Shown in pieces: positions 1 through 64,000 of a DNA stretch of 64,000 nucleotides. The translations under genes and the position numbers were made by a program. Where the stretch lies: IMG/VR virus record IMGVR_UViG_3300042889_002115, positions 34,930-98,929 of that record; one strand, written 5' to 3'. The notes below the pieces were generated by a model. It saw only the letters and a list, made by a program, of their open reading frames with translations. It had not been told where the DNA came from and did no database searches. The stretch is from a virus. How positions within the stretch are numbered: position 1 is the stretch's first letter; each line of letters opens with the position of its first letter.

Positions 1-366
1 GCCTTGATTGATGTCATGCGCAGCAGCAACATTCCTGTAAAAACTGTGGGCCTGGGCCAAATTGGATCAGCTGGCCTGTTGATATTTCTAGCAGGCTCGC
101 CGGGACGTAGAATACTTACTCCCAACACCAGTATCTTGAGTCACCAGTTCAGCTGGGGCAGTGATGGCAAGGTACATGAATTGTTTGCCACAATGAAAGA
201 ATTTGAGCTTACACAAAAACGCATGGTACAGCACTACAAGGATTGTACCGGGCTCGATGATGAAACAATTCGAGCCAAGTTGTTGCCACCACATGATGTT
301 TGGCTCAGTGCTCAAGAAGCCCTGGCACTGAACATCTGCGATGCTATTTCTGAACTGGCTCGCTGA
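1..366 (+). CDS. ClpP-like serine protease, C-terminal part (cut by window edge)
   Basis: The frame is open from base 1, so the N-terminus lies outside the window. The visible 121 residues follow the ClpP fold: a G-S-A-G segment aligns with the ASMG nucleophile motif, L-S-H-Q-F with the catalytic His loop, and H-D-V-W-L-S-A-Q-E-A-L with the catalytic Asp region. A complete Ser-His-Asp triad is therefore likely. It is clearly divergent from the second ClpP at 2005-2598. In phages such proteins act either as head-maturation proteases or as partners of Clp ATPases; the sequence here does not decide which. It converges with the 526-aa gene at 369-1949. Confidence 0.75.
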   Translation, partial: ALIDVMRSSNIPVKTVGLGQIGSAGLLIFLAGSPGRRILTPNTSILSHQFSWGSDGKVHELFATMKEFELTQKRMVQHYKDCTGLDDETIRAKLLPPHDVWLSAQEALALNICDAISELAR

Positions 367-368
367 GT

Positions 369-1949
369 TTAGCGTTTGGCCCGGCCAGTAACACTGGGAT
401 CAAAGTTTGGTTCTTGAGTTTGTTTTGATGCTCGGGCACCCGGTCCAGTTAGTCTTGGAGCACTAGTGATATTGTCCAAGGTATCTGTGTCCTGGTCAGC
501 TATCTCCGCATCACTCTTGGCAACTCCGGGAATGTCTCCTGGATCAAGGTCTGTACCACCCGGGGAGATTTCCACACTCATTTTACCCTTGATTTCACCT
601 GCAGATCCTTTGGTCTTGAGTTTAACTTGGCCGGATATTTTAGCAGGCCAAAAAGCCTCTGTGACCAACTTGTTGCCCTTGACGTTGGTGTAGAGTTGAA
701 TAAAGTTATAGCCCAAACTTTCAATCAATGCTGCTCTTAGGTCTGGCACGGCTCGATCAGAATTCACAGCCCGCATCACATCCGAAGTTACTGCATACCA
801 GGCCTTGCCACCGTCAGCAGCAGTACCATACAACACTTTGTCGCTGAGTTGTTTTTCAAAATTTTTCATAATGCCTCTTGGCAATGATTTGCCAGATTTC
901 ATACTGGCTTCTATCCGAGACACAAAATCTGAGTCAAACGGCAACATTGCATGATAGGCTTTTGGTACCTTGCTGGGATTAAGCAAATACAGATGGTTCA
1001 TCATGGCAAATGGTTGCGTGTATTGCGAAAGAGCAGGGTCTTGTGCAATATCCAAAAACTCCGCAGCATCAGGATATTTTTCACGTACCTCTTTTGGCAA
1101 CTTCATTGAACCAAGACTTGGTGGTGCTCCTTTGCCTGCTGCTTTGCTGGAAATCTTGACAGCATGACCTGTTGAATCGTTGACAACACTAAAACTATCA
1201 GCCAGCGGATTGTTTGACGCCTTGGGAAAGAACATGATCATGTCGGAAAGATCCCCCCCAACAAACTCTTGAAATTCTTCACGACTGCCCCGAACAAATG
1301 GCACTCCACCGCTGACCAATCCCAGAGCTCCAATGTATTCAGATGCATACAGTTCAATTGCCTTGGTTTGATCTTTGTTGAGATCTGAAGGAAATACCGG
1401 AACTTGTCCGTTGTTGGCCTGCTTGGCCAAATAAATTACTGCGTCACCCAGTTTTCCCATGTTCTGCAACGCAGGATTTTCTGCAATCTTGCTGTACATT
1501 TCTGAAGCCGGAAACCCGCCTGCTTTCAACAGAGAATCAATGTTGTTGCCAAGATCAGCAATTTCAGTGTCTGGATCAGTTGCAAAAACATCACTGGGTT
1601 TGATTTTAATATTTTCTGCTTCTTTACTGCCAAACTCCACAGTTTTCTGCAACTCAGTATTTTTGACTGTGCCGCCATCTGTGGTGCGCATGGTGATGGT
1701 TCCTTTGGGGCCACTGGCCAGCCAGGATGCAACCAAATTGGCATCTCCACGATTGATCACAACTTCGTCGCCATCAATTTTGGTGAACGGACTACCATTT
1801 TTGACCTTGTGTAAAAACAGTTCGGGCCGAGTGAACAGTGTTTTAGTTTTGGGATTGACCACTGCTGACATTTTTTTGGAAGGTATTTCGCCGGCTGCTA
1901 GACTGGCCTCTACCAGCATGTTATCGAGTAAGTTGAGTAGGTCTCTCAT
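369..1949 (-). CDS. Hypothetical protein, 526 aa, between two ClpP-like genes
   Basis: A long open frame starting M-R-D-L-L-N-L-L-D with no signal peptide or membrane segment. I do not recognise a family. The C-terminal 70 residues are rich in Pro, Gly and Asp and look disordered; the centre is mixed alpha/beta. The N-terminus (short leucine-rich helix, then an E-A-x-L-A-A-G-E-I-P segment) resembles the start of other large proteins in this phage such as the one at 44215. It is the only long minus-strand gene among the Clp genes, and its start codon overlaps the -35 box of the clpP promoter. A virion or internal protein is a guess only. Confidence 0.7.
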
Positions 1950-1977
1950 TGTGTTTTCCGTAAAAAGATGTTATACT
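1949..1977 (+). promoter_or_regulatory. Putative sigma70-type promoter of clpP
   Basis: TTGTGT (1949-1954), 17-nt spacer, TATACT (1972-1977), about 28 nt before the clpP start. It overlaps the start codon of the divergent 526-aa gene. Confidence 0.5.
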
Positions 1978-2004
1978 TACTTATCACTAACACAAGGAAC
2001 CCCT

Positions 2005-2598
2005 ATGTCAAACTTGGTACCAATGGTGCTGGAACAAACAGCCAAGGGCGAACGCAGCTACGATATCTACAGCCGTTTGCTCCGAGATCGCATCATCATG
2101 CTGCACACTGATGTGAATGAAAATTCAGCCAGCCTGATTGTGAGTCAGCTGTTGTTTTTGGAAGCAGACAATCCTGACAAAGACATCAGTTTTTACATCA
2201 ACTCACCAGGTGGCGCAGTCACAGCAGGCATGGCCATCTATGATACCATGCAGTTTATCAAATGTGATGTGCAGACCATTGTGATGGGGCAGGCATGCAG
2301 CATGGGCAGTTTGTTGGCACAAGCAGGCGCAGCAGGCAAACGCAGCATCCTGGCCAATGCACGACACATGATTCACCAGCCGTCGGGCGGAGCTCGTGGC
2401 CAGGCCACAGACATGCTGATTCAGGTGGAGGAAATTCTTGCCATGAAAAAGAACCTGACCGAGATCTATGTTGATCACAACTCAGCAGGCAAAACGTTTG
2501 ATCAGCTGAGTGCCGACATGGAACGGGATAACTACATGAGTGCAGATCAAGCAGTTGCTTATGGTCTTGCCGACAAAGTTATTTCTAAACGTGACTAA
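2005..2598 (+). CDS. clpP: ATP-dependent Clp protease proteolytic subunit
   Basis: A 197-aa protein, the normal length of mature ClpP. It should form the barrel peptidase that degrades substrates fed by a Clp ATPase. Catalytic residues are visible: Ser99 in G-Q-A-C-S-M-G-S, His124 in M-I-H-Q-P, Asp175 in E-R-D-N-Y-M-S-A. The strand/turn motif [10 protein letters not shown] is intact. The ATG at 2005 is chosen because the ClpP N-terminal pattern begins there and a promoter lies just upstream; a longer frame runs through the leader. A ClpA homologue with a ClpP-docking tripeptide lies at 56891, so a phage-owned ClpAP is plausible. Confidence 0.93.
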
Positions 2599-3907
2599 TC
2601 CTAACATTTTTTGTAGCACACCCTGGTACGAACTGCACATCTATTGGGATGGCAGTCTGGGTATCTGCTGCGCCGAAGCACACAAACTGTACTCGCCTGA
2701 CAGCAGATACAACATAGCTCGCATGAGCATTGTGGAATGGTTCAATTCTGAACCAGTGAAACAATTTAGAACTAGAATTTCTGGAAATGCTCGTATATCT
2801 CAATGCCGTCGTTGTTATGATGAGGAAGATTTTGGTGGCAATAGTCGTCGGCAACGATCCAATCAAAAAAGTGTAATCTTTGAACAAGCATTTGATGAAA
2901 GTTTTCAGCAAAGTCCGGGGCACCAGTATTTTGTAAATAGTGCTAATAACAATGGTGCAACTGAAACCTACCCAATAGACATGCACATTGATTTAGGCAA
3001 TCACTGTAATCTTGCCTGTAAAATGTGCTTCCCTCGGGCCAGTAGTAAAATCGCAATGCAAGAAGTAAAATGGGGCATCGAATCCAGTAAACAGTATGTT
3101 GGTACTGATTGGACCAGAGATCAGTTGGTCTGGAACAATTTTAAAACCCAACTGGTAAACATTCACAAATTAAAAAATATTCACTTTATGGGCGGTGAGA
3201 CTCTGATCTCTCCAAGATTTGAGGACCTGGTGGACACACTAACAGCACATGAGCGATTTGATGTGGGGTTTAGTTTTGTGACCAATGGCACCACGGTAAA
3301 TCCTGCATTGATGAACAAGCTAAAAAAATTCAGTAGAGTAGGAATAGAAGTCAGTATTGAAACAACCACTCCACACAACTCCTATGTAAGACAAGGCACA
3401 GACACCAGTCAAGTGCTGAAAAACATAGCCTGGTATCAGTCACAGGCCAACAATACCACTATTTCAGTAGCTCTGCGTCCAGCAATCAGTATGTTGACCA
3501 TTGGATATTATTCTTCTTTGTTGGAGTATGCCTGGCACAATCAGTTGATCATAAAATCGTTGTTGGTAACAGATCCAGATTTTTTAAATGCCAGCAATCT
3601 CCCAACTGATGTGAAACAGCATTACTCTGGAACATTTGACAAAATCATCTCAAAATCGTCCCACATCACAGTTGATCCAGATTACAACGCTAGTGATCCC
3701 AACAATTATCAAACTGTGATTCAACAACAGGCTCACATGTGCAAACAATTGTTGAACACACCGGCTCACCACAACAGTTTGCACAATCATCGACTACTGG
3801 TAGAGCATTGTCAGCGATGGGACAAGGTGTACGGGCACAACGCAACAGTGCTGTATCCTGAACTGCAAGACATCTGGACTCAATATGACTACACTGGTTC
3901 AACTTGA
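2591..3907 (+). CDS. Radical SAM protein with N-terminal twitch/SPASM-like cysteine region
   Basis: A 438-aa protein starting with GTG at 2591, overlapping the end of clpP by 8 nt. The radical SAM cluster motif is C139-x3-C143-x2-C146. The preceding 130 residues contain C8, C26-C27 and C72-x2-C75 in a W-D-G-S-L-G-I-C-C context, like the auxiliary-cluster (SPASM/twitch) region usually found C-terminally. M-G-G-E-T at about 199 is the SAM-binding GGE motif. The substrate is unknown; such enzymes often modify peptides or sugars. The next gene overlaps it by 23 nt, suggesting a coupled partner. A longer frame (from 2540) is less likely because it lies within clpP. Confidence 0.85.
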
Positions 3908-4316
3908 ACTAACGCTGGAACCAGTGCATCTGCCCTGGATCGAAGTGGCACTAGACGGCATCAAGTACACTCAACAGTTGACCAAAGAAACGGCGTTTGT
4001 ATTTGAATTTGAAACTGACGTTCAGCAACTGCTGCTGACAGTGACTCATTTCAACAAACTGCCCGATGATCCGTCAACTGCGGTAATAGTCAAACAGTTG
4101 AGTTTTTTTGGAATATCAGATCCTAAATTCATATGGCAGGCACAATATAGACCCGAATATCCTGAACCCTGGTTTGGCCAACAACGTCCGTCTCCGCCAG
4201 AGATTGTGACTAGTGCCACCTACCTGGGCTGGAACGGAGTTTGGAGTTTGGAGTTTGGGGTGCCAGTATTCACATGGATACACCAGATTCAAAATCTTGG
4301 CTGGATTTACGATTGA
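3885..4316 (+). CDS. Hypothetical beta-rich protein, 143 aa, partner of radical SAM gene
   Basis: Overlaps the radical SAM gene by 23 nt. Predicted all-beta by alternation of hydrophobic residues. The C-terminus, with W-N-G-V-W-S-L-E-F-G-V-P-V-F-T-W, resembles the end of the 144-aa protein at 60346 (N-G-T-L-S-L-K-F-T-T-P-V-Y-L-W-L), so the two are probably distant paralogues. Function unknown; it could be the substrate or an accessory of the radical SAM enzyme, by position only. Confidence 0.7.
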   Translation: MTTLVQLELTLEPVHLPWIEVALDGIKYTQQLTKETAFVFEFETDVQQLLLTVTHFNKLPDDPSTAVIVKQLSFFGISDPKFIWQAQYRPEYPEPWFGQQRPSPPEIVTSATYLGWNGVWSLEFGVPVFTWIHQIQNLGWIYD

Positions 4317-4324
4317 TGTCCAAT

Positions 4325-4353
4325 TTGACCTAAATTCCCATTTGTGCTATAAT
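4325..4353 (+). promoter_or_regulatory. Sigma70-type promoter, first of the early series
   Basis: TTGACC (4325-4330), 17 nt, TATAAT (4348-4353) with TGC just before the -10. It drives the SWIM-finger gene at 4404. Confidence 0.85.
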
Positions 4354-4403
4354 ATACACATAGATAGCAACAAAATTCTCAAAGAACACTTTGGAGTCGA
4401 AGA

Positions 4404-4754
4404 ATGAAATGGTTTGCTGAAACAACTGTGTGGAGTGACACCAACATTCCCAATGGTGTGTACTTGCTGGACGATGGCAAAAGCAAGATGTATGCATTCC
4501 GTCCACAGAGCACTGGTGCTATAAAAGTTTTCAAGAATGCAATCCGTATTGACACTCGTGGACGCAAGTTTGTGGTCAATCCTGTGCAGTTTGCAACTGG
4601 TGTGAAAGAACCAGAACCTCAAGGTCGTGCCTGGACAGTAAAAGGCAGCAAGGGCGACGAGTACAAGGTCACAGAGTTGAACGGAAACTTTTCTTGCACC
4701 TGTTCAGGATTTCGATTCCGGGGGGACTGCAAGCACGTTAAGGGTGTGACATGA
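4404..4754 (+). CDS. SWIM-type zinc-finger protein, 116 aa
   Basis: The C-terminus carries a SWIM finger: C98-x-C100, then C109-x-H111 in the C-T-C-S-G-F-R-F-R-G-D-C-K-H context. SWIM fingers bind zinc and mediate DNA or protein contacts. The N-terminal 80 residues form a small beta domain (T-N-I-P-N-G-V-Y-L-L-D) without an obvious catalytic motif. It lies directly behind a strong promoter and overlaps the next gene by 4 nt, so it is probably expressed early as a regulatory or DNA-binding protein. Confidence 0.85.
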   Translation: MKWFAETTVWSDTNIPNGVYLLDDGKSKMYAFRPQSTGAIKVFKNAIRIDTRGRKFVVNPVQFATGVKEPEPQGRAWTVKGSKGDEYKVTELNGNFSCTCSGFRFRGDCKHVKGVT

Positions 4755-4981
4755 ATTCAGCACAACGACGACAGGATGACCGAAAGTGGAAGTACCAGAT
4801 CAAGTTAACTTTGGAGGAGGCAGATCGTAACGGGTATGACAACATGTTTGACTGGTGCCGCACCACGTTTGGCAATGGTATACACAATGATCTTTGGCGG
4901 GAAAAACATCAAGAAACTGGCACCTGGTGGCAGTTCAGTGACAGCAAGGCCGCCGCACTGTTTGCACTGAAATGGTCGTAA
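4751..4981 (+). CDS. Small protein of the F-x-L-K-W family, 76 aa
   Basis: Starts with an ATGA overlap on the SWIM gene. It contains D-W-C-R-T-T-F-G in the middle and ends W-W-Q-F-S-D-S-K-A-A-A-L-F-A-L-K-W-S, the signature shared by seven tiny proteins in 4.7-20.3 kb. It is followed at once by a terminator. Function unknown. Confidence 0.8.
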   Translation: MNSAQRRQDDRKWKYQIKLTLEEADRNGYDNMFDWCRTTFGNGIHNDLWREKHQETGTWWQFSDSKAAALFALKWS

Positions 4982-5005
4982 GAAAGCCCCTTTCGGGGCT
5001 TTCAT
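4982..5005. terminator. Bidirectional intrinsic terminator
   Basis: An inverted repeat GAAAGCCCC / GGGGCTTTC with a short loop, flanked by A-rich and T-rich tracts. It lies between the convergent genes ending at 4981 and 5009, so it can serve both strands. Confidence 0.85.
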
Positions 5006-5008
5006 TTC

Positions 5009-5236
5009 TTACGCCTGGTCTACAAACTTCTTGAGTTCTTCAGCCTTGCTCACAATATCCGCACTAGACGGAAAGTCCGGTAAGGCTGGAAATGCAAGTG
5101 AGTCACGATTGGCATCAGTTAACTTGGCATGATACTCATTTATCTTAGCCTCGCGAGTTTGGTAGATTGGCGTTTGGAGTATTTCCCTAGCCAAGTGTAA
5201 GAGTTCGAGACGAATCTCATAGGGTGTTTTGCTCAT
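5009..5236 (-). CDS. Conserved small phage protein, 75 aa
   Basis: Begins M-S-K-T-P-Y-E-I-R-L-E-L-L, a start I associate with small T4-like phage proteins. It is mostly helical and acidic, with no membrane segment. A good ribosome site (AGGAGA) sits 6-8 nt upstream of the ATG. Function unknown. Confidence 0.8.
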   Translation of the reverse strand: MSKTPYEIRLELLHLAREILQTPIYQTREAKINEYHAKLTDANRDSLAFPALPDFPSSADIVSKAEELKKFVDQA

Positions 5237-5308
5237 GTTTTTCTCCTGTGTGATGTGTGTGTAATCGTGCCCCGCCCTTTGCAGGACAAGATTGCTACAC
5301 GAGCAAGT

Positions 5309-5740
5309 TTACTTATAGATGTAGTTGATGGTGTTGGAATTTTCACGCAATTCTCTAGCACCATTTTTCAAATGAAATCGTCGAGCCATTTCGGTCTTGG
5401 GACTTAGGGTCACATAGGTGCTGATATCGGGAAATTCTTGCTGAATGCTGGTCTGAGCCTGCTGGATTAGTTCTCGGCCTGCGCCAGCGGCATAGCTCCA
5501 AATGGTGTAAAATACCGCAGTTGTGGCACTCTCGACCAAGCCAACCAAGTCTTCCACAGCAGCAGGAACCACAGTCAAAAACTTCACACAGGTCACTGCC
5601 AGAGTTTGGTCACCATTTTTCAGCATGTAGATTCTGCTGTTGGCATTGACTCTTTGGCTTAGAGGAATTTCGGGACGTACCGGGTCATCCTGAATCAAGG
5701 TCTCAAGCTCGTCGGTAATGGTTGTGATGGTGTGTAACAT
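5309..5740 (-). CDS. Probable GNAT-like protein, 143 aa
   Basis: The C-terminal half has I-W-S-Y-A-A-G-A-G-R-E-L-I-Q-Q-A, like the acetyl-CoA loop and helix of GNAT acetyltransferases, then T-L-S-P-K-T-E-M-A-R-R-F-H-L-K-N-G-A, like the GNAT strand 5 / helix region that ends in an asparagine-glycine. The N-terminal third is short for a full GNAT. A TAAATAG box on this strand (5772-5766) lies about 26 nt upstream, consistent with late expression. The assignment is by motif only; no substrate can be named. Confidence 0.6.
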   Translation of the reverse strand: MLHTITTITDELETLIQDDPVRPEIPLSQRVNANSRIYMLKNGDQTLAVTCVKFLTVVPAAVEDLVGLVESATTAVFYTIWSYAAGAGRELIQQAQTSIQQEFPDISTYVTLSPKTEMARRFHLKNGARELRENSNTINYIYK

Positions 5741-5765
5741 AATCTACGCCATTCGTTATATACAG

Positions 5766-5773
5766 CTATTTAT
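5766..5773 (-). promoter_or_regulatory. Putative late-type box (ATAAATAG)
   Basis: Read on the minus strand, about 26 nt upstream of the start at 5740. It resembles the T4 late promoter core TATAAATA. Confidence 0.4.
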
Positions 5774-5841
5774 CTTTGGCATCAAAATTTGATATTTTTT
5801 ATCAAAACAATAGATTATGGCAACATGTGTGCCAAACATGC

Positions 5842-5870
5842 TTGATTATATCGCACACATGCGTTATACT
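5842..5870 (+). promoter_or_regulatory. Sigma70-type promoter
   Basis: TTGATT (5842-5847), 17 nt, TATACT (5865-5870). It precedes the wHTH-like gene at 5926. Confidence 0.65.
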
Positions 5871-5925
5871 AGTATCATGCTGTGACGCAAACAGCTAATT
5901 TAACTTACTTTGAAAGGTAACAATT

Positions 5926-6192
5926 ATGCGCTTTAATCCAGAAACTAAAACCTACAAACTTTTCTCCGCTCTCAATGCAGGCGAGAAAGTGTCCGCCAGT
6001 GTCGCTTCCAAGCGTTTTGGCATCAAGAACATTTCCGCTGAAGTGTCACGTATCCGTCAAGCAGGCTTTGCTGTGTACGGCAACTCCCGTGTGGCCGGCA
6101 ACGGTATCAAGGTTACAGAATATGTAATCGGCAAACCAAGCCGCAAGATTGTGGCTGCTGGCTACAAGGCCATGGCCATGGGCCTGGTCTAA
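5926..6192 (+). CDS. Small winged-helix-like DNA-binding protein, 88 aa
   Basis: Residues 15-50 read as a helix-turn-helix followed by a wing: L-N-A-G-E-K-V-S-A-S-V-A-S-K-R-F-G-I, then A-E-V-S-R-I-R-Q-A-G-F-A-V-Y. This pattern is common in small phage wHTH proteins. The C-terminus (P-S-R-K-I-V-A-A-G-Y-K-A-M-A-M-G) is an extra helix. It has its own promoter and is followed by a hairpin terminator, so it is a single-gene unit, fitting a regulator or an abundant nucleoid-type protein. The specific DNA target is unknown. Confidence 0.75.
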   Translation: MRFNPETKTYKLFSALNAGEKVSASVASKRFGIKNISAEVSRIRQAGFAVYGNSRVAGNGIKVTEYVIGKPSRKIVAAGYKAMAMGLV

Positions 6193-6233
6193 TACAGACT
6201 CGCTGTCCGATTCAGACCGGACACTTAGGTAAA

Positions 6234-6260
6234 CAAGGCCCGTGCAATGCGGGCTTTCTC
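6234..6260 (+). terminator. Intrinsic terminator after the wHTH gene
   Basis: Stem GCCCG (6238-6242) / CGGGC (6250-6254) followed by TTTCT. A weaker hairpin GTCCG/CGGAC lies just upstream (about 6203-6221). Confidence 0.7.
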
Positions 6261-6289
6261 TTGACCATTAATTCAAGATGTTGTATAAT
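6261..6289 (+). promoter_or_regulatory. Sigma70-type promoter
   Basis: TTGACC (6261-6266), 17 nt, TATAAT (6284-6289). It begins immediately after the preceding terminator and drives the operon starting at 6310. Confidence 0.85.
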
Positions 6290-6309
6290 TGTTCAGCAAA
6301 GGAGTAAGC

Positions 6310-6762
6310 ATGTTTTTAAAACTACTGGAGCGTCTGGGCCGAAAAAGGATTGTTTACGATCGCCTGGACAATGAACCGTATCTGGAGCGTTACTATATTT
6401 TTCTCAAGGACCGAAGCTGGTTCCCTTTTAATGTGTTCCTTCACAAGTTTCTCAAGAGTGATCCTGACGATGTGCATGATCATCCGTGGCCATTTGCCAC
6501 ACTAATTTTGAAAGGTGGATACTGGGAGTGGCGCCCGCAGTTTGATGCACAAGGTAACAAGGCCGGAGAGATTGCCAAATGGTGCGGTGCCGGTAGCTTT
6601 AGAACTGCTCGAGCCACAACATATCACCGCATTGAACTGGATCCCACAGTGGAATGTTGGACCTTGTTCATGCCTGGTGCCAAACAACGAGACTGGGGAT
6701 TCCTTGTGAAAAACAAGTGGGTACAGTGGGAACAATATTTAACTCAAAGGAAAACAGCATGA
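6310..6762 (+). CDS. Cupin-fold protein, 150 aa
   Basis: A single-domain cupin. D-D-V-H56-D-H58-P-W-P-F-A-T-L-I-L-K-G-G-Y-W-E-W gives the first cupin motif (two His, Gly-rich turn, acidic residue). T-T-Y-H106-R-I-E-L followed by W-T-L-F-M-P-G gives the second. Metal binding by H56, H58 and H106 is likely. The reaction is unknown; such phage cupins are often annotated as putative dioxygenases. The ATG at 6310 follows GGAG at 6301; an in-frame codon further upstream lies in the promoter. It overlaps the next gene by 4 nt. Confidence 0.75.
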   Translation: MFLKLLERLGRKRIVYDRLDNEPYLERYYIFLKDRSWFPFNVFLHKFLKSDPDDVHDHPWPFATLILKGGYWEWRPQFDAQGNKAGEIAKWCGAGSFRTARATTYHRIELDPTVECWTLFMPGAKQRDWGFLVKNKWVQWEQYLTQRKTA

Positions 6763-7061
6763 AATGGTTTGACAAATGGTTTCTCAACAAATCCAAGTGG
6801 GCCTGGCAGCACCGCAACGACGAACCTAATGTGGCTGAGGTAGAAACAAACAGCGTATCAAGATTGGTTGGCCGTGAGCATGACTGGCACGAAAATCTCA
6901 GCTTGTCGATAACTACTGCAAATGGTGGAAAAATTGTTTCGTTCAGGCGCTATGATCACAAGACTGATCGCCATGACAACAAGATCTATGTTGTGCCCGA
7001 TGATCTGGACTTTAATGCAGAACTGGGCAAGATGATCACTTTGGAAAGCATGCGAGGTTAA
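6759..7061 (+). CDS. Hypothetical protein, 100 aa
   Basis: Starts with an ATGA overlap on the cupin gene. The N-terminus is Trp/Lys-rich (M-K-W-F-D-K-W-F); the rest is a hydrophilic beta-rich domain ending L-E-S-M-R-G. No motif is recognised. It is translationally coupled inside the 6310-10112 operon. Confidence 0.75.
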   Translation: MKWFDKWFLNKSKWAWQHRNDEPNVAEVETNSVSRLVGREHDWHENLSLSITTANGGKIVSFRRYDHKTDRHDNKIYVVPDDLDFNAELGKMITLESMRG

Positions 7062-7063
7062 AT

Positions 7064-7429
7064 ATGGACTTGATCATGGAGTTTTTAGAACTGGCTGGAT
7101 ATGTTGCAATTGCATATGGCATTGTTAGATGGATGACCAAAACGGCCGTGCCAAGTGAGACCAACCAGGTCCTGACCGAAATCCAGGATGGTAGCTTGAT
7201 ACCACTCACTGTTGAACTTGACAACAATACCTTTTTGTGCTATAATATGTTAACAAAGGAATTTGTGTGTCAGGGCAATGATCTCAACGAGATCATGAAA
7301 CGGTTCACTGAACGATTCCCTGACACAATGTTGTCCTTTTATGATGACAACAGTGTCGCAGTCAAAATCTTGAACGAACAACGCAGGAGTTTACTTGAAA
7401 ATCGCAATTGCATCGGACCTACACCTTGA
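7064..7429 (+). CDS. Membrane-anchored hypothetical protein, 121 aa
   Basis: Residues 6-22 form one hydrophobic segment (L-E-L-A-G-Y-V-A-I-A-Y-G-I-V), then a cytoplasmic-type soluble domain with V-E-L-D-N-N-T-F-L-C-Y-N. The 3' end overlaps the phosphoesterase start by 35 nt and contains an internal promoter. Function unknown. Confidence 0.75.
   Translation: MDLIMEFLELAGYVAIAYGIVRWMTKTAVPSETNQVLTEIQDGSLIPLTVELDNNTFLCYNMLTKEFVCQGNDLNEIMKRFTERFPDTMLSFYDDNSVAVKILNEQRRSLLENRNCIGPTP
7218..7246 (+). promoter_or_regulatory. Internal sigma70-type promoter
   Basis: TTGACA (7218-7223), 17 nt, TATAAT (7241-7246) with TGC before the -10. It lies inside the membrane-protein gene and would give separate expression of the phosphoesterase at 7395. 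Confidence 0.7.
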
Positions 7430-8273
7430 ATTTGGTGACCTGGAGTTTGACAACAGCAGCCACGCTGATGTGTTGATCCTGAGTGGCGATATCCTTGTGG
7501 CCCGAGATATCACACAACATGATCCCCACAACATCATGGGAACAGAATACCGTAGCAATCGATATCACAACTTTATGCAACGCTGCTGTGAACAGTTTGC
7601 TCATGTGATCTACGTCATGGGTAATCACGAACACTATCATCATGACTTTGCCAAGACCGAAAGTCATCTCAAAGATGTGCTTGGTTACCTGAAAAACTTG
7701 TATATCCTTGAGCGTGAAATCAAGGTCATTGACAACGTTACCTTTGTTGGTGGCACGTTATGGACTGACATGAACCAGGAAGATCCGCTGACCTTGTACC
7801 ACATGAAGAGCATGATGAATGATTTCAGGATCATCAGCAACAGCAACAAACAGGTCAATTATAGAACTTTTGATGATGTTGACAATCCTGAAAAACCAAC
7901 TTTTAGAACTCGGGAGGCCAAATTCAGCCCGGAGGATTCAGTAGAACAACATCGTATGTTTGTGGCCTACCTTCAACACTGTGTTGAAGGCCGAGCAGAT
8001 CAAAAGTTTGTGGTGGCGGGGCATCATGCACCCAGCAGACTCAGCACACATGCACAGTATGCCAACGCCACTCTGATGAACGGTGCCTACCGTTCAGACT
8101 TGGATGAATACATTCAGGATCATCCGCAGATTCGACTGTGGACTCATGGGCACACGCATCACAATTTTGACTACATGATTGGCGAAACTAGAGTGGTATG
8201 TAACCCGCGTGGTTATCATGGGCATGAGCAACAGGCCGCTACCTGGCAACTGCAAACCGTGGAGATTCAATGA
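7395..8273 (+). CDS. Calcineurin-like metallophosphoesterase, 292 aa
   Basis: All metal-binding motifs of the family are present: S-D-L-H-L-E near the N-terminus, L-S-G-D-I, M-G-N-H-E-H, V-A-G-H-H-A-P and a final G-H-T-H. It should hydrolyse phosphate esters using two metal ions; the substrate is unknown (nucleotides, cyclic nucleotides or DNA ends are possible). TTG is the likely start: the SDLH strand begins right there and AGGAG lies 6 nt before. It overlaps the next gene by ATGA. Confidence 0.88.
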   Translation: MKIAIASDLHLEFGDLEFDNSSHADVLILSGDILVARDITQHDPHNIMGTEYRSNRYHNFMQRCCEQFAHVIYVMGNHEHYHHDFAKTESHLKDVLGYLKNLYILEREIKVIDNVTFVGGTLWTDMNQEDPLTLYHMKSMMNDFRIISNSNKQVNYRTFDDVDNPEKPTFRTREAKFSPEDSVEQHRMFVAYLQHCVEGRADQKFVVAGHHAPSRLSTHAQYANATLMNGAYRSDLDEYIQDHPQIRLWTHGHTHHNFDYMIGETRVVCNPRGYHGHEQQAATWQLQTVEIQ

Positions 8274-8530
8274 GCCAACAAGAAACTACTGCCAAGGGCC
8301 AACGAGGCATACTGATCACTGGTATGGATAATCAAGTGTACTTTAGACAGTACGCCAGTGACTACACCTTTGTTGACTACATGTTGACCAACTATGACGT
8401 TGAGATTGAAATCACTGATGCAGACGCTGCCTTGATCAGAAACGAAAGCGGCAACTTTCTTGACTACACTTCTGAAAGCATGAGTGTTGTGGCAAACAGT
8501 AACCTTGGTAGTGACAATGACCGAACTTGA
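8270..8530 (+). CDS. Hypothetical protein, 86 aa
   Basis: ATGA overlap with the phosphoesterase. An acidic, beta-rich small protein; R-G-I-L-I-T-G-M-D-N-Q-V-Y-F-R suggests a beta hairpin. No family recognised. It is in the same early operon as its neighbours. Confidence 0.72.
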   Translation: MSQQETTAKGQRGILITGMDNQVYFRQYASDYTFVDYMLTNYDVEIEITDADAALIRNESGNFLDYTSESMSVVANSNLGSDNDRT

Positions 8531-8696
8531 AACTTTGTTGAAAACACATGACTGGGGTCATGCAGGATACATTACTCGACCTGCAATAGATCAAGCCATG
8601 CGAGCCACAGCAGGTGCAGAAGCCACTGCACTATGGGAAAAATACTGTCCTTGGAGTGAGACCAATGGCGGATACATTGCCTGGAGTAAACGATGA
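8517..8696 (+). CDS. Hypothetical protein, 59 aa
   Basis: The ATG at 8517 overlaps the preceding gene by 14 nt; a longer frame from 8484 has no better signal. Trp-rich (H-D-W-G-H-A-G-Y, C-P-W-S-E-T-N-G-G-Y-I-A-W-S). It ends with an ATGA overlap on the next gene. Function unknown. Confidence 0.65.
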   Translation: MTELETLLKTHDWGHAGYITRPAIDQAMRATAGAEATALWEKYCPWSETNGGYIAWSKR

Positions 8697-9415
8697 AAGT
8701 ATATATTAGCAAATATCGAGATCACTGGATCTCACCGTACACCATGTTGGACTATGCGTTTTGGTGGACTGACTGGTCACGGTGCAGTCGTGACAAAACT
8801 GTGATTCGTTCACTGGCCGAAGAGCGTGAACACAAATATGTGGAACACCCTGCCTGGGTAGAGCGGTGGTCGGATCGACTGCTGCCTGTTAGTCGTGCTA
8901 TTGCATGGGTGTGGGACCGTGTGCATCCACCCATCAACTACATCAAGATTGATCACTATGACACCTGGAGCATGGATCATACCCTGAGCCCCATCATCCT
9001 GCCCATGCTGAAACAACTAAAAGCGGCCAAGCATGGTTCACCGTTTGTGGATGACGAGGATGTGCCAGACGAACTAAAAAGCACAGCAGCGCCCCCCAAA
9101 GAAAACGAATGGGACACTGATGAAAACCACTTCCGGCGTTGGGACTGGGTCATGAGCGAAATGATCTTTGCATTTGAGTGCAAGGTAGATGACTCCTGGG
9201 AAGATGCTTTCCGTTCAGGCGAACATGACATTACATGGATCCCTGTGGATGCTGCCGGCAATGAAGTAGCCAAGGGCGAGCACAAGTACTATCAAATGGG
9301 ACACGGGCCCAAAGACACCTACCGGTGCGATTACGAAGGCATGAAGGTGGTAGAAGCTCGTATTCAAAACGGCTTCCGATTATTTGGCAAGTATTATGCA
9401 GCACTTTGGGATTGA
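8693..9415 (+). CDS. Conserved hypothetical phage protein, 240 aa
   Basis: A Trp/Tyr-rich soluble protein. The core R-R-W-D-W-V-M-S-E-M-I-F-A-F-E and the C-terminal G-M-K-V-V-E-A-R-I-Q-N-G-F-R-L-F-G-K-Y-Y look like a conserved helical domain found in other phages. The middle (about residues 115-145) is acidic and linker-like. No catalytic motif. It is coupled to the previous gene by ATGA. Confidence 0.75.
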   Translation: MKVYISKYRDHWISPYTMLDYAFWWTDWSRCSRDKTVIRSLAEEREHKYVEHPAWVERWSDRLLPVSRAIAWVWDRVHPPINYIKIDHYDTWSMDHTLSPIILPMLKQLKAAKHGSPFVDDEDVPDELKSTAAPPKENEWDTDENHFRRWDWVMSEMIFAFECKVDDSWEDAFRSGEHDITWIPVDAAGNEVAKGEHKYYQMGHGPKDTYRCDYEGMKVVEARIQNGFRLFGKYYAALWD

Positions 9416-9416
9416 C

Positions 9417-10112
9417 ATGAGAACTGCACTGCAGACAATCAACTGGGACGAGGTTCTCACCATTGACAACGAGCCTCCCGAAGGACCAATTGTGTTCAAA
9501 GATGATCCAATTGCCATGGCCTGTGCCAGCTATAGATTGGGGCAACAGGGTGGATATGCCTGGTTGGATCTACATTCAGCAACAATAGAACCTCAGGATC
9601 GCGACACAGCCGCTGACATTCGCAAATACTATGCTGATCGACTGTTGGTAACAGCACTCAAGTCCAATGGCGTCATGAGTGAATTTAGACGCAAACTGTA
9701 TGGTGTGGTCACTGGCAACTATCAACTGAAGAAATCTGAAGAAGGTATGCTGTATCGACTGCCATACTTTTATGCTGAAGACACTGGCCTTGATCATGTG
9801 ATGAGTCAGACACAGTCAGTATCAATAGTCAACAATGCCACAGCAAAGATTGCAGGAAAGTTTACTCTTGTGAAAAAAATATTTTGCAGTCGTGCACATG
9901 CCGGATCTCATTGGCAGTTTTGGTTTGTGCGTGAAACATCTCAGGTGCCATACTTGGTAGAAATCCGGGATGACAATGTGCTGTACAAGTTGTTTGACAC
10001 CTTGACCCAGCAGCCGCAGATGTTTTCCGCGGGCACAACGCACGTCAAACATCATCGCGGCCATTATCGAGACAGGGTCTACATCAAGATGACACAGGTT
10101 GATCTAGCATGA
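9417..10112 (+). CDS. Hypothetical protein, about 231 aa
   Basis: Open frame with the ATG at 9417 just past the previous stop; an in-frame ATG at 9396 is an alternative start. A central helical segment D-T-A-A-D-I-R-K-Y-Y-A-D-R-L-L-V-T-A-L-K is followed by a basic beta-rich C-terminus (H-V-K-H-H-R-G-H-Y-R-D-R-V-Y-I-K). No motif recognised. Last long gene of the 6310 operon. Confidence 0.7.
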   Translation: MRTALQTINWDEVLTIDNEPPEGPIVFKDDPIAMACASYRLGQQGGYAWLDLHSATIEPQDRDTAADIRKYYADRLLVTALKSNGVMSEFRRKLYGVVTGNYQLKKSEEGMLYRLPYFYAEDTGLDHVMSQTQSVSIVNNATAKIAGKFTLVKKIFCSRAHAGSHWQFWFVRETSQVPYLVEIRDDNVLYKLFDTLTQQPQMFSAGTTHVKHHRGHYRDRVYIKMTQVDLA

Positions 10113-10134
10113 TGGGTCAAGCAGTATTTGCCAA

Positions 10135-10353
10135 ATGTATAGAATTGAATTACCAAACTTGACCCCCGATGACGGCATACGTCTCAAGAATCTGCTGATC
10201 AGTACTGGACTAGTAATGTATCAGGACTTTGTATGGCAATACCGCACAGCAGTTTACGACAAAACAGGATACAACTCAATTACCCCGCGCACAGTGACAT
10301 TTGACTTTGAGGATGGAGCCACTGCCACATACTGGCGGCTGAAATGGATCTGA
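10135..10353 (+). CDS. Small protein of the F-x-L-K-W family, 72 aa
   Basis: Ends F-D-F-E-D-G-A-T-A-T-Y-W-R-L-K-W-I, matching the family signature found at 4751, 10394 and 19577-20324. The N-terminal half (L-T-P-D-D-G-I-R-L-K-N-L-L) differs from the other members. Function unknown. Confidence 0.7.
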   Translation: MYRIELPNLTPDDGIRLKNLLISTGLVMYQDFVWQYRTAVYDKTGYNSITPRTVTFDFEDGATATYWRLKWI

Positions 10354-10393
10354 CATTTTTGTCAAGCACTGCTAGACCAACTAATTAACATTG

Positions 10394-10630
10394 ATGAATA
10401 CTGTTTCAGTCCCTTATCAACATCGCAACAAAGAAAGTTTTCAGCATACCCGAAAAATTACCAAACCTTTTGGGGCACTGGATCACGTGATAGACTGGTG
10501 CAGAACTGAATGCACTGGAGATTGGCGCTGGGAGTTGGTTGACGTCAGTTCAGACACAAGTCCGGGACAATACATTTTTTATTTTGATTCAGATCGTGAT
10601 TGTGCAGCATTTTCCCTGCAATGGTGCTAG
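10394..10630 (+). CDS. Small protein of the F-x-L-x-W family, 78 aa
   Basis: Contains D-W-C-R-T-E-C-T-G-D-W-R-W and ends Y-F-D-S-D-R-D-C-A-A-F-S-L-Q-W-C. The D-W-C-R block matches the member at 4751 and a similar E-W-C-R at 19837. ATG at 10394; a TTG three bases earlier is also in frame. Function unknown. Confidence 0.72.
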   Translation: MNTVSVPYQHRNKESFQHTRKITKPFGALDHVIDWCRTECTGDWRWELVDVSSDTSPGQYIFYFDSDRDCAAFSLQWC

Positions 10631-10644
10631 TACTTTTGCTGTAC

Positions 10645-10673
10645 TTGACTCAAAACCCTGATTCAGCTATAAT
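10645..10673 (+). promoter_or_regulatory. Sigma70-type promoter
   Basis: TTGACT (10645-10650), 17 nt, TATAAT (10668-10673). It drives the operon 10699-11729. Confidence 0.8.
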
Positions 10674-10698
10674 ACAAGCTCATCCACTAGGAAACGCC

Positions 10699-10923
10699 AT
10701 GACTATTCACATTGACAATCTAACCCAGGCGCAAGTTGACATGCTGGATCACATGTGGTCCTTGGAAACAGAACAAGACTACTTTGACTGGTACGAAACA
10801 CTGGACGCTAGAGAACAGCACAGTGCCGATGTACTGCAACGCTTGATCATTCTTGAGTGCATGGAAGAAAATCTAGGCAACCATGCCGAAGCCCGTGCAG
10901 TGCTACAACAATTTCGATTATGA
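10699..10923 (+). CDS. Conserved small acidic phage protein, 74 aa
   Basis: Almost wholly helical: L-T-Q-A-Q-V-D-M-L-D-H-M-W-S-L-E-T, then Y-F-D-W-Y-E-T-L-D and V-L-Q-R-L-I-I-L-E-C-M. I know this pattern from T4-like phages of aquatic bacteria, without known function. The ATG at 10699 follows AGGAAA; the longer frame would start inside the promoter. ATGA overlap with the next gene. Confidence 0.8.
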   Translation: MTIHIDNLTQAQVDMLDHMWSLETEQDYFDWYETLDAREQHSADVLQRLIILECMEENLGNHAEARAVLQQFRL

Positions 10924-11135
10924 GCCAAGACGGCCGAACAATTGATCATGTCATGCGTGACATCAAGAACTTGACAGAATACCAGGTTCAGATCACCATT
11001 CCGGAGGGATTTAAGTTCTCTGGCACAGTGCCATTTGACATGAACATTGTGGCCGGCGAAGCCTTTGTGACCCTGGTAGCACCCAGCTGGCCTGAGGCAG
11101 TGTCTAGAGTAAAAAACTTTTTTAATCAAACTTAA
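10920..11135 (+). CDS. Hypothetical protein, 71 aa
   Basis: ATGA overlap. Beta-rich small protein (Y-Q-V-Q-I-T-I-P-E-G-F-K-F-S-G-T) ending in a helix V-S-R-V-K-N-F-F. No family recognised. Confidence 0.7.
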   Translation: MSQDGRTIDHVMRDIKNLTEYQVQITIPEGFKFSGTVPFDMNIVAGEAFVTLVAPSWPEAVSRVKNFFNQT

Positions 11136-11136
11136 T

Positions 11137-11382
11137 ATGAATATTGATCAAGCATCTGCATTTTTAGTAGGCTCAATCTTGATTGGCCTGGCCATATGTG
11201 TGTTGTCAGTGGTAATACTGGTGGTGAATAATTTGTTCAGCCGCTTCTGGCAGACTGTACATTGGTCCAAGTATGAATGGTTGCAGCCCGGCAGATTTGT
11301 CAACTCAGAAGATCCAGCGCCGCCAAAAGTAGCGCCCGAGTTTGACAGCAAGGCTACAAAAAAGAAACCACCAGTTGTATGA
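11137..11382 (+). CDS. Single-span membrane protein, 81 aa
   Basis: Residues 8-32 form one long hydrophobic segment (V-G-S-I-L-I-G-L-A-I-C-V-L-S-V-V-I-L-V-V), followed by an aromatic stretch and a Pro/Lys-rich tail. Likely an inner-membrane protein with a cytoplasmic tail. Role unknown. ATGA overlap with the next gene. Confidence 0.75.
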   Translation: MNIDQASAFLVGSILIGLAICVLSVVILVVNNLFSRFWQTVHWSKYEWLQPGRFVNSEDPAPPKVAPEFDSKATKKKPPVV

Positions 11383-11729
11383 TCAACCAAGAAGATGAAG
11401 ATCCACGCAATAGCGTGTTTGCCATCATGTGGGACTGCAATGGCCTTGAAGCTGTGGCTCGTGTGCCCAACCCAGCTGACATCACCTTTGCATTGCTCAA
11501 GGGTGCAGAGCCTCCAAGACCGCCCAACATCAACCATTGGCAATTGCGAGCACGATACAACAGCCAGCGCCACTACGAAATCTACATCATTACTGCTGAC
11601 TCAGGCATTGTTGAAGATGACATTCGCAACATGTTTGAAGCTGATCCGCAAACAGCAGCCGACACCGTTCGACGCATTGGTGAAAAGTTTTACGGTGATC
11701 GCCGGTGCACTCCGGTGGCAATCACTTAG
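11379..11729 (+). CDS. Hypothetical protein, 116 aa
   Basis: N-terminal F-A-I-M-W-D-C-N-G-L-E-A-V-A and a central beta segment R-H-Y-E-I-Y-I-I-T-A-D-S-G. I associate this pattern with conserved, uncharacterised T4-like phage proteins. Last gene of the 10699 operon; a new promoter starts 4 nt after its stop. Confidence 0.72.
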   Translation: MINQEDEDPRNSVFAIMWDCNGLEAVARVPNPADITFALLKGAEPPRPPNINHWQLRARYNSQRHYEIYIITADSGIVEDDIRNMFEADPQTAADTVRRIGEKFYGDRRCTPVAIT

Positions 11730-11732
11730 TGG

Positions 11733-11761
11733 TTGACCATTGATCATAATTTTGTTATAAT
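11733..11761 (+). promoter_or_regulatory. Sigma70-type promoter of the ParB-like gene
   Basis: TTGACC (11733-11738), 17 nt, TATAAT (11756-11761). Confidence 0.88.
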
Positions 11762-11773
11762 ATACACAAGCTA

Positions 11774-11819
11774 GCCTGGTATGGTACCAGGCGGCCTGTT
11801 ACCCGATGCATTGTGCATC
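11774..11819 (+). promoter_or_regulatory. Two leader hairpins in the 5' UTR
   Basis: A perfect 8-bp stem GCCTGGTA (11774-11781) / TACCAGGC (11785-11792) with a 3-nt loop, then a perfect 6-bp stem GATGCA (11805-11810) / TGCATC (11814-11819) with a 3-nt loop. They lie between the promoter and the start at 11838. They could be an operator, an RNA-stabilising element or a protein-binding leader. Confidence 0.6.
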
Positions 11820-11837
11820 ATTACTAAAGGAAACAAA

Positions 11838-12890
11838 ATGGCAACCAAACGCCTAACACGCAAACTCACTGACGTGATTGCAGAAGTTGAAACACAACTT
11901 CGAGCACACTACAATGTAACTCAAAACAACCTTGATGCCTGGCGAACCCGTGCAAAGGCTCTATCACACAAATTTCCTGTCAGTAGCATGATCCAAATTG
12001 AAGATCTTTGGATTGACTATGAAGTTCAGCGTGATGTGTTGCACAAGCACATCATTAATATCATGCGAAAGTGGGATCCACGCATTTGCTCCCCTGGATC
12101 TGCATGCCGCTTTGGCGGAACACCTCCAATCTATTTGTACGACGCCCAGCACCGTACCATTGCGGCAGGCTTGCTAGGCTACACAGAAATTCCTTGTGCA
12201 GTGGTAGAAACTGACGAACCCAACTTTGCATCCTACGCATTTGAAATGCTCAACGACACAGGCGTCAAACGACTCACTCCCGGCGATTTGCATCGCAATG
12301 CCTTGGTGCGTTACAAGAATGGCAGTCGCGACAGCAAGGTAGTTCACGCCAGAACTATGCAAGATCAATTTGACGCCACGGGCATTGACCTGCAAGACAA
12401 AGGTAGTCGCAACAGCGATAACCTACGTGGTGACAACGACTACTTCTTCAGTCACTTTAAGTATGCACAAAAAGGCATCGAAGTGGATGACAAGGGCAAG
12501 GTACTGTTTGAAGTCTTAAATTCTATCAAGACAGCGTTTCCATTACAAGAGGAAATTGACCAGGGCATTTACATTGGACTGTTGGAATTACACAAGTTAT
12601 CTCGTGCAGAGACAACCGAATTACCCAAAAGGTGGATAATTGAATTGTTAAATGTGGTCAAGAAAACTTTTAAGAGTTCTAATTTGATCCATTCCAAAGC
12701 CAAAGTGCAATGGGAACATGTGAATCCCGGCGGCACTTGGACTGCTCCTACTGCTATGAGCAACTTCATGCGTGAGCTGTATATTCGCAACGGCGGCACC
12801 CAGTTGAACTTGCCCTACCACGGAGAAGGCGCTAAAATGGGTATTACTGATGGCAATGTTGCCCCAGGTTTGTTTCCCGAGGAGAACTAA
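11838..12890 (+). CDS. ParB-like / DGQHR-type protein, 350 aa
   Basis: Residues 99-115 read Y-L-Y-D-A-Q-H-R-T-I-A-A-G-L-L-G-Y, the ParB/sulfiredoxin-fold motif in which D-x-Q-H-R binds nucleotide. A preceding basic helix region (residues 1-50) and a long helical C-terminus complete it. Phage members are often called ParB-like nucleases or DGQHR proteins; NTP binding or DNA nicking is possible but unproven. The gene has its own strong promoter and an unusual leader with two hairpins, hinting at tight control. The following genes (GIY-YIG-like, HNH-like) are also nuclease-like. Confidence 0.75.
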   Translation: MATKRLTRKLTDVIAEVETQLRAHYNVTQNNLDAWRTRAKALSHKFPVSSMIQIEDLWIDYEVQRDVLHKHIINIMRKWDPRICSPGSACRFGGTPPIYLYDAQHRTIAAGLLGYTEIPCAVVETDEPNFASYAFEMLNDTGVKRLTPGDLHRNALVRYKNGSRDSKVVHARTMQDQFDATGIDLQDKGSRNSDNLRGDNDYFFSHFKYAQKGIEVDDKGKVLFEVLNSIKTAFPLQEEIDQGIYIGLLELHKLSRAETTELPKRWIIELLNVVKKTFKSSNLIHSKAKVQWEHVNPGGTWTAPTAMSNFMRELYIRNGGTQLNLPYHGEGAKMGITDGNVAPGLFPEEN

Positions 12891-12891
12891 A

Positions 12892-13413
12892 ATGAAAAAT
12901 GCATTTCACAACTACCCTGCAATCTACTTACCACTGGCCTCAATGAATGATCCTTGGGAAATCTGTGAATTCTTAGATGCTAAAAATATCAGACAGTACA
13001 CCTATTTCTTTGCTACCAGTTTAGGAATACTAAAATATGGACAGAGCGCCAATGATAACAGTGCATTTTGTGGCAACCGTCTATACAGACAAGCAGGCAA
13101 CATACTTGGTTGGCCCAAAGGCCTGATAGGTAACAGTGGCGATGACATGACGGTTATTAGTCAGGACTATACAGAAATGTACAGGAAAAATTTACACAGG
13201 AAGGATGTGATAATTGGTGTGGTTGACATGTCTGGGCACACCGCCGAAGACTGTGAAGAATTAGAACGAAATTTTATTGACCTACATATTCACCAGCGCG
13301 GTCATGCCCCAATTGGAAACAAGGATTATACAACTTTGTTAACTGAACGAAAATATCACAATCAACATCAACTAGAAAAGTTTGGCATTTATATCCTGGG
13401 TGACCATGCTTAA
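12892..13413 (+). CDS. Probable GIY-YIG-fold protein, 173 aa
   Basis: Y-T-Y-F-F-A-T-S-L-G-I-L-K-Y-G-Q-S near residue 37 mirrors the GIY...YIG strands, followed by N-R-L-Y-R-Q with an Arg in the right place. The late E-L-E-R-N-F-I-D-L-H-I-H-Q-R-G-H-A-P-I-G-N matches the catalytic-Glu helix and the G-x-x-P-x-G-N ending common in the family. It could be a nuclease of DNA or a homing-type remnant. Motifs are weak enough that a profile search is needed. Confidence 0.6.
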   Translation: MKNAFHNYPAIYLPLASMNDPWEICEFLDAKNIRQYTYFFATSLGILKYGQSANDNSAFCGNRLYRQAGNILGWPKGLIGNSGDDMTVISQDYTEMYRKNLHRKDVIIGVVDMSGHTAEDCEELERNFIDLHIHQRGHAPIGNKDYTTLLTERKYHNQHQLEKFGIYILGDHA

Positions 13414-13963
13414 AGAATCTCTAGAACAATTCACAGCACCGGTGTACGGCAAGACCCGTCGTACACCGGACACATACCGCACTGTGGCCGACCACTGTAC
13501 CGGGCACTTGGAACGTCTGGTTGCAGAGTACCGCGGTGTAAAAAACAATCAACAGTTGTTGCGTGAGATACGCAATGACATTGACTACTATCTGCGTCGA
13601 TATCACGAGTACTGCATCAAGCAACGCGATGGAATGCAAGCACACTACCACGAAATTGGCGCTGATGACGAGTGTGATTTTGAGCATTTGATTCCGGCCG
13701 CTCGCATTCGCGACCTGTTGTTGGTCAATGCCATCGCAGTAGAACAGGCTCTCAATGCACCCACTGTGCGACTGAGTCGTATCAAACATGCTCAACTCAA
13801 AGAAGCGGGCTGGGCCAGTACCACTCCTGACATGTGGCGGCCGTTCAGGCGCTACAGTCAGGTGTTTGAGGCCAAGTTTGAAACACACGACGGCACCCAG
13901 ATTAACACTGAGACTTGGACACTTGAACAACATTTCAACTACTTTCAACATCTTGTGCTATGA
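13406..13963 (+). CDS. HNH-like or helical phage protein, 185 aa
   Basis: Overlaps the previous gene by 8 nt. E-C-D-F-E-H-L-I-P-A-A-R-I-R-D-L-L-L at about residue 87 looks like a short His-containing E-H-x-I-P motif as in HNH-type endonucleases, but the second half of an HNH site (N, H) is not evident. The rest is helical. Ends with an ATGA overlap on a small membrane protein. Nuclease activity is only a suggestion. Confidence 0.6.
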   Translation: MLKESLEQFTAPVYGKTRRTPDTYRTVADHCTGHLERLVAEYRGVKNNQQLLREIRNDIDYYLRRYHEYCIKQRDGMQAHYHEIGADDECDFEHLIPAARIRDLLLVNAIAVEQALNAPTVRLSRIKHAQLKEAGWASTTPDMWRPFRRYSQVFEAKFETHDGTQINTETWTLEQHFNYFQHLVL

Positions 13964-14190
13964 ACCTGGATCTTAACTCAGTATTGAAATGGTTGGGCAC
14001 TGTGACCTTGATTGTGGGCACTGGCATCAACAGCCTGGGCTATTATCCAGCAGGACCACTGATTCTGCTGTTGGGCGGCGCCTTTTGGTTGGCCGTGAGT
14101 ATTCGTTGGCGCGAACCTGCACTGATTGTGACCAATGCTGTGATGTTTGTGACAGCAGCCGCGGGCCTGACCTGGGCATGGCTAAAGTGA
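13960..14190 (+). CDS. Small two-to-three-span membrane protein, 76 aa
   Basis: Three hydrophobic stretches (about 11-26, 30-46, 54-74) around a W-R-E-P-A-L-I-V-T-N motif I have seen in other aquatic phage genomes. Probably inner membrane. No lysis gene is adjacent, so a holin role is not supported. Confidence 0.75.
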   Translation: MNLDLNSVLKWLGTVTLIVGTGINSLGYYPAGPLILLLGGAFWLAVSIRWREPALIVTNAVMFVTAAAGLTWAWLK

Positions 14191-14194
14191 CTGC

Positions 14195-14548
14195 ATGATG
14201 TCACTGCCATTTCCCATTACTCAGGTCCGCAACGGTTGGATGATTAGCTGGCCCGGCTTTCGTGACATCAGCCAGATAGAAATCAAACAGAAACTGGCAG
14301 ATTTAATTTTTGACTCCATTGGAGTGGAAGAGGCCCGTTTTGGTGTTCGAGTGCAGAGTGGCAAAACTGAATTCTTGCACATACAATTCGATGACTGGGC
14401 CGCAGATCGATCCGGCATTGCAGACAAAATACTGGACCGAATTGAAATAACCGGGGTGTTGTTCGACACTAAACAGTCGGCTGAATGGTTGCAGGACTAC
14501 TTTGAAAAAAAGCTGATGTGGAAACGGTTAAAACAGGTTGCTCAATAA
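14195..14548 (+). CDS. Hypothetical protein, 117 aa
   Basis: Start uncertain between two adjacent ATGs (14195, 14198). Mixed alpha/beta with F-G-V-R-V-Q-S-G-K-T-E-F-L-H-I-Q-F-D-D-W in the centre and a basic C-terminal helix. Function unknown. It overlaps the -35 region of the next promoter. Confidence 0.65.
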   Translation: MMSLPFPITQVRNGWMISWPGFRDISQIEIKQKLADLIFDSIGVEEARFGVRVQSGKTEFLHIQFDDWAADRSGIADKILDRIEITGVLFDTKQSAEWLQDYFEKKLMWKRLKQVAQ

Positions 14549-14566
14549 TCACTTTAGTGCTATAAT
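14538..14566 (+). promoter_or_regulatory. Sigma70-type promoter
   Basis: TTGCTC (14538-14543), 17 nt, TATAAT (14561-14566) with TGC before the -10. Confidence 0.75.
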
Positions 14567-14589
14567 AATAGCACACAAGGAGACAATCC

Positions 14590-15117
14590 ATGCTTACTTT
14601 GCCCGAATTTCTTGAATTGATTGATCATCGCATCACTGGCGGCAGTGAATACGGTTGGCAGTGCTACGGCGGCCATGCACAGACCATTGACTCAGACGCA
14701 GTAGACTACAACTTCTCAGTGATTTTTGATCGGCAAGATCAAACAGTGTACGAAGTCACTGTGTGTGATTATCCCAACAACCGTGCCTATCGCATTATCA
14801 ACCCTGATTACAAAACCAAACATGATGCCGAAGCGTCCATGCGTGGGGTTCAATCCCGCCAGGCCTGGGACGATGTTAACTATGTGGATCTAGATGTGGA
14901 TGACGATTTTATACAAAAAGGTCTGGCCATCCGTGCAGGCAACTCATACGACACACGAGTTCAAGTTGAGTTGGACCTAGACGATGACCTGTTGCTCCAG
15001 CTCATGACTCAAGCTCACAAGCAAGACATTACCCTGAATAAAATGGTCGAGCAGATCCTGACGGAAATGATTGATCGTACTCAAAAATCACAAACTGAAT
15101 CTCAAAGGCAGCTGTAA
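14590..15117 (+). CDS. Conserved phage protein with RHH-like C-terminus, 175 aa
   Basis: N-terminal D-H-R-I-T-G-G-S-E-Y and R-A-Y-R-I-I-N-P-D-Y-K blocks are typical of a conserved T4-like phage family. The last 50 residues, V-Q-V-E-L-D-L-D-D-D-L-L-L-Q-L-M-T then K-Q-D-I-T-L-N-K-M-V-E-Q-I-L, look like a ribbon-helix-helix domain (strand, helix, N-K-M turn, helix). A DNA-binding or antitoxin-type role is possible. An AAGGAGA ribosome site precedes the ATG. Confidence 0.78.
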   Translation: MLTLPEFLELIDHRITGGSEYGWQCYGGHAQTIDSDAVDYNFSVIFDRQDQTVYEVTVCDYPNNRAYRIINPDYKTKHDAEASMRGVQSRQAWDDVNYVDLDVDDDFIQKGLAIRAGNSYDTRVQVELDLDDDLLLQLMTQAHKQDITLNKMVEQILTEMIDRTQKSQTESQRQL

Positions 15118-15122
15118 ATCGG

Positions 15123-15151
15123 TTGACCTTTATTCACCAAAATGCTATAAT
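15123..15151 (+). promoter_or_regulatory. Sigma70-type promoter
   Basis: TTGACC (15123-15128), 17 nt, TATAAT (15146-15151). Confidence 0.85.
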
Positions 15152-15181
15152 TAACACTTAAACAGCAACAAGGAGCCTTGA

Positions 15182-15508
15182 ATGTTTGCACTAGACAATA
15201 TTGAATCCGTCCATAACACTGCCGTAGCCGCCGCGCAACAGGCCGAAACAGAATTCCGCGCCCGGCATGGTGAGCCTGGCTACTGTGGTTTTGCCTGGGT
15301 GCAGGTAACTGAAAAAGCCAGTACCAAACTGGGTCGTGCGCTGAAAACTGTGGGCTTTACCAAGGCCTACGGTGGCGGTCTCCAGCTGTGGAATCCGGGT
15401 GGTAGCTTCACGCAGAGCATGGACATCAAAGAAACAGGTGCCCGAGCCTATGCTGAGGTACTCAAGTCGCATGGCATCACTGCATACATGAGCTCAAGAG
15501 CCGATTGA
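15182..15508 (+). CDS. Conserved hypothetical phage protein, 108 aa
   Basis: A single gene with its own promoter and an AAGGAG ribosome site. C-G-F-A-W-V-Q-V and L-Q-L-W-N-P-G-G-S-F-T-Q-S-M-D-I-K-E-T-G-A-R-A-Y are conserved-looking blocks. No membrane segment. Function unknown. Its 5' UTR shares the string AAACAGCAACAAGGAG with that of the next gene. Confidence 0.75.
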   Translation: MFALDNIESVHNTAVAAAQQAETEFRARHGEPGYCGFAWVQVTEKASTKLGRALKTVGFTKAYGGGLQLWNPGGSFTQSMDIKETGARAYAEVLKSHGITAYMSSRAD

Positions 15509-15533
15509 CCCTTATTCACCATTCTGTTATAAT
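15505..15533 (+). promoter_or_regulatory. Sigma70-type promoter
   Basis: TTGACC (15505-15510), 17 nt, TATAAT (15528-15533). It begins inside the stop codon of the previous gene. Confidence 0.85.
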
Positions 15534-15563
15534 ATATACATAAACAGCAACAAGGAGTTCTAA

Positions 15564-16037
15564 ATGGGCACACACAGTCGAATTGGGGTCATGCACGGTG
15601 ACACTGTTAAGAGTGTTTACTGTCATTGGGATGGCTACCTGGAGCACAATGGCCGGATCCTACAAGAGCATTATGGCTCAAATCAATCCCCCAAAGCAAA
15701 TCATCTTGTGGCCTTGGGCGACATTAGCTCGCTGGGCAAAGAGATTGGTGAGAAGCATCCGTTCAGTCGATTTGACACTGACATGTCAGACGAAGCGTAT
15801 GAGAAACTCTATGGCAACATGACCACTTTTTACGGTCGCGACCGTGATGAACAAGGCGTGGACTTCAAAGTGGCACACACCTTTGCCTCCTTCCTGGATC
15901 AGGTTGAGGCCTGTGGTGCAGAGTATTACTACATCATGCGTGACGGTGTGTGGTACTGTGGTAGTCCTAACAAGGGTAGCCGACTGGTGGCTCTGACAGA
16001 GGCTCTGGCTGCAATACAGGAGACTGAACATGCGTAA
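15564..16037 (+). CDS. Conserved hypothetical protein, 157 aa
   Basis: Starts M-G-T-H-S-R-I-G-V-M-H-G and contains S-V-Y-C-H-W-D-G-Y-L-E-H-N-G, a block I recognise from a widespread uncharacterised phage/bacterial family. It has a good AAGGAG ribosome site. Its 3' end overlaps the 42-aa membrane peptide by 8 nt. No biochemical role can be inferred. Confidence 0.8.
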   Translation: MGTHSRIGVMHGDTVKSVYCHWDGYLEHNGRILQEHYGSNQSPKANHLVALGDISSLGKEIGEKHPFSRFDTDMSDEAYEKLYGNMTTFYGRDRDEQGVDFKVAHTFASFLDQVEACGAEYYYIMRDGVWYCGSPNKGSRLVALTEALAAIQETEHA

Positions 16038-16158
16038 TTTAATAATTGGATTCATTCTAGGCCTGGTGGTCAGTGCTGTGGGATTTTCGGGTATTGCTCG
16101 AATGTTCGACCGAGGTGTCCAAACCATCCAGGAAACCAGCAAAGAACTCGCCCAGTAA
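16030..16158 (+). CDS. Small membrane peptide, 42 aa
   Basis: M-R-N-L-I-I-G-F-I-L-G-L-V-V-S-A-V-G-F-S-G forms one membrane helix near the N-terminus, followed by a short polar tail. Short membrane peptides of this pattern occur in other T4-like phages. Overlaps the previous gene by 8 nt. Confidence 0.65.
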   Translation: MRNLIIGFILGLVVSAVGFSGIARMFDRGVQTIQETSKELAQ

Positions 16159-16194
16159 AACGGGCAAACAGAGTCAAAATTATGCAGAAAGTGG

Positions 16195-16223
16195 TTGACC
16201 GTTATGCCGCAATCTGCTATAAT
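16195..16223 (+). promoter_or_regulatory. Sigma70-type promoter
   Basis: TTGACC (16195-16200), 17 nt, TATAAT (16218-16223). The transcript leader holds a hairpin ATGCAG (16230-16235) / CTGCAT (16243-16248). Confidence 0.85.
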
Positions 16224-16288
16224 TTAGACATGCAGAAAAACACTGCATTAATTTTAAACTTGACAGGCAACTTTTTAAAGGCAACAAA

Positions 16289-16645
16289 ATGACAGAAAAA
16301 CTCTTCACAGTGGCAGGTACTGCAACTAACCCCGATGGCACAACCAAGGCTCGTTTTGCAAACGACCTGGTGGCTCGCATCAAGATTCTAAACAAATCCA
16401 AATGCACTGACATTAACCTGATGGAACTGCCCGAGCCCATGACCAAACTGCAAGCTCTGCAATTTTTGCAAGCACAGGGGGTCACTGACGGCGAAGCTGG
16501 TTATGCAGTGAGTGCCAAATTGGCAGAGAAAAGCAAGGTCGCTAAAAAAGGCGAAGTCAAAGTGGCTGGCGTCAAGACCAAATCCGCTAAACCAGCGGTC
16601 ACTGCTGAACAGGTGCTGTCTGCAGTAAACAAAGCCTCCGTTTAA
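16289..16645 (+). CDS. Conserved hypothetical phage protein, 118 aa
   Basis: Starts M-T-E-K-L-F-T-V-A-G-T-A, then K-A-R-F-A-N-D-L-V-A-R-I-K-I-L-N-K, a conserved pattern in T4-like phages. The C-terminal third is Lys/Ala/Val-rich and histone-like. Monocistronic, between a strong promoter and a terminator, so probably abundant. Possibly nucleic-acid binding by composition; not proven. Confidence 0.78.
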   Translation: MTEKLFTVAGTATNPDGTTKARFANDLVARIKILNKSKCTDINLMELPEPMTKLQALQFLQAQGVTDGEAGYAVSAKLAEKSKVAKKGEVKVAGVKTKSAKPAVTAEQVLSAVNKASV

Positions 16646-16669
16646 AAACTGACCAGCTCAGACCCACAA

Positions 16670-16691
16670 GCGGCCTCCGGGCCGCTTTTTT
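16670..16691 (+). terminator. Intrinsic terminator
   Basis: Perfect stem GCGGCC (16670-16675), TCCG tetraloop, GGCCGC (16680-16685), then six T. Confidence 0.92.
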
Positions 16692-16751
16692 ACGATCGTG
16701 ACACTTTGGCATATATAAACTGTGCGTCAAGTTGACGCCATTTTTTTACCA

Positions 16752-17000
16752 ATGACCATACTTTCGTATCGCTCCGCCGAGCCCTTGTATATTGTCAGCA
16801 TGCGTAACAACCCTCGAGCAGAAACTATGTTTCGGACCTGGATCAAAGATCACAAGATTGAGCATGCTTCAGTGTCTGACTACCGACTCCAATTACACGA
16901 CCAACGCGGATTTGAGAAATTCTGCTTGACCTGGTCACACGATTGGCAGTGCCTGAATGTGTGGGATACCTGGAATCGACGCCACATTTATCTGGATTAA
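16752..17000 (+). CDS. Divergent member of the F-x-L-x-W family, 82 aa
   Basis: Contains L-Q-L-H-D-Q-R-G-F-E-K-F-C-L-T-W followed by 22 more residues, unlike other members, which end at the motif. The upstream helix M-F-R-T-W-I-K-D-H replaces the D-W-C-R block. Start uncertain: ATG at 16752 or a GTG at 16722. Function unknown. Confidence 0.6.
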   Translation: MTILSYRSAEPLYIVSMRNNPRAETMFRTWIKDHKIEHASVSDYRLQLHDQRGFEKFCLTWSHDWQCLNVWDTWNRRHIYLD

Positions 17001-17015
17001 TTTACTCGTCTTTTA

Positions 17016-17044
17016 TTGACACCAGGTGTAGTTGACGTTATAAT
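17016..17044 (+). promoter_or_regulatory. Sigma70-type promoter
   Basis: TTGACA (17016-17021), 17 nt, TATAAT (17039-17044). The leader has a hairpin TGCCAGC (17053-17059) / GCTGGCA (17066-17072). Confidence 0.82.
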
Positions 17045-17094
17045 TACTTTGCTGCCAGCAAATCAGCTGGCACAGTCTTAATAAGGAAACTCAA

Positions 17095-17283
17095 ATGACT
17101 ACACAACATGAAACAATCGTCGCCGCTTATGAATCTTACATCTCTGAAAATGAGAAGTTCACAACCAAGGGTGTGAAAGCCTCTGCGGCCCGAGCCCGTA
17201 AAGCTCTGCAGGAAATGTCAAAAGGTATCAAGGAGCGCCGTAAAGAAATCACAGCTGAAAAAGAAGCACTAGCTGCAAAATGA
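17095..17283 (+). CDS. Small basic helical protein, 62 aa
   Basis: Rich in Lys, Arg, Glu and Ala: T-K-G-V-K-A-S-A-A-R-A-R-K-A-L-Q-E-M then K-E-R-R-K-E-I. It looks like a small histone-like or coiled-coil protein. It has its own promoter and a hairpin leader. ATGA overlap with the next gene. Confidence 0.75.
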   Translation: MTTQHETIVAAYESYISENEKFTTKGVKASAARARKALQEMSKGIKERRKEITAEKEALAAK

Positions 17284-17450
17284 TTGTGAAACAAGACCAA
17301 GTACACCGGCAGCATCCAGAACACTGGCCCGAAGAACTAACACCTGCACAACGAGAGCAACTGTTGCAGGCCAAGTTGACTCGGGCTGTGGAATGGATTC
17401 GTGCTCGTGCTGGTCTTGATACCTTTAGGTATCAAAAGGAATCAACATGA
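17280..17450 (+). CDS. Small hypothetical protein, 56 aa
   Basis: Open frame from ATG at 17280 to TGA at 17450, with 4-nt overlaps on both sides. That packing, plus a plausible helix L-T-P-A-Q-R-E-Q-L-L-Q-A-K-L-T-R-A-V-E-W, supports it as real. Function unknown. Confidence 0.65.
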   Translation: MIVKQDQVHRQHPEHWPEELTPAQREQLLQAKLTRAVEWIRARAGLDTFRYQKEST

Positions 17451-17884
17451 GTGATGATGAATTAACAATTACCTGGCCTGATATTTCTGACACTTCGGAC
17501 ACATACAATATCAACCTTGACTCAATGGGCACAGTCAGTAGTGGTGGAGCGTATGTCTACAGTGCCAACACGAACAACACAATCTGGACCACAAACACCA
17601 CAACTGGTTCAAATCCGCAATTCAATAACTGGAACATAGGCAACAGCAATGTTGTACCGACGGGACAGTTGAGCCTAGTGGGCGACAATGCTGACATTGT
17701 GATCAATGGTCAAAGCCTAAATGACACACTGACAATCATACAAGAACGCCTGGGCATGTTGGTACCCAATGCAGAAATGGAAGCAGAATGGGACGAACTG
17801 CGCGAGCTCGCTGAACGCTATCGTGAACTAGAAAAACTATGCAAGGAAAAAAGCACAGTATGGAACAAGCTCAAAAAGATTTAA
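17447..17884 (+). CDS. Hypothetical protein with C-terminal coiled coil, 145 aa
   Basis: The N-terminal half is Asn/Thr/Ser-rich and low in complexity. The C-terminal half has A-D-I-V-I-N-G-Q-S-L-N-D-T-L followed by a long charged helix (E-W-D-E-L-R-E-L-A-E-R-Y-R-E-L-E-K-L). The conserved C-terminal part with a variable N-terminus is known from several phage proteins. Function unknown. Confidence 0.72.
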   Translation: MSDDELTITWPDISDTSDTYNINLDSMGTVSSGGAYVYSANTNNTIWTTNTTTGSNPQFNNWNIGNSNVVPTGQLSLVGDNADIVINGQSLNDTLTIIQERLGMLVPNAEMEAEWDELRELAERYRELEKLCKEKSTVWNKLKKI

Positions 17885-17924
17885 CATCCCGGCACAAGAT
17901 GACCCCCCATTCCTGTGTGCAGAC

Positions 17925-17953
17925 TTGACAACTAAGTCAAGTTCTTGTATAAT
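17925..17953 (+). promoter_or_regulatory. Consensus sigma70-type promoter of the SleB gene
   Basis: TTGACA (17925-17930), 17 nt, TATAAT (17948-17953): a full match to both consensus boxes. Confidence 0.88.
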
Positions 17954-17960
17954 ACAATAC

Positions 17961-18017
17961 GTGAGTTAACTGCTCACATAATGGCAAAATCGTGCCATTT
18001 GGGCCCGATGATTCGGG
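17961..18017 (+). promoter_or_regulatory. Three consecutive leader hairpins before the SleB gene
   Basis: GTGAG/CTCAC (17961-17977), AATGGCA/TGCCATT (17980-17999) and CCCG/CGGG (18004-18017) follow each other in the 5' UTR. This suggests a structured leader, possibly controlling the timing of the hydrolase. Confidence 0.5.
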
Positions 18018-18049
18018 GTTATGCAACTCTCTGAGTAAGTAAAACTACC

Positions 18050-18628
18050 ATGAAAGCACAAGTAAACTCTATCAACCAAGCACTGACCACCTGGAGCGCA
18101 AGACTGCTAAAGTCTCTGGGTCTGCTGGCAGTGGCCGTGACATTGTTCACTGTGGTTGGTGCCAAATTTGATCATCTGCGCCTGGCCAACAGCAGAATGC
18201 CCGAGCACATGATCACTGCTGAGCAACGCATGAAAGAACTGGATTGTCTTACTAGAAATATCTACTGGGAAGCTGCCTCGGAACCTTTTGAAGGCAAAGT
18301 AGGCGTGGCCCAGGTCACACTGAATCGAGTAGAATCGGGCAAGTTCGCCCCTACCATATGCGGAGTGGTGTACCAAAAGAATGTGTTCTACGAAAAAGTA
18401 GTGTGCCAATTCAGCTGGTTCTGCGAAGCAACTCACAAGATCAGACCCATTCACAAACCTTTGTGGCTGGAAAGTGAAGAAGTGGCCAAGAAGGTACTGC
18501 TGGAAGGATTCCGCCTGCCCAGCCTGGAAAACGCATTGTTCTATCACGCAGATTACGTGAGCCCAGGCTGGAAACTGCCCCGAATTGAAAAAATTGGACG
18601 ACATATTTTTTATGGAGAACGTGTATGA
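18050..18628 (+). CDS. SleB-type cell-wall hydrolase with N-terminal membrane anchor, 192 aa
   Basis: Residues 66-192 match the SleB/CwlJ hydrolase fold: N-I-Y-W-E74-A-A-S-E-P-F-E-G (catalytic Glu), V-A-Q-V-T-L-N-R-V, C-Q-F-S-W-F-C and a final Y-H-A-D-Y-V-S-P-G-W. It should cleave peptidoglycan glycan strands. Residues 20-38 form one hydrophobic segment without a clear cleavage site, as in signal-anchor-release endolysins. The next gene (ATGA overlap) is a small multi-span membrane protein, so together they look like a lysis or envelope-remodelling pair. Confidence 0.85.
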   Translation: MKAQVNSINQALTTWSARLLKSLGLLAVAVTLFTVVGAKFDHLRLANSRMPEHMITAEQRMKELDCLTRNIYWEAASEPFEGKVGVAQVTLNRVESGKFAPTICGVVYQKNVFYEKVVCQFSWFCEATHKIRPIHKPLWLESEEVAKKVLLEGFRLPSLENALFYHADYVSPGWKLPRIEKIGRHIFYGERV

Positions 18629-18933
18629 AATGGCAAATCTTATTTTTTGGCCTGCGAGATTATATCCGCGAAAGTTCTGCCAAAATCTCAGCTGACACTC
18701 TGGGATGGCTGGCTGCAATTGTACTGCATGCAGCCACAGTGCCCACAACACTGGCCCTGATAACCGGACTCAGCGACCGCACTCCCAATTTGGATATAGT
18801 GCTGTTTCTGTGGTCGGGTCTGGTGCTGTTGTTTCTTCGAGCAGTGGTACTCAAAGACATGCTGAACATCATCACAATCGGGGTGGGATTCATGGTGCAG
18901 GCAGCATTGATGGCCCTGATTCTGTTTAAGTAA
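18625..18933 (+). CDS. Holin-like small membrane protein, 102 aa
   Basis: Three hydrophobic segments (about 26-46, 56-75, 81-100) with an N-terminal charged stretch. Translationally coupled to the SleB hydrolase. Size, topology and position fit a holin, but no specific holin family is recognised. Confidence 0.65.
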   Translation: MKWQILFFGLRDYIRESSAKISADTLGWLAAIVLHAATVPTTLALITGLSDRTPNLDIVLFLWSGLVLLFLRAVVLKDMLNIITIGVGFMVQAALMALILFK

Positions 18934-18944
18934 AAAGTACTAGA

Positions 18945-18973
18945 TTGACCATTAATCACAATCGTGCTATAAT
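18945..18973 (+). promoter_or_regulatory. Sigma70-type promoter, possibly giving a leaderless mRNA
   Basis: TTGACC (18945-18950), 17 nt, TATAAT (18968-18973). The start codon at 18980 is only 6 nt past the -10, so transcription should begin at or next to the ATG. Confidence 0.85.
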
Positions 18974-18979
18974 AACAGC

Positions 18980-19210
18980 ATGATAAAGATTACTTCTGGT
19001 CGATCCTTTCGAACAATCAAGTCTGGCGATCCTGACTGGCATTTCAGTCCCAATGAATTTACTTTGGTGCCACGTGCTGGTTTTGAAATCAGTGAAAAAT
19101 GTCCAAAAGAATATCGAATGATCCTTGCAGATTGTATCAACTACGGCTGGATCAAACCCGTTGCCCACATGCAAGATTCTGAATACACCTGGGAGTTATT
19201 GAAAAAATGA
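18980..19210 (+). CDS. Hypothetical protein, 76 aa
   Basis: Small mixed protein (S-P-N-E-F-T-L-V-P-R-A-G-F-E-I-S). No ribosome site precedes the ATG and the promoter -10 lies 6 nt upstream; either the mRNA is leaderless or a downstream start is used. ATGA overlap with the next gene. Function unknown. Confidence 0.7.
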   Translation: MIKITSGRSFRTIKSGDPDWHFSPNEFTLVPRAGFEISEKCPKEYRMILADCINYGWIKPVAHMQDSEYTWELLKK

Positions 19211-19605
19211 GCATGCACCTACATCATCCTAGTCTTAGTCTTAATGGCAAGCGCAAAGGCAAAGTAAAGTTTCGCAATGCAGCCGAAGCACAACGAGCAC
19301 GAGAACTTGACGCCAGCTGGAAAGAGATCCTCAAAGCTCAGGGTGTTGCAGACGAGCAGCGCAAACGTACACGGGCCATGAAAGCAGAACCCTTGCAATA
19401 CAATCTCTCTTCGGTTAATGACCGTGCCAACACACGACACATTCCCAGCCTGGATACAGGACACTCTGGTGCTTTGCGTACCAAGGATATTCCCAAGTAC
19501 ACCGGCACAAAGATTCTGGGCATTGGTACCATGCACAAATCAAATGCAGTGCCTGTGTTCAGCGAAGAAGAAGCACATGACATCGCAACCATGCGCCGTG
19601 GCTAA
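19207..19605 (+). CDS. Conserved hypothetical phage protein, 132 aa
   Basis: Starts M-S-M-H-L-H-H-P-S-L-S-L-N-G-K-R-K-G-K and ends with K-I-L-G-I-G-T-M-H-K-S-N-A-V-P-V-F-S-E-E-E-A, two blocks shared by a widespread unknown phage family. The basic N-terminus and disordered centre suggest nucleic-acid or protein binding. Function unknown. Confidence 0.8.
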   Translation: MSMHLHHPSLSLNGKRKGKVKFRNAAEAQRARELDASWKEILKAQGVADEQRKRTRAMKAEPLQYNLSSVNDRANTRHIPSLDTGHSGALRTKDIPKYTGTKILGIGTMHKSNAVPVFSEEEAHDIATMRRG

Positions 19606-19840
19606 ACACACAGTGAGAACGCATTACCCTTGGGCAGAGGTACTGAGTTACTTGCAGGAACATGTGGGTGTGTTGCTGCATTCTCAACCTATAATATTTT
19701 GGCACGGTCGAGGCTGGCACATGAAAGCCGGCACCTCACATAGACAAGTAGCACCAAGAGGCACTGTGGGAACTAGTTTTTATGATGTCACCTTTGATGA
19801 TCCCAAGCAGGCAGTGGCCTTTGCACTAAAGTGGGCATGA
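19577..19840 (+). CDS. F-x-L-K-W family member, 87 aa
   Basis: Ends V-T-F-D-D-P-K-Q-A-V-A-F-A-L-K-W-A. Start uncertain: ATG at 19577 (29-nt overlap with the previous gene) or GTG at 19598 (8-nt overlap). First of three family members in direct tandem, linked by ATGA overlaps. Function unknown. Confidence 0.68.
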   Translation: MTSQPCAVAKHTVRTHYPWAEVLSYLQEHVGVLLHSQPIIFWHGRGWHMKAGTSHRQVAPRGTVGTSFYDVTFDDPKQAVAFALKWA

Positions 19841-20004
19841 AATTTTTCCGTAAAGTAAAAATACCCGAAGCATACGCTCGTATAGAGTGGTGTCGTATGA
19901 CGTTGGGTCGCGAGCGCAAAAGTGGCAATTGGTGGCGTCATCGAGGACATATCTACTTCAAAGATGAACAAGCATTTGTATTTTACACATTGAAATGGGC
20001 ATGA
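19837..20004 (+). CDS. F-x-L-K-W family member, 55 aa
   Basis: Compact example of the family: I-E-W-C-R-M-T-L-G, then N-W-W-R-H-R-G-H-I-Y-F-K-D-E-Q-A-F-V-F-Y-T-L-K-W-A. It shares the W-C-R block with the members at 4751 and 10394. ATGA overlaps at both ends. Confidence 0.75.
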   Translation: MKFFRKVKIPEAYARIEWCRMTLGRERKSGNWWRHRGHIYFKDEQAFVFYTLKWA

Positions 20005-20324
20005 TAAAGAAACAAGCCATTGCTGCGGGCAGACAATTTGGTAAGACTGGTTTGACAACCGACCAAATTTGGTGGAACGACATGTGGAACAACACTCCAC
20101 GACTCGAAACTGGCTATGCCTTCAATCAACCCAAATGGCCCTATTGGGTCAAGCCGTGTAACTACTCTGCCGAAGAGTGGTTGGATATGACTAATTGGAT
20201 GGTAGAAACATTTGGTGATACTGACTGGTCTACTCCCGGTGGGCGCTGGGTAGGCAGCGATAGAAAATTCTGGTTCCGTGATGCAGCCGATAGAACCTTG
20301 TTCTTGTTGAAATGGTCACGATGA
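20001..20324 (+). CDS. F-x-L-K-W family member, 107 aa
   Basis: The C-terminal 50 residues carry N-W-M-V-E-T-F-G-D-T-D-W, G-G-R-W-V-G and F-W-F-R-D-A-A-D-R-T-L-F-L-L-K-W-S-R. The N-terminal half adds a separate Trp-rich segment. ATG at 20001 overlaps the previous stop. ATGA overlap with the PBP7-like gene. Confidence 0.75.
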   Translation: MIKKQAIAAGRQFGKTGLTTDQIWWNDMWNNTPRLETGYAFNQPKWPYWVKPCNYSAEEWLDMTNWMVETFGDTDWSTPGGRWVGSDRKFWFRDAADRTLFLLKWSR

Positions 20325-21145
20325 ACAGGTGGGCCAAGTTACTGGCAACATCAGCCTTGATCATGTGCGGAAATGTGCAAGCCAAGCCAAGTATCTGGGT
20401 GTACAATCAAACTCAAGACACAATTGTTTTCAATCAAAATGTCAACACAGTTAGACCAATTGCATCTATTACCAAATTGATGACAGCCATGGTGGCCTTG
20501 GACCATGACCCTGCGCTTGCTCGTAGCATAAAACTCATCAACCGTGTGGGCAGTAGCTTGCCAAACGGGCATTACACTCGACGTCAGTTGTTTGATGCTA
20601 TGCTGGTACGCAGTGACAACGCAGCAGCCGAAACACTGGCAGAAGACTTTCCCGGCGGCAGAGCGGCTTTTGTCCGAGCCATGAATCGTCGGGCTCGTGC
20701 CCTGGGCATGACCGGCACTAGATTTCAAGATCCCTCAGGACTGAGCCGAAGCAATGTGGGCACCGCAGGAGACATAGGCACCTTGGTCACAGCCGCTGGC
20801 AAATACGCACTCATACGAGAAATCAGTGTGCAGCAACAAGTTCGGATTGAGTCACACTTTAAACAGCGTGTTCGAATCATTTCTTTGCCCAATACCAATC
20901 AGCCCGTGTTGTTTAGTTTTGACAACATACAGGTCAGCAAAACAGGATTTACTAATCCTGCTGGTTGGTGTGTGGCTCTGCTGGTGGAACGCAACAAGCA
21001 GACATTTGCTGTGGTGGTATTGGGGTCCGAAAACAAGTCTCGCAGACTTGACACAGTAAGAAATCTAATGTATAATCATATTAATGATGCAGCAGAATTG
21101 CCCGCGGTGGACGATCCCAGCATCATACCGGAGATAAGATGGTAG
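20321..21145 (+). CDS. PBP7-type serine D-Ala-D-Ala peptidase (S11), 274 aa
   Basis: A secreted penicillin-binding peptidase. A signal peptide (about residues 1-21, ending N-V-Q-A) is followed by the three catalytic motifs S49-I-T-K52, S98-D-N100 and K207-T-G209. The length and lack of a C-terminal anchor fit PbpG-like D,D-endopeptidases, which cut peptide cross-links in the periplasm. It is at the 3' end of an early operon that also contains SleB, so a role in changing host peptidoglycan before final lysis, or in lysis itself, is possible. ATG at 20321; an upstream in-frame codon adds three residues. Confidence 0.88.
   Translation: MNRWAKLLATSALIMCGNVQAKPSIWVYNQTQDTIVFNQNVNTVRPIASITKLMTAMVALDHDPALARSIKLINRVGSSLPNGHYTRRQLFDAMLVRSDNAAAETLAEDFPGGRAAFVRAMNRRARALGMTGTRFQDPSGLSRSNVGTAGDIGTLVTAAGKYALIREISVQQQVRIESHFKQRVRIISLPNTNQPVLFSFDNIQVSKTGFTNPAGWCVALLVERNKQTFAVVVLGSENKSRRLDTVRNLMYNHINDAAELPAVDDPSIIPEIRW
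21048..21076 (+). promoter_or_regulatory. Internal sigma70-type promoter
   Basis: TTGACA (21048-21053), 17 nt, TATAAT (21071-21076), inside the 3' end of the PBP7-like gene. It could drive the SH3-like, GGCT-like, IF-1, SOD and Fe-S carrier genes. Confidence 0.72.
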
Positions 21146-21528
21146 AAAATAAATTGTCAATTTGGGAACAGCAAGAAATTGTGCGACTGCTCAAGGGAGC
21201 GCCAGGCACACAGTATCAAGCAGCAGATGATGCCAACAAAATGATCATGCGAGATTGGATAAAGAGTTTGCTGCAAGCATCCACAATTACAGTACAGTTT
21301 ACCAAGGCTGATGGCACGGTACGGGACATGCAATGCACACTAAATCCTGAACAACTGCCAGACATGGTCACAACCGGCCCGGTGGACGGTATTGTTGTGG
21401 AATCTGCCAGGCCTCGAAAAGTACCTGATCCACACAGTTTGCGAGTGTTTGATGTAGAAAAACAAGAATGGCGCAGTTTTAGATTTGATCGTTTGCTCAA
21501 GATCACAGCTGAACTAAAGTTTGAATGA
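21139..21528 (+). CDS. SH3-like beta-barrel phage protein, 129 aa
   Basis: The C-terminal 80 residues show V-Q-F-T-K-A-D-G-T-V-R-D-M-Q-C-T-L-N-P-E-Q-L-P and L-R-V-F-D-V-E-K-Q-E-W-R-S-F-R-F-D-R, the pattern of a common phage family annotated as SH3 beta-barrel fold. N-terminal 45 residues are helical. GGAG at 21130 and a 7-nt overlap with the PBP gene support the start. Function unknown. Confidence 0.75.
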   Translation: MVENKLSIWEQQEIVRLLKGAPGTQYQAADDANKMIMRDWIKSLLQASTITVQFTKADGTVRDMQCTLNPEQLPDMVTTGPVDGIVVESARPRKVPDPHSLRVFDVEKQEWRSFRFDRLLKITAELKFE

Positions 21529-21956
21529 GACACTTGTATTTTGCATATGGCATGAATACACACCTAGATCAAATGGCTCAGCGTTGTCCTGGTGCCGAAG
21601 TTGTGGGCGTGGCTGAGCTACAGGACTATGCTCTAGAGTTTGCTTACCACTGCAATGTCACCCCTGTGCCCGGATCAAGCGTGCCAGGTCTGCTGTGGAC
21701 CATAACTGATCAGGATCTGGAAGCACTGGATTGGGTCGAAGGATATCCTGTCTATTACGATCGTTTACAAGTGCCAGTTGCGGTCAACGGGATTGTACTC
21801 AACGCTGTGGTGTATGTTATGACGGGCAAAACACAGCCATGCCCGCCCGGACAGGGATACTTGGACCTGGTGCGAACTGGCTATGCCCAGAACAAAATAA
21901 ATCAAACACAGCTGGATCTGGCATTAAATAAAAGCTATGAACTATACACTGTTTAA
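21525..21956 (+). CDS. Gamma-glutamylcyclotransferase-like protein, 143 aa
   Basis: Starts L-Y-F-A-Y-G-M-N-T, the GGCT/AIG2 nucleotide-like loop, and contains A-L-D-W-V-E72-G-Y-P-V-Y-Y-D-R with Glu72 in the catalytic position. The family turns gamma-glutamyl peptides or amines into 5-oxoproline, linked to glutathione turnover. ATGA overlap with the previous gene and 2 nt to IF-1. It lies next to SOD and an Fe-S carrier, which would fit a redox theme; the actual substrate is unknown. Confidence 0.82.
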
Positions 21957-21958
21957 CT

Positions 21959-22177
21959 GTGGCTAAAGAAACGACCATCAACATGGAAGGTAAAGTGGAA
22001 GAAATTCTTCCGGCTGCTATGTTCCGCATCCGACTGGACGTGAATCAAAGCATGGTCCTGGGTCATCTAAGTGGCCGCATGCGAACCAACAACATCAAGG
22101 TACTGCTGGGAGATCGTGTGGAAATGGAATTTTCACCATACGATCTCACTCGTGGGCGTATTACCCGTCGCAAATAA
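21959..22177 (+). CDS. infA: Translation initiation factor IF-1
   Basis: A 72-aa OB-fold protein of exactly the usual IF-1 length. It follows bacterial IF-1 along its whole length: M-A-K-E[14 protein letters not shown], [34 protein letters not shown]. The start is GTG at 21959, two bases after the GGCT-like gene. IF-1 binds the ribosomal A site during initiation; a phage copy could bias translation to phage messages, perhaps leaderless ones. Confidence 0.93.
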
Positions 22178-22181
22178 ATAC
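22174..22181 (+). promoter_or_regulatory. Putative late-type box before the SOD gene
   Basis: ATAAATAC, 4 nt before the ATG at 22186. It overlaps the IF-1 stop codon, so it may be chance or may allow separate SOD transcription. Confidence 0.35.
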
Positions 22182-22185
22182 TAGT

Positions 22186-22734
22186 ATGACCATCAGACAA
22201 ACCATTGACCTAATAGAAGCGTCCACTCGCCCGGCCAAGCTGGAAACCACTCCTTTGCCCTATGGCGAAAAGGATCTGGACCCTGTATTGAGTGCAGACA
22301 GCATCAACTATCACTACGGCCACCTGGCCCGGGGCTATGCCAAACGCTACAATGCAGGAGAAGGCAATGCAGATTTTAATCGTGCTGGTAGTTTTCTACA
22401 CAATAAATTTTTCCCCCAGCTTAGGGCTCCCAAGGGCGCCAATCGTCCCAGGGGAGCAGTACTTGAACTTATAGAGACCAACTTCAAAACATACGAAGAC
22501 TTCAAAGAAGAGTTCAAACAAACTGCCATGAAGATCCAAGGATCAGGCTGGGTGTATTTGAGCACAGGTGGAGCAATCAAAACAATTGCCAACCATGCAG
22601 TTCGTACTGATATCTGTGTGCTGGTGGACTGGTGGGAACATGTGTGGGCCACAGATTACCAGTGGGACAAAGAAGCATACCTTGATAATATCTGGAAGAT
22701 TATCAACTGGGACGTTTGCAACGAAAGACTGTAA
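22186..22734 (+). CDS. Fe/Mn-type superoxide dismutase, 182 aa
   Basis: All four metal ligands of Fe/Mn SODs are in place: H43 (N-Y-H-Y-G), H72 (S-F-L-H-N-K-F-F), D148 and H152 (V-D-W-W-E-H). Canonical W-V-Y-L and D-N-I-W-K-I-I-N-W blocks are recognisable. Around the first ligand the usual Y-x-K-H-H is changed to Y-G-H-L-A-R, so active-site geometry may differ. It should convert superoxide to peroxide and oxygen, presumably in the cytoplasm since no signal peptide is seen. The metal cannot be told from sequence by eye. Confidence 0.88.
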
Positions 22735-23054
22735 TGAATATTTTACCTGGTGCTGTGACCAAACTTCAAGAATTGTTTGCTGAAGAAAACAATCCCAATC
22801 TCAAACTTCGTGTGTTTGTGCAAGGTGGCGGCTGTTCAGGATTCAGCTATGGATTCACATTTGACGAAGTTCAAGCTGAAGACGACTTTGACTTTGTGGC
22901 TGAAGACGTCAAGGTTCTGGTAGATGCCATGAGCATGCAGTATCTTCAAGGTTCTGATATTGACTACAAGGAAGATGCCATGGGCTCCAGCTTTGTGATC
23001 AACAATCCTCAAGCGGCCAGCACCTGCGGCTGCGGATCAAGTTTTAGCGTTTAA
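22734..23054 (+). CDS. A-type iron-sulfur carrier (IscA/ErpA-like), 106 aa
   Basis: The three cluster-binding cysteines are present: C34 in G-G-G-C-S-G-F-S-Y and C98/C100 in [11 protein letters not shown]. The length is typical. It should carry Fe-S clusters to target enzymes; the radical SAM protein of this phage (2591) is a possible client. The ATG shares its A with the SOD stop codon (translational coupling). The 3' end overlaps the convergent gene by 18 nt. Confidence 0.93.
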
Positions 23055-23243
23055 CCAAGCGGTGTACTCTGTTGCAAGAGGATGTGTCAGCACTTGCTGA
23101 CCAGTTGCATGACCAATCAGTGGCAATCCTGGCATGATTTTATCTAGTAACGTGGCATGTTCAGAAATTATCTGAAACAATACATGTTTCTCATCTTGCG
23201 GTAATCCAATGATAGTCTGGGTAATGGTCGGTATTGTGTACAT
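23037..23243 (-). CDS. Hypothetical protein, 68 aa
   Basis: Begins [11 protein letters not shown] and lies 2 nt after the stop of the Gly-rich adhesin, in the same minus-strand series. Mostly helical with hydrophobic patches. Its end overlaps the Fe-S carrier on the other strand. Existence is supported by position and a clean frame; function unknown. Confidence 0.6.
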
Positions 23244-23245
23244 TT

Positions 23246-25081
23246 TTATTTCCGTGTAAATAATTTTCCTAGCCCGGCAACTGTCCTGAGAGCCACAAAT
23301 ACTGGTATAAGCATCAGTCCCTTGCCAAACCCAGCTGGACGTTTACTTGGACCCATCACCCGCTGCCAGACACCAACTACTTTACATATTGGAGTTCCCA
23401 CAGCCATTATGGCTTTGCCTGTTGCATTACTTGATTCTCTACAACCCATTTGATAGGCCATTTCTTCGGCCCAGGGTGTGGCAATTTCTTGTGCCCAACT
23501 GGTTGACCAACGTTGAGTAATTTCACGTCTACGTTGCTCTGACAACCAAGGCATCATGTTGGGACCATTGCCGTCCATCCAGTCAACCACAATTTCTGCC
23601 CAGGCACGATATCCGTTGTAAAGGTCTGGATGGGATTTCACTAGATCCGCACCAAATGCTTGATCGGCTTCGTAGATCTCTTTGCTCATTAATCCAAGCT
23701 CGTGTAGTTTGGTACAAATGATCTTGCCGCCGCCACCACCGCCACCTTGGCCCCCTATTCCTTCTCTTGGGTTTATGCCAAATCGACCTGGCACGTTGCT
23801 GAATCCTGGTGCTTCAGATCCGTTGATAGTAGCCCAGTCCCCGTCTTTTTTAATATAAGTTGATTGTACCGGTTGCCAAACGTTGTTTAATTTTACATAA
23901 GTTTGAGTCACTGGTTGGAAAGATACACCGTCATGCACAAAAGTTCCTGGTACTTCAAATTCAAAAACTGCAAAGCCTGGCACTCCACCGCCACCACCAA
24001 AGGATCCGCCCCGACCGGCCCTACCGGGATAGTAAGAGTTGGTTGTGCCGCCAGGTTGAAGGCCCACAGGATCTTGAAAATCACCTGAACTCAGACCAAA
24101 TGCACCTGCAAATCCTCCTGTGTCACCGCCTGGAGTAGTTCCGCCATTGCCGCCAGCCCAGCCCCCACCACCACCACCACCGCCGCCACCGTCTCCTGAT
24201 TTGTTGGTACCGTTTTGTCCAGCATTATCTCCTACTGCGGCCTGACCACGATCTCCTGGCGCAGTTTGACCTATTGCTGCGCCAGTATTGCCACCGCCAC
24301 CACCACCTGCACCGCCACCTGCTGCGCCAATTGGCACACCATTTAGTAAAATCACAGTACCGCCACCACCACCACCGCCAGCGCCCGAAGTACCAGAGCC
24401 GCCTGCGTTGCCACCACGACCGCCACTGTAGGCGACGCCTTGGTTGATAGTCAATGCCACAGCTCCTGGTCCGCCAGTGTTGGTTCCTAAAATTCTTATG
24501 GAATGATTGCCTGCAGACACCGGTATGCTGATAGTGAATTCGTTAGTATAGTTGTTGGCAAAAAACGCTGATGTGCCGTCAATAAAAAATTGAGCAGAGT
24601 TGTCAGCTGATGCTGTAAATTGATAGTCGCCTGACACTGGAAAATTCACAGTGTAGGTTCGATCAAATACAGCCGCACTAGTTGGGTTTACCCAAACACC
24701 GTAGGTGTTTAAGAATGTGCAATAGGCTGAATTGAACTGTTTGAATACTGGCGGGCTAGCAGCATTGTCAATGGTGTTAAAATCGCTTGATTCAAGGAGA
24801 CTGGCCCCAGCAAAACCACCGCCTGCGCCACGTTGTCCACTTGCACCCGGCCCACCGCCTTCGCCAACTGCAACCTCAAGCACATCGCCAACATTGATGG
24901 TAAATTGCACTGGTGTGAATCCGGCGCCACATCCGTTCCCGCCTCGGTTAGAGTCATTGCCACCACCACCACCACCGCCTCCCCATAGATAAGCAGTTAC
25001 TGGAACGTTGTTACCTTGCGCCCAGATCAACTGTTGCAAAGAGCCAGTATAGCCGGCTGGTCTGACTACGATTTTTCCCAT
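23246..25081 (-). CDS. Glycine-rich tail adhesin/fibre protein, 611 aa
   Basis: Many Gly tracts (up to 10 in a row) between residues 34 and 370 alternate with beta domains; one insert (about 130-225) reads like a PA14-type sugar-binding module (F-P-V-S-G-D-Y-Q-F-T-A-S-A-D-N, F-F-I-D-G). The Gly-rich layout recalls gp38-type adhesins whose polyglycine helices display variable loops. The C-terminal 150 residues (C-T-K-L-H-E-L-G-L-M, W-M-D-G-N-G-P) are a helical module seen at the ends of other marine phage tail proteins. Probably decides host receptor binding. It lies 3 nt downstream of another fibre gene. Confidence 0.8.
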   Translation of the reverse strand: MGKIVVRPAGYTGSLQQLIWAQGNNVPVTAYLWGGGGGGGGNDSNRGGNGCGAGFTPVQFTINVGDVLEVAVGEGGGPGASGQRGAGGGFAGASLLESSDFNTIDNAASPPVFKQFNSAYCTFLNTYGVWVNPTSAAVFDRTYTVNFPVSGDYQFTASADNSAQFFIDGTSAFFANNYTNEFTISIPVSAGNHSIRILGTNTGGPGAVALTINQGVAYSGGRGGNAGGSGTSGAGGGGGGGTVILLNGVPIGAAGGGAGGGGGGNTGAAIGQTAPGDRGQAAVGDNAGQNGTNKSGDGGGGGGGGGGWAGGNGGTTPGGDTGGFAGAFGLSSGDFQDPVGLQPGGTTNSYYPGRAGRGGSFGGGGGVPGFAVFEFEVPGTFVHDGVSFQPVTQTYVKLNNVWQPVQSTYIKKDGDWATINGSEAPGFSNVPGRFGINPREGIGGQGGGGGGGKIICTKLHELGLMSKEIYEADQAFGADLVKSHPDLYNGYRAWAEIVVDWMDGNGPNMMPWLSEQRRREITQRWSTSWAQEIATPWAEEMAYQMGCRESSNATGKAIMAVGTPICKVVGVWQRVMGPSKRPAGFGKGLMLIPVFVALRTVAGLGKLFTRK

Positions 25082-25084
25082 ATA

Positions 25085-26755
25085 TTAAATTTGATACCAA
25101 ATGTCACCGTCTTGTCCGCCTGTGGGCGATGATGTACTTACATAACGTGTGCCGTATCCATTACTATTGGTGGCGATGCTTAGTGTACGATCAGTAACAA
25201 GACTACCGCCGCCAGCAAGGCCAGCACCTGCTATAATTTGTGTACTACTTCCAGCAGCAGCAAGACTGGTTCTTGCACCTGCAGCAGTGTTGGCTCCGGT
25301 TCCGCCATCGGCTATGGCCAAAGAAATAATACCACTGATGGAGCCACTGGTAATAGTTACATTGGCACCATTGAACTGAGTAATCCCTACCATGGTGCCG
25401 CCTGTGATTCCCACAGCATTGGCATTTTGTGTTGAGATACTGCCAAGTCCAAGTCCTGCCCGTGCACCTGGTTGGTCGGTGCCGCTTGTGCCACCCGACG
25501 ACACTGCTAGTGGGGTATTGAGTCCAGAAATATTGCCACCAATGATATTGATGTTGTCTGCATTTTGCGTAGACACAGTGCCCAACCCAATATTTATACG
25601 AGCATTGGCAGCATTGGTGGCACCCGTGCCACCAGATATTATTGCAAGTGGAGACGTTAGATTGCTAATAGCACTATTGGTAATAGAAATGTTATCTAAG
25701 GTACCACCGGTGATAGTAATTTCGCCTGAATTTTGAGTAGCAATATTTCCCAGCCCTAGATTGATCCTGGCATCAGCAGCAGTATTTGAACCAGTTCCTC
25801 CAAATGCAATCGACAGCGGAGAAATACCTGTGATGGTTCCGCCTGTGATGGCTACTGCGTTAGAATTTTGCTGACTCATTGTGGGCAAGTTTGAAGCTGT
25901 TTGTTGCACAAACTGTGTAGTAGCAATTTGAGTTGTACTGGTTCCCACTGCAGCAGTGGGTGCAATGGGTGTGCCTGTAAATGCAGGACTGACTTTTTCG
26001 CCTTGCACAAAAGCAGTTGTTGCAATTCTGGTACTAGAGTCACCTGTAGCGGCTGTGGTAGCAGTGGGAGTACCAGTTAATACAGGACTAATTTTTTGTA
26101 ACTGAACAAACTCTGTAGTGGCCAACTGTGTGGTATTGGCAGTGGCAGTTGCAGTGGGCGCTGTGGGTATGCCTGCAAATTGCGGGCCAGCTGTGACAAA
26201 AGCTGTAGTGGCCAACTGTGTGGTGTTGGTTCCCGCAGCGGCTGTGGGCGCTGTGGGTATGCCTGCAAATTGCGGGCCAGCTGTGACAAAAGCTGTAGTG
26301 GCCAACTGTGTGGTGTTGGTTCCCGCAGCGGCTGTGGGTGCAACAGGCACACCGACAAATTGCGGGCTGTTGGTCACAAAAGCAGTGGTAGCCACCTGGG
26401 TAGTGGCTGTGCCTGCGGCTGCTGTGGGTGCAGTGGGGGTGCCCGTAAATGCAGGGCTGACTTTTTGTAGTTGCACATATTCTTGTGTAGCCAGTGGAAT
26501 CCACGCATTGCCTGAGCCGTATGTGGAAATCACATCTATAGCATTGTTGTACCACAGTTGTCCCAGTATGGGTTGCAAAGGTGCAGTACTGTTGGCAAAG
26601 TTTTCCAACAAAAACACATAGTTTTCGTTTTCAAAAGTACCGTAGTCAGTAAGGGCTCGTCCTACCAAAGATAGGTCTGTGGCAGTGGTGTTTACTGTGC
26701 CATCTGCTACTACTGCAATGACTTGCCCGCGGCTGTTGTTGATAATATATGACAT
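25085..26755 (-). CDS. Repeat-containing tail fibre protein, 556 aa
   Basis: The N-terminal 75 residues (M-S-Y-I-I-N-N-S-R-G-Q-V) form a probable attachment domain. Then about seven 23-30-aa repeats of the type G-T-P-T-A-P-T-A-A-x-G-T-x-T-T-Q-x-A-T-T-x-F-V (the Phage_fiber_2 pattern), then G-G-T-G-x-x-x-A-x-x-A-R-x-N-L-G-L repeats, ending in a tip domain with D-G-D-I-W-Y-Q-I. The start at 26755 has CGGAG upstream on this strand; a longer frame lacks this. Trimeric fibre shaft is likely. Confidence 0.85.
   Translation of the reverse strand: MSYIINNSRGQVIAVVADGTVNTTATDLSLVGRALTDYGTFENENYVFLLENFANSTAPLQPILGQLWYNNAIDVISTYGSGNAWIPLATQEYVQLQKVSPAFTGTPTAPTAAAGTATTQVATTAFVTNSPQFVGVPVAPTAAAGTNTTQLATTAFVTAGPQFAGIPTAPTAAAGTNTTQLATTAFVTAGPQFAGIPTAPTATATANTTQLATTEFVQLQKISPVLTGTPTATTAATGDSSTRIATTAFVQGEKVSPAFTGTPIAPTAAVGTSTTQIATTQFVQQTASNLPTMSQQNSNAVAITGGTITGISPLSIAFGGTGSNTAADARINLGLGNIATQNSGEITITGGTLDNISITNSAISNLTSPLAIISGGTGATNAANARINIGLGTVSTQNADNINIIGGNISGLNTPLAVSSGGTSGTDQPGARAGLGLGSISTQNANAVGITGGTMVGITQFNGANVTITSGSISGIISLAIADGGTGANTAAGARTSLAAAGSSTQIIAGAGLAGGGSLVTDRTLSIATNSNGYGTRYVSTSSPTGGQDGDIWYQI
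26161..26340. repeat. Two near-identical 90-bp tandem repeats in a fibre gene
   Basis: Bases 26161-26250 and 26251-26340 differ only near the last positions. Each encodes one 30-aa fibre repeat. Recent duplication or recombination within the shaft is likely. Confidence 0.9.
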
Positions 26756-26773
26756 TAATTGCTCCGAATACGT

Positions 26774-26780
26774 GTATTTA
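26774..26780 (-). promoter_or_regulatory. Late-type box for the minus-strand fibre genes
   Basis: TAAATAC on the minus strand, 18 nt before the start at 26755. Mirrors the plus-strand box at 26819. Confidence 0.55.
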
Positions 26781-26818
26781 GTACTTGACAGGTTGTTGCT
26801 GTAGCACAAAACTTTTGG

Positions 26819-26825
26819 TAAATAC
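26819..26825 (+). promoter_or_regulatory. Late-type box for the plus-strand fibre genes
   Basis: TAAATAC, 20 nt before the start at 26846, which also has an AGGAA ribosome site. Confidence 0.55.
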
Positions 26826-26845
26826 AATCAACAGGAATTTCAAAC

Positions 26846-29152
26846 ATGGCACAGCAAACGATCAATGTAGGCAACGTAGCAAACGATGGGCAAGGCGATC
26901 CTGTCCGTACTGCTTTTGAAAAAACAAACAGCAATTTTACTGAACTTTTTAATATTGGTGGTATTTCGGGTATTGCCAATGGCACTTCAAACATTCAAAT
27001 TGTTGAAGATTCCACTGTGAGTGTAAGTGCCGCCAACGTGGCCAACGTGTTTGTGGTTTCAGGGACCGGAGCAACAGTAAAAGGCACATTGGTAGCCAAT
27101 ACCACAATTTCTGCCACAGGCAACATCACATCAGGCGGTTTGTTCTTTGGCAACGGATCCCAGCTGACTGGCGTGGTTGCAAGTGCTCCGGCTGCGCTGA
27201 TCACAGGAAACACACTCAGTGCCAACGTGATAAATTCAAGTTTGGTCACTGTGGGGACATTGACTTCGTTGTTGGTATCAGGCAATGCCACAGGCGGCAA
27301 CTTGACTTCTAGCGGTGTTGTTACTGCATCTGGCAACATCTCTGGACAAAACATTGTGACCAATGGCACTGTGAGTGCAGCAGGCAACGTCACTGGCAGC
27401 AACATTGTCACAGCAGGTCAGGTCAACAGCACAGGCAACATCACCAGCCTGGGCAACATCACCGCCAGCTACTTCATCGGCGATGGCAGTTTGTTAAGCA
27501 ATGTCAGTGGCAGCGGTGGCGGCTCTAATGCACAGCTACTGACCGGAAGCACACTGAGTTCAAACGTGGTCAACTCTGTTCTACAAACAGTAGGCGACCT
27601 AAACAGTTTGGTGGTCAGCAATGCCCTGGGCGGCACTGGCAATATTGCCAGCAACAATATCAGTGCGGCAGCCAGCATGATTGCAACCGGCAACATCACA
27701 GGCGGCAACATTATTAGTCTTGGCACAGTGTCCACTGTGACTATCACAGCTCTGGGCGAAATACAATGCGACAATGTGATTGCCAATACCACCGCAGGCA
27801 CAGTGGCAGGCAATCTAGTGGCTGCAACCAGTTTGATTACCACATCAGTGTTGAGTGCTTCGGGCAACATCACAGGTGGCAATGTGGCCACAGCCGGACG
27901 AATAATTGCCACAGGCAACATCACAGGTGGCAACTTGATTGGTGCAATTGCTACTGCCAGTCAGACTGCTATCACAGCAATTGGTACACTGGGCAGTCTA
28001 AACGTAACAGGCAATATTGCCGGTGGGAATATCTCCTTGGGCGGAGAAGTTGTGGCCACAGCCAACGTCAGCGGCGGCAACGTGATCAGCGGCGGCCTAA
28101 TCAGTGCAGCAGGAGCAGTAACTGTGGTGGGCAACGTCACCGGCGGTAACATCAGCACAGCTGGCCTGATCACTGTGGTGGGCAACGTCACCGGCGGCAA
28201 CATCAGCACAGCAGGTCAGGTCAGTGCCACCGGTGCCATCACAGGCGGCAGTTTGACAGTGAACGGTGCCACTGTGATTGCTGGCAACTTGACTGTGACC
28301 GGCAATACTTTTTACACCAACGTTGAGACCCTGGCCATTCAGGATCCTATTATTAGCCTAGGCAACGGTGCTAACAATGCTCCACTGATTAGCAACGACA
28401 GCAAGGATCGCGGAACTGCTCTGCAGTATTATGACACTGCTGCAAGAACAGCATTTGTGGGCTACGACAATAGTGTAAACAAACTGGTTGCTGCAGTTCG
28501 AGTCAACATTACCAACGAAGTGATCACTGTGAGTAGTTACGGCACACTGGTAGTGGGCACACTAGAAGGCAGCAATGTCAGCGTCACAGGCGATGTCAAT
28601 GCTGGCAATGTGGTATCTGTAGGATTTGTACAGTCAGCCACAGTTTCTGCGTCAGGCAACGTCACTGGCGGCAATGTCGTCACCAGCGGCCTGATCAGTG
28701 CAGGAGGCACTGTCAGTGCAACAGGCAACGTCACCGGCGGCAACATAAGAACAGCAGGTTCAGTCAGTGCCACAGGAACCGTCATAGGCGGCCTAATCAG
28801 TGCAACAGGCAACGTCACCGGTGCTCAGTTCAATGGATCTGGTGCAGGTCTAACATCAATTCCTGGTGCCCAGGTCACAGGCACTGTGCCTAGTGCAACC
28901 ACCGCCTCCACCGCAGGATCAGCAACCACCGCAGGATCAGCAACCACAGCAGGATCAGCAACCACCGCAACCACAGCAGGCACAGTGACCACAGCGGCAC
29001 AGCCCAATATTACCAGCCTGGGTTCGTTGATCAGCTTGATCATACCAGTATCAAGTTTTGATCCAGCAAGTCCAGCCGTTGGGCAATTCTATTACAACAC
29101 CTTTACTGGCGGCCTTAGACTCTGGACCGGCAGCGTCTGGGATAACGTTTAA
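26846..29152 (+). CDS. Long repetitive tail fibre protein, 768 aa
   Basis: N-terminal adaptor (I-N-V-G-N-V-A-N-D-G-Q-G-D-P-V-R-T-A-F) of a type used by T4-like fibres. The shaft has more than 15 short beta repeats around S-A-T-G-N-V-T-G-G-N-I with 17-aa spacing. A less repetitive block at about 470-570 (I-Q-D-P-I-I-S-L-G-N-G) precedes a second repeat set, an Ala/Gly/Thr-rich segment and a C-terminal tip F-Y-Y-N-T-F-T-G-G-L-R-L-W-T-G. Similar repeats recur in the fibre at 33377. Confidence 0.88.
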   Translation: MAQQTINVGNVANDGQGDPVRTAFEKTNSNFTELFNIGGISGIANGTSNIQIVEDSTVSVSAANVANVFVVSGTGATVKGTLVANTTISATGNITSGGLFFGNGSQLTGVVASAPAALITGNTLSANVINSSLVTVGTLTSLLVSGNATGGNLTSSGVVTASGNISGQNIVTNGTVSAAGNVTGSNIVTAGQVNSTGNITSLGNITASYFIGDGSLLSNVSGSGGGSNAQLLTGSTLSSNVVNSVLQTVGDLNSLVVSNALGGTGNIASNNISAAASMIATGNITGGNIISLGTVSTVTITALGEIQCDNVIANTTAGTVAGNLVAATSLITTSVLSASGNITGGNVATAGRIIATGNITGGNLIGAIATASQTAITAIGTLGSLNVTGNIAGGNISLGGEVVATANVSGGNVISGGLISAAGAVTVVGNVTGGNISTAGLITVVGNVTGGNISTAGQVSATGAITGGSLTVNGATVIAGNLTVTGNTFYTNVETLAIQDPIISLGNGANNAPLISNDSKDRGTALQYYDTAARTAFVGYDNSVNKLVAAVRVNITNEVITVSSYGTLVVGTLEGSNVSVTGDVNAGNVVSVGFVQSATVSASGNVTGGNVVTSGLISAGGTVSATGNVTGGNIRTAGSVSATGTVIGGLISATGNVTGAQFNGSGAGLTSIPGAQVTGTVPSATTASTAGSATTAGSATTAGSATTATTAGTVTTAAQPNITSLGSLISLIIPVSSFDPASPAVGQFYYNTFTGGLRLWTGSVWDNV
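27330..28260. repeat. Array of degenerate 51-bp-type fibre repeats
   Basis: Recurrent GGCAAC(A/G)TCACxGGCGGCAAC cores. The clearest pair begins at 28121 and 28172 (51-bp period, 17 aa). A smaller set continues at 28640-28830 and another occurs in the fibre gene near 34020-34180. Confidence 0.75.
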
Positions 29153-29160
29153 AATATAGT

Positions 29161-32100
29161 ATGGCACAACCAATCTGGATCACGCCAGCTGGCAACCTAG
29201 GAGTCATACCCGAAGGTGTGTTTTTTCAGCTGATTCTTGAAGCAGCAGACGCCGATCTTGGCGGAGTCACGTTTTCTTTAATTGCAGGCAGTTTGCCAGC
29301 AGGTATTCAAATCACAGCCAACGGTAGTATTACTGGTGTACCAGTTGCTGCAGCACGACTACAAGGTGTACCACTAGATGTAAGTGCAGATGTAACCAGC
29401 AAATTCACCATACGTGCTAGCAGTCAAGACCTGCTGCCGCGTGTGCGAGACCGAACATTTGAAATAACCATTACTGGTGACGAGGCTCCTGAATTTACCA
29501 CACCCTCAGGTAGTCTAGGAACATTTTACGATGGTGACCAACTCAATATTCAAATAAATTACACAGACACAGATGCTGCTGACACTGTGATTGTTAGACT
29601 GGTTGATGGAGAACTGCCCGGGGGTATCACTGTGAGTCCAACTGGGTTGATTTCAGGTTATATACAACCAGCAGCAGATGTAAATGAGCCAGCAGGATAT
29701 GATGTTACTCCCATCTATACTTTGCCCTATGACTTTGTGGTCAGTGCTATCAACAAGAACTATCAATTCACGCTGGAAGTCACAGACGGCCGTAATAATA
29801 ATCTGCGTACATTTGAATTCTTTGTGTATGACCGAACCACAATCACAGCAGACAACACCACAATCACAGCAGACAACACAGTGGTCACTGCAGATGAAAC
29901 CACAGAGCGTCGCCCGTTTATCATCAATTCAGAACCCAGCAATTTGGGACTGGTCCGAGGCGACAACTACTATGCTTATCAATTTATTGGCAACGACTAT
30001 GACACTCCTGACATACGTTATGCTATCTCAGTAAATCAAGGTTCAGGTTTGCCATCTGGACTTGTACTGGATCCAGTAACTGGCTGGTATTACGGTTATA
30101 TTCCAGATCAAGGTGTCACTGAAGTTGACTACAGTTTCAACATTGTGGCCTATCAGGAAGAATTTGTGAGCAGTATCACATGCTCAGCAACCACATTTGG
30201 CACCAATCGTATCACTTGTGCCAGCACAGAATCAATTGGTCCAGGACAGCCACTGATATTCACAGGCACTGCATTTGGCGGCATTGTTGCAGCACCCATT
30301 CAAGTGTACTATGTGTTAGCGGTGGTCAACTCCACACAGTTCACAGTGACTGAACGTTTGACTTCAACCACAGCAGTCACGTTGACCACCGCAGCAGGAA
30401 CCATGACTGCCAACTTGATTGTGGCCAGTGATCCCTACCCCTACACTATAACTCTTGCTGGTGATATTGATGCTGAAGTCGCCTGGCTAACCAATGCAGA
30501 TCTTGGCGTGCTAGACAACGGAGATATTAGTCTGCTTCAGGTAGAAGCGGTAAATCGTGGTGGCCGAACTCTGTTGTATCGACTTGAGAGTGGTGCATTC
30601 AATGAACTGCCGCAAGGACTAGAACTATTGCCCACTGGAGAAATTTCTGGTCGTGTGAGCTTCAACACCTTTGCCATTGATCTGGGCCATACCACATTTG
30701 ACCAGGATACCACCTGGGATAGCACCTTTAGATTTACAGTGAATGCCTATGCTCAAGACACTGAGCAATTGCTATATGATGTTGAAAGTGTGCTTGTAGT
30801 CAACGGCGGCACGGGCTACAGCAGCGTTAATCTACCAGCAATTGAATTCAGTTCTCCAGTGGGAGCATCAGCATTTCCGGCACAAGCGGGCAACGTCACA
30901 GTGATTGGCAGCTCTATTGCTACAGTAGAATTGATCAGTTCTGGTGAAGGCTACAGTTCTCCTGCTATAATCACAATCACTGAAGGATTTGGTGGCACAG
31001 GTGCAGTGCTAGAATCAGTCATGCGTGTGACTGGCATTAGAGACGTAGTATCTGTGTTCAAAGAATTTGTTGTGAAAGTTCAAAGAGAATACAACAAACC
31101 GTATCAGAATCTTGAGGTGCAGGCCATGCCTCCGGCCAACGATCGTGAGTTGATTGCTGAACTATTGACCAACAACAATATTTTTGTTCCTGATTACATA
31201 TTTAGACCCACAGATCCTTATTTTGGCAAGTCTGATCGAGTGGTGTATCAACATGCATTTGGTCTAGATCCTGAAACCCAAGATCTGTATGTGGAAAGCT
31301 TGTATCTCAATCACTACTGGAAAGAACTAGTACTGGGTTCCATCGAAACTGCCCAAGCACTGGATGCACAAGGCAATGTGGTCTATGAAGTGGTTTATAG
31401 CCGTGTGATTGATAATCTAGTGAACAATCAAGGTCAGAGTGTTGGCAAGATTGTGAACCTGTCTTACCCAATCACGGATCCTGGTGACGGTAGTACCGAA
31501 CTCACGCAAGTGTACCCCAACAGCTTGGCCAACATGCGAGATCAAGTGATTGATGTGGTAGGACAAATATCTACCAAATTGCCTCTATGGATGACGTCAA
31601 AACAAACTGATGGACGAGTGTTGGGCTTTACTCCAGCCTGGGTCTTATGTTATACACAACCTGATCGAGCTCGACAGATTGCATACTATATTGCCACTCA
31701 GTTTGGTCAGCAATTGAACCGTGTGGACTTCAAAGTCGATCGATATATCCTAGGAACTGATCTCAGTCGCAACTGGGATCCTGTAACTCAACGTTGGACT
31801 CCAACGCCAAATCTAACCACATTTGACAGATTTGGCACCGGCAACAACACATTTATCGGCACAGTGGACATTGCCACAGACTTGGCCTACAGTGACGTCA
31901 ACAACCGTACCCTAGATTATATCAATGCCCTGGGCGGCCTTGACGGAGTGATATTAGGCATCAACAACGACACCTTGATCTTTGTCAAACAGCAAGATTA
32001 CAACGGCCCTCCGGGCAGCAATTATCCCAACACCGATGACGCTTGGCAGGATTACCTGTATCCTTATGACAGCATAGGCTACGATCTGGGCACAACAGAA

Positions 32101-32466
32101 TTTGACGAAGCAGTCACCGTGCCCAATGGCGACGAATCCAGTCTAAATGATCGAATGGCCATCTATACTATTAGTGTAGATCCTGTGACTGAATTTGTGA
32201 CCTTGACCTTGACCACTCTCACAGAACCCGACGACTTTGTGCAAGTCTCACGCGGTAATTTCTACCGAAGTGCACAACTACGGCACCCCACGGCACCTGC
32301 TGTGGGATTGACTGAAATCAGTTGGGTGCCGTTGGAAACCGTGGTAACTGAAGAAACATTCTTTGACGAAGGCAGTGTGGCGTTCACTGAACCTGTGGAT
32401 ATGTACGATCCAACCGATCAGTTCGATAAATATCTTGTATTCCCCAAAGCCAACATATTGGCCTAA
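29161..32466 (+). CDS. Large virion protein with cadherin/Ig-like domains, 1101 aa
   Basis: Several repeats of the type L-P-A-G-I-x-I-x-x-x-G-x-I-x-G-x-P in the first 520 residues match the He_PIG/cadherin-like beta-sandwich fold (at about 40-60, 145-165, 295-315, 490-505). The C-terminal half is a different, probably baseplate- or fibre-attaching domain with few repeats. No enzyme motif. Adjacent fibre genes and size suggest a tail or baseplate structural protein. The ATG lies 8 nt after the previous stop. Confidence 0.8.
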   Translation: MAQPIWITPAGNLGVIPEGVFFQLILEAADADLGGVTFSLIAGSLPAGIQITANGSITGVPVAAARLQGVPLDVSADVTSKFTIRASSQDLLPRVRDRTFEITITGDEAPEFTTPSGSLGTFYDGDQLNIQINYTDTDAADTVIVRLVDGELPGGITVSPTGLISGYIQPAADVNEPAGYDVTPIYTLPYDFVVSAINKNYQFTLEVTDGRNNNLRTFEFFVYDRTTITADNTTITADNTVVTADETTERRPFIINSEPSNLGLVRGDNYYAYQFIGNDYDTPDIRYAISVNQGSGLPSGLVLDPVTGWYYGYIPDQGVTEVDYSFNIVAYQEEFVSSITCSATTFGTNRITCASTESIGPGQPLIFTGTAFGGIVAAPIQVYYVLAVVNSTQFTVTERLTSTTAVTLTTAAGTMTANLIVASDPYPYTITLAGDIDAEVAWLTNADLGVLDNGDISLLQVEAVNRGGRTLLYRLESGAFNELPQGLELLPTGEISGRVSFNTFAIDLGHTTFDQDTTWDSTFRFTVNAYAQDTEQLLYDVESVLVVNGGTGYSSVNLPAIEFSSPVGASAFPAQAGNVTVIGSSIATVELISSGEGYSSPAIITITEGFGGTGAVLESVMRVTGIRDVVSVFKEFVVKVQREYNKPYQNLEVQAMPPANDRELIAELLTNNNIFVPDYIFRPTDPYFGKSDRVVYQHAFGLDPETQDLYVESLYLNHYWKELVLGSIETAQALDAQGNVVYEVVYSRVIDNLVNNQGQSVGKIVNLSYPITDPGDGSTELTQVYPNSLANMRDQVIDVVGQISTKLPLWMTSKQTDGRVLGFTPAWVLCYTQPDRARQIAYYIATQFGQQLNRVDFKVDRYILGTDLSRNWDPVTQRWTPTPNLTTFDRFGTGNNTFIGTVDIATDLAYSDVNNRTLDYINALGGLDGVILGINNDTLIFVKQQDYNGPPGSNYPNTDDAWQDYLYPYDSIGYDLGTTEFDEAVTVPNGDESSLNDRMAIYTISVDPVTEFVTLTLTTLTEPDDFVQVSRGNFYRSAQLRHPTAPAVGLTEISWVPLETVVTEETFFDEGSVAFTEPVDMYDPTDQFDKYLVFPKANILA

Positions 32467-32478
32467 TCAGGACCCCAA

Positions 32479-33357
32479 ATGACCAGTCAAATCAACCCCA
32501 ACAACATTGACACTGCTTATCCAGTGGCAGGCCAAGACAACAACACACAAGGTTTTCGTGACAATTTCACGTTTATCAAAAACAACTTCACAGCGGCTGC
32601 TAGTGAAATCACTGTGTTGCAAAACACTGGTGCTGTAAAAGGATCAACTGCTGTAAACGATTTTGGTGGTGGGCTGATATACGATGCAAAAATACAAGAC
32701 TTAGCAGCAACGGCTGTAAATCTTGGATCAGTAACAGGCACAGTCACTATCAACTATGCTGCTGGGCACTACCAACAAATGAGCACATCAGGCAGTATCA
32801 CCATTGCGTTAGATGCTGCCAGTTTGCCACCTATCGGTCGTTATGGATTTGTTCGACTGGAAATCACAGCAAGCAGTGCTGCACACACAGTGACCTTGCC
32901 CGGTTCAGTGACCATAAACCGCAGTGGTATCCAAGGCCTCAACGTGTCAACCAATGTGATCACTTTTGCTGCTGCTGGAGTTTATACATTTGACTTTACC
33001 ACTGTAAACACTGGGTCAACTGTGACTGTGAATGAAACCAACAACCAGCTACAGCCTTTCAACAATTCCAGCGAAGACCTTGCGGCCAGTGCTGCTGCAA
33101 GCCTGGTTACAACTGCTAGTTATTTCACTACTGCTGCTGCTGAAACTGCTACTCTAGCAGCCGGCGTAGAAGGACAGATCAAAACTTTTGCAATGTATGC
33201 TGACAGCGGTGACATGGTTATTACTGTGACCAATGCAGGATGGAAAACGTCAGGCACAGGTACTATAACATTCGACACTATTGGTGATGCTTGTACTCTG
33301 CAATACATCAATGCCAAGTGGTTCTGTATTGGCAACAACGGCTGTGTGTTTGCTTAA
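32479..33357 (+). CDS. Tail fibre-like protein, 292 aa
   Basis: The N-terminus (Q-I-N-P-N-N-I-D-T-A-Y-P-V-A, Q-G-F-R-D-N-F-T-F-I-K) is nearly the same as that of the next gene: a shared adaptor domain. A beta-rich centre resembles the second gene up to about residue 195; the C-terminal 95 residues differ. The two genes are probably duplicates with different tips. Confidence 0.82.
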   Translation: MTSQINPNNIDTAYPVAGQDNNTQGFRDNFTFIKNNFTAAASEITVLQNTGAVKGSTAVNDFGGGLIYDAKIQDLAATAVNLGSVTGTVTINYAAGHYQQMSTSGSITIALDAASLPPIGRYGFVRLEITASSAAHTVTLPGSVTINRSGIQGLNVSTNVITFAAAGVYTFDFTTVNTGSTVTVNETNNQLQPFNNSSEDLAASAAASLVTTASYFTTAAAETATLAAGVEGQIKTFAMYADSGDMVITVTNAGWKTSGTGTITFDTIGDACTLQYINAKWFCIGNNGCVFA

Positions 33358-33376
33358 ATATCTCAAGGAATAACAA

Positions 33377-34858
33377 ATGCCCAGTCAAATTAATCCCAAC
33401 AACATCGACGGTTCGTATCCAGTTGCCAACCAAGACAATAACTCACAAGGCTTCAGAGACAACTTTACCAACATCAAGGTAAACTTTCAAGATGCTGCAG
33501 GTGAAATCACTGACCTACAAAACAAGGCCGTTCTCAAAGCTGCCCTAATTGGTGATGTGTTAGACAACAACATGAATGATGCACTGTTGTATGCTGCCCG
33601 CATACAAGATTTTTCAGCAACCAAAGTGACCATTGGAACCACTACTGGAGCCATTGCTGTGAACTATACTTTGGGCCACTATCAAGGAATCAGCACCACA
33701 GGCAGTATCACTTTAAGTTTTACTAACTTTCCTCCGTCAGGTATGTATGGCTATATCAAACTGCAGATCAACATTACCAATATTGCACACACAGTGACTT
33801 TGCCTGCTGCGGTGAGTCTTGGCCTCTCAGGTCTACAGGGATATGCAGCTGGCACAATCACGTTTGGTGCCACTGGTGTTTATGAATTTGCATTTGGAAC
33901 CTATGACGCTGGTGCTATTATTACCATATTTGACTTGAACCGTGCACTGACCAATTTTAGCACAGGTAATCTTTCAGTGGGCACATTGAGTGCTACCACA
34001 GCCACTATTAGTGGCAACTTCTCAGCAGGTAACATCAGCACAGGTGGCCTGATCACCGCCACAGGCAACGTCACAGGCGGCAATGTGGCCACTGCAGGCC
34101 AAATAACTGCCACCGGAAACATTGTGGGTGGTAACATTACCACAGCTGGTGCTGTGAGTGCAACTGGTGCCGTGAGTGGGTTGACAGTGGCAGGATTTGT
34201 GCGTCCCACTGCTGGATCTGCCAGCCAAGCACCTGTGGTTTTGACTGCTGGTACCAATACCAGTGTGGCCACAGCAGGTGCCGTGGAATACAACGGCAGT
34301 GTGTTTTTTGCATCGCCAGCAGCATCTCAACGTGGCTTGATGCCAGCAGAATATCTAGTGGCCCTGGCATCAAACTACACTGGCATTGATTCTTCTGGTG
34401 CACAAAAAGTGTTTAACCTGCCTGCTGATGGAGCCATTGCTGTTCTGGCCAACACCACTTACATGATCGAAGGCTTGTATATTGTGGCGCCTGCCATCAA
34501 CTTCAACGCTGAATCCTTGCAGACTTTGTTTGCGTTAAGTGGTGGTGCTACACTGACTAGTATCAGATATGTTGCAGATTCTAGCACAGGCCTGGCAAGT
34601 GCCAGCAGTGCACTCACACGCCGCCAAGTTGCCACAGCCAGTGCTACCACAGTGACCAGTGCAGCACCAGGTGGTGCAGCAACCAATTTTGTGGTGCAAC
34701 TTCGCGGCGTAATACGAACCAACGCTGCTGGCACACTGACCCCGCAGTTTCAGTTGACAGGCACACCCGGTTCCGCTCCTGTGGTGCAGGCCAACAGTTT
34801 CTTTAGATTAGTTCCCATTGGTTCAGGATCTGCAACCACAATTGGTGCTTGGACCTGA
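33377..34858 (+). CDS. Tail fibre-like protein with swapped repeat block, 493 aa
   Basis: Residues 1-195 are homologous to the previous gene. At about 205-275 it carries the S-A-T-G-N-V-T-G-G-N repeats found in the 768-aa fibre, and the C-terminal 220 residues form a new tip domain (G-S-V-F-F-A-S-P-A-A-S-Q-R-G-L-M-P). This mosaic suggests module exchange among the fibres. Confidence 0.85.
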   Translation: MPSQINPNNIDGSYPVANQDNNSQGFRDNFTNIKVNFQDAAGEITDLQNKAVLKAALIGDVLDNNMNDALLYAARIQDFSATKVTIGTTTGAIAVNYTLGHYQGISTTGSITLSFTNFPPSGMYGYIKLQINITNIAHTVTLPAAVSLGLSGLQGYAAGTITFGATGVYEFAFGTYDAGAIITIFDLNRALTNFSTGNLSVGTLSATTATISGNFSAGNISTGGLITATGNVTGGNVATAGQITATGNIVGGNITTAGAVSATGAVSGLTVAGFVRPTAGSASQAPVVLTAGTNTSVATAGAVEYNGSVFFASPAASQRGLMPAEYLVALASNYTGIDSSGAQKVFNLPADGAIAVLANTTYMIEGLYIVAPAINFNAESLQTLFALSGGATLTSIRYVADSSTGLASASSALTRRQVATASATTVTSAAPGGAATNFVVQLRGVIRTNAAGTLTPQFQLTGTPGSAPVVQANSFFRLVPIGSGSATTIGAWT

Positions 34859-34867
34859 TCAAAACTG

Positions 34868-34896
34868 TTGACTTTGCAGTGTCCAGCAGTTATAAT
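34868..34896 (+). promoter_or_regulatory. Sigma70-type promoter, probable leaderless start
   Basis: TTGACT (34868-34873), 17 nt, TATAAT (34891-34896). The ATG at 34902 lies only 5 nt past the -10. Confidence 0.82.
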
Positions 34897-34901
34897 ATGT
34901 T

Positions 34902-35141
34902 ATGGAACACCCACTCATAGGCAATCTTGACGACCAAAGCACAGATCAACTGACTGCTCAAATCAGTGATCTTTCTCGAAAATTAGGCATTGCTAGCCGA
35001 ACTGGCAATGCCCATTTGTGTAATCAAATCCGCATGGCCTTGGAGAGTTATCAAACCAAGTATCAAGAAAAACTTCAGGCTGACTACAATCGTCGCCTGG
35101 CCGACGCCAAGATTGACACAACCAGGATCGATATACAATGA
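34902..35141 (+). CDS. Conserved small phage protein, 79 aa
   Basis: M-E-H-P-L-I-G-N-L-D-D-Q-S, then S-R-T-G-N-A-H-L-C-N-Q-I-R-M-A-L-E-S-Y: a pattern conserved in T4-like phages. Mostly helical. It has a strong promoter but no room for a ribosome site. ATGA overlap with the next gene. Function unknown. Confidence 0.82.
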   Translation: MEHPLIGNLDDQSTDQLTAQISDLSRKLGIASRTGNAHLCNQIRMALESYQTKYQEKLQADYNRRLADAKIDTTRIDIQ

Positions 35142-35737
35142 ACGTTAGATTACAAATCAATCTAGAATTTCCTGCTGGCCTCTACATTGGAGATCAACTG
35201 CAACTCAATTGGTATTCAGTCAGTGTGCAGTTATGTACCGCCACAGGAGATCCTGATCAAACCAACACGGCCATGGACCGTCTCAAGACGTTTGTGTACG
35301 CAGAGTTAGCAGACACTGTGTTTATCAATCAAGAAGATGCTGAACGGGCCCAGATGCTGGACTTGTTGGGAATAAACATTACTACTTTGCCCGAAGAACC
35401 TGTTGACCAAATTGTGGGTCTCATGCTACACTGCAAACTAAATGCTGTCATGGAAGATCGCATGATTGTGGAACGCTTGGACATTGCCAGCAGCTTGGGA
35501 GACGATGTGTTTTACCTGCATGAACATGGTGATGCTGTGGGACCATTTCAGGCTGCTGGCTGGTGGTCGGTCAGCGACACCACACACAATTCACTCACAC
35601 CGATTGAAACACACGAAAATGTAGTTCATGTTCCAGTCACTGGTTGGAGCAAATACAATCTAAATTGGCCTGATTCCGCAGGCCCAGAATCGGGAAAAAC
35701 AGTGAGTTTTGGCAAACTAAACAAAAATGCAAACTAA
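35138..35737 (+). CDS. Hypothetical protein, 199 aa
   Basis: N-terminal beta segment (V-R-L-Q-I-N-L-E-F-P-A-G-L-Y-I-G-D-Q-L), then a helical part and a C-terminal Trp-rich region (A-A-G-W-W-S-V-S-D-T). No motif recognised. Coupled to neighbours by a 4-nt and an 11-nt overlap. Confidence 0.7.
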   Translation: MNVRLQINLEFPAGLYIGDQLQLNWYSVSVQLCTATGDPDQTNTAMDRLKTFVYAELADTVFINQEDAERAQMLDLLGINITTLPEEPVDQIVGLMLHCKLNAVMEDRMIVERLDIASSLGDDVFYLHEHGDAVGPFQAAGWWSVSDTTHNSLTPIETHENVVHVPVTGWSKYNLNWPDSAGPESGKTVSFGKLNKNAN

Positions 35738-36245
35738 CACTGTGGGCGAAATTGTTCTAGATGAGCAAGATCTTTGTGATCTTGTGATGCAGGGCCGATC
35801 TATTGCTAACCTGAAAAGAGTCACCGTAGATCACTCAGTGGATCTGGAACAACTGATCTTTGTGCTAGAAGACCCTGCTGCCCTGACCTGGACCCGGCCC
35901 GCAGACAGTAATACCAGTGTGTTGGACTGGGACTTGGTACAGCAACAACACTGGCACATGCCCGAACAATATGCTGTGTTAGACATTGCTGCTTATGTAC
36001 TGGGCCTGTGCTCAACTGACGCAGAACTGCAACGGGCCGGGCACGAACTCATGCTGTATCAAGAACGAGGTCTGTTTGATCTTTTGAAATATCTCAAGTA
36101 CCTGGTGGATGTGATGACTGACAATCATGTGATCTGGGGTGTGGGTCGAGGCAGCAGTGTGTCCAGTCATGTGCTATACTTGTTGGGTGTGCACAGAATT
36201 AATTCTATGTTCTATGATTTAGACATAGACGAGTTCCTGCGTTAA
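35727..36245 (+). CDS. Protein with C-family DNA polymerase-like G-R-G-S-S motif, 172 aa
   Basis: The last 40 residues, W-G-V-G-R-G-S-S-V-S-S-H-V-L-Y-L-L-G-V-H (from residue 137), strongly resemble the G-R-G-S-A-A-G-S-L-V-A-Y-x-L-G-I segment of bacterial DNA polymerase III alpha, next to its active site. The protein stops at D-E-F-L-R, where the polymerase palm would continue with its catalytic aspartates. The N-terminal part is helical. It cannot be a polymerase alone; it may be a relic, one piece of a split protein, or a nucleotide-binding factor. Confidence 0.7.
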   Translation: MQTNTVGEIVLDEQDLCDLVMQGRSIANLKRVTVDHSVDLEQLIFVLEDPAALTWTRPADSNTSVLDWDLVQQQHWHMPEQYAVLDIAAYVLGLCSTDAELQRAGHELMLYQERGLFDLLKYLKYLVDVMTDNHVIWGVGRGSSVSSHVLYLLGVHRINSMFYDLDIDEFLR

Positions 36246-36266
36246 ATACTTTTTTAGGAGATAATT

Positions 36267-36479
36267 ATGACCAAAGATATTCATCGATCAGCAAATGGCA
36301 AACAAGTAGATATGGGTTCCTTGCGGCTCCGCAACGAACATGTACGAGCAGTAGGCAACATGCAAGTCAATGCTCGTGGAGACCTAGTGGATGACAAAAA
36401 CCAAGTGATCTCAACCAAGAATCAACAAGTGACTCAAACCTACGACAAACAAGTGACCAATCCCAAAGGCAGCAAATGA
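36267..36479 (+). CDS. Conserved small phage protein, 70 aa
   Basis: Hydrophilic; contains H-R-S-A-N-G-K-Q-V-D-M-G-S-L-R-L-R-N-E and V-N-A-R-G-D-L-V, known to me from other T4-like genomes. An AGGAG site and a TAAATAC box (36243-36249) precede it. ATGA overlap with the GroES-like gene. Confidence 0.78.
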   Translation: MTKDIHRSANGKQVDMGSLRLRNEHVRAVGNMQVNARGDLVDDKNQVISTKNQQVTQTYDKQVTNPKGSK

Positions 36480-36877
36480 TCAAAGCAGCATACTCGGCAC
36501 ACAGAATTGATCGTGACAAACTGCGCCCGCTGGGCAAATCGGTGATTGTGAGTGACATGAACTTTGAAGAGCGTATCAGCACTGGCGGTATTATTATCAT
36601 GACCGACAATGGCAAAAGCACAGGTATTAGACCACGCTGGGGTCAAGTGTATGCAGTGGGTCCAGACCAACAGGATGTAAAAGTCCATGACTGGGTGTGT
36701 GTGGAACACGGGCGTTGGACTCGTGGCATAGACATTGAAGATGAAAATGGTAAAATTACTCTACGTCGAGTTGATCCCAAAGACATCATGATGACTGCTG
36801 ATCAAAAGCCAGACGATCTTACTTTCTCTGGAGCAATTCACGTGGAAGCCAAACCCAGTCACATGCAGCACAACTGA
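36476..36877 (+). CDS. GroES-like cochaperonin, 133 aa
   Basis: L-R-P-L-G-K-S-V-I-V-S-D matches the GroES start, E-E-R-I-S-T-G-G-I-I-I-M-T-D the mobile-loop region, and W-G-Q-V-Y-A-V-G-P the following strands. T4 gp31 is the functional analogue: it caps host GroEL to fold the capsid protein. The 30-residue C-terminal tail is extra. This fits a phage that brings its own folding aids (DnaJ at 56068). Confidence 0.75.
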   Translation: MIKAAYSAHRIDRDKLRPLGKSVIVSDMNFEERISTGGIIIMTDNGKSTGIRPRWGQVYAVGPDQQDVKVHDWVCVEHGRWTRGIDIEDENGKITLRRVDPKDIMMTADQKPDDLTFSGAIHVEAKPSHMQHN

Positions 36878-36878
36878 C

Positions 36879-37130
36879 ATGGGATTTCAAACACCCATGG
36901 ACTACAAATCGTTGCATGATCAAATCTGCAAGAGTGGTGCTGAACTTTGCAGCCCTTACAATGACGGATACACCACATGGGAAATCAAAAAAGACCTGTA
37001 CCAGCTGAAATTTTTGCTGGACGAGATCTTGGCCAACTCTCCCACATATTCAGTGGAACCACAGTTTCTAGAGGAACAGTCCAAAAAGAAAATGTGGAAA
37101 ACTCTCACGCAACCACAAGGAAACACATGA
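36879..37130 (+). CDS. Conserved small phage protein, 83 aa
   Basis: I-C-K-S-G-A-E-L-C-S-P-Y-N-D-G-Y-T-T-W-E-I-K-K-D-L-Y is a block I recognise from T4-like phages. Helical; two Cys spaced 6 apart. ATGA overlap with the next gene. Function unknown. Confidence 0.78.
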   Translation: MGFQTPMDYKSLHDQICKSGAELCSPYNDGYTTWEIKKDLYQLKFLLDEILANSPTYSVEPQFLEEQSKKKMWKTLTQPQGNT

Positions 37131-37297
37131 TAGATATTCAACCTAAAGACACCAGCCGCGGCCATTTTTATGTTAGCCTTGCAAAGAGTGCTATTCGTAT
37201 TGTGGCAGGCGGATGTTTGATCACAGGCAACTTGCTAATGGCAGGTGTTTGCTTGATTTTAGCCGAAGTGCTTGGCATTGTTGAAGAATTAGTGTGA
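37127..37297 (+). CDS. Small membrane protein, 56 aa
   Basis: Residues 22-52 are hydrophobic (I-R-I-V-A-G-G-C-L-I-T-G-N-L-L-M-A-G-V-C), enough for one or two membrane helices. The start overlaps the previous stop (ATGA). It lies just before the desaturase cassette. Function unknown. Confidence 0.65.
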   Translation: MIDIQPKDTSRGHFYVSLAKSAIRIVAGGCLITGNLLMAGVCLILAEVLGIVEELV

Positions 37298-37335
37298 ATG
37301 TTGCATCAGTTGTTGTTACTGTTTAAAGTACACAC

Positions 37336-37342
37336 ATAAATA
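37336..37342 (+). promoter_or_regulatory. Late-type box before the desaturase cassette
   Basis: ATAAATA, 22 nt upstream of the first desaturase start at 37365. Confidence 0.5.
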
Positions 37343-37364
37343 TGGTTATCCCCGGGGCCACATT

Positions 37365-38123
37365 ATGCACAAACCAACCCACAATCAGACTGTAAGGTCG
37401 TTGCAGATAACTAATCATCTGCTGAGTTTGGCTGGAATTTTTTATGTGGTTTATACATCACAATGGATTTGGTTATTGACAGCATTGTTGACTTATTGGT
37501 TCATTGGAGTTTTTGGAATAAACATTGGACTTCACCGACTGTTGAGTCACAGAAGTTTTAAAACTTATTCCTGGTTTGAAAAATTTGTAAGCGTAATTGG
37601 AGTCATCACAACTGTGGGATCTCCCTTGGCCTGGGTGGCTATTCATAGGCAGCATCATCGTGCTGCTGAAACTCCTGAAGACCCCCATAGTCCGTATCAA
37701 ATTGGTAACTTACGTGCCTGGTTTGGTATCTGGTCCCTGATTAAATTAGATACTAAACTAGTAAGAGACATGAGGCAAGATCGTTTTCAGCGTTGGTTGC
37801 ATCGCAACTATATCTGGGTAATTGCTGTCTATGCGTTGATATTATTGACGTTATGGGGGCCATTGGGCGTGATTTTTGGATATTGTTTGCCCGCCCTGTT
37901 GTGTTTACACTCAAGCAGTGCAATCATTGTGATTGCTCACAGGCATGGTTACAAGACACACAAATGTCGTGACGAAAGCCGTAACAGCTGGATTGCCAAT
38001 ATTATTACTCTGGGCGAAGGATGGCACAACAATCATCATGCCAAGCCATACGCCTGGAGTAACTGGGAAAAGTGGTGGGAATGGGATGTTCCTGCAGTGA
38101 TTATCTGGGCAATTAAAAAATGA
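37365..38123 (+). CDS. Membrane fatty-acid desaturase 1, 252 aa
   Basis: All three His boxes of the acyl-CoA/acyl-lipid desaturase family are present: H57-R-L-L-S-H62-R, H94-R-Q-H97-H98-R, and G-W-H221-N-N-H224-H225. Four membrane segments flank them. It should insert a double bond into membrane acyl chains, using a di-iron centre and electrons from a host donor. First of four consecutive desaturases with overlapping starts. The region is visibly richer in A and T than the early region. Confidence 0.9.
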   Translation: MHKPTHNQTVRSLQITNHLLSLAGIFYVVYTSQWIWLLTALLTYWFIGVFGINIGLHRLLSHRSFKTYSWFEKFVSVIGVITTVGSPLAWVAIHRQHHRAAETPEDPHSPYQIGNLRAWFGIWSLIKLDTKLVRDMRQDRFQRWLHRNYIWVIAVYALILLTLWGPLGVIFGYCLPALLCLHSSSAIIVIAHRHGYKTHKCRDESRNSWIANIITLGEGWHNNHHAKPYAWSNWEKWWEWDVPAVIIWAIKK

Positions 38124-38836
38124 CATTTTATTATTTCTCAAGATTATTGCAAGTTATAACATTTGCATTTTCTCTGTATGTGTTTGATTGGCAGTATTTT
38201 ATAATTGCAGTTGTTGTAGGCTGGGTGCTGGCTGGTTTCAGTATAAGTGTAATTTTGCATAGACAAATTTGCCACAATGCATTCAAATTCAGAAATAAAC
38301 TAGTAGAATTTTTGAGTTATACAATATTGGTTATTACTGGCCAAAGCTCACCGTTGTCCTGGGCTATAATACATCGACAACATCACTTGCATACTGACAC
38401 AGAACTAGACCCACAGAGTCATCGAATTGTAGGGCATTGGCGCACATTGTTTTCTTGGTACAAGCCTAACAAAGTAAATCCTAGACAAGTAGTTGATCTA
38501 TTGGCAAATACCAGAGTGATGTTTTTGCATCGGCACATAGATAAACTATTTTTAACTTATGCTGCAATTATGATAGCAGTTAGCCCAATACTATTTTTGT
38601 ATGCTGTTGGTGTGGTCCCTGTCGTTGCCTATTTGTTTATTGGTATAATCAACACATTTGGACACCGTGATGAACAACGCATACACGGCACCTATGCTGC
38701 TAATTTGCCATTTGCTGCAATGTTTTGGGGAGAGAGCTATCACAAAACACACCACTTGACTCCCAGGGCCCAGCAACTAGGTCAATACGATTTTGGTTTT
38801 TACATAATACAAATATTGAAAAAACAACATGAATAA
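38120..38836 (+). CDS. Membrane fatty-acid desaturase 2 (divergent), 238 aa
   Basis: His boxes H47-R-Q-I-C-H52, H85-R-Q-H88-H89 and Y-H208-K-T-H211-H212 are complete, but the context of the third (G-E-S-Y-H-K-T-H-H) is unlike desaturases 1 and 3, suggesting another substrate or position. Four membrane spans. ATGA overlap with desaturase 1. Confidence 0.86.
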   Translation: MTFYYFSRLLQVITFAFSLYVFDWQYFIIAVVVGWVLAGFSISVILHRQICHNAFKFRNKLVEFLSYTILVITGQSSPLSWAIIHRQHHLHTDTELDPQSHRIVGHWRTLFSWYKPNKVNPRQVVDLLANTRVMFLHRHIDKLFLTYAAIMIAVSPILFLYAVGVVPVVAYLFIGIINTFGHRDEQRIHGTYAANLPFAAMFWGESYHKTHHLTPRAQQLGQYDFGFYIIQILKKQHE

Positions 38837-39587
38837 ACATGCAATGCTAGTTATTGTCCCATTCCATCTTTTGGCCGTGGTGGGGTTGTTTTTTGTTGAC
38901 CAGTATTGGCCCTGGGCAATCGCGTTCTTTGTGCTTTTTGGAATCATTGGCAACGGGGTCGCTGGACACAGATATTTTGCGCACAGATCTTTTCAGGTGG
39001 CCAAGTGGTTGCATCCAGTATTGACCTACCTCAATGTTATGTCTGCATTTGCACCACCCACATACTGGGTGATACAACATGCACATCATCACAGAACATC
39101 AGACAAGAACGAAGATATTCATAGCCCTCGACGAGGACTTTGGCAATCTTGGTATGGGTGGTTGTTTGATCAGCCCTATGTAGAATTTATGTTGAGTAAC
39201 AAAATGGCAGTGGCCAAGGCAGTGATCAAAAGCCGAGTACAGTGGGTTGAACGGCATTACTACAAAACATTATTTGTGTCTATTGCTATAGTTGCTGTGA
39301 TAAATTGGCAAGTTGCATTGATGTATTTTGTTGCGTATGCTGCTGAAATGTTTAGAATTGGTGCAGTAAACACAGTTTGTCATAGTTGGGGTTATAGAAA
39401 TCATGACACATCAGATCACAGCAAAAATAACATTTTGGTGGGCATTCTGGGCATGGGATTTGGTTGGCACAACAATCATCATGCTAATCCTTCACGCTTG
39501 ATACTTACCGAACGCTGGTGGGAGATCGACATAGAAGGATACATAGCCTGGCTATTGAGTAGAACACATCAAGGAAAAATTCAATGA
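38829..39587 (+). CDS. Membrane fatty-acid desaturase 3, 252 aa
   Basis: Boxes G-H47-R-Y-F-A-H52, Q-H84-A-H-H87-H88 and G-W-H214-N-N-H217-H218. It is closest in length and third box to desaturase 1. The acidic E-D-I-H-S-P-R after box II is typical of the delta-9 type group. Overlaps the previous gene by 8 nt. Confidence 0.9.
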   Translation: MNKHAMLVIVPFHLLAVVGLFFVDQYWPWAIAFFVLFGIIGNGVAGHRYFAHRSFQVAKWLHPVLTYLNVMSAFAPPTYWVIQHAHHHRTSDKNEDIHSPRRGLWQSWYGWLFDQPYVEFMLSNKMAVAKAVIKSRVQWVERHYYKTLFVSIAIVAVINWQVALMYFVAYAAEMFRIGAVNTVCHSWGYRNHDTSDHSKNNILVGILGMGFGWHNNHHANPSRLILTERWWEIDIEGYIAWLLSRTHQGKIQ

Positions 39588-40360
39588 CATATTATCGAAA
39601 ACATTTTTTTGCAGTTATTTGTGTGCAGATGATGCTGGCAGGTGTAGCTGTTACAGATTTAGCTGTAAACGGCACAACGATATGGTTGTATGCAACATTT
39701 ATCATGTGGTTCTTGATGTACGTGGTCGGAGAAGGCATTTTCCTACACAGATATTTTGCACACAAATCTTTTGAAACTCATCCTGTACTAGCAAAAGTTT
39801 TTTCAGTATTTGCAGCACTTGGCGGATTTGGCGGCCCAATTGGTTATCGCGCAGCTCATATAGGATTACATCATGCGCACTCAGACAAACCTGGAGATTG
39901 CCACAGTCCTGTACAAAATGGATTCTGGTACGCAGCAGTGACCTGGCATTTGCATAACCATAAATTGCCCATGTTACTCTGCAAGTCGCTGCTGAGAGAT
40001 CCATTTTACGTCTGGTTGGAAAATCATGTCATCAGCATTTGGTGGACCACACTTGTGGTATTTGCTTTTATTGACATGAGATTAGCTGTGTATGGTCTAG
40101 GGTTAGCAGGATTTATAGGATTTGTATTTGTTGCAATTACAAATGCCGCGGCTCATACCTACGGCACACGCAGATTTCAAACCGACGACAACAGCCGTAA
40201 TATATCCATCCTGAGTTGGATAACTTGGCAGGGATCATCAGTACTGCAAAACAATCATCATGCACATCCTGGACGATTTCACGACAGCTGGGCCTGGTAT
40301 GAGTTCGACATTGGAAAATGGTTGATTCCACTGATAGCCACCCGAATAAATCAAAGATAG
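39584..40360 (+). CDS. Membrane fatty-acid desaturase 4 with altered third His box, 258 aa
   Basis: Box I H55-R-Y-F-A-H60 is normal. Box II reads H92-I-G-L-H96-H97, one residue longer than usual. Box III reads L-Q-N-N-H225-H226: the first His is replaced by Gln, as in front-end desaturases that use Q-x-x-H-H. It may therefore have a different regiospecificity rather than being inactive. ATGA overlap with desaturase 3. Confidence 0.85.
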   Translation: MTYYRKHFFAVICVQMMLAGVAVTDLAVNGTTIWLYATFIMWFLMYVVGEGIFLHRYFAHKSFETHPVLAKVFSVFAALGGFGGPIGYRAAHIGLHHAHSDKPGDCHSPVQNGFWYAAVTWHLHNHKLPMLLCKSLLRDPFYVWLENHVISIWWTTLVVFAFIDMRLAVYGLGLAGFIGFVFVAITNAAAHTYGTRRFQTDDNSRNISILSWITWQGSSVLQNNHHAHPGRFHDSWAWYEFDIGKWLIPLIATRINQR

Positions 40361-40361
40361 C

Positions 40362-40390
40362 TTGACTTCCTGCACAATATGTAGTAAACT
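40362..40390 (+). promoter_or_regulatory. Sigma70-type promoter of the clamp-loader operon
   Basis: TTGACT (40362-40367), 17 nt, TAAACT (40385-40390). The -10 lies in a small palindrome GTAGTAAACTAC (40381-40392). Confidence 0.65.
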
Positions 40391-40423
40391 ACCAGTAGTG
40401 TTACATTATTAAAAGGAAAAAGA

Positions 40424-41347
40424 ATGAAACAACTATGGGTAGAAAAATATCGTCCTAATACTGTGGACGGATATGTGTTTGTGGATCAAGCACAACGAGA
40501 ACAAGTGGAGTCTTGGATTCGTGATGGATCAATTCCGCATCTAATGCTGAGTGGGTCAGCGGGCACAGGCAAAACTACACTGGCCAAACTGTTGATCAAA
40601 CAACTGGGCGTGGACGAGTATGATGTGATGATGGCCAATGGATCCAAAGAAGCCCGCAAGGTAGAATGGGTTGATCGACTTATCAGTTTCTGTCAGACCA
40701 TGCCGTATGGCAAATTTAAAGTGGTGCTGATTGACGAAGCAGATTACATGAATATTAATTCAGTTCAGCCTGCACTGCGTAACTTGATGGAAGACTACAG
40801 CCAGACCGTGCGGTTTATTTTGACCTGTAACTATCCTCATAAAATTATACCAGCAATACACAGTCGTTGCCAAGGATTTCATATTGCCAAGACTGACCAC
40901 ACAGAATTCACAGCCCGTGCTGCCACAGTACTGGTGTCTGAAGGTGTGGAGTTTGATCTAGATGAACTTGACAGCTATGTCAAGGCCACATACCCTGATC
41001 TTCGCAAGTGTCTAAATTTGTTGCAGCCCAACTCACAATCAGGACAACTGCAGCCCCCCAGTGCCGCAGACAAAAGTGCACGTGACTGGAAGCTGGAGTG
41101 TGTGGACCTGTTTAAAAAGGGTCGAGTTCGCGAGGCACGAACTCTGCTGTGTCAAAGTTCTACTCCTGAAGAAGCCGAAGATATTTTCCGCTGGATGTAC
41201 GACAACCTGGAACTATGGGGCTCGACTCCTGAGCAACAAGATCAAGCTATTGTGATTATTCGCAACGGACTTGTGAGCAACAACGCTGTGGCTGACGTTG
41301 AGATCAATCTAAGTGCTACTCTGATTGAACTGGCAGGAATACAATGA
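40424..41347 (+). CDS. Clamp-loader ATPase subunit (T4 gp44 / RFC-like), 307 aa
   Basis: AAA+ ATPase that loads the sliding clamp on DNA. Motifs: W-V-E-K-Y-R-P at the N-terminus, Walker A G-S-A-G-T-G-K-T-T (44-52), Walker B V-L-I-D-E-A-D (101-107), sensor 1 T-C-N-Y-P, and the S-R-C arginine finger (147-149). Length and motif set match T4 gp44. A promoter and an AAAGGAAAAA ribosome site precede it. The small clamp-loader subunit (gp62) and the clamp were not found in the window. Confidence 0.93.
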   Translation: MKQLWVEKYRPNTVDGYVFVDQAQREQVESWIRDGSIPHLMLSGSAGTGKTTLAKLLIKQLGVDEYDVMMANGSKEARKVEWVDRLISFCQTMPYGKFKVVLIDEADYMNINSVQPALRNLMEDYSQTVRFILTCNYPHKIIPAIHSRCQGFHIAKTDHTEFTARAATVLVSEGVEFDLDELDSYVKATYPDLRKCLNLLQPNSQSGQLQPPSAADKSARDWKLECVDLFKKGRVREARTLLCQSSTPEEAEDIFRWMYDNLELWGSTPEQQDQAIVIIRNGLVSNNAVADVEINLSATLIELAGIQ

Positions 41348-41655
41348 GATATCTTACACTTACCTACTACACCAAACCCGACGGCAAAATTGACGAAGCA
41401 ATGGCCGTGAGCAAGAACATCAGGACACGGGACCTGCAGACGGCCAGTGTGATCCTGGACTTTAAAAAGCTCCAAGTGGTCAAGTGCAGCATGAACGGTG
41501 TACAGGTTCCCAAAGACTGGGACAGAATTGTGACCTACTATCATCAACACTATGCTGCCACCATTGAGCGATTGTTTGCAGAAAACGGCTGGGAAGTTGT
41601 TAAACCAGAAACTACAACCAAGGAACCTCATGAACCAACGCCTAATACTAACTGA
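41344..41655 (+). CDS. Conserved hypothetical phage protein, 103 aa
   Basis: ATGA overlap with the clamp loader. M-R-Y-L-T-L-T-Y-Y-T-K-P-D-G-K-I-D-E and V-I-L-D-F-K-K-L-Q-V-V-K are conserved-looking blocks. It lies where T4 has gp62, but it is too short and shows no similarity I can see to it. Function unknown. Confidence 0.75.
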   Translation: MRYLTLTYYTKPDGKIDEAMAVSKNIRTRDLQTASVILDFKKLQVVKCSMNGVQVPKDWDRIVTYYHQHYAATIERLFAENGWEVVKPETTTKEPHEPTPNTN

Positions 41656-42241
41656 CGCAGACGGCGTGTTGCTGGACTGGGAATGGGCATTTTCAGTTTG
41701 GATGCAGGAGCGTGGGTACACACTCACCGCAGACAACAAGAAAAGCTATCTGCTGCATCATCACTACCGTGAACTGGAAGAAAAAGACGCCAAAAAGGTT
41801 GTAAAAACCTTCAACGAATCGGCTGCTGTGGGCTTCTTGCCTGCCTTGCGTGATGCCACCTACTATGTCAAACGCCTGTATGAAGAACACGGCTATCAGT
41901 TTCGAGTGATCACCAGTCTGAGCCTGGACCGAAATGCTGCCAAGCTGAGAGAAATGAACCTGAACAAACTGTTTGGTAATGCAATTGAAAGTGTGATTTG
42001 CCTGGACACCGGCGCAGACAAAGATTCAGCACTAGAACCCTATCGTGGCAGCGGCATGTGGTGGATTGAGGACAAGCCCGAAAATGCTGATGTCGGCCAT
42101 GCACTGGGGCTACGGAGTCTCTTAATAGAACACGGGCACAACATGCATCATGTGTGTCCGTATCCTGTTGTTAAAAATTGGAAAGAGATCTATTCTATAA
42201 TTGCTCCTAGTGAGAATACAGTCTCAACACATCACCAATAA
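41630..42241 (+). CDS. HAD-superfamily phosphatase-like protein, 203 aa
   Basis: Catalytic motif I is D9-A-D11-G-V-L-L-D-W near the start, followed by a helical cap, a motif II-like V-I-T-S, and a late W-W-I-E-D-K-P-E-N-A matching motif IV. A nucleotidase role is the commonest for phage HAD proteins but is not shown. ATG at 41630 overlaps the previous gene by 26 nt; AAGGAA lies upstream. Its 3' end overlaps phoH on the other strand by 35 nt. Confidence 0.8.
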   Translation: MNQRLILTDADGVLLDWEWAFSVWMQERGYTLTADNKKSYLLHHHYRELEEKDAKKVVKTFNESAAVGFLPALRDATYYVKRLYEEHGYQFRVITSLSLDRNAAKLREMNLNKLFGNAIESVICLDTGADKDSALEPYRGSGMWWIEDKPENADVGHALGLRSLLIEHGHNMHHVCPYPVVKNWKEIYSIIAPSENTVSTHHQ

Positions 42242-42950
42242 TTTTATGGCGCTGCACATCTCGAGCTCCAAGTTCGCACACAGCGATACCCGGAACTGAG
42301 TTTCCTTTCAATCGTTTACAAAGATCCATCAAGCCGTTGTCTCCGTGATTACGATCGGCTTGCTCCACATCTCCTGTGATAACAATGCGTGAGTTTTGTC
42401 CAATACGTGTCATTAACATCTTGACCTGTGCTGGTGTTGCGTTTTGCATTTCATCCGCAATAATCCAGGCATTTTTGAAGGTGCGGCCGCGCATGTATGC
42501 CAGTGGCGCAATTTCCACAGTTTGATCTTCTATCATGGTCACAATGTCTTGGGCACGATAACATTCCCGCATGACGTCCAACAACGGACGGGTCCACGGC
42601 TCCATTTTTTGATTAAGGTCTCCAGGTAGGAAACCATGTGATTCACCTTCTACACCCACTGCTGGGCGAGTCAGCACAATCCTCGAGCACTCTCCTGTTC
42701 TAAGAGCTTGAACTGCGGCCAACATAGCAAGGTAAGTTTTACCTGTACCTGCTGGACCCACAGTGACAACTATGTGTTGTGAAGAATCTTGCAAAGCCAA
42801 TACCAATTGCTCTTGATTTCGTGTTCGAGGGATCAAGTCTATGCGTCTAGGAGCCGCCTTAGGTGCTTGCGAAAAGTTTATGGTGTTTTCTACTGCCTGA
42901 TTCATACGTTTGTTTTGTGCTTTTTGGGCGCGATTTCTACTCAAATGCAT
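42207..42950 (-). CDS. phoH: PhoH-like P-loop ATPase, 247 aa
   Basis: Walker A G-P-A-G-T-G-K-T (65-72), V-L-T-R-P-A-V, G-F-L-P-G-D-L-N-Q-K-M, I-I-A-D-E-M-Q-N (Walker B, 163-170) and R-I-V-I-T-G-D are all diagnostic of PhoH. PhoH proteins are ATPases probably acting on RNA and are frequent in aquatic phages; the old link to phosphate starvation is uncertain. A good GGAGA site precedes the ATG, and a TAAATAT box lies about 31 nt upstream on this strand. Confidence 0.93.
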   Translation of the reverse strand: MHLSRNRAQKAQNKRMNQAVENTINFSQAPKAAPRRIDLIPRTRNQEQLVLALQDSSQHIVVTVGPAGTGKTYLAMLAAVQALRTGECSRIVLTRPAVGVEGESHGFLPGDLNQKMEPWTRPLLDVMRECYRAQDIVTMIEDQTVEIAPLAYMRGRTFKNAWIIADEMQNATPAQVKMLMTRIGQNSRIVITGDVEQADRNHGDNGLMDLCKRLKGNSVPGIAVCELGARDVQRHKIIGDVLRLYSH

Positions 42951-42980
42951 TTCTCCTGGTGTAAGTCCTCTTGGACACTA

Positions 42981-42987
42981 ATATTTA
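42981..42987 (-). promoter_or_regulatory. Putative late-type box before phoH
   Basis: TAAATAT on the minus strand, 31 nt upstream of the ATG at 42950. Confidence 0.35.
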
Positions 42988-43080
42988 CAGTAACGTACTC
43001 AATGATAAGTGGGTGGTGATTTTTAATATCTGGATCATAAGTATTTGGCTTTGTTCCTGATATTCAAGATACAAGCTATC

Positions 43081-43695
43081 ATGTTCGGTGCCATAAATAC
43101 TTTCATGGACAAAGAACTCTTTAAGGACCACACGGATTACTGGCAAGTGGCCAACAACATCCGCGATATCTACATGTCAGAAGGCAGTATCGCCACGCTG
43201 TTGGATTTTGAGCGTGTGCTAGACGAAGTTGATCTGTATGCTTTCAAAAACTGGAGCATTGGAGAACTGGTAGCAGGCCCTGAAATTTCAAAGTATCGTG
43301 TGACCTGCACGTTTATGTGGCCGCTAAATCTCATGCCTGATCCACGTGGTGCACGTAGACTGCTGCCGTTTGATTGCGAAATAGAGTATCAGAAAAAAGA
43401 AATCAAGATTCCGGTCAAAATCAACGACCCGTCGGACTATCGAGGCGGAACCATGAAAGCCAAGCTCATGACCAAACAGGTGTGGTTGGTGTCAATCACT
43501 ATGCCCAAAAGTCTCATGAACGACATTCGTACAGGATCCATTGAAATGGAAGATCAAGACATTGATCTTGATGAACTAGATCAAGCCTATGAGCAGGATC
43601 TAGACAAAGAAGCTGTCCAAAGCGACCAACAGGCACAAGATGCAGAACAATCACTACAACAATCCGTTCAACCCGGCCAAGCCCCTGCTGCTTGA
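43081..43695 (+). CDS. Conserved phage protein, probably virion-associated, 204 aa
   Basis: Blocks such as H-T-D-Y-W-Q-V-A-N-N-I-R-D-I-Y, L-Y-A-F-K-N-W-S and C-T-F-M-W-P-L-N-L-M-P-D-P-R-G-A-R-R-L-L-P-F are the kind strongly conserved among T4-like aquatic phages. The last 45 residues are acidic and Gln-rich. Start uncertain: ATG 43081 or 43105; ATAAATAC lies 5 nt before the latter. It overlaps the next gene by 56 nt. No enzyme motif. Confidence 0.78.
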   Translation: MFGAINTFMDKELFKDHTDYWQVANNIRDIYMSEGSIATLLDFERVLDEVDLYAFKNWSIGELVAGPEISKYRVTCTFMWPLNLMPDPRGARRLLPFDCEIEYQKKEIKIPVKINDPSDYRGGTMKAKLMTKQVWLVSITMPKSLMNDIRTGSIEMEDQDIDLDELDQAYEQDLDKEAVQSDQQAQDAEQSLQQSVQPGQAPAA

Positions 43696-44215
43696 AGGTC
43701 TTGAATACAAAGACATGGAGGGCCTGATCAAGCCCACAATCTTTGTGGACGAATTTGCGGCCAAGATGGGCGACGATGATGATATCATTGTGATTTCATT
43801 CTTTGTGCGTGACCTACAAGCAGCCAAGGACCTGATGGCCTGGTTTGAAAAAGGCTATGACTTTGTGCTGGATGCAGATCGCAGCCCCGGCGAAATCAAA
43901 CCAGGACGATACCTGGTTTATGTGGAACTGCGTCGCAGAAGCACTGCACCAGTCAATGTCAATACACTGCTGGAAGACCTTGCCAGCCTAACAGAATTTG
44001 ACACTGCAGACTGGCGCATGAGCTACAAAGGCAATGAGTCTGACTGGAGCGAAGAAGCATTTGCTGAACAAGTTCCACTCACACCCGACGCATATCGCAA
44101 GCGTTATGAAGGCGACCTAAACGAAATGCGTGTGGCAGCAGGTATTGCTCCACGCCGCATACATGAACCTCGTGAAGATGTACAAGCACTACAAAGCATG
44201 GCAGGACTACGATAA
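43640..44215 (+). CDS. Hypothetical phage protein, 191 aa
   Basis: The 56-nt overlap with the previous gene is unusually long for this phage. F-V-D-E-F-A-A-K-M-G-D-D-D-D-I-I-V-I-S-F suggests an alpha/beta fold, followed by Y-V-E-L-R-R-R-S and a charged helical C-terminus. The last base of its stop is the A of the next start. Function unknown; co-location suggests a joint role with the preceding gene. Confidence 0.75.
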   Translation: MQNNHYNNPFNPAKPLLLEGLEYKDMEGLIKPTIFVDEFAAKMGDDDDIIVISFFVRDLQAAKDLMAWFEKGYDFVLDADRSPGEIKPGRYLVYVELRRRSTAPVNVNTLLEDLASLTEFDTADWRMSYKGNESDWSEEAFAEQVPLTPDAYRKRYEGDLNEMRVAAGIAPRRIHEPREDVQALQSMAGLR

Positions 44216-46686
44216 TGAGAATCACCGAACTAAACAAACGCACACGAATTGACGAATCCTTGCTGTTGCAAGATCCTGTTTATCGCAGTTTCAAACAAGT
44301 GGGTCGCTACCTTGCTGAACGCCGCATGAGCGAAAAAGAAATTCTACAGGTGTTTGCTGACGCAGAAACAGGCATGACCAACACAGCCACTGGCACCAAT
44401 CGTACCATGCTGGGACGCGGCAAAGACAAGGCCACAGATCTTGCAGCCAGCATTAGAGATTCGGTCAACAAGGTGTTGAGCGGTGTACAGAATTCTGTGC
44501 CTGTGTCAGCAGTTGACACTGCTTACGATCAGGCCACTGATGCCCTGGCTGGCCTGGCCGGCGGACAAAAAGGTGCAGTAATGCAGGCGATCAAGAAATA
44601 TCGCATGCTGGTAAAGAAATATCCCAAGTCTGCTGGATTCGCCAAAGCAGCACTGGTGGCCGTCACAGGCCTGGCCACAGGCGGTGCAAGTCTTCCAGTC
44701 ATTGCTGGCCTAACCTATGCGTTGGACGCAGCAATCAAAGGCGAAAAACTTTCCAGCGTGTTTGGCAAAGGTGCAGGTGCAGCAGCACTGGCCTGGGCAG
44801 GTCAATCTATTGCTGGTATGTTTGGGGCAGACCCAGCAGCTGGTGCAGCAGCCGCTGGTACTGATCCAGCTGCCGCGGCGTCTACATTTGTACCTGGTCC
44901 TGACTTGCCTACATACACTGTGCAAGCCGGCGACACACTGAGTCAGATTGCTCAAGCAAACGGTGTATCGGTACAAGAACTAGTTGGGCTAAATCCACAA
45001 TTGGCAGCAGACGCTGGCGCTGTTGGTGGCCAGAATCTCAACCCTGACGTGATATTTCCCGGACAAGAAATTACATTGCCGCCTGCATCAGGAGCCGACG
45101 TTTATGCTGGTGGTGTAGGCACCAGTGCTGACACCATGGCAGACATTGCCAAAGGCAATGTGCCTGACAGTTCTATTTCGCAGACCGCAAGCCTGGAGCG
45201 CCTGGGAGGGGTTGACGCTGCTGATGTGAGTCAAGCTGCTGCTGATCCATCAAAATATTCTGCTCCTATTGATTACAGTCAATCTGGACCAACCGGTACT
45301 GACTCACTGGGACAAAAATTAGAATACGGCATTCCTGTCAACGACAAGGGTAGTTTTATTCCACCAAACGCTGGTTTGCCCGCTGACGAATTGGCCAGAC
45401 AAACAGCCGCATATGATGCCTGGAAAGCAGACTTTACCAAACGTTTTCCAAGTGCTGAACTACAGCCAGACGGATCTATGAAAGCGACCAAACCAGGCCT
45501 AGCGCCCATGTATCCATCAAACTACACACCCGGTGGTGCCAGCGGTTCAATAAGACCAAAAGGATTTACAGAATCTGTCAAGTTGATAAGATTACCGGTC
45601 AGTCAGTTGATTGACAAAAAAACAACCATCTTGAATTGGAAATTGAACGAAAGCACAGGACGCAAGAGCAAAACTGTGAACTTAACCACTGCTGGCGCCT
45701 ACACAGTGTTTGAAAACGTTGACCGATACCGCAAAGCCATCATGGAACTCAAGGGTGTGCCTGGAAGCACACGCCCGGCATTGTATCGTCCCGACATGGC
45801 GGGTGCTCCAGTTGCACCTGCAGCCAAAAAACCCGGCCTATTGAGCCGTGGGCTCAGCAAAGTAGGTGGTGCACTGAGCACATTTGGTCGTCAATTTACC
45901 ACCAACGTGACCAAAGAAAAACTCAAGATGAACTGGCATCAAAAGGGCAAACCCAGTGATTCAGATCAATTGGCTGCTTGGTTGGTCACACAAGGCGTGC
46001 CACAAGAAGTGGTAACTTCAGTTTACAGTAAAATGGGTCTACCAGTTGCTGCGGCTGCTACGGTAGCAGCACAACCAACAGCAGCACCAACAGCTCCTAC
46101 CGCACCAACAACACCAACAACACCAACAGTAGCTACACCAACAGTAGCTACACCAACAACACCAACAACACCAACAGTAGCTACACCAACCGCCGCTACA
46201 ACCAAGCCAACAGCAACCACAACAGCCGGTAAATTCCCAGGTGAAGATCCGCAAGGTGCTGGCTATATTGGTCGTAGAGAAGTTGCTCGTCGTCAGGCTG
46301 CACGTGATGCAGCGGCTGCCAAGAAACCAGTCACACCCAATTTTGGTCAACAGAATGCTGGTTACAAGAGTGTGAACTATGCACCCGCTATCAAAACTGG
46401 GGGTAGTTTGCCTAAATCAACTGCTGCACCAGCCGCAGCACCAACAAAGACACCAACTCAAGCAGAAAAGGATGCTTACATCAAATCAATTGGCGCACCT
46501 GCCATGGCCGAAACCAGCAATGAAAAAATTGGTGGACGATACGAACCTGATGAGTTTGACGCCATGATGAGTAGACTCAAGAAACTGGCCGGGGCAGGAC
46601 CGTTAAAAACTGTGTATGATCCTGCCCGACGTGTGTACAAGAATGTACCCACTGCTGCACAACCACTGACACAACCTAAAAAATGA
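44215..46686 (+). CDS. Large modular LysM-domain protein, 823 aa
   Basis: Order: N-terminal helical tag (residues 1-55), Ala/Gly-rich hydrophobic region (140-225), one LysM domain (about 233-289, [13 protein letters not shown]) that binds peptidoglycan, a spacer, a basic domain (about 455-520), another domain (about 545-605), a Thr/Pro/Ala repeat (about 615-665), and a basic tail. No catalytic motif is visible. It may be an injected or tail-tip protein contacting the cell wall, or a capsid-internal protein. The tag L-x-x-R-x-R-I-D-E-S-L recurs in spirit in other large proteins here. Confidence 0.75.
46075..46225. repeat. Short Thr-Pro-coding repeats
   Basis: Repeats of ACACCAACA and ACAGTAGCTACACCAACA encoding [11 protein letters not shown] low-complexity linker in the LysM protein, prone to length change. 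Confidence 0.8.
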
Positions 46687-46790
46687 AAACATACAACTTC
46701 ACAGTCAACGGCAAGACTTATACTATTGAAGCTGAAAACTTTCAGGTAGCTCGTGCTATTCTGGCTCAGCGTATTTCAGCTGGTGCCTAA
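46683..46790 (+). CDS. 35-aa micro-protein (first of a pair)
   Basis: ATGA overlap with the LysM gene. [10 protein letters not shown] then Y-T-I-E-A-E-N-F and A-R-A-I-L-A-Q-R. Clearly similar to the peptide at 48300-48407 in length and pattern. Two beta strands and one helix are likely. Real because of the paralogue and packing; function unknown. Confidence 0.65.
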   Translation: MKTYNFTVNGKTYTIEAENFQVARAILAQRISAGA

Positions 46791-46791
46791 C

Positions 46792-47151
46792 ATGAGATAC
46801 AGAGAAATTCTCGAAGCTTGTTGGACTGGTTACCGCCAGGCTGGCATGAAGAAAAAAGGCGATCGCATGGTGCCCAATTGTGTTCCTGTGAACGAAGCCG
46901 AACTGGAAGAAGATCTACGCAAGTGGTTCAAACAAAAATGGGTGCGGTTTGGACCTGATGGCAAGATCCGTGGTGACTGTGCCCGTGGTTCAGAATCTGA
47001 AGGCAAGCCCAAGTGTTTGCCACAGGCCAAGGCACATGCACTGGGCAAAAAAGGTCGTGCAAGTGCAGCAGCCAGAAAACGCCGCAAAGATCCTGATGCC
47101 AATCGTTCAGGCCCAGCAATAAATGTTAGTACCAAAGGAAAAAGCAAATGA
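46792..47151 (+). CDS. Small basic Cys-containing phage protein, 119 aa
   Basis: K-Q-K-W-V-R-F-G-P-D-G-K-I-R-G-D-C, P-K-C-L-P-Q-A-K-A and A-A-R-K-R-R-K-D-P match a short domain (possibly DUF5872) found in phages and large DNA viruses. Very basic C-terminus suggests nucleic-acid or capsid-interior contact. ATG at 46792 follows the micro-protein by 1 nt; a longer frame runs through that gene. ATGA overlap with the next. Confidence 0.75.
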   Translation: MRYREILEACWTGYRQAGMKKKGDRMVPNCVPVNEAELEEDLRKWFKQKWVRFGPDGKIRGDCARGSESEGKPKCLPQAKAHALGKKGRASAAARKRRKDPDANRSGPAINVSTKGKSK

Positions 47152-48269
47152 TAATATCTGATCTACTGACTGAATCTGCTGGTCGTTGTCCTGAGTGCGG
47201 AGGCCCTGCTTTCTCAGATTTAATACTGGCCGAAAAGAAAGATGCCTGCTATCACAAGGTCAAGGCTAGTGCAAAAGTATGGCCCAGTGCTTATGCATCA
47301 GGTCGCCTGGTACAGTGTCGCAAAAAAGGTGCTGCCAACTATGGCAACAAGTCAGAAGGTGTGGCGGAGGACGAAGAGGTCTACCTCGGAGGAATGTCCA
47401 GGGCAGAAAGAGAAAGCCGCTTCAGACGTAGAAAACAAGATCTATTACAAGATTATGCTTTGTTGGGTAAGCTAACAACAGACATGATTCGTGCAATTAA
47501 TAACGAAGTGTTTTTGACAAAAGAACAAATAATTGATTTTTACAAGCAACAAATCGAAGATCCTGATTTAACAGCATTAGAATATGCTCATGACAATAAT
47601 ATTCCAAGTAGCGGATTGTTAAAAGGTGTTTTACGCTACCTGGTCCAGCGCGGTTTTAGTATGCTTGACATTCGTAAGTTAATGGGAAAAGCAGCTGAAC
47701 AAAAAAAGAAAGATACGCTGGCATTGCCGCCACCTGGACCTGGTGAAGGTGTAGCGGAGGTCACAGGCGATGAAAAATTTAACAAAGCAATGAGACGAAC
47801 CACTGGCGACATCACTTCAGACGATGCTGCCGAAATGTGGCCAACACAAGAATTTGAACCAATTAATCTTGATTCATCATACTTGCCAATGATGGAGAAA
47901 TACAAGGCAAAATTATTTCCGTTAGCTTATGAATACTGGACTGACGGTGACAATGCAGATGAATTAAGAGCACTAGGTTGGGAGCCTGATTACGGCGACG
48001 ACTATGTTATGGTGGTGCTGTCTGGCATTGGACATGATGGTCATATCCAATATGACAAATATGATTTTGATGCCGAAGGTGAAAATGTGACGGAAGCAGC
48101 AGACAACACTGCCTTTCGACAAGGCTACGAACGAGGCATACGATACTATCGTCGCGGCCCACAAAATCCCTACCAACCCAGAACTCTAGAGTTTACAGAC
48201 TACAATGATGGCTATCAGATGGGCGAAGCTGACAGTTATGACAAATATGACACCTCAAGCATGGATTAA
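47148..48269 (+). CDS. Modular phage protein with Cys-rich N-terminal module, 373 aa
   Basis: N-terminal C-P-E-C-G-G-P-A (a zinc-knuckle-like pair), then the module K-D-A-C-Y-H-K-V-K-A-S-A-K-V-W-P-S-A-Y-A-S-G, which I recognise from several aquatic phage proteins. The centre is helical; the C-terminal 60 residues (Y-E-R-G-I-R-Y-Y-R-R-G) are tyrosine-rich. Linkers contain the recurrent G-V-A-E. No enzyme motif. Confidence 0.72.
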   Translation: MIISDLLTESAGRCPECGGPAFSDLILAEKKDACYHKVKASAKVWPSAYASGRLVQCRKKGAANYGNKSEGVAEDEEVYLGGMSRAERESRFRRRKQDLLQDYALLGKLTTDMIRAINNEVFLTKEQIIDFYKQQIEDPDLTALEYAHDNNIPSSGLLKGVLRYLVQRGFSMLDIRKLMGKAAEQKKKDTLALPPPGPGEGVAEVTGDEKFNKAMRRTTGDITSDDAAEMWPTQEFEPINLDSSYLPMMEKYKAKLFPLAYEYWTDGDNADELRALGWEPDYGDDYVMVVLSGIGHDGHIQYDKYDFDAEGENVTEAADNTAFRQGYERGIRYYRRGPQNPYQPRTLEFTDYNDGYQMGEADSYDKYDTSSMD

Positions 48270-48299
48270 AACTCCAGGTAACCAAAAACGAATTAAGAA

Positions 48300-48407
48300 A
48301 TGAAAACTTATAGGTTTACCAACCGCGGCCAAGAATTCATAATACAAGCTGTGGATTTGACCGCAGCACTGGTCATTTATCGTGAGCGACTGCGTGATGC
48401 GAGCTAA
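48300..48407 (+). CDS. 35-aa micro-protein (second of a pair)
   Basis: M-K-T-Y-R-F-T-N-R-G, then F-I-I-Q-A-V-D-L-T and V-I-Y-R-E-R-L: same length and pattern as the peptide at 46683. Overlaps the next gene by 11 nt. Function unknown. Confidence 0.65.
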   Translation: MKTYRFTNRGQEFIIQAVDLTAALVIYRERLRDAS

Positions 48408-48756
48408 AGAATTTGCACACTTGAAAGAAGATGCTGTGGAGGATCTTGAAAAAGATCTTGACAATCCCACGAGCTACAGTGCAATTGATCACATGATGCA
48501 GACCATTGCTAGAGATCACGGCATCACTGGCAAACAGTTGCACGATGCATTTGTGGCCAAACATGGTGTGATTCCAGACAAGTGGACACGCAAACAACTA
48601 AAAGAACTTAGCTTTTTGGGATCTGAATGTACCAAGGACTGCTCGGGGCATCGAGCTGGTTATGACTGGAGTGCCCGCAAAGGCAATCGCCCAGGCAACA
48701 GTCCCTACAGTCCCAGCTTCAACAAAGGCGCCAATCTCCGAGCCGCTGGCAAGTAA
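48397..48756 (+). CDS. Small modular phage protein, 119 aa
   Basis: N-terminal helical part, then C-T-K-D-C-S-G-H-R-A-G-Y-D-W-S and G-N-S-P-Y-S-P-S-F-N-K-G-A, a short Cys-containing module seen in other aquatic phages. Basic C-terminus. ATG at 48397 chosen over an upstream in-frame GTG/ATG because it starts at the overlap with the micro-protein. It ends exactly before the convergent methyltransferase. Confidence 0.72.
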   Translation: MRAKEFAHLKEDAVEDLEKDLDNPTSYSAIDHMMQTIARDHGITGKQLHDAFVAKHGVIPDKWTRKQLKELSFLGSECTKDCSGHRAGYDWSARKGNRPGNSPYSPSFNKGANLRAAGK

Positions 48757-49485
48757 TCACAGCCGAGTATAAACAAAGTACAAGCGTTCGTTGGCTTCAC
48801 GCTTGAATGTGTCCAGCTTTAGATTGTACAGTTCAGCAAACTCATTTGCTATTTCAAACGTCCAAGGAAAGATTTCCACATAAGGACCTGTCTTGTGCGG
48901 AATTCCCGGATTGGCTCGCAAAAAGAATTTGCCACCAGGCCGAAGCAAACTCACACAATGTGCAAATCGTACCTGAATATCTTCTCGGCTGTTGAAGTTG
49001 ATGGATCCCAGTGCAATAATCACATCATGGCTTTCAGGTCGGACTCGGTAATCTAATATATCCACTTCGTAATCTGCGCAGTTATTGTAGGGGTCTATAC
49101 CAATTAGGTTCTGGATGCGTCCTTTGAATGGATGATAGCCACAGCCCACATCCAGCACACTCACAGGATCGAGTTTGTTGATTTGATCTGCCAACTCCCA
49201 GCCTGTGTGCTCGTAGTCGCCGGTGCGTGGTTTCCAGATTTCACTGAAGAAACGCAGGATATAGCGTTCACTTAGATCATCTACAATATCTCGCAGTGTG
49301 CCTTGATAGTCACAGGACAAGCTGAGTTCAGCTTCTACAGCGTCTTTGAACTTGGCGTATCTTGCTGGTGTCCACGGCAGTTGATCTACCGGTGTATCAG
49401 CATCAATAACAATTTTCTGATACTTGGGTAAATTAAACGCAGACTGAAGATTTTTTTGGATTAGAGTAAAAATTTTTGTGTTCAT
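48757..49485 (-). CDS. Class I SAM-dependent methyltransferase-like protein, 242 aa
   Basis: Motif I V-L-D-V-G-C-G-Y-H-P (110-119), an acidic residue after the second strand (I-G-I-D), L-R-P-G-G-K-F-F-L in the late-strand position. This is the Rossmann-type methyltransferase layout. The substrate is unknown (small molecule, DNA or protein); no DNA-methylase N-P-P-Y or D-P-P-Y motif is seen. The N-terminal 100 residues are a helical extension. Confidence 0.82.
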   Translation of the reverse strand: MNTKIFTLIQKNLQSAFNLPKYQKIVIDADTPVDQLPWTPARYAKFKDAVEAELSLSCDYQGTLRDIVDDLSERYILRFFSEIWKPRTGDYEHTGWELADQINKLDPVSVLDVGCGYHPFKGRIQNLIGIDPYNNCADYEVDILDYRVRPESHDVIIALGSINFNSREDIQVRFAHCVSLLRPGGKFFLRANPGIPHKTGPYVEIFPWTFEIANEFAELYNLKLDTFKREANERLYFVYTRL

Positions 49486-49498
49486 GAGAAAAATTTGG

Positions 49499-49505
49499 TA
49501 AATAA
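49499..49505 (+). promoter_or_regulatory. Putative late-type box
   Basis: TAAATAA, 33 nt upstream of the Bug-family gene at 49538, which also has AAGGAG. Confidence 0.4.
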
Positions 49506-49537
49506 ATGTGATTCAAAGTTATTTAAGGAGTTTTACT

Positions 49538-50494
49538 ATGATCAAAAAATTATTACTGGTGTTGTTGGCCGTGCCTGTTATGGCTGCTGCCTGGCAACCC
49601 ACCAAACCTGTAACAGTTATCTACCCCAATGGCCCCGGTGCAGGCAACGAAATTTCATTTCGCATTGTGGCCGACATTGTGGAAAGAAAAACCGGTACAG
49701 TATTCCGAGCAGAGCACCGACCAGGCGCAGATGGTAACATTGCTATCAATCACTTTGCCACTGTACCAGCTGATGGATACACTGTGGCCATGCCTGCTTG
49801 CAACTCCAATTGGGTTACAGCAGAAGTTTGGTACCCACAAACAGTCAAGTACAATATGTTTGATTTTGAACCAGTGGCCAACATTGCCAAGAGTCCACTA
49901 GCATTTTGGGCAAACCCTGCTAGCAAAGTAAACACACCTGAAGATTTAATTCGTGAAATTCGAAGCAAGAGCCGGCCACTTAACTTTGCTATCGGCGGCG
50001 GCGGACACAAACTAGCAGTGGAATACCTAACAGATGCACTAGCTGTGCCGGGCGGTGATCGAGTACAAACTGCCATGTACAAAGGTCCAGCGCAAGCATT
50101 GTTGGATGTCATAGGTGGCCATGTGGAATTTGCAGTTACTCCAGTGGGAGTAGGTTATCCCCATGTCAAGGCTGGCAAACTCAAGCTGATTGGTTTGGCC
50201 AGCGAAGTTCCGCTCAAAGGTCTAGAGTCTGCTGAATTAATGAGCAAGTATGCTCCAGGACTCAACTTGTATGGTTGCTGGAACTTGATTCTGCCCAAGG
50301 GCACACCACAAGATGTACAGCAATGGTATCATGACAATTTTGTGCCGGCTATCCGTAGCGCAGAAGCACAAAAGAAGTTTGATGATAATTTGATGTTTAT
50401 CACTCGGAAAGAACACACCCCGGCTGGTGTGCATGCGGCCATGGTTAGACTCAAGTCAGACTGGACTCCGATTGCTAGAAAGGTTGCGCCTTGA
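49538..50494 (+). CDS. Bug/TctC-family periplasmic solute-binding protein, 318 aa
   Basis: Signal peptide M-I-K-K-L-L-L-V-L-L-A-V-P-V-M-A-A-A, then W-Q-P-T-K-P-V-T-V-I-Y-P and G-P-G-A-G-N-E, the typical first strand and ligand loop of Bug proteins; later H-R-P-G-A-D-G-N-I-A and P-A-D-G-Y-T also fit. The family captures carboxylates or similar solutes for tripartite transporters and is hugely expanded in Burkholderiales. No transporter membrane subunits are nearby, so the phage protein would need host subunits, or it may have another role such as ligand sensing. Confidence 0.9.
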   Translation: MIKKLLLVLLAVPVMAAAWQPTKPVTVIYPNGPGAGNEISFRIVADIVERKTGTVFRAEHRPGADGNIAINHFATVPADGYTVAMPACNSNWVTAEVWYPQTVKYNMFDFEPVANIAKSPLAFWANPASKVNTPEDLIREIRSKSRPLNFAIGGGGHKLAVEYLTDALAVPGGDRVQTAMYKGPAQALLDVIGGHVEFAVTPVGVGYPHVKAGKLKLIGLASEVPLKGLESAELMSKYAPGLNLYGCWNLILPKGTPQDVQQWYHDNFVPAIRSAEAQKKFDDNLMFITRKEHTPAGVHAAMVRLKSDWTPIARKVAP

Positions 50495-50547
50495 AATACC
50501 CAGCATAAAAATATCAAATACACAACATTATCTTGATAAATTAATGC

Positions 50548-51408
50548 ATGACACAATCTAAACGTATACTAATCATGGGCTTGCCTGGCTCGGGCAAAAC
50601 CTACTTTGCCGAAAAGCTAAAGAAATACCTGGAGGACAATTCTAATACACAGACCATGCCAGTTGAGCGTATGCTGCACTTAGAATTGCCGCCCATTTAC
50701 TATACCAGCAAGGTGGACTGGTTCAATGCAGATGATGTGCGCAAACGATTCAACGACTGGGATTTCAGCCGTGAAGGGCGCATTCGTCAAAGTATCAGAA
50801 TGTTTGATTTTGCTGTGAGCTGCACTGAAGACTTTGTGATCTGTGACTTTGTGGCACCTTTGGTGGAGATGAGAAACAACTTCAAAGCAGATTGGACCAT
50901 CTGGATGGACACCATTGATGCAGGCCGCTACGAAGATACCAACCGAGCGTTTGTTCCACCCGAGCAGTATGACTTTAGAGTCACAGAACAAAATGCTGAA
51001 AAATGGGCAGAGTTTGTGGGTGACCATATTTTGTATAATCGTCGGCGTCCAAGATTTGATTGGCAACGAGAAACAGTGCAAATGTTGGGTCGTTGGCAAC
51101 CTTGGCATGCAGGACATCGGGCCTTGTTTGATCGACTTATTGCTCGTACTGGGCAAGTTGTCATACAGATTCGTGATGTGCAAGGTTGGCAAGGTTCAAA
51201 TCCTTTTGCAGTACAACAAGTAAAAGACTTTATTCGTCGAGATCTAGACCCATTGTATCAGGGACAATACGAAATACAAGTGGTGCCCAACATTGTACAC
51301 ATTGGGTGGGGGCGCGGGGTAGGATACACGTCAGGTGAAGAAACATTTGACGAAACCATTACAAACATTTCTGCCACCAAAATCCGAAAAGAATTAGGGT
51401 TAAAATAA
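50548..51408 (+). CDS. P-loop kinase / nucleotidyltransferase fusion, 286 aa
   Basis: Residues 1-165: Walker A G-L-P-G-S-G-K-T (11-18), similar to adenylylsulfate kinases and related small kinases (D-W-F-N-A-D-D-V-R). Residues 175-286: nucleotidyltransferase with G-R-W-Q-P-W-H187-A-G-H190 and the closing I-S-A-T-K-I-R (274-280), as in NMN or related adenylyltransferases. A bifunctional enzyme in cofactor (NAD-like) or sulfate activation is possible. The link with sulfotransferase-like gene 52471 is suggestive only. Confidence 0.82.
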   Translation: MTQSKRILIMGLPGSGKTYFAEKLKKYLEDNSNTQTMPVERMLHLELPPIYYTSKVDWFNADDVRKRFNDWDFSREGRIRQSIRMFDFAVSCTEDFVICDFVAPLVEMRNNFKADWTIWMDTIDAGRYEDTNRAFVPPEQYDFRVTEQNAEKWAEFVGDHILYNRRRPRFDWQRETVQMLGRWQPWHAGHRALFDRLIARTGQVVIQIRDVQGWQGSNPFAVQQVKDFIRRDLDPLYQGQYEIQVVPNIVHIGWGRGVGYTSGEETFDETITNISATKIRKELGLK

Positions 51409-51455
51409 AATGTTCAACTGTGTGAAATGTAATGTATTATTAGAAAGAACTTATT

Positions 51456-51623
51456 ATGTCAGAAAACAAACCAACTTTTATACAAGCAATCAAAGCAGCA
51501 CAGGCGCTCAAAACCAAAATTTCGCCTGAGACGGCGGCAACAATACAACAAACAAAGAAAACACCTAGGTCGCAGGTCACCACCAACAAGCCCACCACAC
51601 GAACCACTGGCCGCGGTAGATAA
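51456..51623 (+). CDS. Small basic hypothetical protein, 55 aa
   Basis: Helical N-terminal part (F-I-Q-A-I-K-A-A-Q-A-L-K-T-K) and a Thr/Arg/Lys-rich disordered tail. The stop touches the next ATG directly, which supports it. Function unknown. Confidence 0.55.
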   Translation: MSENKPTFIQAIKAAQALKTKISPETAATIQQTKKTPRSQVTTNKPTTRTTGRGR

Positions 51624-52490
51624 ATGATATTGTCTGATTTATTTCAACTTTTTAGAATCAATCAACATTGGGGCACGTCAGGAATAGATTCTATTAAGCG
51701 ATGTTTGAACAAACAACATTTTTTAAACTATCCGCACAAGGTTGAATATCAGTACAACAGTCGAGGATTTAGAGATGCCGAATGGCCTGAGACTATACAG
51801 GAGTTACAGAACGCTATTTGGTGTGTTGGAGACAGTTTTACTGTGGGTATTGGCAGTCCTTATGAATTCACGTGGCCGCAAGTTCTAGCCAAAGCCACTG
51901 GTCGCCGATGTATCAATGTCAGCATGGACGGTGCTAGCAATACCTGGATTAGTCGCCGTGCCAGACAAATTATTCATGAAATCAACCCAACTCACATGGT
52001 AGTGTTATGGTCGTACATTCATCGTAGAGAATTGCCTAACGTTGATATCCCTGACGAAACTAGAATGATGCATTTTGACAAATCCCAGTCAGAATTAGAC
52101 GATCTTAAGAATTTTATCAATTGCTACACCAATTTAAAAAATTGTACAGCAAGTGTCAATATATTTAACGGAATTATACCACGTTCGGGAGTGAATGGTG
52201 TTTGTGATCATATGATCCAAAGCTGGCACAACATAAAAGATCCTTCATGGTCTGAATTTCCCCCAACTACACAGGTTGAATTTGACCAATTACCTGCCCA
52301 TATAAAACAAGAAACTACTGATATATTTTCCAATGACCAGTTAGAAATTTGGTTTATTAAAAACAATTTTTGTAATATAAATCAACTGACTGCATTGTCC
52401 ATGTTAGACTATGCTAGAGATTACCATCATTTTGACTGTATCACTAGCGAGTTTTTTGTTAAACAGATTCTCAAGAACTTTGATGATTAA
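51624..52490 (+). CDS. SGNH/GDSL-hydrolase-like protein, 288 aa
   Basis: G-D-S-F-T (69-73) with V-G-I-G-S is the GDSL block I, N-V-S-M-D-G-A-S-N-T block III-like, and D-Y-H-H-F-D near the C-terminus the D-x-x-H block. These are the catalytic parts of SGNH esterases that remove acyl groups from sugars or lipids. The gene is visibly AT-richer than most. It may alter surface glycans or cell envelope. Overlaps the convergent gene by 20 nt. Confidence 0.75.
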   Translation: MILSDLFQLFRINQHWGTSGIDSIKRCLNKQHFLNYPHKVEYQYNSRGFRDAEWPETIQELQNAIWCVGDSFTVGIGSPYEFTWPQVLAKATGRRCINVSMDGASNTWISRRARQIIHEINPTHMVVLWSYIHRRELPNVDIPDETRMMHFDKSQSELDDLKNFINCYTNLKNCTASVNIFNGIIPRSGVNGVCDHMIQSWHNIKDPSWSEFPPTTQVEFDQLPAHIKQETTDIFSNDQLEIWFIKNNFCNINQLTALSMLDYARDYHHFDCITSEFFVKQILKNFDD

Positions 52491-53700
52491 CTAAATCTGT
52501 TGTAGATTTGTGCCAGAATTGATTTTCTTGCCGGACCTGATTTAAAACATCTTCAGCAGCAATTGGTTTTGCAATGCTCGAATTGTTGATTGCCCAATGG
52601 TTGTATATTTCAGTCAATTGATCGAAATTTTTTACTATCTTTGTTTTTTCGGCCAGGGTTTGTTTTTTGATTGGTGGCCCATTCTTCAAAATTCCTAATT
52701 TGACCATTTGATCAATAGTCTTTTGTGCTTCTACATAGCCTTGTTTTGCAAAAGACAATTCAGATTGTCGATCTTGTGGCAACAAAGAAAATATGCCCTC
52801 TTGACGAACATAGTCACGTGTAAATTGTGTTTTGATTGACACGGGCAGTTGATTAATATCTTGCGGTGTAGTTATTGCTGGCCAATCTATTGGCGATTTT
52901 TGCTGATAGTAAGACACTGACTCAGGAAGGTCTAATATCAATTGGTCAATTTTGTTGTTTGAGTCAAACATTAAACTACTCAAATCACTGCGAGCATAGT
53001 GCATCTTGTTCCAGGTGTTGAATGTAATTCCAAAGTTTTTTTCCCAGGTTACCAATTCAGGCTGACTGCTAAACACTGGAAGGCCAAGAATAAACTGTTC
53101 AAGTCTTGGCACATCTTGTTCGTAGTTAAAATATGAACTTACGTTGAAATACTGATTGCTCCAGTTGATATAATCACGGTACGCATTGAGCTGATACTCA
53201 AAAGCCTGCGAATCAAGTTGTATTCCTGATTGATAAATGTCATAAAATGTATCTATTTTTTCAGTGGCTGAATATACATTTAATTTTTTAGTTACTTTGT
53301 TGAGTGTCATACTCAAAGCATGCTCGAACACATTGGCTCTGCGACACGCAATTATGTAAAAGTTTTTGTTAAGGTACTGATAAAAAGGCACCTGTTGAGC
53401 AACAGTATCGTTGCGATGACGTATATGATAATGCGCAAGTCTGGAAGTTTTATAATGATCTACACTGCCGAGTAGTTCAACCACTTGTTCCAGCGACTGA
53501 TAATACCCCCAGTTTTTGATTGCATGTTTGCTTACAAGTTCCTGGTTGAATTCAGGACTGTAATACTTGGCCAGGCCATTGGTTAATTCGTGCAGGTTAA
53601 TCACCGGACGGCCGAACTGATGAAACTGCATGTATATGGTCAGCATGCGTTGCAACAAAGTGCTGCCCACAGCGTCGGGCGTCAGAATTAATACATTCAT
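52471..53700 (-). CDS. Sulfotransferase-like protein, 409 aa
   Basis: L-T-P-D-A-V-G-S-T-L-L-Q-R (7-19) matches the 5'-phosphosulfate loop of PAPS-dependent sulfotransferases, and I-I-A-C-R-R-A-N-V-F-E-H-A-L-S-M resembles the 3'-phosphate-binding strand-helix. The C-terminal 150 residues are helical. It may sulfate a carbohydrate or a virion protein; the acceptor is unknown. AT-rich, like its convergent neighbour. Confidence 0.72.
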   Translation of the reverse strand: MNVLILTPDAVGSTLLQRMLTIYMQFHQFGRPVINLHELTNGLAKYYSPEFNQELVSKHAIKNWGYYQSLEQVVELLGSVDHYKTSRLAHYHIRHRNDTVAQQVPFYQYLNKNFYIIACRRANVFEHALSMTLNKVTKKLNVYSATEKIDTFYDIYQSGIQLDSQAFEYQLNAYRDYINWSNQYFNVSSYFNYEQDVPRLEQFILGLPVFSSQPELVTWEKNFGITFNTWNKMHYARSDLSSLMFDSNNKIDQLILDLPESVSYYQQKSPIDWPAITTPQDINQLPVSIKTQFTRDYVRQEGIFSLLPQDRQSELSFAKQGYVEAQKTIDQMVKLGILKNGPPIKKQTLAEKTKIVKNFDQLTEIYNHWAINNSSIAKPIAAEDVLNQVRQENQFWHKSTTDLVNHQSS

Positions 53701-53767
53701 ATAGCAATACTTATGATGTAAAAATTATGTGCCCAGTTAATCACGACGTGAATCACGCCAGAATGGG

Positions 53768-53774
53768 ATAAATA
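53768..53774 (+). promoter_or_regulatory. Late-type box before the lysis cassette
   Basis: ATAAATA in the gap upstream of the GH19 remnant (53801) and the GH19 endolysin (53911). Confidence 0.5.
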
Positions 53775-53800
53775 TTCTTATATAACAAGGTATCAACACT

Positions 53801-53857
53801 ATGCAAATTAGCACTGCACAACTGCAACAAATCATACCCGGTAATCCCTATGTTTAG
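53801..53857 (+). pseudogene. Remnant of a GH19 endolysin N-terminus, 18 codons
   Basis: ATG at 53801 reads M-Q-I-S-T-A-Q-L-Q-Q-I-I-P-G-N-P-Y-V then stops. It matches the start of the intact endolysin (L-T-L-S-Q-L-E-E-M-V-P-G-N-P-H-I). Likely the leftover of a replaced or duplicated endolysin gene; it could also act as a leader peptide. Confidence 0.7.
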
Positions 53858-53910
53858 CATGGCTGCTAACACACAGGGTGGTCAGTCTAAAATTAATGGA
53901 GCACACTAAA

Positions 53911-54537
53911 ATGTCAAACAATTTTGGGTTAACATTGTCACAACTGGAAGAAATGGTTCCGGGAAATCCTCATATTGATAGTTGGTACGAAGCACTGGAG
54001 CAGATACTGCCAGACTACGATATCAACACTCCGCAGAGAATTGCAGCATTTGTTGCTCAATGCGCTCATGAAAGCGGTGGATTCAAATTTATCAAAGAAA
54101 ATTTAAATTATAGGGCAGTCAGTCTGCGCAAGACTTTTGCCAAGTATTTTCCCACAGATGAATTGGCACAGCAGTATGCAGGCAAAGGCGAAATGATTGC
54201 CAATAGAGTTTATGCCAATCGCATGGGCAACGGCAATGAAGCCAGTGGCGATGGTTATCGTTATTGTGGTCGAGGCCTTATTCAGTTGACTGGCAAAGAC
54301 AACTACACTCGCTATGCCGAAAGCACAGAACAGTCAGTGGAAGAAGCCAGCGAACATTTATTAACCTTCGAAGGCTGTGTACAAAGTGCTGCATGGTTCT
54401 GGGAAGCCAACAACTTGAATCAATGGGCCGACAAGGGTGACATTGTCACCTTGACCAAACGAATCAATGGCGGCACCATTGGGCTCGAAGATCGTATCAA
54501 ACACTATAATCATGCTTTACATGTGCTAGGATTATAA
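53911..54537 (+). CDS. GH19 endolysin (chitinase-type glycosidase), 208 aa
   Basis: F-V-A-Q-C-A-H-E54-S-G-G-F with E-N-L-N-Y-R-A just after is the GH19 active site; Y-C-G-R-G-L-I-Q-L-T-G-K-D-N-Y, A-W-F-W and R-I-N-G-G-T-I-G-L are the other family blocks. It cuts the peptidoglycan glycan backbone at lysis. No signal peptide, so it depends on a holin. ATG at 53911 with GGAG upstream; followed by spanin-like and holin genes. Confidence 0.92.
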   Translation: MSNNFGLTLSQLEEMVPGNPHIDSWYEALEQILPDYDINTPQRIAAFVAQCAHESGGFKFIKENLNYRAVSLRKTFAKYFPTDELAQQYAGKGEMIANRVYANRMGNGNEASGDGYRYCGRGLIQLTGKDNYTRYAESTEQSVEEASEHLLTFEGCVQSAAWFWEANNLNQWADKGDIVTLTKRINGGTIGLEDRIKHYNHALHVLGL

Positions 54538-54538
54538 T

Positions 54539-55021
54539 ATGTGGTTACTGCATTTCTTTTCGGACAGTTTTTTACAGTTTATAGTCAATGCAGTATTGAT
54601 AACTGGCGTAGTCGGCACTGTTTTATTCTGTTTCTTTCTCAATAAGATTTTACAATTTTTTCCGCCACTGGCACCGTACTACAAAGCATTGCAAATTGGC
54701 AGCATAGTTGTACTGTTGGCTGGCGTGTACTTTAAAGGCGGCTACGCTACTGAAATGATTTGGCGTGACAAGGTAAAAGAAGTAGAAGCCAAGTTGGCCG
54801 CAGCTGAAGCTGAAAGCAAAAAAGAAACTGTAAAAATTGTAGAACGGGTTGTCAAGAAGACCGAAGTTATTCAGCGGCGTGGGCAAGATGTTGTTCAATA
54901 TATTGATCGAGAAGTTGTCAAATACGATACAAAATTTTTACCTGGTGGCGTGTGTGAAATACCAAAAGAATTTGTCAAAGCACACAATGACGCTGCTACT
55001 CCAGTTGAGGCTAAGAAATGA
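54539..55021 (+). CDS. Inner-membrane spanin-like protein, 160 aa
   Basis: Two N-terminal membrane segments (about 12-34 and 45-65), then a long charged coiled coil (K-V-K-E-V-E-A-K-L-A-A-A-E-A-E-S-K-K-E) in the periplasm or cytoplasm. Followed with ATGA overlap by a small lipoprotein. The order endolysin, i-spanin, o-spanin fits Gram-negative lysis, although two membrane spans are unusual for an i-spanin. Confidence 0.7.
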   Translation: MWLLHFFSDSFLQFIVNAVLITGVVGTVLFCFFLNKILQFFPPLAPYYKALQIGSIVVLLAGVYFKGGYATEMIWRDKVKEVEAKLAAAEAESKKETVKIVERVVKKTEVIQRRGQDVVQYIDREVVKYDTKFLPGGVCEIPKEFVKAHNDAATPVEAKK

Positions 55022-55287
55022 AATATCTATTATTACTGTCAGTAGTGTTGTTACAAGCCTGTGGCACAACAGTACCAGTCTCTGCAAAATTTCCCGACAG
55101 TCCAGGCGCAATTGCAACACAAACATGCCCCGCATTGCAGCAACTATCACAGGATCCCAAACTAAGCGAAGTATCTAAAACAATCACCATCAACTATACC
55201 ACCTACTATGAATGTGCAATCAAAGTTGATGCCTGGAATGATTGGTACAAAATACAAAAAAATATTTTTGAAAAGGCAGCAAAATGA
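55018..55287 (+). CDS. Small lipoprotein, probable outer-membrane spanin, 89 aa
   Basis: Signal peptide with lipobox L-L-Q-A-C16 followed by G-T-T, giving a mature lipoprotein of about 74 residues. It overlaps the preceding coiled-coil protein by 4 nt, the usual arrangement of a spanin pair. Role in outer-membrane disruption inferred from context. Confidence 0.75.
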   Translation: MKYLLLLSVVLLQACGTTVPVSAKFPDSPGAIATQTCPALQQLSQDPKLSEVSKTITINYTTYYECAIKVDAWNDWYKIQKNIFEKAAK

Positions 55288-55781
55288 GTAAAGAAACAAA
55301 AAAAGAAGACTGGATGAATTCAAAATGGCGTCCAGCCATGGGTTGGATGTACATGGTTGTCTGTATGATGGACATGGTGATATTTCCCATACTATGGAGT
55401 CTACTACAGACCGTAACTCACACACCTATCACTCAGTGGAATCCGTTGACACTGCAAGGCGCTGGACTATTTCACCTGGCCATGGGTGCAGTGTTAGGTG
55501 TTGCTGCGTATGGTCGTACGCAAGAAAAACTTGGCGGAGCCAACAATGGCGGAATACAAACACCAACAACAGGATTCTCCAGCGGGCCTTCAACATTTAG
55601 CCAACCGTCGGCAGGAGGCTTCGGTTCTCCAGCACCAAGTAGCTTTGCTGGTAGTTCAGGATTTGGAACGGCAACGCCTGCATCAAGTTTTACCCCAGCA
55701 CCAAGTTGGGGGACAACCCCAACAGCAACAACAGCCAGCGGTAAGAAAGTTGTACCAGAGTTTAATCAGCCAGAAATTTAA
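55284..55781 (+). CDS. Probable 3-TM-type holin, 165 aa
   Basis: N-terminal W-M-N-S-K-W-R-P-A-M-G-W-M-Y-M-V-V-C resembles the start of the three-TM holin family known from gene-transfer agents. Two clear membrane spans plus a further hydrophobic stretch are seen in residues 20-75. The rest is a Ser/Gly/Pro-rich tail (F-S-S-G-P-S-T-F-S-Q-P). It completes the second lysis cassette. Confidence 0.78.
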   Translation: MSKETKKEDWMNSKWRPAMGWMYMVVCMMDMVIFPILWSLLQTVTHTPITQWNPLTLQGAGLFHLAMGAVLGVAAYGRTQEKLGGANNGGIQTPTTGFSSGPSTFSQPSAGGFGSPAPSSFAGSSGFGTATPASSFTPAPSWGTTPTATTASGKKVVPEFNQPEI

Positions 55782-55794
55782 AAAGGAGTATAAA

Positions 55795-56010
55795 ATGAAA
55801 TTATTATTAGCACTAGCAACAAGTTTGATATTAGTTGGCACAGCACATGCCGCTGCTGAAATTAAAGAAATTTGCTCACCAAAAATGGACTCCTCTGGCA
55901 AACCAGTCATGGATAAGAAAACTGGTAAACAAGTTCAAATTTGTAAGAAAATCAAAGTCCATAAAAAAGTAGAAGGTACCACTGTCCCTGACAAAAATGC
56001 TAAAAAGTAA
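55795..56010 (+). CDS. Small secreted Cys-pair protein, 71 aa
   Basis: Signal peptide (residues 1-20, ending A-H-A-A), then a Lys-rich mature part with two Cys (E-I-C-S, Q-I-C-K) that could form a disulfide in the periplasm. AAGGAG just before the ATG. Last gene before a terminator. Function unknown; lysis-related by position. Confidence 0.75.
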   Translation: MKLLLALATSLILVGTAHAAAEIKEICSPKMDSSGKPVMDKKTGKQVQICKKIKVHKKVEGTTVPDKNAKK

Positions 56011-56020
56011 CGACTAACTC

Positions 56021-56056
56021 AGCAGTCAGCATAACTATTGTGTTGACTGCTTTTTT
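56021..56056 (+). terminator. Intrinsic terminator after the lysis cassette
   Basis: Stem AGCAGTCA (56021-56028) / TGACTGCT (56044-56051), then a T run to 56056. The loop is 15 nt. Confidence 0.78.
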
Positions 56057-56067
56057 ACGACTCAAAT

Positions 56068-56835
56068 ATGGATCACTACAAAACACTTGATGTTGCTCGT
56101 ACTGCCACTCCGGACGAAATAAAAAAAGCCTATCGCAAGCTGGCTTCTCAACATCATCCTGACAAAGGCGGCAACACTGTCAAGTTTCAAGAACTGCAAA
56201 CTGCATACGATACCCTGAGCGATCCTGCCCAGCGAGCTGAATACGACAACCCTAGACCGCAGTTTTCAGGATTCCCCGGCGGTGGATTCAACATGCACGA
56301 CATCTTTGGACAGATGTTTGGTCAGCAGTCCGGACAAACATCTCGCAGAAATCATGTGCGTATGACTGTGTGGATCACCTTGCTGGATGTGGCGCAAGGC
56401 GGCAGTCGCACTGTGAATGTAGGCACATCAACAGGGTCCAGCACCGTGCAAATTGAAATCCCAAAAGGCATCAACGATGGAGACAATGTTCAATACAGTG
56501 GCGTGGGCCCAGGTGGTGTAGACCTGATTGTGCAATTTCGAGTCCGCCCAGATGCCAGATGGCGCCGAGAAGACCTCAATCTCTACTGCGAGCATCGTGT
56601 GCCAATCTGGGACCTGATTCTAGGAGTCGAGACCGAAGTGATCAATATACTAGGACACCAATTGGTTGTGGGTGTGCCGCAAGGCACTCAACCGGGCACC
56701 ACCATGCGACTGAAAGGACATGGCCTGCAGGATCGTCACGGCCAAACAGGAGATCTAATGTTACGTGTTCAAGGCGAAATACCCAAAACAATTGCCCCAG
56801 AAATTGTGGCGGCCATACAACAATACCAAAAATAA
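56068..56835 (+). CDS. DnaJ/CbpA-like cochaperone, 255 aa
   Basis: J domain (1-60) with H30-P-D32 in H-H-P-D-K-G-G; Gly/Phe-rich linker (70-90); then the two beta-sandwich substrate domains, lacking the Cys-rich zinc region of DnaJ. It stimulates host DnaK and delivers clients. Adjacent to clpA, it may help the phage unfold and refold or degrade proteins. The J-domain start (D-H-Y-K-T-L-D-V) fixes the ATG. Confidence 0.92.
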   Translation: MDHYKTLDVARTATPDEIKKAYRKLASQHHPDKGGNTVKFQELQTAYDTLSDPAQRAEYDNPRPQFSGFPGGGFNMHDIFGQMFGQQSGQTSRRNHVRMTVWITLLDVAQGGSRTVNVGTSTGSSTVQIEIPKGINDGDNVQYSGVGPGGVDLIVQFRVRPDARWRREDLNLYCEHRVPIWDLILGVETEVINILGHQLVVGVPQGTQPGTTMRLKGHGLQDRHGQTGDLMLRVQGEIPKTIAPEIVAAIQQYQK

Positions 56836-56837
56836 AC

Positions 56838-56866
56838 TTGCATTGCAGTTGGCATTGCGTTATAAT
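56838..56866 (+). promoter_or_regulatory. Sigma70-type promoter of clpA
   Basis: TTGCAT (56838-56843), 17 nt, TATAAT (56861-56866). Confidence 0.78.
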
Positions 56867-56890
56867 AAACAAAACAACTCAAGGATTCCA

Positions 56891-59149
56891 ATGACCCCTA
56901 CTCCCGAAATTGAACACATTGTTGATCAGGCTGTGAAAATTGCACAGGAGCGGCAGCACGAATATGTGACCTCTGAACACCTGCTGTTGAGCATGATTCG
57001 ATATGCACCTTTTAGAAAAACTGTGGCCAATTTTGGTGTGGACACTGACCACATGGACCAGGAAATTGATGTATATCTAAAAAGCCTTGTGAGCCTGGTC
57101 AACCCCGACGTTGATGTGCCTAAAAAGACACAGGCCCTGGAACGCATTTTTAACCGTGCCAACGTACAGGTCATGTTTACCGGTCGTCGCAACCTTACCG
57201 TGATTGATCTGTATCTTTCAATCATGAGCGAAGGCAATAGTCACGCACAATATTTCATGTTGAAATTTGGCATGAAGAAATCAGAGTTTGTGGAGTTCTG
57301 GCAAAAGAATTATCGACCCACTGATGTCAAACTCAGTAGCAGCCAGGCCGACAGCATTCTAAACGAATACTGCACTAGTCTTACTGCTTGTGCTGAAAAA
57401 GATCAGTTAGAACCCATGATTGGTCGAAGCAAAGAACTGGAAGAAATGATCACCGTGCTGGCTCGACGCTTCAAGGCCAATGTGCTCATGGTTGGCGATC
57501 CTGGTGTGGGCAAAACACACATTGTGGATGGCCTGGCACAGGAAATCATTGCCGGACGTGTGCCCGAGTTCCTAAAAGGGCATGAAGTCTGGAGTCTTGA
57601 AATTGGCAGCCTGCTGGCAGGTTCTAAATATCGCGGCGAGTTTGAAGAAAAATTTAAAGCAGTTATTTCTGCTCTGGAATCCAAGAAAAACTGTATCCTG
57701 TTTGTGGACGAAGCGCACACCATGAAAGGTGCGGGTGCAGGGTCAACTGCAGGGCTGGACTTTGCCAACATGCTGAAGCCGGCTATTACCAAAGGCAACC
57801 TCAAGGTTGTGGCGTCAACCACCTGGGAAGAGTACTACGAAAGCTTTGAAAAAGATCGTGCACTCATGCGTAGATTCTATCGACTCAGCATTGACGAGCC
57901 CGATGCAGAAACCACGGAAAAGATCCTGATTGGCCTCAGTCCGCGCCTGGAACAGTTTCACAATGTGTTGATTGACACAGAAGCCATGATCACTGCAGTG
58001 GAACTGGCTGCTCGTTACATTCATGACCGCAAGAATCCTGACAAAAGTATTGACATCATTGATGCTGCTTGTGCTCGAGAGCGTGTGAAAGATCAAGGCA
58101 CAGTCACCGTCACTCGAGACATGATTGAACAGCAGGTGGCTCGCATGACTGGCGTGCCCACGGACAAACTGCAAAACGAGCGATCAGCCAAGATTGTGGA
58201 ACTGGAATCAAACATCAAGCAAAAACTGTATGGGCAAGACTCAGCTGTGGACGCTGTGCTGGATCGAGTGTACATCAGCTTTGCTGGCATCAGCAACGAA
58301 AAACGACCCATGGCCAGTTTCTTGTTCTTGGGTCCAACCGGTACAGGCAAAACTGAACTGGCACGATTGTTGAGCCAAAATCTTGACATGCATCTACTCA
58401 AGTATGACATGAGCGAGTTTCAAGAGCGGCACAGTGTGAGCGGCTTGATCGGTGCTCCCCCAGGCTATGTGGGTTTTGAAGATGGCAACGTGGGCGGCGG
58501 CAAACTGATTTCTGACATCAGTAAGAATCCGTTCAGCATCATCTTGTTTGACGAAATTGAAAAAGCACATCCTGACGTCAGTAACATCTTGCTACAGATG
58601 CTGGACGAAGGTGTGATTACCAGCAGTGGTGGCAAACGAGTCAACGTCAAGAACTGTATCATTATCTTGACATCCAACCTGGGTGCTGCTGCCAGTGAAG
58701 TCAACAACATTGGCTTTGGTTCGCAGGAAAAAAGCGGAGAAGATGAGCGAGCACTCAAGGAGTTTTTCAAACCTGAAATGCGTAACCGTATTGATCAGAT
58801 TGTGAAGTTCTCCAAGCTGGACACCCTGGCTATCAAGAAAGTGGTTGTGAAGTTTGCCGAAGAACTCAAGACCAGCTTGCTGGCCAAGAACATTCGACTC
58901 AACATGACCGAAGCTGTGATTGACATGCTGGCTGACAAAGGATATGACTCCAAGATGGGTGCACGACCCCTGAGTCGCAAGATTGACCAGTTGATTCGAG
59001 TGCCACTCAGCAAGCGAATCTTGTTTGATCGGCTGGCAGACTGCGACATCACTGCGGACATGAATGGTGATGATGTGGTGTTTGATGCAGTGGCTCACGA
59101 AATTCCTGTGGTAGGCGATGACGGAATTATTCGATTTCCCACTCCATGA
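56891..59149 (+). CDS. clpA: ClpA-type AAA+ unfoldase, 752 aa
   Basis: N-domain (1-150), AAA-1 with Walker A G-D-P-G-V-G-K-T (202-209) and F-V-D-E-A-H (271-276), AAA-2 with G-P-T-G-T-G-K-T (481-488), I-L-F-D-E-I-E-K-A-H and R-N-R-I-D. There is no ClpB-type middle coiled coil. N-I-G-F-G (606-610) between Walker B-2 and R-N-R-I-D sits where ClpA has its I-G-L/F ClpP-docking loop. It should unfold proteins and feed ClpP. ATG at 56891 lies after AAGGA and 25 nt from the promoter -10; a longer frame starts inside dnaJ. Confidence 0.92.
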   Translation: MTPTPEIEHIVDQAVKIAQERQHEYVTSEHLLLSMIRYAPFRKTVANFGVDTDHMDQEIDVYLKSLVSLVNPDVDVPKKTQALERIFNRANVQVMFTGRRNLTVIDLYLSIMSEGNSHAQYFMLKFGMKKSEFVEFWQKNYRPTDVKLSSSQADSILNEYCTSLTACAEKDQLEPMIGRSKELEEMITVLARRFKANVLMVGDPGVGKTHIVDGLAQEIIAGRVPEFLKGHEVWSLEIGSLLAGSKYRGEFEEKFKAVISALESKKNCILFVDEAHTMKGAGAGSTAGLDFANMLKPAITKGNLKVVASTTWEEYYESFEKDRALMRRFYRLSIDEPDAETTEKILIGLSPRLEQFHNVLIDTEAMITAVELAARYIHDRKNPDKSIDIIDAACARERVKDQGTVTVTRDMIEQQVARMTGVPTDKLQNERSAKIVELESNIKQKLYGQDSAVDAVLDRVYISFAGISNEKRPMASFLFLGPTGTGKTELARLLSQNLDMHLLKYDMSEFQERHSVSGLIGAPPGYVGFEDGNVGGGKLISDISKNPFSIILFDEIEKAHPDVSNILLQMLDEGVITSSGGKRVNVKNCIIILTSNLGAAASEVNNIGFGSQEKSGEDERALKEFFKPEMRNRIDQIVKFSKLDTLAIKKVVVKFAEELKTSLLAKNIRLNMTEAVIDMLADKGYDSKMGARPLSRKIDQLIRVPLSKRILFDRLADCDITADMNGDDVVFDAVAHEIPVVGDDGIIRFPTP

Positions 59150-59811
59150 CAGCCACAAGAAACGTTGCCACTTCACAGTTGTATTTTGGCCAGTATCAGT
59201 ACTGTCTCAGCTTTGGCATGCTGTACTCAGCACAGATGCGCAAGCTAGATCCTGAACGGATCCTGACCAACATACGCTGGAAAAACTCCAGAGTTGTGGG
59301 ATATATCAGCCGAGGAAATATGTTTGTAGACCAACAAGAACTGGTTGCCGCTGAACTGGCCTGTCTGGAACTAGCTGCTGAATTACAGTCAGCTGCGGAA
59401 CCGTTTAGGCGTGTGTGCCAGTGGGAATCACAGGCTATTTACAGCAACGATCATGCCTGGCTGTTGCGCTTGGCCAAGTTTCCGGGCCTAGACAATCAGC
59501 TAATTTCCACTGCTGTGGTCAGTCGTCCACACAATCAGATACAGTTGAAACAAAGTGACTGGGCATGGCGCAGCTACTTTCGGGAACAACGTCTGGATCA
59601 ACCGGCGGCTGCTCGCCTGCGTGATTTTTTTCACAGTCGTGGCAACTATTTCAGACTCACTGACTCTTTTCGGCATCGTTTGGCACAGCCTGCATTCTAC
59701 ATGCAGCGTTGGCAGTTTGTGGATCATCACACGGAAGCAGACGTTACCATGCTGACCATGTTCATGCCCGGGCTGGTAAGAAAGACCGTACCCATCACTG
59801 TGACTAAATAA
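59146..59811 (+). CDS. Conserved hypothetical phage protein, 221 aa
   Basis: ATGA overlap with clpA. S-Q-L-Y-F-G-Q-Y-Q-Y-C-L-S-F and the C-terminal M-F-M-P-G-L-V-R-K are blocks I associate with other aquatic T4-like phages. Many Arg, Trp and Gln; no membrane segment and no enzyme motif. Its linkage to clpA may make it an adaptor or substrate, by position only. Confidence 0.75.
   Translation: MTATRNVATSQLYFGQYQYCLSFGMLYSAQMRKLDPERILTNIRWKNSRVVGYISRGNMFVDQQELVAAELACLELAAELQSAAEPFRRVCQWESQAIYSNDHAWLLRLAKFPGLDNQLISTAVVSRPHNQIQLKQSDWAWRSYFREQRLDQPAAARLRDFFHSRGNYFRLTDSFRHRLAQPAFYMQRWQFVDHHTEADVTMLTMFMPGLVRKTVPITVTK
59805..59811 (+). promoter_or_regulatory. Putative late-type box
   Basis: TAAATAA, 6 nt before the ATG at 59818 and overlapping the previous stop. 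Confidence 0.35.
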
Positions 59812-59817
59812 TACACT

Positions 59818-59985
59818 ATGGCAAAAATCATCGAACACGTTCTGGTAATAAAATTCAGTAAAATTGCAAAAGACTCAGAATCTGAATCTGCAGCAATTGT
59901 CAGTGCCGACATTCAACAAGCACTGGAACAAGTGGCCCAGGAACTGGTGGGCAGCAGTATTGTGGTGGAAATTGGACCAGCATGA
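59818..59985 (+). CDS. Small hypothetical protein, 55 aa
   Basis: M-A-K-I-I-E-H-V-L-V-I-K-F-S-K, then a helix and a closing strand S-I-V-V-E-I-G-P. Clean frame and ATGA overlap with the next gene support it. Function unknown. Confidence 0.62.
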   Translation: MAKIIEHVLVIKFSKIAKDSESESAAIVSADIQQALEQVAQELVGSSIVVEIGPA

Positions 59986-60344
59986 TCACCACTGAAACAC
60001 TGCTGACTGCTGTGATTCACGGAACTCCGTCAGGCAACTACGACGGGTCCAGTCAGGACTGGTTCAGTGACGCAGTCAAAGCTGCTGACTACTATCGTGG
60101 TCGCGGCGGTGTACAAACCATTGGATTTAGTGTTACTGGATTTCAGGGCGAAATTATAATAGAAGCCACACTAGACACAGATCCTGATTCGGCTGCTTGG
60201 TTTGTCACACTGACCTACGGCGACGCCAGCAGTGTGATCACACAAACGCTGTCTGAATCTGTTGTGGGCAATTTCACTTGGCTGCGGGCCAGGATTGAGG
60301 CATTTGAATCCGGCACCATCAACACAGTGACTGCAACCTACTGA
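59982..60344 (+). CDS. Small beta-rich structural-type protein, 120 aa
   Basis: G-V-Q-T-I-G-F-S-V-T-G-F-Q-G-E-I-I-I-E-A-T-L and G-N-F-T-W-L-R-A-R-I-E-A-F match a pattern common in T4-like virion or hypothetical proteins: a single beta sandwich. ATGA overlap with the previous gene. Probably virion-associated. Confidence 0.75.
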   Translation: MITTETLLTAVIHGTPSGNYDGSSQDWFSDAVKAADYYRGRGGVQTIGFSVTGFQGEIIIEATLDTDPDSAAWFVTLTYGDASSVITQTLSESVVGNFTWLRARIEAFESGTINTVTATY

Positions 60345-60345
60345 A

Positions 60346-60780
60346 ATGGACACTTCTAGAATTTCATTTGAGATCTCTCCTTCGGATCAGGCTTGTCCAC
60401 TAGGTGTGGAAGTTTGGCTAGATCAACAACAAATTTTCAACACCGAACATCTTGCTGACACAGTTAATGTATCACATGATATTGACGAAAACAATGCCGA
60501 ACACGTACTGCGTGTTGTACTCAAGCACAAAAAAACCGAGCATACCACAGTAGATGCTGATGGCAACATCACACAAGACGCTGTGATCAATGTTGGCTCA
60601 TTTAAATTTGAAGAAATTGATATCAATCAAACGGTTCAGGATCTGGCCATTTACACCCACGATTTTAACGGTTCAGGCAACACAACACAAAGCAAGTTTT
60701 TTGGCAGCATGGGCTGCAACGGCACCCTGAGTCTAAAGTTTACCACTCCTGTTTATCTCTGGTTGCTGGAACACATGTAG
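60346..60780 (+). CDS. Hypothetical beta-sandwich protein, 144 aa
   Basis: V-L-R-V-V-L-K-H-K-K, G-S-F-K-F-E-E-I-D-I and the ending N-G-T-L-S-L-K-F-T-T-P-V-Y-L-W-L. The ending matches the 143-aa partner of the radical SAM gene (3885), suggesting shared ancestry. It lies 1 nt after the previous gene. Possibly a virion component. Confidence 0.72.
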   Translation: MDTSRISFEISPSDQACPLGVEVWLDQQQIFNTEHLADTVNVSHDIDENNAEHVLRVVLKHKKTEHTTVDADGNITQDAVINVGSFKFEEIDINQTVQDLAIYTHDFNGSGNTTQSKFFGSMGCNGTLSLKFTTPVYLWLLEHM

Positions 60781-60783
60781 GGC

Positions 60784-60790
60784 TAAATAC
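60784..60790 (+). promoter_or_regulatory. Late-type box
   Basis: TAAATAC, 5 nt before the ATG at 60796. Confidence 0.45.
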
Positions 60791-60795
60791 CTGGT

Positions 60796-63093
60796 ATGAA
60801 ACAATTAGTCATCATGCCTGGCGGATTTCACCCTTTTCACGCAGGCCATCTAGCACTTTATCAATCTGCTGTTCAGGCTTTTCCTGGCGCTGATGTCAAA
60901 GTAGCTGCTACCAACGACACATCAACTCGTCCATTCCCTTTTGCACTCAAAGAAAAACTAGCACAACTGGCAGGAGTCGCCCCGGGCAACTTTTATCAAG
61001 TCAAAAGTCCATTTCGTGCTGAAGAGATTACCAAGAGTTACAATCCTGCTACCACACAGTTGATCTTTGTTCGCAGTGAAAAAGATGCCAACAAACTACC
61101 GCAAGCAGGAGGGGTCAAACGTGATGGCGCACCTGCATATCTGCAGCCCATCAGTGATCAACTGGCACCAATGACTCAGCATGCCTACATGGTGTACTTG
61201 CCCACAGTGGAGTTTGGTCCAGGCATGACCAGTGCCACAGAAATACGCTCTGCCTGGCCCACACTCACAGATCGCCGCAAAACAGCCTTGGTCATGAGCT
61301 TGTACCCCAAAACACAACGCAACCCCAAACTGGCTGCTGTTGTGGTCAAAATGCTGGATACTGCCATTGGCACACAAGAAGTAGATGAAAGATCGCTGAA
61401 AGAATTTGCTCCCGGGTCAGGCGGTGATGACGACATCGGCGATGATCCCTACAAGTATCCCAAGCCAGAGCGGTACCGTCGCAGTGCGGATTACTTTGGC
61501 CAATTTGAAGCAGATCATTTTGATCGTGAAGCCTTTGATGATGCCACTGGTGAGTTCAAAGGCTACTGGGGGCGTACACCAATTGCTTATTTCAAGTTTG
61601 ACAACCCAGCACGAACTGGCAGCGATGATCCGGGCCGAGGCTGGTACTACGAACCACAGTCAAACAACAGCGGTGACGACACCAGTGCCGAACCTGCTGA
61701 TGATAACGCTGAGCAACGCAAGCAACAAGAGTTGGGCATGATCCGTCAGTTTTTGAAATCTGGCAATCGACCAAATCCAGACAGTCAAATTGGTCGATTG
61801 ATGAAAAAACATGGCATAGAGGAAGATCTAAGCCGCAGAGGATTCTTACGAGGCCTAGGCGCTGCGGCTGCTGGTGCGGTCGGTGTTGGCGCTGCTGGTC
61901 CGGCTCAAGCACGATCAACTGATGCGTCACGAAAAGAAGATGCTGAGGCCTTGGCATTACTGGCCAAAGGTATGACTCCTGAACAAGTTGCTAAAAAATT
62001 AGGAGTTGCTGGACCAAATCACGGGCAGACCCATCATATGGGTGGTCGGTGGGCTTCAATCAATCGGGCAGCAGCACAGCTCCGACGACAACGAGGCCTA
62101 AACGAATTTGCAATGGGCGGCGGTGACGATGACGGCAACGATGGCTTCAGTGATGACACACTTAAACAGCTGGCAGCACAGTGGTACAATGGCGACGAAG
62201 ATCCCAGAGTAGAACAAACACTGGCAGCAGCAGGTTGGGAAATTGGTCAAGATGAAGGCTATGATGATACACCGGGTGTGTTTGTGGTGCAGGCCGGAGA
62301 CATCAACGGCAACAGCTATATCAGTTGGCCTGCCCACGAACTAGAAGGCCTGGCCGAAGCAAGCAAGCAAGGTGTGGCGGAAAACTTTGCTGATGGTAAA
62401 AACCCACAAGACAAAGGTGATGCCAAGCGTCACGGTATCAACACCAAGGCCAGTGTAAGCAGTCTACGCAAAACTGCCAAGCAAGGTGGACGCAAAGGAC
62501 AACTGGCACACTGGTTGGCCAACATGAAAGCTGGCCGAGCCAAGAACGAGGACATAACAGAAGATAATGACTGCCCTCCGGCTACACAGGATATCTCACT
62601 CAATCTCAAGAACAGACAAAAAGCCATCAACGAATACGGTTACGGTCCGCTCAACCCAGACTTGCCCAACACCAAGTTCTGGATGAAAAAGGTTGATGAG
62701 TGGAATCTAGACAGCATGGAAGAAGCACAAAGCAGCTTGTGCGGTAATTGTGCAGCATTTGACATACGACAAGAAACTCTAGACTGTATTGCACAAGGTA
62801 TTGATAGTGATAGTCCCGAAGACGCCGAAGGTGTGATTGATGCTGGCGACTTGGGCTATTGCAAGTTCCTAAAGTTCAAGTGTGCAAGCCGCAGAACATG
62901 TGATGCTTGGGTAACCGGTGGACCACTAGAGGACAAACCAGTTGACGAAAATCAAGGTTGGGCAGCAACATACCAAGAAGCAGACTCTGACTATATTGAA
63001 GAAAAGTGGAGCGCAAAATACAAGAGCAGTATCAATTGTGCCAATCCCAAAGGATTTAGTCAAAAAGCTCACTGCGCTGGTCGTAAAAAATAG
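60796..63093 (+). CDS. Mosaic protein: nucleotidyltransferase plus internal Tat-like motif plus Cys modules, 765 aa
   Basis: Residues 1-170: nucleotidyltransferase with P-F-H15-A-G-H18 and S146-A-T-E-I-R151. Residues 205-305: acidic, disordered. Residues 345-373: S-R347-R348-G-F-L-R-G-L-G followed by A/G/V-rich hydrophobic stretch and A-Q-A-R, just like a twin-arginine signal peptide but internal. Residues 380-435: helix-turn-helix-like. Residues 526-583: module F-A-D-G-K-N-P ... K-A-S-V-S-S-L-R-K-T-A-K. Residues 645-710: six Cys (649, 652, 664, 689, 696, 702). Residues 748-765: C-A-N-P-K-G-F-S-Q-K-A-H-C. Parts may be cleaved in the virion. Confidence 0.78.
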   Translation: MKQLVIMPGGFHPFHAGHLALYQSAVQAFPGADVKVAATNDTSTRPFPFALKEKLAQLAGVAPGNFYQVKSPFRAEEITKSYNPATTQLIFVRSEKDANKLPQAGGVKRDGAPAYLQPISDQLAPMTQHAYMVYLPTVEFGPGMTSATEIRSAWPTLTDRRKTALVMSLYPKTQRNPKLAAVVVKMLDTAIGTQEVDERSLKEFAPGSGGDDDIGDDPYKYPKPERYRRSADYFGQFEADHFDREAFDDATGEFKGYWGRTPIAYFKFDNPARTGSDDPGRGWYYEPQSNNSGDDTSAEPADDNAEQRKQQELGMIRQFLKSGNRPNPDSQIGRLMKKHGIEEDLSRRGFLRGLGAAAAGAVGVGAAGPAQARSTDASRKEDAEALALLAKGMTPEQVAKKLGVAGPNHGQTHHMGGRWASINRAAAQLRRQRGLNEFAMGGGDDDGNDGFSDDTLKQLAAQWYNGDEDPRVEQTLAAAGWEIGQDEGYDDTPGVFVVQAGDINGNSYISWPAHELEGLAEASKQGVAENFADGKNPQDKGDAKRHGINTKASVSSLRKTAKQGGRKGQLAHWLANMKAGRAKNEDITEDNDCPPATQDISLNLKNRQKAINEYGYGPLNPDLPNTKFWMKKVDEWNLDSMEEAQSSLCGNCAAFDIRQETLDCIAQGIDSDSPEDAEGVIDAGDLGYCKFLKFKCASRRTCDAWVTGGPLEDKPVDENQGWAATYQEADSDYIEEKWSAKYKSSINCANPKGFSQKAHCAGRKK

Positions 63094-63112
63094 TCAGCTC
63101 TGCTATACTCTG

Positions 63113-63119
63113 TAAATAG
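63113..63119 (+). promoter_or_regulatory. Putative late-type box
   Basis: TAAATAG, 24 nt before the ATG at 63144; an ACGGAGA ribosome site follows. A sigma70-like TATACT (63104-63109) lies just upstream but has no -35. Confidence 0.45.
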
Positions 63120-63143
63120 TTATATACTTTTACGGAGAACCCA

Positions 63144-64000
63144 ATGGCCGACGCCTTACCAACTACTACACCCCCAACTGATCCTGCTGCAACAACTCAG
63201 CAAAATATCCAGGTAAATTTGGATTACTTGCGTACCACACGAGTTCACATGTGCATGCCCTGCTATGGCGGACAACTGACTGAAAGCACATTCATGAGCT
63301 ACATCAAGTGGGCCAACATGGCACGCCAATTGGGCATTGAGTGGACAGTAGAAACCATGACCAATGAGAGCTTGATCAGTCGAGCACGTAACACACTCAC
63401 TGCCAAGTTTTTGGCCACCGAAGGCTCAACGCACTTGATGTTTATTGACGCTGATATTGGTTGGGAACCCTGGCATTTACTGGTCATGATGGATGCACAA
63501 AAAGATGTCATCGGCGGCCTGTACCCAATGAAAAGCCTGCCTATCAAATGGTGCGTGAATGGCATTCCGGGGGTAGACGAAGACCCCAATAGCAACTTGA
63601 TTGAAGTGTCCAAAACTGGCACGGGTTTTATGTTGATCAAGCGTGATGTGTTTGAAAAATTAAACGCACATCCTGCTACCAAGCCCTTTGCCAACGACAT
63701 TGGACTTGACCCTAGCTTGAATCAGTACATGAAAACCTACTTTGACACTGCGGTACGTGAAGGTCGCTACTATTCGGAAGACTGGACATTCTGCGAAAAC
63801 TGGCGTGATTTGGGTGGACAAGTCTGGGTGGACAAGCGAGTGCTGTTGCGACACACAGGCACTTACACATTTGATGCGGCCACGCAAGACAAACTGTACA
63901 ACGACCTGCATGCCATGGTGCTGGCCAAGCAAGCACCCACACAGCCCTTGCACAATATAGCACCGGAGGTGCTTGCAGCAGAATCCAACGCCGAAGTCAT
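63144..64000 (+). CDS. Glycosyltransferase-like protein (cut by window end)
   Basis: At least 285 residues, still open at the window edge. H-L-M-F-I-D102-A-D104-I-G-W-E-P is the D-x-D metal-binding motif of GT-A glycosyltransferases; V-H-M-C-M-P-C-Y-G-G and G-T-G-F-M-L-I-K-R also fit a GT-A-like core known from phages. It may glycosylate a virion protein or host surface. The acceptor is unknown. Confidence 0.72.
   Translation, partial: MADALPTTTPPTDPAATTQQNIQVNLDYLRTTRVHMCMPCYGGQLTESTFMSYIKWANMARQLGIEWTVETMTNESLISRARNTLTAKFLATEGSTHLMFIDADIGWEPWHLLVMMDAQKDVIGGLYPMKSLPIKWCVNGIPGVDEDPNSNLIEVSKTGTGFMLIKRDVFEKLNAHPATKPFANDIGLDPSLNQYMKTYFDTAVREGRYYSEDWTFCENWRDLGGQVWVDKRVLLRHTGTYTFDAATQDKLYNDLHAMVLAKQAPTQPLHNIAPEVLAAESNAEV

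Follow-up and report, generated by a model that had tools for sequence, protein, structure and literature searches.

The open reading frame at positions 35727-36245 (+) of the window, by which we mean the whole stretch of 64,000 nucleotides analysed here (part of the viral record IMGVR_UViG_3300042889_002115), raises the question of what a piece of a bacterial replicase is doing in a phage. A first-pass annotation had described it as a stand-alone fragment of the active-site region of a C-family DNA polymerase, and both the frame of 172 amino acids and this kinship are confirmed by our data. The Pfam family PF07733 (DNA_pol3_alpha) matches residues 101-171 with 31.7 bits (E=1.6e-7), above the Pfam cut-off of 23.9 bits, and the palm-homologous stretch (residues 101-172; 36027-36242, +; positions 24-95 of PF07733) takes in about the last 72 residues of the protein, rather than the 40 originally given. 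NCBIfam models of Pol III alpha recognise the same stretch (best E=2.4e-5) with scores far under their curated cut-offs, as is expected for a fragment. Within its own phage family, phrog_11127 (annotated 'DNA polymerase'), the protein is a full-length member (residues 6-172, E=1.9e-36). A profile built from 18 relatives aligns to residues 319-393 of E. coli DnaE (hhalign, E=5.5e-7, 92% probability), with the N-terminal half that the protein represents placed on DnaE 322-393, and in a search of the PDB the family profile retrieved Pol III alpha chains only and no unrelated fold. Profiles were needed for this, as the single sequence run against the PDB with phmmer returned only one spurious hydrolase. 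The resemblance to Pol III alpha is not a matter of chance.

The position at which the protein ends is equally precise. The phosphate-binding motif GVGRGSS (residues 138-144; 36138-36158, +) is included, and alignment and reading frame then stop together at DnaE position 393, eight residues short of the DxD formed by D401 and D403, so that the claim of an end before the catalytic aspartates holds to the residue. D401, D403 and D555 are the established catalytic residues of the E. coli enzyme. None of the three is present in the window protein, whereas all three are found in a partner family, phrog_11778; by itself, the product of 35727-36245 is not a polymerase. A DLDID near the C-terminus was considered as a cryptic catalytic DxD and rejected, since its aspartates are not conserved in relatives.

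This end point is a property of the whole family, whose proteins have about 160-184 amino acids, always end in EF(L/F/I)x, and number in the dozens among cultured phages and in the hundreds among uncultured ones. In an alignment of 79 relatives of this N-terminal half (hereafter N half), the proteins are 157-183 amino acids long, GxGRGS and a terminal EF are invariant (79/79), and 72 of the 79 have no residue past the last column of the window protein. Against the nearest relative (81% identical, in L002), a dN of about 0.13-0.16 is far below a dS of about 0.8-1.5, which shows that the N half is under purifying selection. Two scans of viral contigs yielded at least 580 relatives each. Among 84,980 prokaryote genomes, in contrast, there were only seven loci; every one belongs to an uncultured or metagenome-assembled genome, and they are probably binned phage. 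Membership extends to the 141 kb phage Slicko01, and the family is thus not confined to jumbo genomes.

The missing half came to light through matches of PF17657 (fingers) in the same genomes that carry the N half. These C halves are ORFs of about 190-215 amino acids belonging to phrog_11778. They open with a few residues followed by DIDID (as in MSA-DIDID), starting 1-18 residues before this motif, and in all 53 aligned copies from viral contigs (set A5) the first aspartate of DxDxD is residue 4 or 5. One annotated start, that of Atu_ph07 gp074 (L020, 2308-2880, -), has been placed too late; an in-frame upstream ATG adds 27 residues, and from there the protein begins MKNIPDIDIDF and includes PDIDIDF. 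The C half is collinear with DnaE, with invariant counterparts of D401, D403, D405, H511, G514, K553, D555, R639, P640, K758, H760 and Y764. It has no PHP domain, no thumb and little of the fingers, which are missing between about 643 and 737 in DnaE numbering. The alignment also has a gap at the canonical fingers motif around RRAMGKK of DnaE, so that catalysis by the pair may differ from that of DnaE. By sequence alone the similarity to DnaE is weak (hhalign E=0.006, probability 6%). In an hmmsearch of the PDB with the C-half profile, the best match reached E=0.018 and the weak matches were all Pol III alpha, the set A5 sequences scanned singly gave no Pfam match, and the C half of phage Phosso matches phrog_405, a family of full-length phage Pol III, at 3e-9. 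The collinear motifs, the Phosso match and the predicted structure together argue for the C half as a part of Pol III alpha.

AlphaFold models of the two halves have a mean pLDDT of 81 (window N half) and 87 (C half from G008). In Foldseek comparisons with the PDB, the best eight matches of the N half and the best eleven of the C half were all Pol III alpha, with probabilities up to 0.99 and 1.00, respectively. The remaining matches had probabilities near zero, except for more C-family polymerases further down the list for the N half. As the best E-values (0.066 for N, 0.002 for C) do not reach 0.001, we take the models as support for a shared palm fold and not as proof of it.

If the N half is one part of a split gene, as the first-pass annotation had offered among other readings, the C half should accompany it, and this is what we observe, with one copy of each half, in every complete relative tested. 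By tblastn, the N half was found in 59 phage records and the C half in 64; Vibrio and Alishewanella phages at first seen only in the C-half search also carry the N half. All 11 named phage records that were searched from end to end contain both; in profile searches, nine of these and contig G002 gave one clear match of each half apiece. Of 13 IMG contigs that are 150 kb or longer and were picked for carrying the N half, 11 also contain the C half. Eight contigs from the clade of the window (G002, G005, G006, G008, G010, G012, G014, G026) have it some 95-108 kb upstream of the N half, and the three long contigs that lack it (G001, G007, G009) break off close to that distance or short of it. A profile search of the window's own 98.9 kb record likewise found no C half. 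Only 71 kb of this record lie upstream of the N half, which places the expected position outside its start, and the absence here and in the three long contigs is probably due to truncated sequence. Pairwise distances among N halves and among C halves are correlated (Mantel r=0.88, 18 pairs), which plain co-inheritance would also produce.

The spacing of the two genes varies widely. In named genomes they are 11-182 kb or more apart. In Slicko01 both halves and the clamp loader fall within 12 kb, and across contigs G033-G036 the halves are separated by about 5-10 kb (about 5 kb in G033, G035 and G036); in the two that were looked at, G033 and G035, the genes in this interval include Cpn10 and gp44. 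In these two contigs (L304 and L303) we also saw by eye an ORF with a nucleotidyltransferase-like start (GSKLYGT.TP.SD.D), either immediately following the C half or a few genes beyond it. No natural fusion of the halves occurred among the best 80 loci retrieved with a concatenated query, and at the few loci where the C half gave the best match, the N half was a separate gene 5-10 kb off. Nor are there intein fragments at the junctions, where the N half ends in EF(L/I/F)(R/K) plus at most one residue.

The genomic neighbourhood is replisome-like. Around the N half, the conserved order is an upstream gene, the N half, a small protein, a Cpn10-like protein and then gp44. The window fits it: the upstream gene (35138-35737, +) overlaps the start of the N half by 11 bp and is kept in near relatives (54% in L005), and downstream follow the small conserved protein phrog_14844 (36267-36479, +), a Cpn10/GroES-like co-chaperonin (36476-36877, +; PF00166, phrog_931) and a clamp-loader AAA+ ATPase like T4 gp44 (40424-41347, +; phrog_168). 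The upstream gene was considered as a third subunit and set aside, as it forms no one clear family across distantly related phages. Between the Cpn10 gene and the clamp loader, the window carries an insert (37365-40360, +) of three fatty-acid-desaturase genes (PF00487) in a row and one more ORF of similar appearance that has no Pfam match; L005 lacks such an insert at this place. The C half, for its part, directly precedes primase/helicase genes in RaK2, CBB, 121Q, Vibrio phage 2.275.O and Slicko01. PADLOC gave no defence-system match. Elsewhere, the window encodes a radical SAM/SPASM protein (2561-3907, +), and a similar-looking ORF was seen by eye near the C half in L024. It also encodes a TctC/Bug-type receptor of a tripartite tricarboxylate transporter (49538-50494, +; PF03401, 3e-24), which is unusual in a phage, and, at 56068-59149 (+), a ClpA/ClpB-like AAA+ protein directly after an ORF whose start resembles, by eye, a DnaJ J-domain.

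Based on these data, the ORF at 35727-36245 is likely the N-terminal, nucleotide- and phosphate-binding subunit of a minimal C-family polymerase in two pieces, with the phrog_11778 product as its most probable partner. In such an enzyme, the two proteins together would rebuild one palm of Pol-beta fold: the GRGS motif of the N half would hold the triphosphate of the dNTP, and the partner, starting at DIDID, would supply the three catalytic aspartates, with DxD and the third Asp holding the metals, as well as a residual fingers segment. As neither half bears an intein piece at the junction, the two are expected to associate non-covalently, and without PHP, thumb and most of the fingers the pair is expected to have low processivity. 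The proximity to gp44 and to primase/helicase genes favours a role at the T4-like replisome, where the pair may act as a helper in primer extension or in lagging-strand or gap filling near gp44, primase and helicase. This fits better than a role as main replicase, which is the B-family enzyme. A B-family polymerase gene is present in 15 of 16 records, the exception being the 98.9 kb record of the window; the G002 copy is located some 41 kb downstream of the N half, a position that here would fall past the record's end. Homology, break point, co-occurrence of the halves, residue conservation and genomic setting are thus shown by the data; assembly, catalysis and the place at the replisome are inferred from them.

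The same observations bear on other readings of the locus. The first-pass annotation had suggested a dominant-negative mimic of the host replicase. Such a protein would attach to the host's Pol III holoenzyme, or to subunits of it, and thereby stop replication of the host; in its favour, the N half resembles the host's DnaE and lacks the catalytic residues. DnaE contacts its partners through PHP, clamp-binding, OB and tau-binding parts. The N half has none of these, it is matched far better by the phage family profile (1.9e-36) than by Pol III alpha profiles (best 2.4e-5), its gene shares a cassette with those of Cpn10 and the clamp loader, and every complete genome that carries it has kept the matching catalytic half. 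We therefore regard a mimic as improbable. The one-to-one co-conservation speaks in the same way against an old capture turned nucleotide sensor, the other function proposed for the protein. A related reading in which both halves are structural or regulatory, for instance coupling dNTP sensing to the clamp loader after loss of catalysis, could appeal to the nearby gp44 and to the fact that activity is not reported in the searchable literature; it seems very improbable to us, because the C half keeps all three catalytic aspartates, for which there would be no obvious need.

A pseudogene or decaying relic of a captured bacterial dnaE might be suspected from the fact that we are dealing with a fragment of a 1160-residue protein, and is hardly credible: length and end point are constant across very diverse phages, the motif is invariant and dN is far below dS, conservation data which in the main refute it. 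More weight, even if it remains unlikely, is due to a pair that assembles on the Pol-beta-fold core as a non-templated two-subunit nucleotidyltransferase, that is a terminal transferase or a nucleotide-modifying or signalling enzyme. The loss of the thumb and most of the fingers, including the region of RRAMGKK in DnaE, the retention of the metal and triphosphate motifs and the presence of a B-family replicase would all agree with it, but the replisome-like neighbourhood and the fingers elements RPGK and FKKSH..YA, retained in common with DnaE, point back to the two-piece polymerase.

In comparison with bacterial DnaE and PolC, the two-piece polymerase shares the GRGS palm motif and the DIDID(F), KxDxL and KSH motifs, collinear across two phage proteins, and differs in having about 365 residues in two chains instead of 1160 in one (E. 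coli), without PHP, thumb, most of the fingers, clamp-binding, OB and tau-binding regions. The split-intein DnaE of cyanobacteria is also a C-family polymerase from two genes. Its break lies in the fingers, and thus at another point, whereas neither phage junction has room for an intein fragment.

A two-piece polymerase of this kind was already predicted in 2021 and is common to many giant phages beside their T4-type polymerase. A truncated alpha subunit had earlier been noted in phage CBB (PMC5259590), and PF07733 is among the genes of cluster PGC_A in a marine survey (PMC9123017). For group 2.2 jumbo phages that have a B-family polymerase, Iyer et al. (2021; PMC7824862) described a minimal Pol III alpha divided between two proteins whose genes lie far apart, and suggested that the two restore an enzyme, with the N half as NTP-binding part and the C half as Mg- and template-binding part. 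Accessions are absent from the text of that study; from its description we infer that phrog_11127 and phrog_11778 are these two proteins. The window is like this system in that its ORF is a full-length phrog_11127 protein whose relatives encode the halves separately and beside a B-family polymerase; it is unlike it in that the partner is not on the record and that the neighbourhood of the N half carries an insert of three or four desaturase genes. The surprise voiced by the first-pass annotation at a C-family piece in a lineage with B-family polymerases is justified by the gene content, although the arrangement itself had been published. To this the present analysis adds where exactly the break lies, a test of pairing, the lack of inteins, the compact clusters and the occurrence in a 141 kb phage.

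In the open-licence literature we found no bench test of the split Pol III; the computational-only prediction of 2021 would now become directly testable, with ready constructs provided by the break point, by the compact clusters and by a pairing that is near-perfect. Should the halves prove to be active together, a phage lineage that otherwise replicates with a eukaryote-like B-family enzyme would possess a C-family polymerase of very small size, and this would bear on the origin of bacterial Pol III. Tentatively, one may go further and picture the smallest known C-family polymerase, a thumbless two-chain palm at the phage primosome (gp61/gp41, gp44) that extends primers or fills gaps beside the B-family replicase, the two sharing the work as Pol alpha and Pol delta do in eukaryotes; the palm may also be close to the core from which bacterial Pol III descends.
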